Positions 1-35,897 of a DNA stretch of 35,897 nucleotides are shown here, one piece after another. This DNA comes from Actinomycetota bacterium. GTDB lineage: Bacteria > Actinomycetota > Humimicrobiia > JAHJRV01. The stretch's first letter is position 1; the number at the start of each line of letters is the position of its first letter. A program made the translations under genes and the position numbers. A model generated the notes under the pieces. It ran no database searches and had not been told where the DNA came from. It saw only the letters and a list, made by a program, of their open reading frames with translations. Where the stretch lies: the NCBI GenBank assembly GCA_018830725.1, contig JAHJRV010000105.1, positions 1-35,897 on the forward strand, in the 5' to 3' direction.

Positions 1-137
1 AAAGAGCAATTGATGTGTTTAAAGATAAAAAGAGGTGGGGTAGAATTGTCAGAAGGGCAATGGAACAGGATTTTTCGTGGAATAAATCAGCTAAAGAATA
101 TGTTAAACTATATAATGAATCAATATTATCAAAATAA
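1..137 (+). CDS. glgA: Glycogen synthase, C-terminal end (partial)
   Basis: Only the last 44 codons are present; the gene enters from the left edge, read from base 3 (R-A-I-D-V-F...) to a TAA at 135-137. The stretch ...RRAMEQDFSWNKSAKEYV... followed by a Tyr-containing tail (KLYNESILSK) is the characteristic carboxyl end of GT5 ADP-glucose-dependent glycogen/starch synthases, where the conserved D-F-S-W motif precedes S-A-x-x-Y. The enzyme extends alpha-1,4-glucan chains from ADP-glucose in the cytoplasm. The catalytic domains lie outside the window, so integrity cannot be judged. Its stop lies only a few bases before the downstream kinase start, suggesting cotranscription. Identification rests on the C-terminal motif alone. 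Confidence 0.8.
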   Translation, partial: RAIDVFKDKKRWGRIVRRAMEQDFSWNKSAKEYVKLYNESILSK

Positions 138-152
138 ATTATGGTGGATTTT

Positions 153-3100
153 ATGCAGGATAATTCTAAAAAGTTAAAAGAAATTCCTATAGAGGATGAA
201 TACATTTATGCCTTAAGCCAGATAGGTCAGATTGCGACATCCAGGTTAGACTTAAATAAAAGACTTGAGCAGATTGTAAAGCTGACAAAAGGGCTGCTTA
301 AAGTAGATGTGTGCTCTATATTTCTATACAATGAGCAAACAGAAAAACTGATTTTGGAAGCAACTGATGGTCTTGACCCTAATTCAATCATGAAAGTTAA
401 ATTAGATATAGGTGAAGGAGTAACTGGGACATGTGCAGAAATAAGAAAACCACTGATGATACCAGAAGTTAAAAAGCATCCTAAATTTAAATATTTTCCT
501 GAGACAAAGGAGGAGATATTTACTTCTCATCTATCTATACCTCTTATAAGCTTTGACAAGCTAATAGGTGTAATGAATGTTAATACAATAAAACTATACC
601 ATTTTACTGACAGAGAAGTTAAAATACTTCAAACAATAGCAAGTTATATTTCTGGAGCTATAAGTGATGCTCAAATTTATAATAGAGCTCTCCGCAGGGT
701 GAAAGAACTCTCAACGATTGAGGAGATATCCACTGCCTTATCATCAACTATGGAACTTCAAGAACTTTTAGATTTAATTCTTAAAATAAGTTCTGAAATA
801 GTGAGATGTGAAGGTGGAATAATTCGTCTTTTAGATTCAGATTCCAATATTTTAATAAGAAAAGCTAGTTTAGGGATGCCTTATGAGAGCAAGATAATTC
901 CTGATTTAAAGTTAGGAGAAGGAATTGCAGGCTGGGTTGCGAAAGAAAGGCAATCAGTCATTACTAACGATGTTATTGGTGATGAAAGATTTATTCATCC
1001 ACCCGAGTCAATGGTAAAGACAGAAATCTGCACACTAATTCTAATCAAAGATGAAGTAATAGGAACTATCAGCCTTTATAATAAACTTACAACTCCAATT
1101 TCTCCAGAGGGTACTTTTGATGAAGAGGATTTACGTCTTTTAATAATTCTGGCAAATAAAGCAGCTTTAGCAATTGATAATGCTCAACTATATTATGAGT
1201 TAAAGTCGAAAGTAGAAGAGCTTTCTCTACTGTTTCAGGTAAGTGATAAATTAAGTTCTACAATAGATTTTGAAAAGGTTTTAGATAGTTATTTAGACCT
1301 TAATGCAAAATTACTTCACGCAGATAAATGCTCTGTAAAACTCATAGATGCGACTGGAAGGATGTTTGAGACAGTTAGATATATAGGACTCAGTGATGAT
1401 TATGTTAAAAGCAGATCAGAACAGATAAAAGATGATGGCACAAATTGGGTAATAACTGAAGGTGAATCACTTTTACTACCTGATATAACTAAAGATGATA
1501 GAGTTTATAATATACCCTCAATGGTTAAGGAAGGAATTAAATCACTACTTTCAATTCCAATGAAATATCAGGATAGAGTTATAGGTGTATTAAATGTATA
1601 TAAGAGTAAAAATGAACCAACATTCACTGATGATGAGGTTAAACTTCTAACAATATCTGCAAATCAGGCAGCTATATCCATAGAAAATGCTCGACTTTTC
1701 AAAGATACTCAAAATCTGGCTAAAATAAACCAGGACAGGTTAAGAGAAATCTCAATTCTATACGAGATTATGAGAGCTTCAAGTTCAACATTAGAATTAG
1801 ATGATGTTCTGAAAGTGATATTAACTGGTCTTACATTTGGTGATGGCTTTGGTTTTAATAGAGCATTTCTTTTACTAACTGATGAGAAAAATGAATTTTT
1901 AGAGGGGAAAACCGCAGTAGGTCCATCAAGTTATGAAGAAGCCTGGAAGATATGGCAACAGGTTTCAGAAGAAGAACTATCTTTAAAAGATATACTTTAT
2001 AGAAAAAAGGGTGATGAGGAATATTTAACTGAATTAACAAAAAGAATTAAAGCAGTTAAGATACTAATTAATGATAAAAAATTAGTAGGAAGAGCATTTT
2101 TAGAGAAAAAACCTTTTAATATAAAGATTGCTATTAAAGAATTTCCCATTGAAAATGAGATAGGTGAGTTATTGGACTGGGAGGATTTTGCGATAGTTCC
2201 TCTTCTGTCAAGAGATAAAGCAGTAGGGGTAGTTATTGTAGATAATCATTTCAATAAAAGACCCATCGCAGTTGAGGATATTAATTTTTTAGTTATGTTT
2301 GCTAATCAGGCAGGATTGGCTATTGATAATGCAACTGTGCATAAAAAATTGAAAGAAAGTATAAGTTCAATGGAGATGGCTAATATAAAACTGCAGGAGC
2401 TAAAGAACTATAGTGAAAATATAGTTGAAAGTATAACATCAGCAATATCTGTTATAGATAAAAATACGATTATAAGTAGCTGTAACTCGAGTTTTGAAAG
2501 TTTCATCGGTTTATCCAAAAAGGAAATTATTGGAAGAAGCCTCTTGAAACTTCCCTTAAAAATAGAAGAGTTTGACCTAACGGGTATAATTGAAGAGACT
2601 TCTACAAAGGGAGAACCTCAGGAACTTTCTAAAGTTCATTGTTTAGCAAACAATGAAGAAGTTATTGCAGATATTAGTATTTATCCGTTTAAGGATTCTC
2701 TAAAGAATGTTATTGGAGTTGTGTTATCTATACAGGATGTAACAGATATAGTGAAGTTAGAGAAAAGAGTTAAGGATTCTGAACAATTAGCAATGCTGGG
2801 TGAACTTTCAGCTGGAGTTGCTCACGAAATAAGAAATCCACTTGTTTCAATTGGCGGGTTTGTTAGAAGGCTTCAGAAAAAGCACAAAGATGATGAAACA
2901 GATAGAGAATATACATCAATTATTATTAAAGAAGTAAAGAGATTAGAAAATATAGTAGGCGAAGTATTGGATATAGCAAGCCCCAAGAAACAGAAATATG
3001 ATTTAGTAGACTTAAATAAAATAATTTTGGATATTACGAATATTCTCAAAACAAGTTGTAGAGATAAAGAGATTAAAGTAGAACAAAAATTAATGGAATC

Positions 3101-3458
3101 TCTTCCAACTGTATTTGGCTCATCATCACAGTTAAAACAGGTATTCTTCAACTTATTTCAGAATGCAATTGAAGCATCACCAGTTGGGGGGATAATAAAA
3201 ATTGAAACAGGACACAGGGGTAATGAAGATTTTGTGATGATAAATAATAGAGGTAAAACAATACCGCCATATATAAAGGAAAAAATGTTTATGCCATTTT
3301 TTACTACCAAAATCAAAGGAACTGGACTGGGTCTTTCTGTTTCAAGCAGAATTATAGAACTACATCATGGAAGAATTGAGTTAAAAAGTTCAGAAGAAGA
3401 GGGCACAACATTTACAGTATTTTTACCAAAAAGTGCAGTGAAGATAAAAGGTTTGTAA
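153..3458 (+). CDS. Soluble GAF(x4)-PAS sensor histidine kinase
   Basis: About 1100 residues with no membrane segment, so a cytoplasmic sensor. Four GAF domains follow one another (roughly residues 25-170, 180-345, 350-515 and 530-730), each ending in the usual N-Q/K-A-x-x-A-I-x-N-A helix. Then come a short coiled coil, a PAS domain (about 765-870), a HisKA dimerisation helix with H-box AGVAHEIRNPLVS (phospho-accepting His near 891) and an HATPase domain. The N-box is QVFFNLFQNAIEAS and the G2 box is KGTGLGLSV. The G1 box reads N-N-R-G-K-T-I rather than D-x-G-x-G, a variant tolerated in some kinases. Codon 153 is preferred over the ATG at 141 because GGTGGA at 143-148 lies just before it, while nothing resembling a ribosome site precedes 141. 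The ligand is unknown. The likely partner is the receiver protein 92 bp downstream. Confidence 0.88.
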   Translation: MQDNSKKLKEIPIEDEYIYALSQIGQIATSRLDLNKRLEQIVKLTKGLLKVDVCSIFLYNEQTEKLILEATDGLDPNSIMKVKLDIGEGVTGTCAEIRKPLMIPEVKKHPKFKYFPETKEEIFTSHLSIPLISFDKLIGVMNVNTIKLYHFTDREVKILQTIASYISGAISDAQIYNRALRRVKELSTIEEISTALSSTMELQELLDLILKISSEIVRCEGGIIRLLDSDSNILIRKASLGMPYESKIIPDLKLGEGIAGWVAKERQSVITNDVIGDERFIHPPESMVKTEICTLILIKDEVIGTISLYNKLTTPISPEGTFDEEDLRLLIILANKAALAIDNAQLYYELKSKVEELSLLFQVSDKLSSTIDFEKVLDSYLDLNAKLLHADKCSVKLIDATGRMFETVRYIGLSDDYVKSRSEQIKDDGTNWVITEGESLLLPDITKDDRVYNIPSMVKEGIKSLLSIPMKYQDRVIGVLNVYKSKNEPTFTDDEVKLLTISANQAAISIENARLFKDTQNLAKINQDRLREISILYEIMRASSSTLELDDVLKVILTGLTFGDGFGFNRAFLLLTDEKNEFLEGKTAVGPSSYEEAWKIWQQVSEEELSLKDILYRKKGDEEYLTELTKRIKAVKILINDKKLVGRAFLEKKPFNIKIAIKEFPIENEIGELLDWEDFAIVPLLSRDKAVGVVIVDNHFNKRPIAVEDINFLVMFANQAGLAIDNATVHKKLKESISSMEMANIKLQELKNYSENIVESITSAISVIDKNTIISSCNSSFESFIGLSKKEIIGRSLLKLPLKIEEFDLTGIIEETSTKGEPQELSKVHCLANNEEVIADISIYPFKDSLKNVIGVVLSIQDVTDIVKLEKRVKDSEQLAMLGELSAGVAHEIRNPLVSIGGFVRRLQKKHKDDETDREYTSIIIKEVKRLENIVGEVLDIASPKKQKYDLVDLNKIILDITNILKTSCRDKEIKVEQKLMESLPTVFGSSSQLKQVFFNLFQNAIEASPVGGIIKIETGHRGNEDFVMINNRGKTIPPYIKEKMFMPFFTTKIKGTGLGLSVSSRIIELHHGRIELKSSEEEGTTFTVFLPKSAVKIKGL

Positions 3459-3474
3459 CCTATCCTAACTTCTA

Positions 3475-3492
3475 GCAATGAGACTTCATTGC
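3475..3492 (+). terminator. Hairpin between kinase and response regulator
   Basis: GCAATGA (3475-3481) pairs with TCATTGC (3486-3492) around a 4-nt loop, 17 bases after the kinase stop. An A/T-rich run follows but no clean T tract, so it may be a weak terminator or an mRNA processing/stability element that separates kinase and regulator expression. Confidence 0.35.
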
Positions 3493-3550
3493 AAATATTT
3501 TAAAAATAAAAAAATATTTAATATGTAAAAGTTATAAAAAAGGATGAATT

Positions 3551-3907
3551 ATGAAAAAGATATTAATTGTTGAGGACGAAGAGAATCAAAGACTGTTATA
3601 TAAAACTGAATTAGAAGAGGAGGGATATATAGTATATGTAGCTGAAAATGGAGTGGAGGGATTAAAGAAATTTGAATTAGAACGTCCAGATCTGGTTACT
3701 ATAGATATAAAGATGCCAGATATGGATGGGATGGAATTACTACAGAGAATGAGAGAGATAGATAAAGACATACCAATAATAATGCTTACTGCTTATGGGG
3801 AATACTCTCAAAATTTCACTACATGGGCTGCTGATAAGTATGTTGTAAAATCATCGGATTTAACTAAAGTAAAACAGGAAATAAAGAGTCTTTTAGAAAA
3901 AGAATAA
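3551..3907 (+). CDS. Single-domain response regulator (CheY/Spo0F type)
   Basis: 118 residues forming one receiver domain and no output domain. The acidic pair is E8/D9, the phospho-acceptor is D52 (T-I-D-I-K-M-P-D-M-D-G), the switch Thr is T80 (I-M-L-T-A-Y) and the conserved Lys is K100 (Y-V-V-K-S-S-D-L). All catalytic residues are intact. With no DNA-binding or enzymatic domain it must act by protein contact or in a phosphorelay. It follows the GAF4-PAS kinase by 92 bp and is its probable phosphate acceptor; that pairing is inference from position. The ATG at 3551 is preceded by AAAAAGGATG, giving a modest ribosome site. Confidence 0.9.
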   Translation: MKKILIVEDEENQRLLYKTELEEEGYIVYVAENGVEGLKKFELERPDLVTIDIKMPDMDGMELLQRMREIDKDIPIIMLTAYGEYSQNFTTWAADKYVVKSSDLTKVKQEIKSLLEKE

Positions 3908-3948
3908 AAAAATATTAAAGATTTGGGCATAATTTCTCGATTAATTAT

Positions 3949-3978
3949 CCTCTCCCTTGGTGGGAGAGGGAAAGGGAG
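3949..3978. repeat. G/C-rich intergenic palindrome
   Basis: CCTCTCCC (3949-3956) and GGGAGAGG (3962-3969) form an 8-bp stem with a 5-nt loop, and a third GGGAGAGG unit follows after AAA. It stands out sharply from the A/T-rich surroundings. A related palindrome of the same CTCCC/GGGAG style occurs at 34666-34692. Such elements are a widespread class of dispersed intergenic repeat. It could also end the kinase/regulator transcript. Confidence 0.6.
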
Positions 3979-4080
3979 AGGGGGAATTTAAAATGTCTTC
4001 GAAACCATGCCACAAATCTATAAAAAGAATTAAATATAAAAAATAAATTCTATTTAGAGAAAAGGATGGTGAGTAGTTAG

Positions 4081-5079
4081 TTGCCTCAATTACGTCAAGA
4101 CATTGTTACAGGTAAATGGGTTATTATAGCTACCGAAAGAGCACGTCGCCCTCGTTCATTCTCAGAAACAAAACGAATTGTTTCAAAAAAAAAGACAATA
4201 TGTCCATTTTGTTATGGGAATGAATATATGACTCCTCTTGAAGTTTTGGCTTTTAGAGATAATGGTGAACCAAATAGTTCTGGATGGAAAGTAAGGGTAG
4301 TTCCGAATAAATTTCCAGCACTTATACCTGAGGGTAAACCAGAACTTATTAAAAATGGAATATATTTTACTATGAATGGAGTTGGAGCTCATGAGGTAAT
4401 AATCCACTCACCAAACCATGATTTATTACTACCTTTAATGAATGAGAAACAGATTGAATTAGTATTAAAATCATATTTAATAAGATATAAAGAGCTATCT
4501 GAAGACCCAAATTTAAAATTTATTCATATAATAGTAAATCATGGAAAAGAAGCAGGGGCATCTTTAGATCACCCCCACTCACAGCTTTTTGGATTACCAA
4601 TTGTGCCAAACTTCGTATTAGATGAGCTAGATGGGTTAAAGAGATATTTTGATAAATTTAAAAAATGTGTTTTTTGTGAAATTATAAAGAAAGAATTACA
4701 AGATGGTAAAAGAATAATAGAAGAGACTGATAAGTTTATTGCGTTCGAACCTTTTGCTTCAAAACTTCCATTTGAAACCTGGATAATTCCCAAAGAACAT
4801 ATGGAAAGTTTCTCAGATATGGGTGAAAATGATTTAGTTGATTGTTCTAAAATATTAAGAAATACAATGAAAAAAATCTATGATGGATTGAACGATCCAC
4901 CTTTAAACTATTGGCTTCATAGTGCACCTCTTCGTAATAATCATAAACATTACCACTGGCATTTTGAGATTATTCCTAAACTTACAACAACTGGTGGTTT
5001 CGAGCTTGGAACAGGAACTATAATTAACACAACCCTTCCAGAAGAGTGCGCCAAATATTTAAAAAATTTTAATAAATAA
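4081..5079 (+). CDS. galT: Galactose-1-phosphate uridylyltransferase
   Basis: 332 residues of the HIT-superfamily GalT. It exchanges UMP between UDP-glucose and galactose 1-phosphate in the Leloir pathway; related bacterial enzymes accept other hexose phosphates or ADP-sugars. The active-site triad H164-P165-H166 (D-H-P-H-S-Q) carries the nucleophilic second His. Zinc-type Cys pairs appear at C-P-F-C near residue 41 and C-V-F-C near 199, and the C-terminal H-K-H-Y-H-W-H-F-E-I cluster is typical. The start is TTG, supported by GGATGGTGAG ending 7 nt upstream; an upstream GTG runs into a stop at once. With glgA nearby it fits sugar-nucleotide/glycogen metabolism. No galK or galE is present in the window, so its true hexose substrate is open. 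Confidence 0.9.
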   Translation: MPQLRQDIVTGKWVIIATERARRPRSFSETKRIVSKKKTICPFCYGNEYMTPLEVLAFRDNGEPNSSGWKVRVVPNKFPALIPEGKPELIKNGIYFTMNGVGAHEVIIHSPNHDLLLPLMNEKQIELVLKSYLIRYKELSEDPNLKFIHIIVNHGKEAGASLDHPHSQLFGLPIVPNFVLDELDGLKRYFDKFKKCVFCEIIKKELQDGKRIIEETDKFIAFEPFASKLPFETWIIPKEHMESFSDMGENDLVDCSKILRNTMKKIYDGLNDPPLNYWLHSAPLRNNHKHYHWHFEIIPKLTTTGGFELGTGTIINTTLPEECAKYLKNFNK

Positions 5080-5245
5080 CAGAAGTAAACAGTTCTGTAT
5101 TATTATGATCTATTCTTATCATCCTGAACCATTTGAGATTGTGATTTATATTATAAGATTAAATCATCTATGAGAAACAGATTGTATTAATTAAAATTAC
5201 CTTTTTTATTATAATAATCATATAATTTTATTTGGAGGTGAGTTT

Positions 5246-5869
5246 ATGGTGAAATATATTGTTGATATTTTATTGGTAATTTTTGGTTATATCTCAGGAT
5301 CATTTCCACCAGCTTATATTATAGTTAAATTGTTTAAGAATAAAGATATTAGAGATATTGGAAGTGGTAATGTTGGGACGATGAATGTTTTAAGGAATGT
5401 TGATCTCAAACTTGGCATTATAACAGGTATTTTAGATATTGCAAAAGGCTTTATTCCTACTTATTTGGCAATGAGATATTCCTCAATTAAATGGATTCCT
5501 ATTTTAGTAGCAGTAGCTTCAGTTGCTGGTCATAATTGGTCAATATTTTTGAAGCTTACAGGTGGAAAGGGGGTAGCTACAAATGTTGGTGCCTTATTAG
5601 CTCTTATTCTTAATGCTAATCTCAATCCCAATCTTAATCCATTGGTTCTTATTCCCTCAATAATTGGATTTATATTAACACTTATATTTTTTAAAGATTT
5701 CTATATTGGAGCCATGGTAGCTTATATTATAGGACCTTTTTCTTTTTTATATTTTAGAAAATCCTTTTTAGAAGCAACATTAGTTTTAATTTTGGCAATT
5801 ATTGTAATTTATAAAATACGTTTTGATCTTAAAAGGTCCTTTGAAAAAAGAAAAAAGGTTTCAACATAA
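5246..5869 (+). CDS. plsY: Acyl-phosphate:glycerol-3-phosphate acyltransferase PlsY
   Basis: 207 residues, integral membrane enzyme that acylates glycerol 3-phosphate from acyl phosphate in the first step of phospholipid synthesis. The three PlsY signatures are present: S-G-S-F-P-P-A-Y near residue 16, the G-S-G-N-V-G-T-M-N loop near 39 (usually GSGNxGATN) and G-H-N-W-x-x-F-L-K-x-x-G-G-K-G-V-A-T near 92. Five or so hydrophobic helices are evident and the tail is basic (KRKKV). The ATG sits behind a strong GGAGGTGA at 5233-5240. It lies alone between galT and tilS with gaps of 166 and 101 bp. Length is normal for the family. Confidence 0.93.
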   Translation: MVKYIVDILLVIFGYISGSFPPAYIIVKLFKNKDIRDIGSGNVGTMNVLRNVDLKLGIITGILDIAKGFIPTYLAMRYSSIKWIPILVAVASVAGHNWSIFLKLTGGKGVATNVGALLALILNANLNPNLNPLVLIPSIIGFILTLIFFKDFYIGAMVAYIIGPFSFLYFRKSFLEATLVLILAIIVIYKIRFDLKRSFEKRKKVST

Positions 5870-5970
5870 AAAATTAGTAATCACAGGATAAATTGAGAAA
5901 AAATAAAAAATACCAGCAATAAAAATTTTAGTTTTTTAATCCTTAATCTTAAAATTCTGAATAAGAAAAA

Positions 5971-7371
5971 ATGATGATTGAAAAAACTGATCTTGTGAAT
6001 AAGGTAAAAGAAACAATAGATGAATATAATATGCTAATTAGTGGTGATAAGGTTTTAGTTTCAATTTCTGCAGGGCCTGACTCTATGGCTTTACTACATA
6101 TCCTTTTAAAATTAAAAGATATTTATGATATTAATTTACACCTTTTTCACCTTGACCATCTAACAAGAGAGGGTAAATCTTCAATTGATGCAAAATTTGT
6201 TAAGGAATTATCAGAAAAATTGGGAATTAACTTAACTTTATATGTAAAATCAGCTGAAAAATATGCGAAGGAAAAAGGATTATCATTTGAAACTGGCGCA
6301 AGGGAGCTAAGGTTGAATCTAATTCAGAAAGTTGCTAATCAAGAGAAGATCACAAAAATAGCGACAGGTCATAACGCAAATGATTTAGCTGAAACTATAC
6401 TTATGAGATTAATGAGAGGAACAGGTACAAAAGGTATGATAGGAATTTCACCCACTCAGGGGAAATTTATTAGACCGCTTATATATATATTCAGAGATGA
6501 AATAGAGAAATTCTGTTACGAAAATAAAATTAATTATAGAGTAGATCAAACAAATCTTGAAAGTTATTACTTCAGAAACGCTATAAGAAACAGATTGATT
6601 CCCCTAATGAGGGAGATCAGTAAAAAAGATTTTTTAAAGAATTTGATAAATTTTTCAAAGATCTATTTAGAGGAGGATAGATTTTTAAATAGCTTAACCA
6701 AAAAGATCTATTATAAAATATCAAAAAGAAAAAATAATGATGTTTATATTCCAATAATTGAACTTAAAAATCTACCACCTGCATTAAATAGGAGACTACT
6801 GAGGTTAGCTATAGAGGAGAAAAAAGGTGAACTTTTGGATATTTCATTTAATGCGGTTGAGGATATAATAGATTCTTTAAAAAACGAAACGGAGTTTTTT
6901 GAGTTTAATCTACCGAAATTTATGAAGGTTGTTAAAGATAAAGAAAATTTGGTTATTAAAAAAATCGAAAAACAAAAAATCTTTTTTAAAAAAGAGATTC
7001 CTATGGAGGGAACCTGTATTTTAGAAACCTTAAACTTAGTGATTGAAACAAAGATTGTAGATGGAAAAGATGCTAAAATTAAAGATGACAAAACGACTGC
7101 TTATTTGGATTATGAAAGTATAATTCCAAAACTTTATGTAAGACCGTGGGAATTTGGTGACAGATTTATACCTCTTGGATTAGATAAAGGAAAAAAACTC
7201 CAAGATTTCTTTGTAGATGAGAAAATTGCTCGGGAGAAGAGAAAAACAATACCTATTTTAGTTGATAGTGAGAAAATTGTATGGATTGTTGGTTACAGAA
7301 TAGATGAAAGAGTAAAAGTAAAGCCAGAGACAAGGAAGGTTTTAATTATTAATGTAAAAGAATTAAACTAA
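5971..7371 (+). CDS. tilS: tRNA(Ile)-lysidine synthase
   Basis: 466 residues. TilS uses ATP to attach lysine to C34 of tRNA-Ile(CAU), converting its decoding from AUG to AUA. The N-type ATP-pyrophosphatase loop is S-I-S-A-G-P-D-S-M-A at residues 31-40. The second position of the canonical SGGxDS is Ala here, a mild deviation. The H-N-x-N-D-x-A-E-T motif follows near residue 134, then the substrate-binding middle region. A complete C-terminal domain (R-P-W-E-F-G-D-R-F-I-P-L-G and K-x-L-Q-D-F-F-V-D) closes the protein, as in the long TilS form of Bacillota. Two adjacent ATGs (5971, 5974) follow a weak AAGAAAAA. The tilS-hpt-ftsH order is highly conserved. Confidence 0.93.
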   Translation: MMIEKTDLVNKVKETIDEYNMLISGDKVLVSISAGPDSMALLHILLKLKDIYDINLHLFHLDHLTREGKSSIDAKFVKELSEKLGINLTLYVKSAEKYAKEKGLSFETGARELRLNLIQKVANQEKITKIATGHNANDLAETILMRLMRGTGTKGMIGISPTQGKFIRPLIYIFRDEIEKFCYENKINYRVDQTNLESYYFRNAIRNRLIPLMREISKKDFLKNLINFSKIYLEEDRFLNSLTKKIYYKISKRKNNDVYIPIIELKNLPPALNRRLLRLAIEEKKGELLDISFNAVEDIIDSLKNETEFFEFNLPKFMKVVKDKENLVIKKIEKQKIFFKKEIPMEGTCILETLNLVIETKIVDGKDAKIKDDKTTAYLDYESIIPKLYVRPWEFGDRFIPLGLDKGKKLQDFFVDEKIAREKRKTIPILVDSEKIVWIVGYRIDERVKVKPETRKVLIINVKELN

Positions 7372-7447
7372 ATTATTCTCAATATTTTATTTTATTTTAC
7401 TAACATCACTATTTAAAGGAGGGTTTGTGAAAAAGGGGATTAATAAG

Positions 7448-7975
7448 ATGGACGAAAAAGTTGGTAAAGTTCTTATAAGTAAAGAACAAATAGAAAAGAG
7501 AGTCAAGGAGCTTGCAAAGCAGATATCTCAGGATTATGAAGGAAAAGACCTCGTATGTGTAATAATTTTAAGAGGAGCCTTCATGTTTGTGACTGACTTG
7601 GCTAAAGAAATCTCTATACCTGCAAAATTCGACTTTATGGCTACAAGCAGTTATGGAGACAGTACCACAAGCTCGGGAGTTGTTAGAATCTATAAAGATT
7701 TAGATATGAATATAGAGGGAAAGGATGTATTAATTATTGAAGATATAGTTGATACGGGGAGGACGATTAGTTATTTAGTTAAGAATCTTAAAACTCGAAA
7801 TCCTAAATCCTTAGAAGTTTGTACGTTAATTAATAAACCTGCAAATAGAGTTGTTAATGTCAAAATAAAGTATGTGGGATTTGTAATACCACCAGAATTT
7901 GTTATAGGTTATGGCCTTGATTTTGCAGAGGATTATAGACACATAACAGAAGTAAGGGTATTTAAAGAAGATTGA
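7448..7975 (+). CDS. hpt: Hypoxanthine phosphoribosyltransferase
   Basis: 175 residues from the ATG at 7448. Makes IMP or GMP from hypoxanthine or guanine plus PRPP. The PRPP-binding signature V-L-I-I-E-D-I-V-D-T-G-R-T places the acidic pair at E98/D99. The S-S-Y-G-D-S flexible loop and the C-terminal V-G-F-V-I-P-P-E-F-V-I-G-Y-G-L-D-F motif that stacks on the purine are also present. An upstream GTG at 7427 is possible with GGAGGG before it but the spacing is only about 3 nt. The ATG has AGGGGA 8 nt upstream and gives the normal family N-terminus (M-D-E-K-V-G-K-V-L-I-S). It follows tilS as in Bacillota and supplies the base-salvage step for the nucleoside operon at 11152-18043. Confidence 0.93.
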   Translation: MDEKVGKVLISKEQIEKRVKELAKQISQDYEGKDLVCVIILRGAFMFVTDLAKEISIPAKFDFMATSSYGDSTTSSGVVRIYKDLDMNIEGKDVLIIEDIVDTGRTISYLVKNLKTRNPKSLEVCTLINKPANRVVNVKIKYVGFVIPPEFVIGYGLDFAEDYRHITEVRVFKED

Positions 7976-8102
7976 TATTAGAGAGGTATGTGAAATAAGA
8001 GAATATTCACCTAATAAAATCCTCCCATTATTTAAGAGAATAGAAAAAAAGAATAGATTATGGTAACATATTCTTAAAGATAGAGTTTGAATTAAAGAGC
8101 GG

Positions 8103-8125
8103 ACTGGGTTTTACCCAGTTTTAAA
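8103..8125 (+). terminator. Hairpin just before ftsH
   Basis: ACTGGGT (8103-8109) and ACCCAGT (8113-8119) make a perfect 7-bp stem with a 3-nt loop, followed by TTTAAATTT. It ends only about 15 bases before the ftsH ribosome site. It may terminate the tilS-hpt transcript, or act on ftsH mRNA. The T tract is short, so termination strength is doubtful. Confidence 0.5.
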
Positions 8126-8144
8126 TTTATATTAGGAGATACAA

Positions 8145-10070
8145 TTGAGAAAGTCATTTAAAAACATATTTTTTATATTATTGCTAATAGCTAGTTTGAT
8201 ATTTTTACTCAAAAATCCCATTGAAGAGTTGACTAAACAAGATATTACTCATTATTCCCTGAGTATGTTTGAATCAAAAGTGAAGTCAGGTGAGGTGCAG
8301 GAAGTATTGATTATGGATAAAAGCCAGACTATTAATGGGATCTTAAAGAATGGGACAAAATTTACGCTAACTTTTCCATCGAATTATCAAATTACTGAGA
8401 CTCTGATAGAAAATGATGTAAAGGTGGAGATTGATGCCGAAAATCCTTCACAATGGCTTGGCTGGATTATTAATTTTCTCCCAGTTGCATTAATGATAGG
8501 CATAATGTTGTTTTTTTTAAGTCAGATACAAGGAAGTGGAAGCAAGATTTTGGCATTTGGCAAAAGTAAAGCAAAATTAGTAGCGAAAGACCAACCGGGG
8601 ATTACCTTCAAAGATGTAGGGGGATTGTATGAAACCTTAGAGGAGTTAAAGGAAATTGCAGAATTTTTGGAAAATCCAGCAAAGTTTCATGCTTTAGGAG
8701 CAAAAATACCTAAGGGTGTACTTTTATATGGACCTCCTGGATCAGGAAAAACATTACTAGCAAGAGCTGTTGCTGGTGAAGCTAAGGTTCCCTTCTTCCA
8801 AATAAGTGGTTCAGAATTTGTAGAACTATTTGTAGGTGTTGGTGCATCAAGGGTTAGAGATCTATTTGACCAGGCAAAAGCTAATGAACCATGTATAGTC
8901 TTTATTGATGAGATAGATGCAGTTGGTAGGCATAGAGGAGCAGGAATTGGTGGAGGTCATGATGAGAGAGAACAAACATTAAATCAACTTTTGGTAGAGA
9001 TGGATGGATTTAATATAAATGACTCAATAATAGTTATGGCTGCAACAAATAGACCTGATATTTTAGACCAAGCACTTCTAAGAACAGGTAGGTTTGATAG
9101 GCGGATTGTGGTAAACATTCCTGATATCAAGGAAAGGGAAGACATATTAAGGATACACATGAAGGGGAAACCAGCAGCTGATGATGTTAATATTAGTGTT
9201 ATAGCCAGACAGACTCCAGGATTCACTGGTGCAGATCTAGAAAATTTACTTAATGAAGCCGCACTATTAACTGCAAGATATAACAAAAGGAATATAACGA
9301 TGAAGGAAGTTCAGCAGTCAATAGAGAGAATAATAGCAGGACCAGAGAAAAAGAGCAGGATTATTAGTGATGAGGAGAAAAAGATAATAGCTTATCATGA
9401 AGCAGGTCATGCTCTTGTTGCTTGCTATTTACCTCATGCTGACCCCATTCACAAAATATCTGTAATATCAAGGGGTATGTCTTTGGGATATACAATAACA
9501 CTACCTGAACAGGATAGGTATTTAATCTCTCGATCAGAATTAACAGATAATTTAACTCAACTTCTTGGAGGAAGGGCATCAGAGGAAATTGTTTTTAATG
9601 AAATTACAACTGGAGCACAAAATGATCTTGAAAAATCTACAAAGATAGCAAGACAAATGGTGTGTGAATTTGGAATGAGTGATAAAATCGGTCCACTAAC
9701 ACTTGGAGATAAACAGGGTGCTATTTTCTTGGGTAGAGATTTTTCAGCTCATCCTGATTATAGTGAACAGGTTGCTTATGAGATAGATAAAGAAATTAGA
9801 AAGTTAGTAGATGATGCTTATAATAAAGCAAGGGATATTTTAAATACTCATAGAAATAAATTAGATTTAATTGCGCAGAATCTTATAGAAAAAGAGACAT
9901 TAAACAAGGAAGAAATTGAAGAACTCTTAAAGGATGAAAAAGAAAAAGTAGAAGAAATTGAAACTAAAGCTGAATTTGAAAAAGATATTAAAAAGGATAC
10001 TATAAAAAGAGAAACTATTAAAAGAAAGAAACCACTAATAACTCCTAAACCAGTCTTGGAAGGAAAATAG
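8145..10070 (+). CDS. ftsH: ATP-dependent zinc metalloprotease FtsH
   Basis: 641 residues; a membrane-anchored AAA+ protease that degrades unassembled membrane proteins and regulators. N-terminal transmembrane segment at about 7-23, an extracytoplasmic domain, a second transmembrane segment at about 107-128, then the AAA module. Walker A G-P-P-G-S-G-K-T is at 196-203, Walker B is I-V-F-I-D-E-I-D and the second region of homology is A-T-N-R-P-D-I-L-D...G-R-F-D-R. The zinc site is H418-E-A-G-H422 with D494 (G-A-Q-N-D-L-E) as third ligand. The last 45 residues are a charged Lys/Glu tail. The TTG start has AGGAGA 5 nt upstream. A hairpin lies directly before the ribosome site. The gene follows hpt as in most Bacillota. 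Confidence 0.96.
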
Positions 10071-10130
10071 CTTTTTATTAACCACTCTATAACATCTTTT
10101 AAACTTTTCATTAATCTAAGGAGTATAAGA

Positions 10131-11051
10131 ATGGGAAGAATTACAGTTATTGGAAGTTTAAACATGGATTTAGTTGCAACTTCAAAATATATGCCAAAGA
10201 TTGGTGAAACAGTAATAGGATATGATTTCAAGCAATTTCCAGGTGGAAAAGGTGCAAATCAAGCAGTTGCTATGGCGAGGCTTGGTGGTAAAGTGAATAT
10301 GATAGGAAAAGTTGGATTTGATAGCTTTGGAGATATACTTATAAATTCTCTGAAAAAAAATGGAGTAAATGTAGAAAATATAAAGAAAGAAAAAAATTGT
10401 TCTACAGGAGTGGCTTTAATAATTGTGGATGAGCAGGCAAATAATTCGATAGTAGTTATTTCAGGAGCGAATTATAAAATTACAAAAAAAGATATTGATG
10501 AAATATTGGATGTTATTAAAGATTCAAAAATAGTTGTAATTCAATTAGAAGTACCTTTAGAAGTAGTAAGACATTCACTCATTAAATCAAAAGAATTAGG
10601 AAAATATACGATACTTAATCCTGCCCCTGCAGAGGAATTGGATGATGAGATTATAAAAAATATTGATTTGCTAATTCCCAATGAGACAGAAGTTGAAATA
10701 TTAGGAGGAATTGAAATAAAAAGTGAAAAAGATATTGTATCTGCTTCCAGAAAGCTTATAAAAAGGGGAGTAAAAAAAATAATTGTTACTTTAGGAGAAA
10801 AAGGAAGTATATATATTACTGAAAAAGAAGTGAGAAAGTTTGATGCTTATAAGGCTAATGCTGTGGACACAACGGCAGCTGGAGATGCTTATATTGGTGC
10901 AATTGCTGTTGCATTAGCAAATGATGAAGATATAGATATAGCAATCGATATGGCTTCAAAAGTTGGAGCACTTACTGTTACAAAAGAAGGAGCACAGAGC
11001 TCACTCCCTTATTTAGATGATGTCATAAATTTTAAGAAAGAAAATCTATAA
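10131..11051 (+). CDS. rbsK: Ribokinase (PfkB family)
   Basis: 306 residues, phosphorylates D-ribose to ribose 5-phosphate. The N-terminal G-S-L-N-M-D motif, the sugar-binding G-G-K-G-A-N-Q-A near residue 38 and the C-terminal PfkB signature D-T-T-A-A-G-D-A-Y (catalytic base D252) match ribokinase, whose anion hole typically reads AAGD. The ATG at 10131 follows AAGGAG with good spacing. It converges on the six-gene nucleoside operon that ends at 11152 on the other strand. Nucleoside hydrolase there releases free ribose, so this kinase is the logical next step; the functional link is inference. No ribose transporter or rbsD adjoins it. Confidence 0.92.
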   Translation: MGRITVIGSLNMDLVATSKYMPKIGETVIGYDFKQFPGGKGANQAVAMARLGGKVNMIGKVGFDSFGDILINSLKKNGVNVENIKKEKNCSTGVALIIVDEQANNSIVVISGANYKITKKDIDEILDVIKDSKIVVIQLEVPLEVVRHSLIKSKELGKYTILNPAPAEELDDEIIKNIDLLIPNETEVEILGGIEIKSEKDIVSASRKLIKRGVKKIIVTLGEKGSIYITEKEVRKFDAYKANAVDTTAAGDAYIGAIAVALANDEDIDIAIDMASKVGALTVTKEGAQSSLPYLDDVINFKKENL

Positions 11052-11151
11052 AAAATTGAATTTAATCAGTTCTAAAAAGATAGAATTGTAGAAGAATTTT
11101 TAGAATTGAAGTTATTATAGAAATATTAAAAGAATTTAATAAAAATTAATT

Positions 11152-12444
11152 TCAATATTCTTGCATAGGTTTACCCTGTACCTTCTGAGCCAATCTTTTG
11201 AGAATTTTATCAGACTGCTTATACAACTCCTCAAGATTAATATTTAAAAGTTTTCCATTCCTTACTACTATTTTTCCATCAACAATAACTGTATCGATAT
11301 TCTTTTCACTTAAAGAATAGAGAATATTTGCAAAGATATTATTCTCGGGATGCATATTGGGAGTATTAGGATTAATCAGTACAAGATCAGCAATACTTCC
11401 CTTCTCTATTACACCGTAATTTTTAATTCCAAGAACTTCACCGCCCCTTGTAAGAAGTGGAAGAATTTCATGAATTTTTGCAATCTCTGGGTCTTTCATA
11501 GAAGATTTTGCAAGAAGAGCAGCATCCCTTGCCACTTCAAATATATTCATAGTATTGTTAGAGCAAGGTCCATCAGTACCGAGGCCACAGGATATTCCGA
11601 ATTCGAGTACTCTTGGAAGAAAATTATGTATATCACCAAATTTCATATATGTTTTTGCACAATGAGCAATTCCGCTCCTACTTTGCTTTATTAATTTTAG
11701 ATCCTTATCTGTAGCATAATATGCATGTGCTAAAATAGTACCTTCTCTCAAAATTCCTGTATTTTTAAGAATTTCAACTGGGGTCATTTTTCTCTCTTTT
11801 AAACTTCTGATAACTTGGTTTTCCTCTTCAGAAACATGTATATGCATCTTTAGGTTAAGCTCCTGTGCTTTAGCTGCTACATTTTTAAGGAAACTATCAG
11901 GACATATGTATGGAGAGTGAGGTCCAAGTGAAACATGAAGACGGGAATTTTTATCTCTATAATCTTCTGTAAATTTTAAAGCTTTGTTAAACTCATCTTC
12001 CCAATCATCTCCTACACCAAAAACAGCCCAGCTTAAATCAGCCCTTATTCCGATTTCCTCATAAGCTTGATATGCCTTATCCATATAAAAATAATGATCT
12101 GCAACAAAGGTAACTCCAGAGAGAAGCATTTCAGCAGAACCAATTAATGTACCTATATAAACATCCTCTGGAGTTAGATTCTTTTCATAGATCCATATAT
12201 ACTTATTAAACCAATCATTAATATTTACATCCTCTGCAGCTCCTCGCAATAAAGTCATAGCTGTATGAGCATGTGCATTAACCATACCAGGTATAAGGTA
12301 AAATCTACTTCCATCAATAACCTCACCGGGTCCTACTAAATTCTTCCCAATTTTTTCTATTTTATTTCCTTCTATTAAAATATCAGTATTTTTTCTTATT
12401 GAAAGGTCATAAAATGAAAGTATTGTTGTATTTTTAATAATCAT
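11152..12444 (-). CDS. mtaD: Amidohydrolase, 5'-methylthioadenosine/adenosine deaminase-like
   Basis: 430 residues, metal-dependent amidohydrolase of the SsnA/TrzA/MtaD group. Metal ligands: N-A-H-A-H-T (H58/H60 region), M-H-I-H-V-S-E (third His), G-I-A-H-C and the G-T-D-G-P-C-S-N-N Asp. Family members deaminate MTA, S-adenosylhomocysteine or adenosine to the inosine forms; some act on guanine or triazines, so the exact substrate is uncertain. It is last in the operon and overlaps the nucleoside hydrolase stop by 4 bp, which implies translational coupling. In this context adenosine-type deamination ahead of N-glycosidic cleavage is the most economical reading. Start ATG at 12444; no strong ribosome site, consistent with coupling. 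Confidence 0.8.
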   Translation of the reverse strand: MIIKNTTILSFYDLSIRKNTDILIEGNKIEKIGKNLVGPGEVIDGSRFYLIPGMVNAHAHTAMTLLRGAAEDVNINDWFNKYIWIYEKNLTPEDVYIGTLIGSAEMLLSGVTFVADHYFYMDKAYQAYEEIGIRADLSWAVFGVGDDWEDEFNKALKFTEDYRDKNSRLHVSLGPHSPYICPDSFLKNVAAKAQELNLKMHIHVSEEENQVIRSLKERKMTPVEILKNTGILREGTILAHAYYATDKDLKLIKQSRSGIAHCAKTYMKFGDIHNFLPRVLEFGISCGLGTDGPCSNNTMNIFEVARDAALLAKSSMKDPEIAKIHEILPLLTRGGEVLGIKNYGVIEKGSIADLVLINPNTPNMHPENNIFANILYSLSEKNIDTVIVDGKIVVRNGKLLNINLEELYKQSDKILKRLAQKVQGKPMQEY

Positions 12445-13394
12445 CTCTGGTCCAGCTTTTTAATAGTATTCATTATTAATTTTTTGAAAGCAAGAGAATT
12501 AACCTCAAAGGCGACATCCACATTTGGTTCTTTTCCTGTTATATTATAAACATCTACAACTGTTCGACCCCTTGTATATTTACCTTCTGTTTCAATAGTC
12601 ACATTTAAGTACTTGGTTTTAATTGTATCCGGCATTATTATATAGGAAACAGCCAGCGCATCATGAAGTGGAGCACCACCTATGCCAAAAAAATCTTTAT
12701 TTGCCTGAGCAAAAAATTTTAGAAGGGGTGCAATTACTCTAGATACTCTTCCCTGTAAATTATTCAACTCCTCAATATCCTTAAATGTTAAGATCGCTTT
12801 ATTTGTTACATCAAGACCAACCATAGTTATTGGTATCCCGGATTCAAATACAATTTTTGCTGCCTCAGGATCAACATAAATATTAAATTCTGATGCTGGG
12901 GTTATATTTGAATCATAGACTGCTCCTCCCATTAGTATAATTCTATCGATATTATCTTTTATCAAGGGTTCCTTCAATAGGGCAATTGCTATGTTGGTCA
13001 GTGGTCCGGTGGGAACGATGGTTACTTTTTCATCGGATTCCTTTACTGATTTTATAATAAAATCTACAGCATGAATGTCAAGAGTTTTAACCCTTTCTAA
13101 GAGTTTGATATCTGGCTCTGGTAGATATGCACCATCTAAGCCTGACACTCCATGGATTCTTGGAGCAACAGTAAGTTTTCTAAAAATTGGCTTATCAAAT
13201 CCTCTGGCAACTGGTATATCAATTCTATTGATAAGAGTTAGAACTTTTAAAGTATTTATAAAGGTCTTATCACCTGTCTGATTACCTGCTACTGTTGTAA
13301 TTCCCATTAAATCTATTTCATCGGAAGAACACGCAAGTATAATTGCTACCATGTCATCATGACCTGGGTCACAATCCAATATTATTTTTTTCAT
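12441..13394 (-). CDS. Inosine-uridine-type nucleoside hydrolase
   Basis: 317 residues of the IUNH family, which hydrolyses ribonucleosides to free base and ribose using a bound calcium. The N-terminal metal motif D-C-D-P-G-H-D-D is at about residues 7-14. The T-V-A-G-N-Q loop, the V-P-T-G-P-L-T-N-I-A segment, the E-F-N-I-Y-V-D-P-E-A-A substrate motif and the C-terminal H-D-A-L-A-V metal/catalytic motif near residue 241 are all intact. The ATG at 13394 overlaps the permease stop (4 bp), with AAGGGGG four bases upstream. Lying inside a nucleoside ABC transporter operon, it should process the imported nucleosides. Purine versus pyrimidine preference cannot be told from sequence by eye. Confidence 0.92.
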   Translation of the reverse strand: MKKIILDCDPGHDDMVAIILACSSDEIDLMGITTVAGNQTGDKTFINTLKVLTLINRIDIPVARGFDKPIFRKLTVAPRIHGVSGLDGAYLPEPDIKLLERVKTLDIHAVDFIIKSVKESDEKVTIVPTGPLTNIAIALLKEPLIKDNIDRIILMGGAVYDSNITPASEFNIYVDPEAAKIVFESGIPITMVGLDVTNKAILTFKDIEELNNLQGRVSRVIAPLLKFFAQANKDFFGIGGAPLHDALAVSYIIMPDTIKTKYLNVTIETEGKYTRGRTVVDVYNITGKEPNVDVAFEVNSLAFKKLIMNTIKKLDQR

Positions 13395-14332
13395 ACAGCC
13401 CCCTTGGCTTTTGTAGGTTTCCTCGCCTTTTTTCTACGTGCTTGAACTGAATAAACAGCCAATACGATTACTGTAACCAGGTAAGGGATAAGTGAGACAA
13501 ATTCAGATGGAATCTGTAATGATGCAATATAAATAGCCAAAGCATTAACTGTGCCAAAGAGTAATGAAGCAAGAAATGTACCTATAGGGAGATATCCACC
13601 AAGAGTAGTAATAGCAATTGCAATAAATCCCCGACCTGAAGTCATATCCCGAGCAAACCAAGATACATAACCCATCGCAAGATAGAGCCCTCCAAAAGCG
13701 CCAAAAAATCCAGAAAGTAACAGTGCATATAGTTTTATTCTGTTTACGTTAATACCAACAGACTCAGCAGCATCCGGATTCTGCCCCACTGCTCTTATTC
13801 TTAATCCGAGGGGAGTTTTAAATATTATTATGTGGTAAAGTGCTACAGCTAAAAGTGCACCATAAGTAAGAATATTGTGACCACTTAAAATTTCTCCTAA
13901 AATTGGAATTGATTTAATAACAGGTATATGAATATCAGGAAATACCAAACTTCTAAGGGAACTTGTGGTTCCTTTATCATGAGCAAATATAAAGGTAAAA
14001 AAGATTGTAATTCCTGAGGCAAACATATTTAAAGCGATTGCAGCCAGAATTATGTCTGCTTTTAGTTTCAGGTGAAAATAACCCAGTATAGCTGCCAGAA
14101 TTATACCTGCAATCAATCCAGCAAACAGAGCAATAATTAAACTTCCCGTAAATGCACTTACCACAACTCCTGTAAAAGCAGATACAAGCATAATTCCTTC
14201 AAGAGCTATATTAATAGAACCTGCCATCTCAGATATTGCTACTCCAAGAGCAGCAAAGAGAAGAGGTGTCATAACCCTGAGTATAGCAAAACCAAATTCC
14301 GGTGAGAAAATGCTCCTAAGAAGTGGGTTCAT
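13391..14332 (-). CDS. nupQ: Nucleoside ABC transporter, permease 2
   Basis: About 313 residues with eight or more hydrophobic helices; BPD_transp_2 (LivH/RbsC-like) permease of the YufQ/NupQ subgroup. Typical sequence: A-L-G-V-A-I-S-E-M-A-G-S-I-N-I-A-L-E-G near the N-terminus and the cytoplasmic coupling stretch L-R-I-R-A-V-G-Q-N-P-D-A-A-E-S-V-G-I. I prefer the ATG at 14332 because AAGGGGG lies 6 nt upstream; the TTG at 14338 would touch that site. The C-terminus is basic (ARRKKARKPTKAK). It overlaps the upstream permease and the downstream hydrolase, so the transport and catabolic genes are one unit. Confidence 0.9.
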   Translation of the reverse strand: MNPLLRSIFSPEFGFAILRVMTPLLFAALGVAISEMAGSINIALEGIMLVSAFTGVVVSAFTGSLIIALFAGLIAGIILAAILGYFHLKLKADIILAAIALNMFASGITIFFTFIFAHDKGTTSSLRSLVFPDIHIPVIKSIPILGEILSGHNILTYGALLAVALYHIIIFKTPLGLRIRAVGQNPDAAESVGINVNRIKLYALLLSGFFGAFGGLYLAMGYVSWFARDMTSGRGFIAIAITTLGGYLPIGTFLASLLFGTVNALAIYIASLQIPSEFVSLIPYLVTVIVLAVYSVQARRKKARKPTKAKGAV

Positions 14333-15392
14333 AAGCAACCCCCTTCTTTGCAGCTTCTCGAACTGTAATTCTGTATTTCCATTGACTTAAGAAAGCCTCC
14401 GCTGTTATAAGAAGGATAATAATTGACTGAATAACTTCAATAATTTCTGATGGTATATCGGACAGGAGATTCAAAACCTGACCCCCGATACTGAGATAGG
14501 AAAGAAATAGCGAAGCAACTATTATTAATAGTGGATGATTTCTTCCAATAATAGCTACAACTATTCCATCCCAGCCATAACCAGGACTTAACTGCCAGTT
14601 GAATCTTCTGTGTATGCCCATAACCTCTGTCATTCCACCTAAACCTGCTATAAAACCAGAGATAACCTGGGATAGAATAATAATCTTAAATACATTTATC
14701 CCTCCGAATTGTGCGAATCTCAGATTAAATCCTGTGGTACGAATCTCATATCCTAAAGTAGTATGGTAAAGGAAGTAGTAGACAAGAAATGCAAAGGTTA
14801 ATGAGAGAATAATCCCCCAGTGTATTCGGGTTCCACCAATAAATTGATTAAGCCAGGCAGTTTCAGGCAGTTTATAAGAAACAAGGTAACCGGCACCCTT
14901 ATCTCTGAAGTGATGGTTTATCAAGTATAACCCTAGAAAATATGCAACATAATTCAACATGAGAGAAGATATAAGTTCACTTGCCTCCCATTTTGCTTTT
15001 AAAATACCTGGAATAAACGACCAGCATGCTCCAACAATACCTGCAACAAGTAGTGTGAGAGGGATGTGAATAAAGATTGGCAGATGTGTGGAAACAGCGA
15101 ATGCAGTACCAACTGATGCACCTATAAAAAGCGCACCTTCAGCACCAATATTGAATTGTCCTGCCTGGAATGCAACTGCAATTGCCAGACCACAGAAGAT
15201 TACAGGAGAAGCAGATTCAATTATATTTGCAACTCTGCTTTTTGAAAGAAAAGGTCCGAGCAAAAAAGTACGTAAAGTGAGTCCAGGAGTTTCGCTCATT
15301 ACATATATTATAAAAACACTAATAGTAATCCCTATTACTACAGTGATTATAGTTCTTATAAGATTGAAATATTTAAGAATGAATTTATCCAA
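14316..15392 (-). CDS. nupP: Nucleoside ABC transporter, permease 1
   Basis: 358 residues, larger member of the permease pair, corresponding to YufP/NupP of Bacillus subtilis. Multiple hydrophobic helices. Diagnostic motif F-Q-A-G-Q-F-N-I-G-A-E-G-A-L-F-I-G-A around residue 80 and the coupling region L-G-Y-E-I-R-T-T-G-F-N-L-R-F-A-Q-F-G-G-I. The start is a TTG at 15392, supported by AGGAGGT five bases upstream inside the end of the ATPase gene. The two genes overlap by 8 bp. It overlaps permease 2 by 17 bp at its 3' end. With the BMP lipoprotein and the ATPase it makes a complete importer. Confidence 0.9.
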   Translation of the reverse strand: MDKFILKYFNLIRTIITVVIGITISVFIIYVMSETPGLTLRTFLLGPFLSKSRVANIIESASPVIFCGLAIAVAFQAGQFNIGAEGALFIGASVGTAFAVSTHLPIFIHIPLTLLVAGIVGACWSFIPGILKAKWEASELISSLMLNYVAYFLGLYLINHHFRDKGAGYLVSYKLPETAWLNQFIGGTRIHWGIILSLTFAFLVYYFLYHTTLGYEIRTTGFNLRFAQFGGINVFKIIILSQVISGFIAGLGGMTEVMGIHRRFNWQLSPGYGWDGIVVAIIGRNHPLLIIVASLFLSYLSIGGQVLNLLSDIPSEIIEVIQSIIILLITAEAFLSQWKYRITVREAAKKGVAYEPTS

Positions 15393-16920
15393 CTGTAACC
15401 TCCTGTTTTTTTACTCCAAGCATATATGGTCCAAGTTCCTTTCCTGAAATTTTTGGCACATCAGTAAATTCAGCTACAATTTCACCATTGTAAATAACAA
15501 CAATTCTAGTTGATAGCTTTAATATTTCATCAAGATCGGCAGAAATAAGGAAAATCGCTTTTCCCGCATCTCGTGTATTTTTTAACAGGTTATGAACATG
15601 TTCTTCGGAACCAACATCTATCCCTCGAGTGGGTTGAGCAGCAATTACAATCTCATGTTCAGATGAGAGTTCTCTGGCTACAACTACCTTTTGAATATTT
15701 CCCCCTGAGAGTGAAGAAACAGTTGTTTTTGAAGACAGAGTTAGAATCTCAAACTGTTCAATGAGTTTTCTACTATGATTTGTAATATATTTCCATATGA
15801 GTCTAAATATCTTTGAAAAGGGGGATTTATAATATCTATCAACAATGAAATTTTCTTCTAAGCTTGTTTTGTCAGCTACACCATAACCCATTCTATCTTC
15901 AGGAATATGAGCTATCCCTCTTTCACGTATTGCTCTTGGTGATAATCCTTTAACACTTTCCCCCTTTATATAAATATTACCTTCTGAAGCTTTAAGAAGT
16001 CCTGTTATTATTTTTATAAGTTCAGACTGTCCATTTCCTTCAACGCCAGCTAATCCAAGAATTTCACTCTCTCTGATATCAAATGATACGTTATTCAGAA
16101 GTTTAACATTCTCATCATTTATATAAGAGATGTTTTGGACAGAGAGAAGAGGTTTGCCCATTTTTTCAGGTGGAGAAATTCTTTCAAAGCTAATATCTCT
16201 TCCAACCATGAGGTAAGCAATATCATGCTCGGTGAGTTCACTTGCTTCTTTTGTAGTAACAATCTTAGCATCACTCATTACAGTTATTCGGTCTGCAATT
16301 TGCTTTACCTCTTTTAGTTTATGTGAAATGAAAATAATGGTTTTTCCATGATTTTTTAAATCCTTTAGTGTGTTAAACAAAACATCAATTTCCTGAGGGG
16401 TAAGAAAAGTTGTAGGCTCATCAAGTATTAAGAGTTCAGCATTTCGAAACAGTGCCTTTAATATCTCTACTCTTTGTCTGATGCCAATTGGTAGGTCTTT
16501 TATTTTTTTATCTATTGGGATATTAAAACCATAATCCTGTGATACCTTTTTGGTAACCTCGAAAGCTTTATCTATGTTAAGAAAAATCTTTCCTCTTAAA
16601 GGTTCTATTCCGAGTATCATATTTTCTGCTACAGTTAGATCTGGTGCCAGCATCAGATGTTGATGAACCATTCCTATACCTATTTCTATTGCATCATGAG
16701 GACTTTTTAAATTAATTTTTTCTCCTTTATAAAAGACTTCACCTTCCTGAGGCTGGGTAATACCAAAGATGACTTTCATAAGTGTAGTTTTTCCTGCTCC
16801 ATTTTCACCAACAATTGCATGAATTGTATTTTTTTCAATGTCTACACTTACATCCTTATTTGCAATAACACCATTGGGGTAGATTTTTAAAATGTCTTTA
16901 ACTTCAAGAATTTTTTCCAT
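15385..16920 (-). CDS. nupO: Nucleoside ABC transporter, dual ATPase subunit
   Basis: 511 residues with two nucleotide-binding domains, RbsA/NupO type. NBD1: Walker A G-E-N-G-A-G-K-T-T near 38, signature L-P-I-G-I-R-Q-R and Walker B L-L-I-L-D-E-P-T. NBD2: the P-loop is degenerate (G-V-E-G-N-G-Q-S, Lys absent) and the Walker B reads I-V-I-A-A-Q-P-T-R-G-I-D-V-G, while its signature L-S-G-G-N-I-Q-K is good. This asymmetric arrangement is normal for the family, so it is not a sign of decay. It begins 55 bp after the lipoprotein gene, with an 11-bp hairpin in the gap. No clear ribosome site precedes its ATG. Confidence 0.93.
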   Translation of the reverse strand: MEKILEVKDILKIYPNGVIANKDVSVDIEKNTIHAIVGENGAGKTTLMKVIFGITQPQEGEVFYKGEKINLKSPHDAIEIGIGMVHQHLMLAPDLTVAENMILGIEPLRGKIFLNIDKAFEVTKKVSQDYGFNIPIDKKIKDLPIGIRQRVEILKALFRNAELLILDEPTTFLTPQEIDVLFNTLKDLKNHGKTIIFISHKLKEVKQIADRITVMSDAKIVTTKEASELTEHDIAYLMVGRDISFERISPPEKMGKPLLSVQNISYINDENVKLLNNVSFDIRESEILGLAGVEGNGQSELIKIITGLLKASEGNIYIKGESVKGLSPRAIRERGIAHIPEDRMGYGVADKTSLEENFIVDRYYKSPFSKIFRLIWKYITNHSRKLIEQFEILTLSSKTTVSSLSGGNIQKVVVARELSSEHEIVIAAQPTRGIDVGSEEHVHNLLKNTRDAGKAIFLISADLDEILKLSTRIVVIYNGEIVAEFTDVPKISGKELGPYMLGVKKQEVTVG

Positions 16921-16940
16921 AGTTTTAAAAATGAAAAGTT

Positions 16941-16966
16941 TGAGGGACTCTGATTAGAGTCCCTCA
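16941..16966 (-). terminator. Hairpin between lipoprotein and ATPase genes
   Basis: A perfect 11-bp inverted repeat (16941-16951 with 16956-16966) encloses a 4-nt loop, in the gap after the lipoprotein stop. On the minus strand it is followed by AAACTTTTCATTTTT, a broken T tract. Binding-protein genes in ABC operons often carry such an element, giving partial termination or 3'-end protection so that the lipoprotein is made in excess over the membrane subunits. That role is inference. Confidence 0.65.
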
Positions 16967-16975
16967 GGTATGAAT

Positions 16976-18043
16976 TTACCCACCAAAAACCGTATCTACT
17001 ATAATTTCTCCACTTAAAATCTTATCTTCAAGTTCTTTTATCTTAGTCCTGAACTCTTCGGAAATAAGATCTTTGTAATTCTCATTATCAGCAACACCAA
17101 CTCCACCTTCTTTTACTCCTAATTGATCTGCTTTACCATATGATAGTGTGCCTTCAAGATGAAGTTTTATTGCTCTGAATATAGAGTAATCAACATTTTT
17201 CATCATCGAGGTTACGATATATGACGCTTTTTCTGGATTACTATCTTCAAAAAGCAAGTATTGGTCTGAATCAACACCTATTGCATAACGTTTTTTATCC
17301 TTTGCAGCATCAAGAAGACCCAGTCCAGTTTCACCAGCTACATTAAATGCAATATCTGCTCCCTGTTCATACTGTGCAAGCACTAACTCTTTCCCAAGAG
17401 CAGCATCACTGAATGAGTTAGCATAGGAAACAAGTACTTTGACATCTGGATCTATGTATTTGGCTCCCTGCTCATATCCCACCTTAAAGTCATTTATTAC
17501 GTCGATATCCATTCCTCCAAGAAAGCCTATAATTTTTTCTGGATTTGCAAGAGGCATATCTGAAGATGTTACCATTGCTGCGAGAGCCCCTACTAAGAAG
17601 GACCCCTCATTTTGGCTATAAAGGATTGAATATACATTGTCAAGATTAGGCTTGGTATAATCTACTGAAGTATCATAGGTAAAAAATTTCTTCTCCGGAT
17701 GTTCTGGAGCAATTTTCTCCAGAATTTCCTGTAACTGCCAGGTCCCAGCAATAATTATATCCCAGTCTCCTTCTGCAAGTTGCACAATATCTGGTTCCCA
17801 ACTTGCTGGATCATAACCACCCTCAATAGTTTTTCCTTCAATTCCTAAATCTTTTATCGCTTGCTCAACTCCTCTATGTGCAGAATCGAAGAATGATTTA
17901 TCACCAAGGGTTCCATTCACATAGAGAACCACTTTAACTTTCTCTTCCTCTGGTTTTGCCTCTTCAGTTGGTTGGCATGACGTAAAGCTAATTCCTGTAA
18001 AAGCAATCAGGATAATTAGCATAAGCAACCATGCTTTTTTCAT
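16976..18043 (-). CDS. bmpA: BMP-family nucleoside-binding lipoprotein
   Basis: 355 residues, substrate-binding lipoprotein of the BmpA/PnrA/NupN family that delivers purine nucleosides to the permease. Signal peptide M-K-K-A-W-L-L-M-L-I-I-L-I-A-F with a lipobox-like S-F-T-S-C placing the acylated Cys at about residue 23, then an acidic linker (E-E-A-K-P-E-E-E-K). Family motifs include N-G-T-L-G-D-K-S-F-F-D-S-A, I-G-F-L-G-G-M-D (ligand loop) and A-I-G-V-D-S-D-Q-Y. The ATG lies behind a strong AAGGAGGA, about 34 nt downstream of a predicted promoter. It is first in the six-gene operon, and its product is tethered on the outer face of the cytoplasmic membrane. Ligand specificity is inferred from family and operon partners. 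Confidence 0.93.
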   Translation of the reverse strand: MKKAWLLMLIILIAFTGISFTSCQPTEEAKPEEEKVKVVLYVNGTLGDKSFFDSAHRGVEQAIKDLGIEGKTIEGGYDPASWEPDIVQLAEGDWDIIIAGTWQLQEILEKIAPEHPEKKFFTYDTSVDYTKPNLDNVYSILYSQNEGSFLVGALAAMVTSSDMPLANPEKIIGFLGGMDIDVINDFKVGYEQGAKYIDPDVKVLVSYANSFSDAALGKELVLAQYEQGADIAFNVAGETGLGLLDAAKDKKRYAIGVDSDQYLLFEDSNPEKASYIVTSMMKNVDYSIFRAIKLHLEGTLSYGKADQLGVKEGGVGVADNENYKDLISEEFRTKIKELEDKILSGEIIVDTVFGG

Positions 18044-18478
18044 ATTTTTCCTCCTTTTTAATTTATATTTGTATTAGTTTATTATAATATATGAGTACTT
18101 TTCAGTTTGTCAAGTTTTAAGTTTTTGTTCGTTTCTCTTAATTAATATGTTATATCATTTCCATAAAAATTAGTATAATTTAACTCGATTTGTATATCCC
18201 TAGCCTTTCTAACTTAAGAATTATTTAAACAAACAATGAATGAGGATTAAGACATTTATTTTTTAAAACTGGAGTTCAGTATTTGGATGAAGTCCAATAG
18301 CACTTTTAAATTTAAAAATACTTCATAAAGAATTAAAATTATAAATAGAAAATTCTTCTTTAAATTTGATTCATTTCATGTAATTAGATATTTTTGGATA
18401 GATAATTTTAAATAAATATTTTAACTTAGTTTATAATATGTATTTAAAATAGTAACTAAGAATGGTTTGGAGAATTTT
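18044..18478. other. Gene-free divergent region between bmpA and dedA
   Basis: A 435-base A/T-rich intergenic stretch between divergent genes. The left part holds the bmpA ribosome site and promoter. The remainder has no ORF with a ribosome site, no tRNA and no strong repeat. Only a small hairpin, TTGGA/TCCAA (18283-18297), and a TATAAT at 18432-18437 that may serve dedA stand out. The -35 match for the latter is poor. Confidence 0.5.
18084..18113 (-). promoter_or_regulatory. Promoter of the nucleoside operon
   Basis: On the minus strand a perfect TTGACA (18113-18108) is followed after 18 bases by TATTAT (18089-18084); an overlapping TATAAT lies 3 bases further on. The predicted transcript starts near 18077, leaving a leader of about 34 nt before the bmpA ATG. 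That is too short for a purine riboswitch. No obvious PurR-type palindrome was recognised. Confidence 0.65.
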
Positions 18479-19108
18479 GTGGCATATGAAGCAATATTAG
18501 AATTTATATCTAAATATGGATACATTTTTGTCTTTTTAGCAGTTGCATTGGAAAATGGTGCATTTATTGGATTATTAATTCCTGGTGAGACTATACTTCT
18601 AACAGCAAGTTTTGTAGCTTCTATGGGCATTTTAAATATTTATGTATTAATTCCAGTGGTTATTATAGGAGCTTTTTTAGGTGATAACTTTGCTTATTTT
18701 TTAGGAAAAAAAGGTGGAAGACCTGTTTTAGTTAAATATGGACCAAAAATTAGGATCTCAGAGGAAAAGCTTAAAAAAGCTGAAAATTTCTATGAAAAGC
18801 ATGGAGCTAAAACTGTAATAATTGGTAGATGGACAGCTTTTTTAAGAACCTTTACAGCATTTTTAGCTGGTGTAAATGGAATGAACTATCCAAAATTTTT
18901 CCTTTATAATGCTATTGGAGCTATTACCTGGGGCTTGGGGAATTGTCTTTTTGGATATTATTTTGGAAAAAATATGGATTTGATACTTTCTATAATTCAT
19001 AAAATTGGATGGGTAACTTTAGCCATTATAATATTTATGATATTGTTATGGTATATTTGGCGCAGGTGGTTAAGAGATTATTTATTTAGAAATAAGAAAG
19101 TTAAGTAA
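18479..19108 (+). CDS. DedA-family membrane protein
   Basis: About 209 residues. DedA/VTT-fold proteins are implicated in lipid scrambling (undecaprenyl phosphate or phosphatidylethanolamine) and envelope homeostasis. Visible features: the E-N-G-A-F-I-G-L-L-I-P-G-E re-entrant motif near residue 22, G-A-F-L-G-D-N-F-A-Y-F-L-G-K, the F-Y-E-K-H-G-A-K-T-V-I-I-G-R-W loop and R-T-F-T-A-F-L-A-G-V-N-G-M, followed by two C-terminal helices and a basic tail. A GTG at 18479 has GGAGA five bases upstream. The TTG at 18467 would lie within that ribosome site, so GTG is preferred. Which DedA subgroup and lipid is not determinable here. Confidence 0.9.
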   Translation: MAYEAILEFISKYGYIFVFLAVALENGAFIGLLIPGETILLTASFVASMGILNIYVLIPVVIIGAFLGDNFAYFLGKKGGRPVLVKYGPKIRISEEKLKKAENFYEKHGAKTVIIGRWTAFLRTFTAFLAGVNGMNYPKFFLYNAIGAITWGLGNCLFGYYFGKNMDLILSIIHKIGWVTLAIIIFMILLWYIWRRWLRDYLFRNKKVK

Positions 19109-19128
19109 GTAGCTAAGATATTAGCTAC
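19109..19128 (+). terminator. Hairpin after dedA
   Basis: GTAGCTAA (19109-19116) and TTAGCTAC (19121-19128) form a perfect 8-bp stem with a GATA loop starting on the base after the dedA stop codon. No T tract follows directly, so it may be a terminator of the Rho-assisted kind or an mRNA 3' stabiliser. Confidence 0.45.
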
Positions 19129-19216
19129 ATTAAATTACTGTTTAAGAACCCTTCTTTTAAGAGGGAATATAAAAATAAAATAAACTAATTAAATTTGATA
19201 TTTATTGGAGAAGAAA

Positions 19217-19993
19217 ATGTTACTTGCAATAGATGTGGGAAATACTCAAACGGTTATGGGTGTTATAAAAAATGATGAGATAATTACTTCCTGGAGGATT
19301 TATACTCCAAAAATAAAAACTGGTGATGAAATAGGATTAATGTTGGTTAAATTAATGGAAATAGAAGAAATTGATATAAAAGATATAGACTCTGCAATCG
19401 CTTGTTGTGTAGTACCAGGGGTTGAAGATCAATTAATTAAAGCATGTAGACGTTATTTTGATGTTGATATATTATTAGTAACTGGTGAGTTTGAAACTGG
19501 AATGGAAATTCTATATAAAAGACCAGTAGATGTAGGGGCTGATAGAATTGCTAATGCAGTTGCTGCAAAGGAGATATACGGAGTTCCTTGTGTAATAGTA
19601 GATATGGGAACAGCTACCACTTTTGATGTTATATCCTCTAAAGGTGAATATTTAGGGGGAGTAATAGCTCCAGGAATGGAGGTTTCAGCTAAGGCTCTCT
19701 TTAGAAGTGCAGCAAAACTTTTTGATGTTGAATTAAAGAAACCACCATCTGTGATTGGAAATAGTACTGTAAGAAGTATTCAATCTGGTATATTCTGGGG
19801 AGTTATTGGGCAGGTTGATTACATTTTAAGAAAGATAGAAGATCAGTTAAAAGAAAAACCAATACTAATAACAACTGGTGGTCTATCAAGAATGATTGTT
19901 GAAAATAGCTCCTATAAATTTATTCATGACTTAGATCTTACTTTAAAAGGATTAGAAATACTATATGAGAAAAACAAAGGGAAAAAGCAATGA
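19217..19993 (+). CDS. coaX: Type III pantothenate kinase
   Basis: 258 residues; catalyses the first step of coenzyme A synthesis by phosphorylating pantothenate. The ASKHA-fold motifs are clear: A-I-D-V-G-N-T-Q-T-V at the N-terminus (phosphate loop), R-P-V-D-V-G-A-D-R-I-A-N-A near 101 (pantothenate-binding and catalytic region), D-M-G-T-A-T-T-F-D near 128 and I-T-T-G-G-L-S near the C-terminus. The ATG at 19217 is chosen because GGAG is six bases upstream; the TTG at 19205 overlaps that site. It overlaps the next gene by ATGA (19990-19993). In Bacillota coaX also lies between ftsH and greA/lysS, though here the nucleoside operon and dedA intervene. Confidence 0.94.
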   Translation: MLLAIDVGNTQTVMGVIKNDEIITSWRIYTPKIKTGDEIGLMLVKLMEIEEIDIKDIDSAIACCVVPGVEDQLIKACRRYFDVDILLVTGEFETGMEILYKRPVDVGADRIANAVAAKEIYGVPCVIVDMGTATTFDVISSKGEYLGGVIAPGMEVSAKALFRSAAKLFDVELKKPPSVIGNSTVRSIQSGIFWGVIGQVDYILRKIEDQLKEKPILITTGGLSRMIVENSSYKFIHDLDLTLKGLEILYEKNKGKKQ

Positions 19994-20964
19994 ATTACAT
20001 AAGTAATGAAGAGAAAGAGCGAAAGATTGATAAAAGTGTAGTTAGTATAAGCTTGGGTTCTTCTAAGAGAGATCACAAAGCGTATGCTGAACTACTTGGG
20101 AAAAAATTTAAAATTGAAAGAATTGGAACAGATGGAGATATTAAAAAAGCTATAGAGCTTTTAAAGCAGATGGATGGAAAAGTTAATGCCTTCGGATTAG
20201 GTGGAATAGATCTTTGTCTTTGGGCTGGTGAGAAAAAATATCTTATAAGAGATGCATTAAAGCTAAAAAATGCAGTATCAAATACTCCAGTAGTGGATGG
20301 TAGTGGGATAAAAAATACTTTAGAGAGGGATGTAGTTGGGGTCTTAAATCAAGCAGGAATTCAATTGAAAGGGAAAAAGGTGCTTATGACGAGTGCAGTA
20401 GATAGATTTGGTTTAGCTGAAGCACTTTATAATGCAGGTTGCAAAATGCTTTTTGGTGACTTTATTTTTGGTTTGGGTATACCAATTCCTATAAGGAAGA
20501 TGAAGACCCTAAAAATGATTGCAAAATTGTTATTGCCAATTTTAACCAAATTACCTTTTAAACTGCTATATCCAATAGGGTCTGAACAGGAGAAACCATC
20601 TATTAAAAAATATGAGAAATATTATTTAAATGCAGATATAATAGCAGGTGATTTTCACTTTATTAAAAAATATATGCCCGACAATTTAGCTGGGAAGATG
20701 ATAATTACAAACACGATAACTCTCGATGATATAAACGAATTAAAGAGAAGAAATCTTGATATTTTAGTGACAGTAACACCAGAGTTTTCAGGGAGATATT
20801 TTGGAACAAATGTTATTGATGCTATTATAGTATCATTAATTGAGAAACCAATTGAAGAAATAACACATGATGATTATAGAGATATGCTATCTAAACTAAA
20901 ATTCAGTCCTAAAATTAATTATTTACATGCAAAGAGAGATGGAAGAAAAAATACTTCTAACTAA
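19990..20964 (+). CDS. Putative quinate/shikimate-dehydrogenase-like protein (COG5322-like)
   Basis: 324 residues, start ATG overlapping the coaX stop. The sequence S-I-S-L-G-S-S-K-R-D-H-K, then R-I-G-T-D-G-D, F-G-L-G-G-I-D-L and V-D-G-S-G-I-K-N-T-L-E-R, resembles a conserved family in Bacillota and thermophiles annotated as quinate 5-dehydrogenase. A Rossmann-like segment K-G-K-K-V-L-M-T-S-A-V-D-R-F-G-L-A-E-A-L is at about 128-147, although the usual G-x-G-x-x-G is not evident. The true reaction is unknown to me; no aro or quinate gene lies nearby to support the name. It is coupled to coaX upstream and overlaps the shortened greA downstream, so the three plus lysS form one translational chain. 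Confidence 0.7.
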   Translation: MNYISNEEKERKIDKSVVSISLGSSKRDHKAYAELLGKKFKIERIGTDGDIKKAIELLKQMDGKVNAFGLGGIDLCLWAGEKKYLIRDALKLKNAVSNTPVVDGSGIKNTLERDVVGVLNQAGIQLKGKKVLMTSAVDRFGLAEALYNAGCKMLFGDFIFGLGIPIPIRKMKTLKMIAKLLLPILTKLPFKLLYPIGSEQEKPSIKKYEKYYLNADIIAGDFHFIKKYMPDNLAGKMIITNTITLDDINELKRRNLDILVTVTPEFSGRYFGTNVIDAIIVSLIEKPIEEITHDDYRDMLSKLKFSPKINYLHAKRDGRKNTSN

Positions 20965-21133
20965 AGAAGGACACATAAAGTTAAAAAAAGAACTGGACCA
21001 TCTTATAAAAAAGAGAAGATTGGAGATTGCCAGAAGAATTGGGGAAGGTATCTATCATAAAAGAATTGGAGATAAAATAAAGGTTAAAACACCTCAAAGA
21101 GAATTTAAATATGAAATTATGGAAATCCAATAA
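20939..21133 (+). CDS. greA: Internally deleted GreA-like protein (mini-GreA or relic)
   Basis: 64 residues from the ATG at 20939 (ATG at 20927 also in frame). The first 33 or so residues, M-E-E-K-I-L-L-T-K-E-G-H-I-K-L-K-K-E-L-D-H-L through I-A-R-R-I, match the start of GreA's coiled-coil domain. The last 28 (I-G-D-K-I-K-V-K-T-P-Q-R-E-F-K-Y-E-I-M-E-I) match the extreme C-terminus of GreA's globular FKBP-like domain. About 90 central residues are missing without a frameshift, including the acidic tip (D-x-x-E) that activates transcript cleavage. It occupies the normal greA slot directly before lysS and overlaps both neighbours. It could be a decaying gene kept in frame for lysS coupling or a repurposed small protein. 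Cleavage-factor activity is not expected. Confidence 0.75.
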   Translation: MEEKILLTKEGHIKLKKELDHLIKKRRLEIARRIGEGIYHKRIGDKIKVKTPQREFKYEIMEIQ

Positions 21134-22613
21134 ACTAAAAGATTTATTAAAAAATAAAGCTATGTCTTCAGATGTTATATCAAGATATAAAAAGGCAAAA
21201 CAGATTATTGAATCTGGTAAAGATGCATTTGTATCAAAACATGATTGTAAAAATAGAATAGGAGAAGTCATAGAGCTATATAGTTATCTAAAACCCGGAG
21301 AGAGCAAACAGGAAAGTATCAGTATATGTGGAAGAATTATAGCTATAAGAAAACATGGCAAATTAACCTTTGCTGATATTAGAGACCAAACTGGAGATAT
21401 TCAACTATATTTGGATAAAAAGAGAATAGGCGATATTTATGATTTTTTTGACTTACTTGATATTGGTGATTGGATAAGTACCGAAGGATATCCAACAAGA
21501 ACGGCAAGAGGTGAGCTTTCCATGATGGTTGATAAGTTAACTCTGTTAACAAAATCATTAAGACCACTACCAGAAAAATGGCATGGTTTGAAAGATAAAG
21601 AAGTTCGATATAGATATCGTTATATTGACTTAATTTCAAACCCTAAAGTTAAAGAAACATTCACAAAAAGAAGTAAAATCATAAACTTAATAAGGCAATT
21701 TCTTATTTCAGAAGGATTTATAGAATTTGAAACTCCAATGCTTCAGTCTATACCTGGAGGAGCTACAGCAAAGCCGTTTAAGACCCATCACGATACATTA
21801 GATATGAACCTTTTTTTAAGAATTGCTCCCGAGCTTTATTTGAAAAGACTGATAATTGGTGGATACGAAAAAATATTTGAACTAAATAGAAACTTTAGAA
21901 ATGAAGGAATTTCTTATAGACATAATCCTGAATTTACAATGCTTGAAGTTTATCAGGCATTTGTTGATTATAGAGAGATGATGAATTTAACTCAAAAAAT
22001 TATTCTATATATTATAGATAATTTAATAAAAGGTAGAAAAATATCTTATCAGGAAAATGAAATAGATATTAATCCTCCATGGAGAGAGATGACTGTTTTA
22101 GATTCAATAGAAAAATTTGCAGGTGTTAAACTGTCTTTTGAAATGACAAGAAATAAGGTGTCAAAGATTGCAGATGAAATTGGTATTGATTTTGATGAAA
22201 AATTAGGAGTTGGAGGAATTATTAATAGAATTTTTGAAAAGAAAGTCGAAAATAAAATTATACAACCTACATTTATAACAGACTATCCTAAAGAAGTATC
22301 CCCTCTTGCAAGAGAGCATTCTAAAAACCCAAATCTTACTGAAAGGTTTGAGCTTTTTATTGGTGGAATTGAAATAGCAAATGCATTTTCTGAATTAACT
22401 GATCCGCTTGATCAAAGAATTCGTTTCGAACAGCAGCTATATACTGAAGAAATAGAAACTGAGTTGGATGAAGATTTTATTAGAGCCCTTGAATACGGTA
22501 TGCCACCTACTGGAGGATTAGGAATAGGAGTTGATAGATTGGTGATGATAATGACTGATTCTGCATCAATAAGAGATGTAATACTATTTCCACACATGAG
22601 ATCAAAAAAGTAA
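21111..22613 (+). CDS. lysS: Lysyl-tRNA synthetase, class II
   Basis: 500 residues from 21111; an internal ATG at 21162 would give 483, nearer the family start. N-terminal OB-fold anticodon-binding domain (S-I-C-G-R-I-I-A-I-R-K-H-G-K and Q-T-G-D-I-Q-L-Y). Class II motif 1 is around E-F-E-T-P-M-L. Motif 2 is F-E-L-N-R-N-F-R-N-E-G with H-N-P-E-F-T-M-L-E. Motif 3 is G-G-L-G-I-G-V-D-R-L-V-M near the C-terminus, ending F-P-H-M-R as usual. It charges tRNA-Lys. The first start lies 23 bp inside the greA relic; neither candidate has a strong ribosome site, which suggests translation is coupled to the upstream reading frame. Confidence 0.95.
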   Translation: MKLWKSNKLKDLLKNKAMSSDVISRYKKAKQIIESGKDAFVSKHDCKNRIGEVIELYSYLKPGESKQESISICGRIIAIRKHGKLTFADIRDQTGDIQLYLDKKRIGDIYDFFDLLDIGDWISTEGYPTRTARGELSMMVDKLTLLTKSLRPLPEKWHGLKDKEVRYRYRYIDLISNPKVKETFTKRSKIINLIRQFLISEGFIEFETPMLQSIPGGATAKPFKTHHDTLDMNLFLRIAPELYLKRLIIGGYEKIFELNRNFRNEGISYRHNPEFTMLEVYQAFVDYREMMNLTQKIILYIIDNLIKGRKISYQENEIDINPPWREMTVLDSIEKFAGVKLSFEMTRNKVSKIADEIGIDFDEKLGVGGIINRIFEKKVENKIIQPTFITDYPKEVSPLAREHSKNPNLTERFELFIGGIEIANAFSELTDPLDQRIRFEQQLYTEEIETELDEDFIRALEYGMPPTGGLGIGVDRLVMIMTDSASIRDVILFPHMRSKK

Positions 22614-22833
22614 GTTTAACATTTACTTAAGCTTCTAAGAATTTAAGAAAATTTTCATAAATTATAATATCAAAATTTATGTTTTTTTATACCTTTGTGA
22701 TATATTTATTTATAGAAAATAAGGCGTATTTTTTATAAAAATAATAATAATAAGTCACTATTCAGAATGATTCTTTATTATAAAAATAATTTTAATAATA
22801 TTAGTTCAAGTACAATATAATAGGATAGAAGAT

Positions 22834-25266
22834 ATGTTTGAAAGATTTAACGAGAAAGCAAGAAAAGTAATTATTAATGCACAGGAAGAGGCAAGGAATC
22901 TAAATAAAAATTGGATCGATACGGAACATTTGCTTTTAGGTTTATTAAAAGAACGTAGAAGTTTAGCTTATAGGATTCTTCAAAATTTAGGAAAAAATCC
23001 CGATGATATAAGGACACAGATATTACAAATAATTAGAAGAGATACAGTTGAGCCAGTTGGTCCAATTCCTTTTACCCCCCAAGCGAAGAAAGTTTTAGAA
23101 CTGTCTCTAAGGGAAGCTTTATCATTGGGTCATCATTTCATTGGAGTAGAACATTTACTACTTGGCATAATTAGAGAGGGCGAAGGCATTGCTTCAAAAA
23201 TACTGAAGAATAATGGCATAGAGTTATTGGCGGTGAGGAAACAGATAACAGAAATGTTAGGAGAAACTGAAATATTTGCTAGAAGCAAGACTTATAAAAA
23301 AAATAAGATGCTCAAAAAATTTGGAAGAAATTTAACTCAGTTGGCTAAAGCAGATAGATTAGATCCCGTAATTGGCAGAACAAAAGAGATAGAGAGAGTG
23401 ATGCAGATATTATCTCGTCGTACTAAAAACAATCCAGTTTTAATTGGCGAACCAGGGGTTGGGAAAACTGCAATTGTAGAGGGATTAGCACAGCAAATTA
23501 TGAAAGGAAATGTACCACCAACTTTAAGGAATAAGGAAATTTATACCTTAGATTTGGGAGCAATGGTAGCTGGTTCAAGATATAGAGGGGATTTTGAGGA
23601 GAGGATGAAAAAGGTCCTTGCAGAAATAAAAAGCCATGGAAATATCATTTTATTTATAGATGAACTTCATACACTTGTAGGAGCAGGAGCAGCTGAGGGA
23701 GCTATCGATGCAGCAAGTATATTAAAACCTATGTTGGCAAGGGGAGAGCTTCAAACAATAGGTGCTACTACTATGTCAGACTATAGAAGATATGTGGAGA
23801 AGGATGCTGCACTTGAAAGAAGATTTCAACCCATATTTGTAGAGGAATCAACTGTAGATGAGACTGTAGATATATTACGAGGTCTCAAGGGTAGATATGA
23901 AGCTCATCATTGTATAACAATTACTGATGATGCTTTGGTATGTGCTGCTAAATTGTCTTCAAGATATATTACTGATAGATTTTTACCTGATAAGGCAATA
24001 GATTTAGTTGATGAAGCTGCATCAAGAGTAAGGATAAGAAATATGATATCACCTCCTGATCTAGATAAGATAGACAAACAATTGGCTGAGATAAGAGAGA
24101 AAAAGGAGAACATGATAGATGTTCAGGATTTCAAGACAGCAGCCAAGATTAGGGACAAAGAGAAATCACTTCTTCTAAGAAGAAAAGAATTGCAGAGAAA
24201 AGCCATTACTTTTCAGAAAGAAGTAAAAGTTACAGAGGAGAATATAGCAGAGATTCTGTCCAGCTGGACAGGTATTCCGGTGTATGGACTTACAGAGGAG
24301 GAAACACAAAAATTATTGAGGATGGAAGAAGAGTTACAAAAGAAAGTAATATCACAGAAGGAAGCTATAAAAGTTGTATCTCAAGCAATAAGGAGAGCAC
24401 GCTCAGGATTAAAAGATCCTAAGAGACCTTCAGGTGTTTTCATATTTTTAGGCCCATCAGGTGTGGGAAAAACACTTCTTGCAAAGGTGTTGGCTGAATT
24501 TCTCTTTGGAAGTGAGGATGCATTGGTTCAGGTGGATATGTCGGAGTACATGGAAAAACACTCAATTTCAAAATTTATTGGTTCTCCTCCAGGATATGTC
24601 GGATATGAAGAGGGCGGACAACTTACCGAAATGATTAGAAGAAGGCCATATTCAATAATTTTGATGGATGAAATTGAAAAAGCTCACCCTGATATACTTA
24701 ATGTTTTACTTCAAATTTTTGAGGATGGCCACTTAACTGATGCTCAAGGAAGGAGAGTGGATTTTAAAAATACGGTAGTAATAATGACTTCAAATATTGG
24801 ACAGAGATATATACAAAAAGCCACTCCAATTGGGTTTAAGAGGAGCTCTAAGGGAAAAGTTATGTATCAGGAAATAAAAGAAAAAGTTTTAGATGAGATG
24901 AAAAAGACTTTTAGACCTGAATTTCTAAACAGAGTAGATGAAACACTTATGTTTAATGAACTGACCAGTGATGATATAAGAAAAATAATAGACCTTGAGA
25001 TGAAAAAAGTTGAACAGCAACTCTCATTTCACGACATAACTTTAAAGCTCTCAAAAGGTAGCAAAGATTTACTTATTGAGAAGGGATATGACCCCACTCT
25101 GGGTGCTAGACCATTAAAGAGAACTATTCAAAAAATTATTGAAATACCTATTTCAGACAAGATACTCTCTGGAGAGATAAAATCAGGTGATAAAATTTTT
25201 ACAGAACGAAAAGGTAAAAAAATTATTTTTAAAAAGAAGAAACAGCGATCTAAAATAAAAAGTTAG
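22834..25266 (+). CDS. clpC: ATP-dependent Clp protease ATPase ClpC
   Basis: 810 residues, Hsp100 unfoldase that feeds substrates to ClpP. Two Clp-N repeats (about 1-145), NBD1 with Walker A G-E-P-G-V-G-K-T at 205-212 and I-L-F-I-D-E-L-H, and a UVR-type M-domain (about 410-445, D-V-Q-D-F-K-T-A-A-K-I-R-D) that identifies ClpC rather than ClpB. NBD2 has G-P-S-G-V-G-K-T at 540-547 and the T-S-N-I-G sensor, then the C-terminal D2-small domain. The ATG follows AGGATAGAAG. The usual upstream ctsR-mcsA-mcsB are missing; instead 220 bases of A/T-rich DNA separate it from lysS, and I saw no CtsR-like GGTCAAA repeat. Its TAG stop is followed in the same frame by radA. Confidence 0.97.
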   Translation: MFERFNEKARKVIINAQEEARNLNKNWIDTEHLLLGLLKERRSLAYRILQNLGKNPDDIRTQILQIIRRDTVEPVGPIPFTPQAKKVLELSLREALSLGHHFIGVEHLLLGIIREGEGIASKILKNNGIELLAVRKQITEMLGETEIFARSKTYKKNKMLKKFGRNLTQLAKADRLDPVIGRTKEIERVMQILSRRTKNNPVLIGEPGVGKTAIVEGLAQQIMKGNVPPTLRNKEIYTLDLGAMVAGSRYRGDFEERMKKVLAEIKSHGNIILFIDELHTLVGAGAAEGAIDAASILKPMLARGELQTIGATTMSDYRRYVEKDAALERRFQPIFVEESTVDETVDILRGLKGRYEAHHCITITDDALVCAAKLSSRYITDRFLPDKAIDLVDEAASRVRIRNMISPPDLDKIDKQLAEIREKKENMIDVQDFKTAAKIRDKEKSLLLRRKELQRKAITFQKEVKVTEENIAEILSSWTGIPVYGLTEEETQKLLRMEEELQKKVISQKEAIKVVSQAIRRARSGLKDPKRPSGVFIFLGPSGVGKTLLAKVLAEFLFGSEDALVQVDMSEYMEKHSISKFIGSPPGYVGYEEGGQLTEMIRRRPYSIILMDEIEKAHPDILNVLLQIFEDGHLTDAQGRRVDFKNTVVIMTSNIGQRYIQKATPIGFKRSSKGKVMYQEIKEKVLDEMKKTFRPEFLNRVDETLMFNELTSDDIRKIIDLEMKKVEQQLSFHDITLKLSKGSKDLLIEKGYDPTLGARPLKRTIQKIIEIPISDKILSGEIKSGDKIFTERKGKKIIFKKKKQRSKIKS

Positions 25267-25281
25267 CAGAGGGAGGCAATA

Positions 25282-26607
25282 ATTTTTGTTTGTCAAAATT
25301 GCGGGTACAGTTCAATTAAGTGGTTAGGTAAATGTCCAAATTGTAATAAGTGGAACAGTTTTATAGAAGAGATTAAACCGCTCAAGTCAAGGCGGGCTTT
25401 CTCTTTTGAAATTCCAAAATCCATTGCTACACAAATGTCTAATGTTAAATTTCCCAAAGTTAATTATCTACCAACGGGGCTGGAGGAATTTGACAGGGTT
25501 CTTGGTAATGGATTGATTCCAGGTTCGTTAACATTATTAGGTGGAGAACCTGGGATAGGAAAGTCAACTTTATTATTACAGGTTGTTTGTAATTTATCTA
25601 AAAAATTTAAGGTACTTTTTATTAGTGGAGAAGAGTCCTTAAGTCAAGTTAAAATGAGAGCTGAAAGGATAGGCATTGCTTCATCTCAAGCTTATCTTCT
25701 ATCTGAAACAGAGATGACTGAGATAAACAGTCAGATAGAAGAAATTGACCCCCAAGTAATTGTTGTTGATTCAATACAATCAACATACTTTTCCCAATTA
25801 CCGGCACTTCCTGGCAGTATAACTCAGGTTAGAGAATGTGCTGAAAACTTTTTACAGTGGGCTAAGAAAAAAGGAGTTTGTGTAATAATTATTGGTCATA
25901 TTACTAAAGAAGGAATAATAGCTGGTCCTAAACTTTTAGAGCATATGGTTGATGTTGTTCTATATTTAGAAGGTGAAAGAGAAATGCTTTACAGAATTTT
26001 GAGATCTGTTAAAAATAGGTTTGGCTCAACAAATCAAATAGGTTTGTTTCATATGAGTTCAGAAGGAATGAAACAGGTAGAAAATCCTTCAGCCTTATTT
26101 TTAAAAGAAAGAGCAATAGGAATACCGGGATCCACAATACTTTCTACTTTAAATGGAAATAGATCACTACTTTTAGAAGTTCAAGCGCTTTTTTCACCTT
26201 CCAAATTAGCTGTTCCCAGAAGATTCTGTACTGGTTTAAGTAGTAGAAGAGTTGCGATGATTTTAGCAGTTTTAAGTAGAAGATTGGGATTTAAAGCAGA
26301 CAATTATGATTTATATATAAATTTAGTAGGTGGAATGTTTGTTAACGAACCGGGTGCTGATCTTCCTATGGCTATGGCTATGATCTCAGCTTTAAAAAAT
26401 ATACCCATTGGTGAAGATACATCATCTTTTGGTGAAATCGGATTGGGAGGGGAGATTAGATTTGTGAGTGGAGCCAAAAAAAGAGTAGATGAAGCATTAT
26501 CACACGGTTTTAAAAGAATAATATATCCACATAGCTGTGGTAAAATAGAAGTTAAAACAGATGCAGAATTGATAAGATTAAAAAATCTTAAATCATTAAA
26601 AATTTAA
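25282..26607 (+). CDS. radA: DNA repair protein RadA (ATT start inferred)
   Basis: 441 residues, RecA-like DnaB-type helicase that drives branch migration in recombination. The N-terminal C4 zinc finger is complete: C4-Q-N-C7 and C18-P-N-C21 around the S-S-I-K-W-L-G-K motif. Walker A is G-E-P-G-I-G-K-S at 88-95, the family motif K-N-R-F-G at 244-248, and a Lon-like C-terminal domain includes D-L-P-M-A-M-A. There is no ATG, GTG or TTG in frame before codon 25435, which would delete the zinc finger. The best start is ATT at 25282, five bases after AGGGAGG (25270-25276), giving the normal M-F-V-C-Q-N-C-G. The same frame runs back to the clpC stop only 15 bases upstream. Product identity is firm; the start codon is inference. 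Confidence 0.9.
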   Translation: MFVCQNCGYSSIKWLGKCPNCNKWNSFIEEIKPLKSRRAFSFEIPKSIATQMSNVKFPKVNYLPTGLEEFDRVLGNGLIPGSLTLLGGEPGIGKSTLLLQVVCNLSKKFKVLFISGEESLSQVKMRAERIGIASSQAYLLSETEMTEINSQIEEIDPQVIVVDSIQSTYFSQLPALPGSITQVRECAENFLQWAKKKGVCVIIIGHITKEGIIAGPKLLEHMVDVVLYLEGEREMLYRILRSVKNRFGSTNQIGLFHMSSEGMKQVENPSALFLKERAIGIPGSTILSTLNGNRSLLLEVQALFSPSKLAVPRRFCTGLSSRRVAMILAVLSRRLGFKADNYDLYINLVGGMFVNEPGADLPMAMAMISALKNIPIGEDTSSFGEIGLGGEIRFVSGAKKRVDEALSHGFKRIIYPHSCGKIEVKTDAELIRLKNLKSLKI

Positions 26608-26627
26608 ATAAATTCTATAAGGAGAAA

Positions 26628-27680
26628 GTGTTGAAAAATAATAATCATTTGAAACTTTTAGAAGGTTTGAAGAAAGTATCCCCTGGCACAATTCTTAGAG
26701 AAGGGATTGAGAATATAGTGCAAGCCAAAATGGGTTCGATAATAGTATTATCCGACCTTAAAAGAGTAAGAAAGATATTTAATGGTGGTTTCAGAATTGA
26801 TTGTAAGTTAACTCCTTCCAAATTATATGAACTTTCTAAGATGGATGGTGCATTAATTCTAAATGAAGATGGCACAAGAATAATTTATGCTAATACCCAT
26901 CTTTTCCCGAACCCTCGTATTCCCACTACAGAAACTGGTATTATGCATCAAACAGCAGAAAGAGTTGCAAAACAGATAGAAGTAGTAGTGTTAGCTATCT
27001 CAAAGAACAGGAATATTGTTACCCTATATTTAGGCGATTTAAAATATGACTTGAGAGACATAGGATTGATTTTAGATGAAGCAAATAGTGCATTAGAATC
27101 TCTTGAAAAATGTAGAGATGACTTTAACAAGCAGTTAAATGAATTAAATTTTCTCGAAATAAAAGGAATGGTGACTCTTCATAATGTTGTTACAATCTGG
27201 CAAATAGCTGAAATGTCAAAAATATTTGCTGATGAAATAGAGAAATATCTATATGAGCTGGGTACTGAAGGAAGATTGATTCAGATGCAGTTATCTCAAA
27301 TTATGGATAAAATTAATGAAAATGTTTTTTATTTGATAAAAGATTATTCATCAGATGTAAGTAAATTTAATGCGATAATAAAAATGGTATCTAATTTAAG
27401 TCATAAGAAATTAACTAATATAAATAAATTAGTAGAGATTCTTGGATTCTCTTCACCAACTGTCTATTTAGGTAAAATTGTTTATCCACGTGGATATAGA
27501 GTTTTATCGTCACTAACCAAGTTACCCGAACACTTAATAGAAAATATAATAGAAAATTTCAAAAATTTAGCTACTATAAAGAAATTGAGCATTGATGAAC
27601 TTAGTGAAGTTGAGGGGATAGGAAAGGTAAGAGCAAGAGTTATTGTCAATGGCTTAAATAGAATATCAAAACATATTTAA
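26628..27680 (+). CDS. disA: DNA integrity scanning protein DisA (variant active site)
   Basis: 350 residues. DisA makes cyclic di-AMP from ATP through an N-terminal DAC domain and senses branched DNA with a C-terminal helix-hairpin-helix. D73-G74-A75 (M-D-G-A-L-I-L) is present, and the HhH region E-V-E-G-I-G-K-V-R-A-R at the end is intact. The second nucleotide-binding motif, normally R-H-R before T-A-E-R, is M106-H107-Q108 here, so two invariant arginines are lost. Activity may be altered or absent. GTG 26628 and TTG 26631 both follow AAGGAG (3 or 6 nt); TTG has the better spacing. It lies 20 bp after radA, as in Bacillota, where RadA and DisA interact. Confidence 0.93.
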   Translation: MLKNNNHLKLLEGLKKVSPGTILREGIENIVQAKMGSIIVLSDLKRVRKIFNGGFRIDCKLTPSKLYELSKMDGALILNEDGTRIIYANTHLFPNPRIPTTETGIMHQTAERVAKQIEVVVLAISKNRNIVTLYLGDLKYDLRDIGLILDEANSALESLEKCRDDFNKQLNELNFLEIKGMVTLHNVVTIWQIAEMSKIFADEIEKYLYELGTEGRLIQMQLSQIMDKINENVFYLIKDYSSDVSKFNAIIKMVSNLSHKKLTNINKLVEILGFSSPTVYLGKIVYPRGYRVLSSLTKLPEHLIENIIENFKNLATIKKLSIDELSEVEGIGKVRARVIVNGLNRISKHI

Positions 27681-27807
27681 CTTAATTAAATAAGAAGCCC
27701 TCTTTTAAATTTAAATTTCACTGGAGTAATTCACCATAACAACCTTAGTTAATTGATATCAAGACTAAATTATGATATTATTTTATAAATATTAGGAGGT
27801 TTATAAA

Positions 27808-28293
27808 TTGTATGAAGTAGGTGATATAGTAATCTATCCATTATATGGTACAGCCACTATTAAAAAGATAATAAAGAAAAAAGTAAAGGGTGAATTTCTA
27901 GAATTTTATGTTTTAGAGATTCCAAAGGAAAAATTAACAATAAAGATTCCAATTGTAACTGCTAAAGAGATTGGTTTAAGAGAGATAATATCTTCAGAAG
28001 AAGCTGAAGAAGTATTGAAAATACTTTTAAAGAAGAGGAAGTTAAAAGTTTCGAAAAATTGGAATAGGAGGTTTAAAAGAAATATAGAGAAATTGAAAAG
28101 GAATGATGTTATAGATTTAGCAGAGGTTGTTAGAAATTTATCTCTACGGCAAAGAGATTCTGGACTATCAGTTGGTGAAAAGAGGATGCTCGAAAAAGCA
28201 AGGGGAATGTTAGTAAGTGAAATATCCTATGCTCAGGATATTAATGAGGAAGAAGCTTTGGCTAAAGTAGAGTCTTGTTTTGTGAAAAATTAA
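27808..28293 (+). CDS. carD: CarD/CdnL-family RNA polymerase-binding regulator
   Basis: 161 residues. The N-terminal Tudor-like CarD_CdnL_TRCF domain starts Y-E-V-G-D-I-V-I-Y-P-L-Y-G-T-A and binds the RNA polymerase beta subunit. The helical C-terminal domain (roughly 55-161, with W-N-R-R-F-K-R-N and the L-S-x-x-E-K-R-M-L-E-K-A-R motif) contacts the promoter upstream edge to stabilise open complexes. The TTG start has a perfect AGGAGGT seven bases upstream; the nearby ATG at 27812 is out of frame. It heads the carD-PIN/TRAM-ispD-ispF group, an order also common in Actinomycetota and Clostridia. No membrane segment; cytoplasmic. Confidence 0.93.
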   Translation: MYEVGDIVIYPLYGTATIKKIIKKKVKGEFLEFYVLEIPKEKLTIKIPIVTAKEIGLREIISSEEAEEVLKILLKKRKLKVSKNWNRRFKRNIEKLKRNDVIDLAEVVRNLSLRQRDSGLSVGEKRMLEKARGMLVSEISYAQDINEEEALAKVESCFVKN

Positions 28294-28336
28294 TTATTCC
28301 TTTATGTATTCTTATATTAAAGAGAGGTGAAATATT

Positions 28337-29455
28337 ATGATAATAGTGCTCACTAGAGCATTTTTTATTTTATTAGGAATTTTATTTGGTCATCAACTTT
28401 CAATTTATCTTTATCCAGGTCATCTAACTAATATTGTTCAATTTTGGATTGGCTTTATATCATTTTCTTTAATTTTTGGAATTATAGGATTTATATTAGG
28501 TGGCTATGTAGGAAAATATTTGAAATATTTTCAGGGTAAGGTTGAAGATTTTATTGGAAGAATGCCAATAGCAGATCTGATATCTTCATTTATAGGAATA
28601 TTTTTAGGGATAATAATAGCAGTACTTGTTTATATTATTGGATTGAGTCAGATTCCATTGCCTTCAATGATCAGGTATATAATTTCTGTGTTTCTTTCTT
28701 TATTGATTATTTTTTTTACAACAAGAGTTGTAAATACCATGTACAGAAGAAAAGACCTGATTTTAAGTTTACGAAAGACAAAAGATAGAATTTCTGATAT
28801 AAATAGAACAACTACTAAAGAGGAAATTACAGCAAAGGCTAAAATTTTAGATACCAGTTCAATTATTGATGGAAGAATATATCATATCTGTAGTACTGGA
28901 TTTATAGAAGGGACAATAATAATTCCAAATTTTGTTATAGAAGAGTTACAAAAATTAGCAGATTCATCTGAAGATTTAAAGAGAAAGAGAGGAAGAATAG
29001 GTCTGGATATGCTCCATAAACTCAGGGAAGAGAAAAAAGTAGAAGTCAAAATTATAGATACTGACTTTCCTAATTTAGAGAGTGTCGATTCTAAATTAGT
29101 TCAATTGGCGAAAGAATTAAAATCAGCCATTATTACCAATGACTATAATCTAAATAAAGTGGCAAGATTAAAGAGGGTTGAAGTTCTAAATGTTAATGAA
29201 CTTTCTAATGCAGTGAAACAGATTATACTGCCAGGTGAAAAAATCACTGTTCAGGTGATTAAGGAGGGGAAAGAAGAGGATCAAGGAATAGCATATTTAG
29301 ATGACGGAACTATGATTGTTGTGGAAAATAGTAAAAAATTGGTTGGAGAAACTGTGAATGTAGAGGTTAAAGGATTTTTACAAACCCCCGCTGGAAGAAT
29401 GATATTTACGAAATTATTAAAGGAAAATCAAAAGAGATTTTTTAATAAGCGATAA
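28337..29455 (+). CDS. yacL: Membrane-anchored PIN/TRAM domain protein (YacL-like)
   Basis: 372 residues. Four hydrophobic helices span about 1-140 (with a glycine-rich I-I-G-F-I-L-G-G-Y-V-G stretch). A PIN ribonuclease-like domain follows (about 170-290) with the first catalytic Asp in K-I-L-D-T-S-S-I-I-D-G-R and later acidic residues in V-D-S-K-L-V-Q-L-A and I-I-T-N-D-Y-N. The C-terminus is a TRAM RNA-binding domain (about 300-365; G-Q/E-x-x-x-V-x-V-K). YacL-type proteins are conserved next to ispD in Bacillota; the RNA target is unknown. The ATG at 28337 follows AGAGAGGTGA. It ends four bases before ispD. Confidence 0.92.
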   Translation: MIIVLTRAFFILLGILFGHQLSIYLYPGHLTNIVQFWIGFISFSLIFGIIGFILGGYVGKYLKYFQGKVEDFIGRMPIADLISSFIGIFLGIIIAVLVYIIGLSQIPLPSMIRYIISVFLSLLIIFFTTRVVNTMYRRKDLILSLRKTKDRISDINRTTTKEEITAKAKILDTSSIIDGRIYHICSTGFIEGTIIIPNFVIEELQKLADSSEDLKRKRGRIGLDMLHKLREEKKVEVKIIDTDFPNLESVDSKLVQLAKELKSAIITNDYNLNKVARLKRVEVLNVNELSNAVKQIILPGEKITVQVIKEGKEEDQGIAYLDDGTMIVVENSKKLVGETVNVEVKGFLQTPAGRMIFTKLLKENQKRFFNKR

Positions 29456-29459
29456 AAGA

Positions 29460-30158
29460 ATGAAAAAGAACTACAGTATCATTGTTGCTGCTGGCAAAAG
29501 TAGAAGAATGAACTCTGCTGTTAGTAAGCAGTTTATATTTATTAGTGGAAAACCAGTTTTGGCACATACAATAGATGCTTTTGAAAAGTCTTCTCTTATT
29601 GATCAAATAGTGTTAGTAATAAATGAATCTGATATTGAAAAATGTAAGAAAATTATCATTAACAAATATAGATATAAAAAAGTAAGAGAAATAGTTGCTG
29701 GAGGAGAGGAGAGACAACATTCTGTTCTTAATGGTTTAAAAGCACTACCACCAGACACAAATTTAGTTGCAATTCATGATGGAGCAAGATTTTTAATAAC
29801 CCCAGAGCTTATTGATAAAGCAGTTAAAGCTGCTTATGACTCAGATGGGGTAGTTGTTGCCATTCCAGTTCAAGACACCATCAAAGAGTCAGGGTCCAAC
29901 AAAATAATATCAAATACATTTAATAGAGATAGATTATGGGCAGCTCAAACTCCACAAGTTTTTCCCTATTCTATAATAATAGAAGCATATTCAAAAGCGA
30001 GTGAAACTGGATTTATTGGAACAGATGATGCCAGTTTGGTAGAGAACCTTGGATATGAAATTAATTTGGTGCTGGGGTCAGTTGAAAATATTAAAATTAC
30101 TACAAACTTTGATTTAATATTAGCTGAGACTATTTTAAATAGAAGGAGACTTAAATAA
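29460..30158 (+). CDS. ispD: 2-C-methyl-D-erythritol 4-phosphate cytidylyltransferase
   Basis: 232 residues, transfers CMP to MEP in the non-mevalonate isoprenoid pathway. Nucleotide loop I-I-V-A-A-G-K-S-R-R-M with K-Q-F (17 or so residues apart as usual), the G-G-E-E-R-Q-H-S-V-L-N-G-L signature near 83, the I-H-D-G-A-R motif near 103 and R-D-R-L-W-A-A-Q-T-P-Q-V-F near 156. All match active IspD. It starts four bases after the PIN/TRAM stop with AAAAGA as a weak ribosome site, so coupling is likely. Its TAA stop is followed by four more in-frame TAA codons in a trinucleotide-repeat tract before ispF. Confidence 0.96.
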   Translation: MKKNYSIIVAAGKSRRMNSAVSKQFIFISGKPVLAHTIDAFEKSSLIDQIVLVINESDIEKCKKIIINKYRYKKVREIVAGGEERQHSVLNGLKALPPDTNLVAIHDGARFLITPELIDKAVKAAYDSDGVVVAIPVQDTIKESGSNKIISNTFNRDRLWAAQTPQVFPYSIIIEAYSKASETGFIGTDDASLVENLGYEINLVLGSVENIKITTNFDLILAETILNRRRLK

Positions 30159-30206
30159 TAATAATAATAAAAACAGCAGTAGTAGTAGCAACAACAACAA
30201 TAATGA
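30151..30206. repeat. Trinucleotide low-complexity tract after ispD
   Basis: In the ispD frame the sequence reads five TAA (including the real stop), AAA, two CAG, three TAG, four CAA, then TAA TGA. It is a compound trinucleotide microsatellite of about 50 bases directly at the gene end. Such tracts can expand or contract by slippage. Here every change leaves stop codons in frame, so ispD is buffered. Confidence 0.8.
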
Positions 30207-30282
30207 ACACCTCTCATTACAGGAAGTGGTACAAGAGAGTGTTAAGTTAGCAGTAGTTATTTAAAAGGAGGTCTACAAAGAG

Positions 30283-30753
30283 GTGAAAATTGGCTTGGGT
30301 TTTGATATTCACCCATTAGTTTATGAAAGAAAGTTAATTATTGGTGGAGTTGAATTAGAATATGAAAAAGGTCTATCTGGACACTCAGATGCAGATGTCC
30401 TAACTCACGCTATAATGGATGCTCTTTTAGGAGCGGTTGCACTTGGGGATATAGGTGAACTTTTTCCAGCAAGTGACGAAAGGTATAAAGATATTTCAAG
30501 CATGATTCTTTTAGATAAGGTCGTTTCATTATTAATGGAAAAAGGTTTTAAGGTTGAGAATGTTGATGCAGTTATTATCTGTCAGAAACCAAGGCTTTCA
30601 TCATATATAAAAGATATGATGACAAATTTAGCATGTCATTTAAAAATAGATTTAAAAAATATTAATGTGAAAGCAAAAAGTTCTGAAGGTATTGGTATTT
30701 TAGGAAAAGGCGATGCTATATCTGCTTTTGCAGTTGCTATGATTTCTTCTTAA
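30283..30753 (+). CDS. ispF: 2-C-methyl-D-erythritol 2,4-cyclodiphosphate synthase
   Basis: 156 residues, cyclises CDP-ME 2-phosphate to MEcPP in the same pathway as ispD. Zinc ligands D8-I-H10 (G-F-D-I-H-P) and H near 42 in S-G-H-S-D-A-D-V-L-T-H-A are present. So are D-A-L-L-G-A-V-A-L-G-D-I-G and the C-terminal K-S-S-E-G-I-G-x-L-G-K-G-D-A-I, a variant of the usual T-T-E-x-L-G-F-x-G-R-x-E. The GTG start follows AAGGAGGT with 10-nt spacing. It is separated from ispD by 124 bases that include the microsatellite. Confidence 0.95.
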   Translation: MKIGLGFDIHPLVYERKLIIGGVELEYEKGLSGHSDADVLTHAIMDALLGAVALGDIGELFPASDERYKDISSMILLDKVVSLLMEKGFKVENVDAVIICQKPRLSSYIKDMMTNLACHLKIDLKNINVKAKSSEGIGILGKGDAISAFAVAMISS

Positions 30754-30819
30754 TAATATTTAATCTTAGTTTCACAATAATTCTGATTTGATTATAATTT
30801 TTAAAAATTTGGAGATAAA

Positions 30820-32412
30820 TTGGGTATAAAGATATTTAACACATTAACGGGAAAAAAAGAGGAATTTATACCAAGAGAAGAGGGCAAGGTTTATATGTAT
30901 GTATGTGGTCCAACTGTTTATAATCACATTCATATAGGAAATGCACACTCTTATTTGGTATTTGATGTAATAAAAAGGTATCTAATTTATCAGGGATATA
31001 AGGTAATACATGTTCAAAATATCACTGATATTGAAGACAGAATAATAAATCAGAGTATAGAGGAGAATCTTTCTACAACAGATATTTCAAGAAAATATGA
31101 ACCTGCCTTCTGGGTGGTTTCTGACATGTTAAATATTTTACGACCGGATTTCAGCCCTAAAGCAACTGAGCATATTGATAAAATGATTGAGATGATAAGG
31201 GTATTAATTAATAAAGGATACGCTTACATTTCTAATGGTAGTGTTTACTTTTCAGTTGAGAAGTTTAATGGTTATGGCAAGTTATCAAAAAAAAATATAA
31301 ATGAACTTATAGAGGGAAAGAGAGCATGTGTTGTAGCTGGAAAGAAAAAACCATATGATTTTGCTCTTTGGAAAGCTTCAAAACCTGGTGAACCAAGGTG
31401 GAATACTCCATGGGGGGAAGGAAGGCCCGGATGGCATATTGAGTGTTCTGCAATGTCATTGAAGTATTTAGATATGGGATTTGATATTCATGGTGGTGGG
31501 AAAGACCTTATATTTCCTCATCATGAAAATGAGATAGCTCAATCAGAAGCATATAGTGGCTCTGAACCATTTGTTCAATATTGGATACATAATGGATTTA
31601 TAAATATAGATAAAGTTAAGATGTCAAAATCTTTAAAGAATTGGGTTTTTGCTAAGGATGTATTAGAAATGTATAATCCCAATGTTGTTAGAATCATGTC
31701 CCTTAATACTCATTACAGAAATGATGTTGATTATACTCCAAGGGTTCTTGAGGCTTGTAATCAAGCATATGAAAAACTTTTAAATACAATCCATGATATC
31801 AACATAACACTGTCACAGGAAGAACAAAAATCTGAAAGCTCTTTGCTGGATGAAATCTCGCACTTAGAAAAGGAGATAAGTAATTTAAGAACAAATTTTG
31901 AGGATGCGATGGATGATGATTTCAATACTGCCAAAGCGTTATCCTATATTTTTAAATTTTCTAGGGAATTAAACAAGGTCGTACATTTACAATCTTTTAA
32001 ACTAACACCTGAAATTAAACAGATTTTAATAAAAGCAAAAAATATAATAATTGAATTAGCATCTGTCTTAGGTTTAGATTTACGCATTTGTATATCTGGA
32101 ACTATAAAAGCTGTAAGTAAAGTAGACGGTTCTTTAACTTATGAGAAAAAGTTGGAAGATGAGCTCAACAATATAGCTTCAAAGATTTATGAAAAAGTTG
32201 TTAAGATTTATCCTCAAGATGCTGCAAAATTATCTCCATCAAATATATCAAAATTAAACTTAGAAGATAGTATAGAAGTAATTCTTTCACTTCGTAGTAA
32301 AGCAAGAGAAAAAAAGAACTGGGTTTTTGCAGATAATATAAGAAAGAAGTTAAAAGAGATTGGAATATCTATAAAAGATACACCATCAGGTACTAAGTGG
32401 AGGTTTAGTTGA
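30820..32412 (+). CDS. cysS: Cysteinyl-tRNA synthetase
   Basis: 530 residues, class I synthetase; longer than the usual 460-480 because of an expanded C-terminal half. HIGH-type motif H-I-H-I-G-N-A near residue 38, first zinc Cys in V-C-G-P-T-V-Y, second in H-I-E-C-S-A-M and H-H-E-N-E for the remaining ligands, K-M-S-K-S at 267-271. The editing-free active site looks intact. The last 100 residues carry the E-K-K-N-W-V-F-A-D-N-I-R-K-K-L-K-E-I-G-I anticodon-binding tail. The TTG start has GGAGA five bases upstream. In Bacillota gltX/cysE often precede it, but here it follows ispF directly. Its stop overlaps the TTG of rlmB. Confidence 0.96.
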   Translation: MGIKIFNTLTGKKEEFIPREEGKVYMYVCGPTVYNHIHIGNAHSYLVFDVIKRYLIYQGYKVIHVQNITDIEDRIINQSIEENLSTTDISRKYEPAFWVVSDMLNILRPDFSPKATEHIDKMIEMIRVLINKGYAYISNGSVYFSVEKFNGYGKLSKKNINELIEGKRACVVAGKKKPYDFALWKASKPGEPRWNTPWGEGRPGWHIECSAMSLKYLDMGFDIHGGGKDLIFPHHENEIAQSEAYSGSEPFVQYWIHNGFINIDKVKMSKSLKNWVFAKDVLEMYNPNVVRIMSLNTHYRNDVDYTPRVLEACNQAYEKLLNTIHDINITLSQEEQKSESSLLDEISHLEKEISNLRTNFEDAMDDDFNTAKALSYIFKFSRELNKVVHLQSFKLTPEIKQILIKAKNIIIELASVLGLDLRICISGTIKAVSKVDGSLTYEKKLEDELNNIASKIYEKVVKIYPQDAAKLSPSNISKLNLEDSIEVILSLRSKAREKKNWVFADNIRKKLKEIGISIKDTPSGTKWRFS

Positions 32413-33182
32413 AAAAGAACTCATCTCTTTTGAAAGACGAGAAGTTGAAAAAAGGTAATGCAGTAGTGGAGGGAAGAAATACAGTTTATGAGGCATTAAG
32501 AGGACCACGCAAAGTAAAATTAGTATATATTGATAAATCTATTAGTAAAAATATCCGATTAAAACAGGTTTCAAATCTGGCTAAAGATAAATCAGTACAT
32601 ATTAAATTAGTAGATAGAAATTTCTTAAACAAAATTGGAACTCAACACCAAGGAGTAATTGCAATAACATCGCCATACAAATATTTCTCTTTATCCTCAC
32701 TTTTAAATGAAATTAGAAATAAGAACCCCGTAATTGTACTTTTAGATGGTATAAAAGATCCACAGAATTTTGGAGCTATACTTAGAACATGTCAAGCATT
32801 TTCTGTGGATGGAGTTGTAATTCCAGATAGAAGAAGTGCAAAAATTACCTCATCTGTTTGCAGAGCTTCCTCTGGTGCGTGTGAGCATTTGAGGATTGCA
32901 AAAGTTGTGAATTTAAACAAAGCTGTTGAGAAGTTAAAGGAGAAAGGTTTTTGGGTGATTGGAACCTCAGATAGAGCTGATATTTCAATTAACCAGATGG
33001 AAATCTTGTGTCCACTTGCTATTGCGATGGGAAGTGAACAGAAAGGAATAGGTAGACTTTTATTAAGTAACTGCGATTTAGTTGTTAAAATCAAGACTTC
33101 TGGAAAGATACCTTCATTAAATGTTTCAGTGGCAACGGGAATTATTCTGCATGAAGTAATGAAAAAACTTAAAAGAATATAA
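32409..33182 (+). CDS. rlmB: 23S rRNA (guanosine-2'-O-)-methyltransferase RlmB (TrmH/SpoU family)
   Basis: 257 residues. N-terminal substrate-binding domain (V-V-E-G-R-N-T-V-Y-E-A-L) then a trefoil-knot SPOUT domain: motif 1 L-D-G-I-K-D-P-Q-N-F-G-A-I-L-R-T, motif 2 A-I-A-M-G-S-E-Q-K-G-I and motif 3 S-L-N-V-S-V-A-T-G. It likely methylates G2251-type 2'-OH in the ribosomal P-loop using SAM; some homologues modify other sites. The TTG start overlaps the cysS TGA (T-TGA), so translation is coupled by termination-reinitiation. Followed after 17 bases by yacP, as in Bacillota. Confidence 0.93.
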   Translation: MKKNSSLLKDEKLKKGNAVVEGRNTVYEALRGPRKVKLVYIDKSISKNIRLKQVSNLAKDKSVHIKLVDRNFLNKIGTQHQGVIAITSPYKYFSLSSLLNEIRNKNPVIVLLDGIKDPQNFGAILRTCQAFSVDGVVIPDRRSAKITSSVCRASSGACEHLRIAKVVNLNKAVEKLKEKGFWVIGTSDRADISINQMEILCPLAIAMGSEQKGIGRLLLSNCDLVVKIKTSGKIPSLNVSVATGIILHEVMKKLKRI

Positions 33183-33199
33183 ATTAGGGGGTTAAAAAA

Positions 33200-33727
33200 G
33201 TGAATTCACCAACCGATGAAAAAACAATGGTTATAGTTGATGGTTATAACTATTTACACAGCACAATGAAAATGAACAAAATTTCTAAAATTGAACTTGA
33301 GCAACTTAGAAATAAGTTGATAGAGGATCTTAATCAATTGGCGATACATAAAGGTTGGTCAGTAACTGTTGTATTTGACTCATCAAACAAAGGCAATATT
33401 TTTTTGAAAAATAAGATAAAAAATAAAGTTACTGTTTCATTTACAAAGAAAGGGCAAAGCGCAGATAATCTTGCTGAGACTTTAGTTTATAAAAATAAAG
33501 GAAAAAGGATTTTTGTTGTAACATCTGATTATACTCACCAGAGGGTAACTTTTGGTGGAGGAGCTTTTAGAATGACAACAAGACAACTTAGAAGTCAACT
33601 AAAACAGTTAAAAAGAGAAATAAGAAGTAGAGATATTTTTTCTAATAAACTAAATGTACCTATAAGTAAAAGAATTGATAAAAAAATTGAAAGAAAGTTA
33701 GATAAAATAAGAAAGGGTAAAGTATAA
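33200..33727 (+). CDS. yacP: NYN-domain ribonuclease YacP/Rae1
   Basis: 175 residues, NYN (PIN-like) fold. N-terminal M-V-I-V-D-G-Y-N-Y-L-H with the first catalytic Asp, V-V-F-D-S-S-N as the second acidic strand, the S-A-D-N-L-A-E-T-L helix and V-V-T-S-D-Y-T-H-Q-R as the last acidic motif. The tail is strongly basic (K-R-I-D-K-K-I-E-R-K-L-D-K-I-R-K-G-K), fitting RNA or ribosome binding. The B. subtilis homologue Rae1 cleaves mRNA in the ribosomal A site. GTG start with AGGGGG eight bases upstream. Position between rlmB and sigH is the conserved one. Confidence 0.92.
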   Translation: MNSPTDEKTMVIVDGYNYLHSTMKMNKISKIELEQLRNKLIEDLNQLAIHKGWSVTVVFDSSNKGNIFLKNKIKNKVTVSFTKKGQSADNLAETLVYKNKGKRIFVVTSDYTHQRVTFGGGAFRMTTRQLRSQLKQLKREIRSRDIFSNKLNVPISKRIDKKIERKLDKIRKGKV

Positions 33728-33761
33728 GTTTAGCTTTACCCCTAAAATTAATGGAATTATA

Positions 33762-33791
33762 TTGACGAAGATTATTACATAAATATATAAT
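33762..33791 (+). promoter_or_regulatory. Promoter of the sigma factor gene
   Basis: TTGACG (33762-33767) and TATAAT (33786-33791) are spaced by 18 bases, a near-consensus sigma-A-type promoter. A second TATAAT abuts it at 33791-33796. Transcription should start near 33798, leaving a leader of about 95 bases before the sigma gene. Confidence 0.7.
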
Positions 33792-33815
33792 ATAATAGTT
33801 TTTACTCAACATTGT

Positions 33816-33867
33816 GGAGGTGAAGTTTTAAAAGACCTATAAAAGCTATATCTTAATAGCATTTTTT
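33816..33867 (+). promoter_or_regulatory. Possible leader region before sigH (orphan ribosome site plus hairpin)
   Basis: A strong GGAGGTGA (33816-33823) has no long ORF behind it. Further on GCTAT (33845-33849) and ATAGC (33856-33860) can pair and are followed by A then six T, which looks like a small intrinsic terminator before the sigma gene. This could be an attenuator, but the stem is only 5 bp. Confidence 0.35.
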
Positions 33868-33892
33868 CACTGTTTTTTCTTTATAAAAGGAT

Positions 33893-34558
33893 ATGAACTT
33901 GAACATCGAACTATCATATACACCAAAAAAAATTAAAAGTTACGAAGTCTTTGAGGAAAATCAAATAGTAGAAAGAGCTAAAGAAGGAGACGAGAGAGCA
34001 CTCAACTATATTTTAGGAAAGTATAGCAATCTTGTAAGGTATAAAGCTCGTTCATACTTTTTAATAGGGGCTGAATATGATGATCTAATACAGGAAGGTA
34101 TGATAGGTCTTTTTAAATCTATAAAGGATTTCAAAGCTGGTAATGAAACATCTTTTAAATCATTTGCTGAACTGTGTATAACAAGACAGATAATAACTGC
34201 TATTAAAAATGCCACTCGACAAAAGCATATTCCTTTAAACTGTTACATTTCGCTAAATAAGCCATTTTATAGCAATGAAGAAACTTCTTATCCACTTTTT
34301 GAAATACTAAAAATTAAGGAACTAAATGATCCCGAACAACTTGTAATAAGTGGCGAAGAGATTCAAAGTATTAAAGAAATATTTGAAAAGTTTTTATCAA
34401 AATTAGAGGCATCAGTACTAAGTTTGTATATAAAGGGAAAAACTTATATTGAAATTGCTCATACTTTGAACTTAAAAGTGAAATCAGTTGATAATGCTCT
34501 TCAGAGAATAAAGAGAAAATTAGAGACTCATCTTAACGGTTATAAATCTTTAACCTAA
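33893..34558 (+). CDS. sigH: SigH-type RNA polymerase sigma factor
   Basis: 221 residues of the sigma-70 family, group resembling Bacillus SigH. Region 2: E-R-A-L-N-Y-I-L-G-K-Y, the core-binding D-D-L-I-Q-E-G-M-I-G-L-F-K-S-I and the -10 reading F-K-S-F-A-E-L-C-I-T-R-Q-I-I-T-A-I-K. The SigH hallmark A-T-R-Q-K-H-I-P-L-N-x-Y-I-S-L-N-K-P follows. Region 4 helix-turn-helix: K-G-K-T-Y-I-E-I-A-H-T-L-N-L-K-V-K-S-V-D-N-A-L-Q-R near the end. The ATG at 33893 is only two or three bases from AAAGGA; a TTG at 33899 has better spacing. No spore gene is in the window, so a sporulation role should not be assumed. Confidence 0.92.
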   Translation: MNLNIELSYTPKKIKSYEVFEENQIVERAKEGDERALNYILGKYSNLVRYKARSYFLIGAEYDDLIQEGMIGLFKSIKDFKAGNETSFKSFAELCITRQIITAIKNATRQKHIPLNCYISLNKPFYSNEETSYPLFEILKIKELNDPEQLVISGEEIQSIKEIFEKFLSKLEASVLSLYIKGKTYIEIAHTLNLKVKSVDNALQRIKRKLETHLNGYKSLT

Positions 34559-34665
34559 TCTTTCAAAACCCTCTTAAGAGATTACAAAATTTTTTAAGGT
34601 AAATTTTTTTTATTGATCTGTTTTAATTAATAATATTTTTTAAAAAGTATAGATAACCCTCCCCC

Positions 34666-34692
34666 TATCCCCTCCCTTAATGGGAGGGGATA
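34666..34692. repeat. G/C-rich palindrome
   Basis: TATCCCCTCCC (34666-34676) pairs perfectly with GGGAGGGGATA (34682-34692) around a 5-nt loop TTAAT. It resembles the CTCTCCC/GGGAGAG palindrome at 3949-3978 and is preceded by another CCCTCCCCC unit, so both look like members of one dispersed intergenic repeat group. Confidence 0.7.
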
Positions 34693-34696
34693 TAGA

Positions 34697-34752
34697 TGTA
34701 GGGCAACCCTTTAGGGTTGCATTATTAAGCAAGGCTAAAGCCTTACCCTACA
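34697..34752. repeat. Compound palindromic element with terminal inverted repeats
   Basis: The ends TGTAGGG (34697-34703) and CCCTACA (34746-34752) are inverted repeats. They enclose two hairpins, GCAACCC/GGGTTGC (34703-34720, loop TTTA) and AAGGC/GCCTT (34731-34744, loop TAAA). The whole can fold as a three-way junction. No coding capacity; it looks like a small non-autonomous dispersed intergenic element. Confidence 0.7.
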
Positions 34753-34775
34753 TTTTAGTCTAGAGAATATGCTCA

Positions 34776-34824
34776 AATCTTTCAAGGGTTTTTATTTTTT
34801 AGTATAAAAATTTTTAGTATAATT
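34776..34824. repeat. 49-bp direct repeat, copy 1 (upstream of tRNA-Thr)
   Basis: 47 of 49 bases match 34959-35007. It contains two TTTAGTATAA-like units, the second giving TATAAT at 34818-34823. It ends 60 bases before tRNA-Thr(UGU). It may be a duplicated promoter segment. Confidence 0.85.
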
Positions 34825-34884
34825 GAAGTATAAAAATGCTATTATTTATATAAAAAAGTATTAGTTAAAAGGAACATCTAATAA

Positions 34885-34959
34885 GCCGGTGTAGCTCAGT
34901 GGTAGAGCAGCTGATTTGTAATCAGCAGGTCATTGGTTCAAATCCGATCACCGGCTCCA
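34885..34959 (+). tRNA. tRNA-Thr (anticodon UGU)
   Basis: Seven-base acceptor stem GCCGGTG/CACCGGC, discriminator T, encoded CCA (34957-34959). D arm GCTC/GAGC, anticodon stem GCTGA/TCAGC with loop T-T-TGT-A-A reading ACA codons, and a T arm with TTCAAAT. 75 bases including CCA. First of four tRNA genes before tuf, in the position of thrU in E. coli. Confidence 0.95.
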
Positions 34960-35007
34960 ATCTTTCAATGGTATTTATTTTTTAGTATAAAAATTTTTAG
35001 TATAATT
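34959..35007. repeat. 49-bp direct repeat, copy 2 (downstream of tRNA-Thr)
   Basis: Second copy of the repeat at 34776-34824 with two mismatches. It begins exactly at the last base of the tRNA-Thr CCA and ends 40 bases before tRNA-Tyr, carrying TATAAT at 35001-35006. Confidence 0.85.
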
Positions 35008-35047
35008 TTTTTAAACGAGAATTTTCTTTTTACCAAAATATGATTTT

Positions 35048-35133
35048 GGGGGAGTTCCCGAGTGGACAAAGGGGACAGACTGTAAATCTGTTGGTGTTTA
35101 CCTTCAGAGGTTCGAATCCTCTCTCCCCCACCA
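35048..35133 (+). tRNA. tRNA-Tyr (anticodon GUA)
   Basis: 86 bases with acceptor stem GGGGGAG/CTCCCCC, discriminator A and encoded CCA. The anticodon stem ACAGA/TCTGT encloses C-T-GTA-A-A. A long variable arm (class II) follows, typical of bacterial Tyr, then the T loop TTCGAAT. It lies between two Thr tRNAs like tyrU of E. coli. Confidence 0.95.
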
Positions 35134-35147
35134 TATTTTTTAATTAT

Positions 35148-35223
35148 GCCCGTGTAGCTCAGATGGTAGAGCATCTCCTCGGTAAGGAGAAGGTCACCGG
35201 TTCAAGTCCGGTCGCGGGCTCCA
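35148..35223 (+). tRNA. tRNA-Thr (anticodon GGU, C33)
   Basis: 76 bases with acceptor GCCCGTG/CGCGGGC (one T-G wobble), discriminator T and encoded CCA. Anticodon stem TCTCC/GGAGA with loop T-C-GGT-A-A, so position 33 is C rather than the near-universal U. D and T arms are regular (GCTC/GAGC; ACCGG/CCGGT). It starts 14 bases after tRNA-Tyr, surely cotranscribed. The tRNA-Gly that sits between Tyr and Thr in E. coli is absent. Confidence 0.93.
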
Positions 35224-35380
35224 GATTTGGGAAATATTTTGTCGATTGAATGAAAGGATTTTTAATATAAGTAATAAAATAAAATGATAAAATATAAATA
35301 ATAAAATTAATAACTTGTACTATAAACTAAATATGTTTACAGTTTACTGTTTAAAAAAGTAAGGTAATAAAAATATTTTA

Positions 35381-35434
35381 ATTTAGGAATAAATTAGAAA
35401 GAAACCCAACGGCTTCAGTCGTTGGAGGTGTCAC
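35381..35434 (+). repeat. 54-bp repeat, copy 1 (IS200/IS605 right-end-like)
   Basis: Differs from 35568-35621 at one base. The core is a hairpin CCAACGGC/GTCGTTGG with TTCA loop (one G-T pair), preceded by AGAAAC and followed by AGGTGTCAC. This layout (AGAAxCCC-stem-GGAGG-TCAC) is what I know from the right end and omega-RNA 3' end of TnpB-carrying IS200/IS605-type elements. No tnpA or tnpB is present, so at most these are isolated ends. Confidence 0.7.
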
Positions 35435-35460
35435 AAAGCAGAAAAAATGAATAATTGGGT

Positions 35461-35537
35461 GGCGGTGTAGCTCAGTTGGTAAGAGCACACGGTTCATACC
35501 CGTGGGGTCACTGGTTCAAATCCAGTCACCGCTACCA
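35461..35537 (+). tRNA. tRNA-Met (elongator, anticodon CAU)
   Basis: 77 bases with acceptor GGCGGTG/CACCGCT (first pair G-T), discriminator A and encoded CCA. Anticodon stem CACGG/CCGTG with loop T-T-CAT-A-C. It lacks the three G-C pairs and the 1-72 mismatch of initiator tRNA. It closely resembles elongator tRNA-Met of Bacillus rather than the lysidine-modified Ile. Bracketed by the two 54-bp repeats. Confidence 0.9.
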
Positions 35538-35567
35538 AATAAGTGTTTAACAATTTACAATTTTTAT

Positions 35568-35621
35568 ATTTAGGAATAAATTAGAAAGAAACCCAACGGC
35601 TTCAGTCGTTGAAGGTGTCAC
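35568..35621 (+). repeat. 54-bp repeat, copy 2 (IS200/IS605 right-end-like)
   Basis: Second copy, 187 bases downstream of the first and on the other side of tRNA-Met. A single G-to-A change shortens the hairpin stem by one pair. The flanking DNA differs between copies, consistent with two insertions or a tandem duplication that has diverged outside the repeat. Confidence 0.7.
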
Positions 35622-35625
35622 TGAT

Positions 35626-35656
35626 TTGCTATTGTATAATATAAATAGTATATAAT
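35626..35656 (+). promoter_or_regulatory. Possible tuf promoter
   Basis: TTGCTA (35626-35631) is followed by TATAAT at 35651-35656, with 19-base spacing that is longer than ideal. Another TATAAT lies at 35635-35640. The leader to tuf would be about 105 bases. Weakly supported; tuf may also be read from the tRNA operon. Confidence 0.3.
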
Positions 35657-35766
35657 ATTTAATTCTTAATTTAAATTTTCTTTTAAGATTTTTAAAAACA
35701 TATAATAATTAATTTTCAAACAAATATAATAGAATAAAAATCCATTAAAAAAATGGGGGGAAATAT

Positions 35767-35897
35767 ATGGCTAAAAAGAAATTTGAGAGAACAAAACCAC
35801 ATATCAATGTTGGAACTATAGGTCATGTAGATCATGGTAAAACAACCTTAACTTCAGCAATAACATATTGTCTAAGTTCAAGAGGTCTTGATGTAGA
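35767..35897 (+). CDS. tuf: Elongation factor Tu, N-terminal part (partial)
   Basis: The first 43 codons, running off the right edge. [20 protein letters not shown] and then V-D-H-G-K-T-T-L-T is the universal EF-Tu start, with the P-loop [10 protein letters not shown]-Tu carries aminoacyl-tRNA to the ribosome using GTP. The ATG has GGGGGG six bases upstream, a very strong ribosome site fitting a highly expressed gene. It follows the tRNA cluster as tufB does in E. coli. Domains II and III are outside the window. Confidence 0.97.

Follow-up and report, generated by a model that had tools for sequence, protein, structure and literature searches.

Two 48-bp repeats around a tRNA-Met gene of an Actinomycetota genome are probably core-deleted, terminal-only remnants of an IS200/IS605-type element

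The two near-identical repeats that flank a tRNA-Met gene in the window (the whole analysed stretch of 35,897 nucleotides, contig JAHJRV010000105.1 of assembly GCA_018830725.1; G+C content 32%) are probably terminal-only, core-deleted PATE-like elements, produced by the collapse in place of an inserted IS200/IS605-type element. Their origin from an IS200/IS605-type insertion is well supported, because the 48-bp boundaries, the TTAG target, the precise empty sites and the lack of target duplication all point to it.

A sequence-only reading of the window had noticed near-identical repeats around tRNA-Met, and this observation holds: a direct repeat of 63 nt with 94% identity lies at 35372-35434 and 35559-35621, the copies being in the same orientation and 187 bp apart from start to start, with the tRNA-Met gene (CAT; ARAGORN and Rfam) between them at 35461-35537 on the + strand, outside the element. 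Each copy contains AGAAACCCAACG, a hairpin with a TTCA loop and AGGTGTCAC, and the orientation is the same in both. Chance is excluded by far for these repeats, given the E-value of 6e-22 for copy 2 against copy 1 in the sequence search, the extra copies in the genome and a reversed control pattern giving 0 matches against 16. The same reading took a 54-mer as the unit; the repeat stands but its extent does not, since the TTTAG within the 54-mer is the target, and the comparison with empty sites gives a true unit of 48 bp, from GAATAAA to TCAC, inserted at 35387-35434 and 35574-35621 directly 3' of TTTAG.

On the + strand, copy 1 is preceded by its TTTAG target (35382-35386, with the cleavage site TTAG at 35383-35386) and is composed of a left-end segment GAATAAATTAGAAAG (35387-35401) identical to that of a tnpB element on contig C96 of the same genome, a left guide tetranucleotide AAAC (35402-35405) complementary to TTAG under the IS608 pairing rule, a hairpin CCAACGGCTTCAGTCGTTGG with a TTCA loop (35406-35425; DNA fold of -5.7 kcal/mol, z -1.93) homologous to both the left-end and the right-end hairpins of C96, and a right-end tail AGGTGTCAC containing the right cleavage site TCAC (35426-35434) and identical to the C96 right-end tail. 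Copy 2, also on the + strand, follows TTTAG at 35569-35573; the repeat comparison places its left-end segment and guide AAAC at 35574-35592, the fold and the alignment place its hairpin CCAACGGCTTCAGTCGTTGA at 35593-35612, and the alignment places its right-end tail AGGTGTCAC at 35613-35621.

Recombination between the two window copies would delete or double tRNA-Met. Between the window's own assembly (G000) and a second genome of the genus (G001, contig C106; L047), each copy has five differing positions, three of them in common (chance approximately 0.005), and such co-changing copies suggest gene conversion between them or parallel collapse. Another 54-nt direct repeat (94%), CTTTCAA...TTTAGTATAAAAATTTTTAGTATAATT, surrounds the first tRNA-Thr at 34771-34824 and 34954-35007 and is possibly duplicated promoter or spacer DNA.

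In G000 (1.44 Mb, 171 contigs) further copies were found on C43 and C5, together with partial matches on C96 and C125. Three of the four genomes of the genus carry the unit, with 16 units at 13 loci (four in G000, seven in G001, five in G003 and none in G002); a pattern search recovered the same 16, and every one is exactly 48 bp long. The target is retained on the left and the insertion lies 3' of it, with TTAG immediately left of 14 of the 16 units (the exceptions having TTAA and TTTG) and kept in the empty sites. Four of these sites are precise: (i) the G003_C55 unit, for which G001 and the window are empty, the latter at ATTAG followed by T (34860-34865 on the + strand, junction 34864/34865); (ii) the G001_C66 unit, empty in G000:C56 and G003:C49; (iii) the G001_C26 unit, empty in G000:C94; and (iv) the G003_C36 unit, empty in G000:C103, where the last target base is A for G. 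No target duplication was seen at the empty sites of these four 48-mers or at that of the C96 element. Two other units, G001_C73 and G001_C116, were not counted as precise, their relatives carrying other indels there. The window pair is common to G000 and G001 (C106); the tRNA-Met locus of G002 has neither copy, and its flanks have diverged too far for an empty site to be placed to the base. At one locus a unit follows TGTTAG in G003:C70 (L032), where G001:C112 (L077) reads TGTCAC; this looks like a scar made of the last bases of a unit that was lost by deletion between short TGT repeats.

Among 100 relatives, the only match outside the genus was weak and partial, so the family is a narrow one; among GTDB genome contigs matches occurred only in two same-genus MAGs, CSMAG_2450 and CSMAG_2074 (deposited as Actinomycetes), and the plasmid and phage collections gave none. 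A single 27-mer match in viral contigs, lacking the hairpin and the right end, was taken as chance. Of the 13 loci with units, five are situated no more than about 100 bp from a tRNA gene (the window tRNA-Met; L029, L031/L035 and L037).

The sequence-only reading reported neither tnpA nor tnpB on this contig, as we also found; the other contigs of the genome give at least six tnpB and two tnpA matches. It assigned the motif to the ends of TnpB-associated IS200/IS605 elements without their transposase genes and made this depend on a copy of the 54-mer beside a transposase gene or tnpB; both are borne out on C96, where the same end sequences flank a tnpB of this genome with identical boundaries. 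This parent is a tnpB-only IS605-type element of 1344 bp (554-1897 of G000:C96), with a tnpB of approximately 400 aa whose product has Cas12f1-like_TNB and OrfB_IS605 domains. Its left end, 5' of tnpB, reads TTAG followed by GAATAAATTAGAAAG-AAAC-CCGACGGCTTTAGTCGTTGG-ATGAATTGC, and its right end, 3' of tnpB, reads GAAG-CCAATGGCTTTAGTCGTTGA-AGGTGTCAC. The window units, GAATAAATTAGAAAG-AAAC-CCAACGGCTTCAGTCGTTGG-AGGTGTCAC, correspond to the C96 left end as far as the hairpin and then to the right end beyond it; they are not solo right ends, as had been suggested, but a left end and a right end joined at a common hairpin. G003 lacks the insertion at the orthologous site, where AAAGTCTAATTAG is directly followed by TAATTTACT; this base-precise empty site gives the parent a length of 1344 bp and boundaries that coincide with those of the 48-mers. 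No close copy of the parent TnpB was found among the 100 relatives, and no intact parent in G001 or G003, assemblies that are 85% and 65% complete. The C96 element breaks an open frame that in G003 (G003:C78:8949-9019; L112), as judged by eye, resembles one for a PIN-domain (VapC-like) protein.

The left-end and right-end hairpins of C96 are identical at 17 of 20 positions, with an identical run of 14 nt, so a deletion between them would drop the core and leave exactly 48 bp. In the mechanism that we propose, a tnpB-only, IS1341-like element would have entered the genome directly 3' of TTTAG through the single-strand pathway of a TnpA acting in trans; its subterminal hairpins, being nearly identical, would then have allowed slippage or recombination that removed the whole core (approximately 1.3 kb including tnpB), and the residue would be the left-end 5' segment, the left guide, a single hairpin and the right-end tail. 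The marks of insertion point to TnpA as the probable enzyme. Collapse in place is favoured as the usual route, because the right guide is lost, only one hairpin is left, and sites common to two genomes differ at positions where the left and right ends of the parent differ (AAAC in G001_C64 against AAAG..AATGG in G003_C47; AACGG in the window against AATGG in G001), as separate collapses with different crossover points would explain. The units would now be inert. Against collapse stands the count of one intact parent for 13 unit loci; among the genomes of the genus no site is full-length in one and 48 bp in another, and in-place collapse was not directly seen. Several other traits of PATEs are present: at 48 bp the units are too short to encode a transposase, their palindrome is related to both ends of an IS605-type element of the same genome, and the empty-site alignments reveal neither terminal inverted repeats nor target duplication. 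Core deletion through hairpin repeats, giving a 52-bp terminal-only form, was described for HqIRS46 and ISHwa23 of Haloquadratum (PMC3119063), and the anatomy of the 48-mers fits such a deletion between palindrome direct repeats exactly. A longer core-deleted relative lies at G000:C125:1-206 (L022), where the contig end cuts it off; its left end resembles that of C96 and is accompanied by a short core and a remnant of the tnpB 3' end.

Each IS608 cleavage site pairs with a tetranucleotide located 5' of the hairpin at that end, as AAAG:TTAC and GAAT:TCAA (PMC5934647), and from these two pairs TTAG is predicted to require AAAC, and TCAC to require GAAG. The hairpin feet of C96 are in agreement with this prediction (AAAC:TTAG on the left, GAAG:TCAC on the right), as are those of a second tnpB element on C59 (AAAG/TTAC and GAAG/TCAC), for which G003 has unrelated sequence and no clean empty site. 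Separate left and right hairpins, each with its matching guide, are found in C96 and not in the single-hairpin 48-mer. Among the 16 units the left guide is AAAC in 12, AAAG in three and AAAT in one, and none has the right guide GAAG, so under an IS608-type rule the right end cannot be defined by the unit itself; AAAC pairs with TTAG and not with TCAC. The three AAAG units (G000_C43, G003_C36 and G003_C47) sit at TTAG, with which AAAG does not pair; the simplest account of these guides is that a mutation, or a crossover located 5' of the hairpin, altered them once the element had inserted.

These data bear on a second explanation, that the 48-mer is itself a mobile non-autonomous element using TnpA in trans, its hairpin serving as the left end and the right guide being taken from another hairpin, for example that of a full-length copy or of another 48-mer within the TnpA dimer. 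All 13 loci, including the species-specific ones with precise empty sites, hold the 48-mer, only one full-length parent is known, no site has both forms, and for ISHwa23 six of six strain-specific insertions are of the 52-bp form, in which the authors saw a hint of mobility (PMC3119063). The missing pairing of AAAC with the unit's own TCAC, the absence of GAAG, the three AAAG units unpaired with their left-flank TTAG and the use of two hairpins, left and right, by the IS608 TnpA (PMC5934647) all argue the other way, and this explanation appears doubtful, if worth keeping in mind. That the 48-bp single-hairpin unit transposes as an entity of its own, which would rank with the smallest known, and borrows its right guide in trans is rather unlikely. 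The evidence on collapse against mobility is divided, and the authors of the Haloquadratum study faced the same dilemma over the 52-bp HqIRS46 and ISHwa23 forms (PMC3119063).

Y1 transposases are encoded in G000 (C79 and C100), in G001 (C88 and a fragment on C106) and in G003 (C72), with two weaker matches in G002. The HUH motif is altered to YIH in C79 (L040) and C88 (L098), to NVH in C72 (L097) and to YFY in C100 (L045), and is mostly HVH, HLH or HIH in relatives from the class; the altered proteins retain the C-terminal tyrosine motif. Three TnpA versions of the unit-bearing genomes were aligned and none was recognized as clearly active, a point against the proposed mechanism, but an intact one may be hidden by the incompleteness of these assemblies. 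Downstream of the HUH-altered tnpA on C100, a candidate IscB-like protein is encoded at G000:C100:27297-28535 (L045 2298-3536), judged by eye from a RuvC start and an HNH motif CAYCGK...EVEHIVPKSRGG.

One Y1 protein of G002 has an intact HUH, yet this genome has no units. This protein, and the short, hairpin-bearing, intergenic and dispersed character of the units, would suit a REP/REPIN family dispersed by a TnpA-REP (RAYT); the hairpin foot is AAAC and not the GTAG of such repeats, the two ends of the tnpB element explain the entire unit, and the lack of copies in G002 is also unfavorable, which makes this origin extremely improbable. The terminator-like stem followed by TTTCTTTCTA on the - strand, and the several other units near tRNA genes, could suggest a functional role at tRNA-Met, as a terminator, an attachment site or a tRNA-processing element, but the units occupy 13 unrelated loci, most of them with no tRNA close by, the stem lacks a following T-run on the strand that encodes the tRNA and tuf, and the tRNA-Met locus of G002 has neither copy; as the origin of the units we regard such a role as very improbable. 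Terminator, attachment site and REP/REPIN were set aside as origins on this evidence.

The copies had also been proposed to be small RNAs, that is, short omega-RNA genes guiding a TnpB encoded elsewhere, with the bases after TCAC as guide; at these loci the 3' end of such a putative RNA would read AGGUGUCAC plus the flank. The final 28 nt do match the right-end terminus of a tnpB element, and tnpB genes are present elsewhere in the genome. However, the reRNA of ISDra2 is approximately 150 nt long and includes the tnpB 3' end (PMC8612924), a scaffold absent here, where left-end and host DNA lie upstream of the right-end part of about 28 nt; the bases after TCAC vary by locus and match the unoccupied flank, and they represent no more than the sequence on the right side of the respective insertion. 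The covariance check proposed for omega-RNA gave no match, since in the Rfam scan of 33000-35897 at a permissive E-value only tRNAs were credible and no omega-RNA-like family appeared. A guide-RNA function found no support and is hardly credible. Because the tnpB 3' end is absent from the units, their likeness to omega-RNA, as judged from sequence, is that of a shared right-end hairpin and nothing more.

The closest known system is that of the terminal-only PATEs of Haloquadratum walsbyi (PMC3119063), which likewise have IS605/IS1341-type ends fused over a palindrome of some 20 bp that both ends share, a near-identical size (52 against 48 bp), an oligonucleotide target, no target duplication and strain-specific insertions. 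In contrast, the present host is not a haloarchaeon but an AT-rich bacterium deposited as Actinomycetes, and the sequence is unrelated; here, moreover, pairing shows that the right guide is lost, and no full and collapsed pair was seen at one site. With IS608 and ISDra2 the elements share insertion 3' of a short T-rich tetra- or pentanucleotide, subterminal hairpins, guide tetranucleotides 5' of these and a right end finishing in a TCA-type cleavage site, but the 48-mer is gene-free and reduced to a single hairpin with a single guide, and the only gene of its parent is tnpB. A PATE-like sequence of Halanaerobium hydrogeniformans (PMC7290912) also consists of bacterial IS605 ends without a transposase; at approximately 271 nt, in single copy, with a tnpB remnant and a right end of 160 nt, it is nearer to the C125 relative than to the 48-mer. 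The free-standing IS605B stem-loops of Borrelia plasmids (PMC2775950) are again IS605 hairpins without a transposase, found as separate left or right ones, whereas the ends here are fused with defined boundaries.

Taken together, these repeats are a bacterial counterpart to the terminal-only 52-bp PATEs known from Haloquadratum; their boundaries are defined to the base and their parent lies in the same genome. They also call for caution, in that a right-end-like hairpin beside TCAC is not by itself evidence for a guide-RNA gene. Finally, the fused end lacks a right guide and, if the units still move, TnpA must accept a guide in trans.
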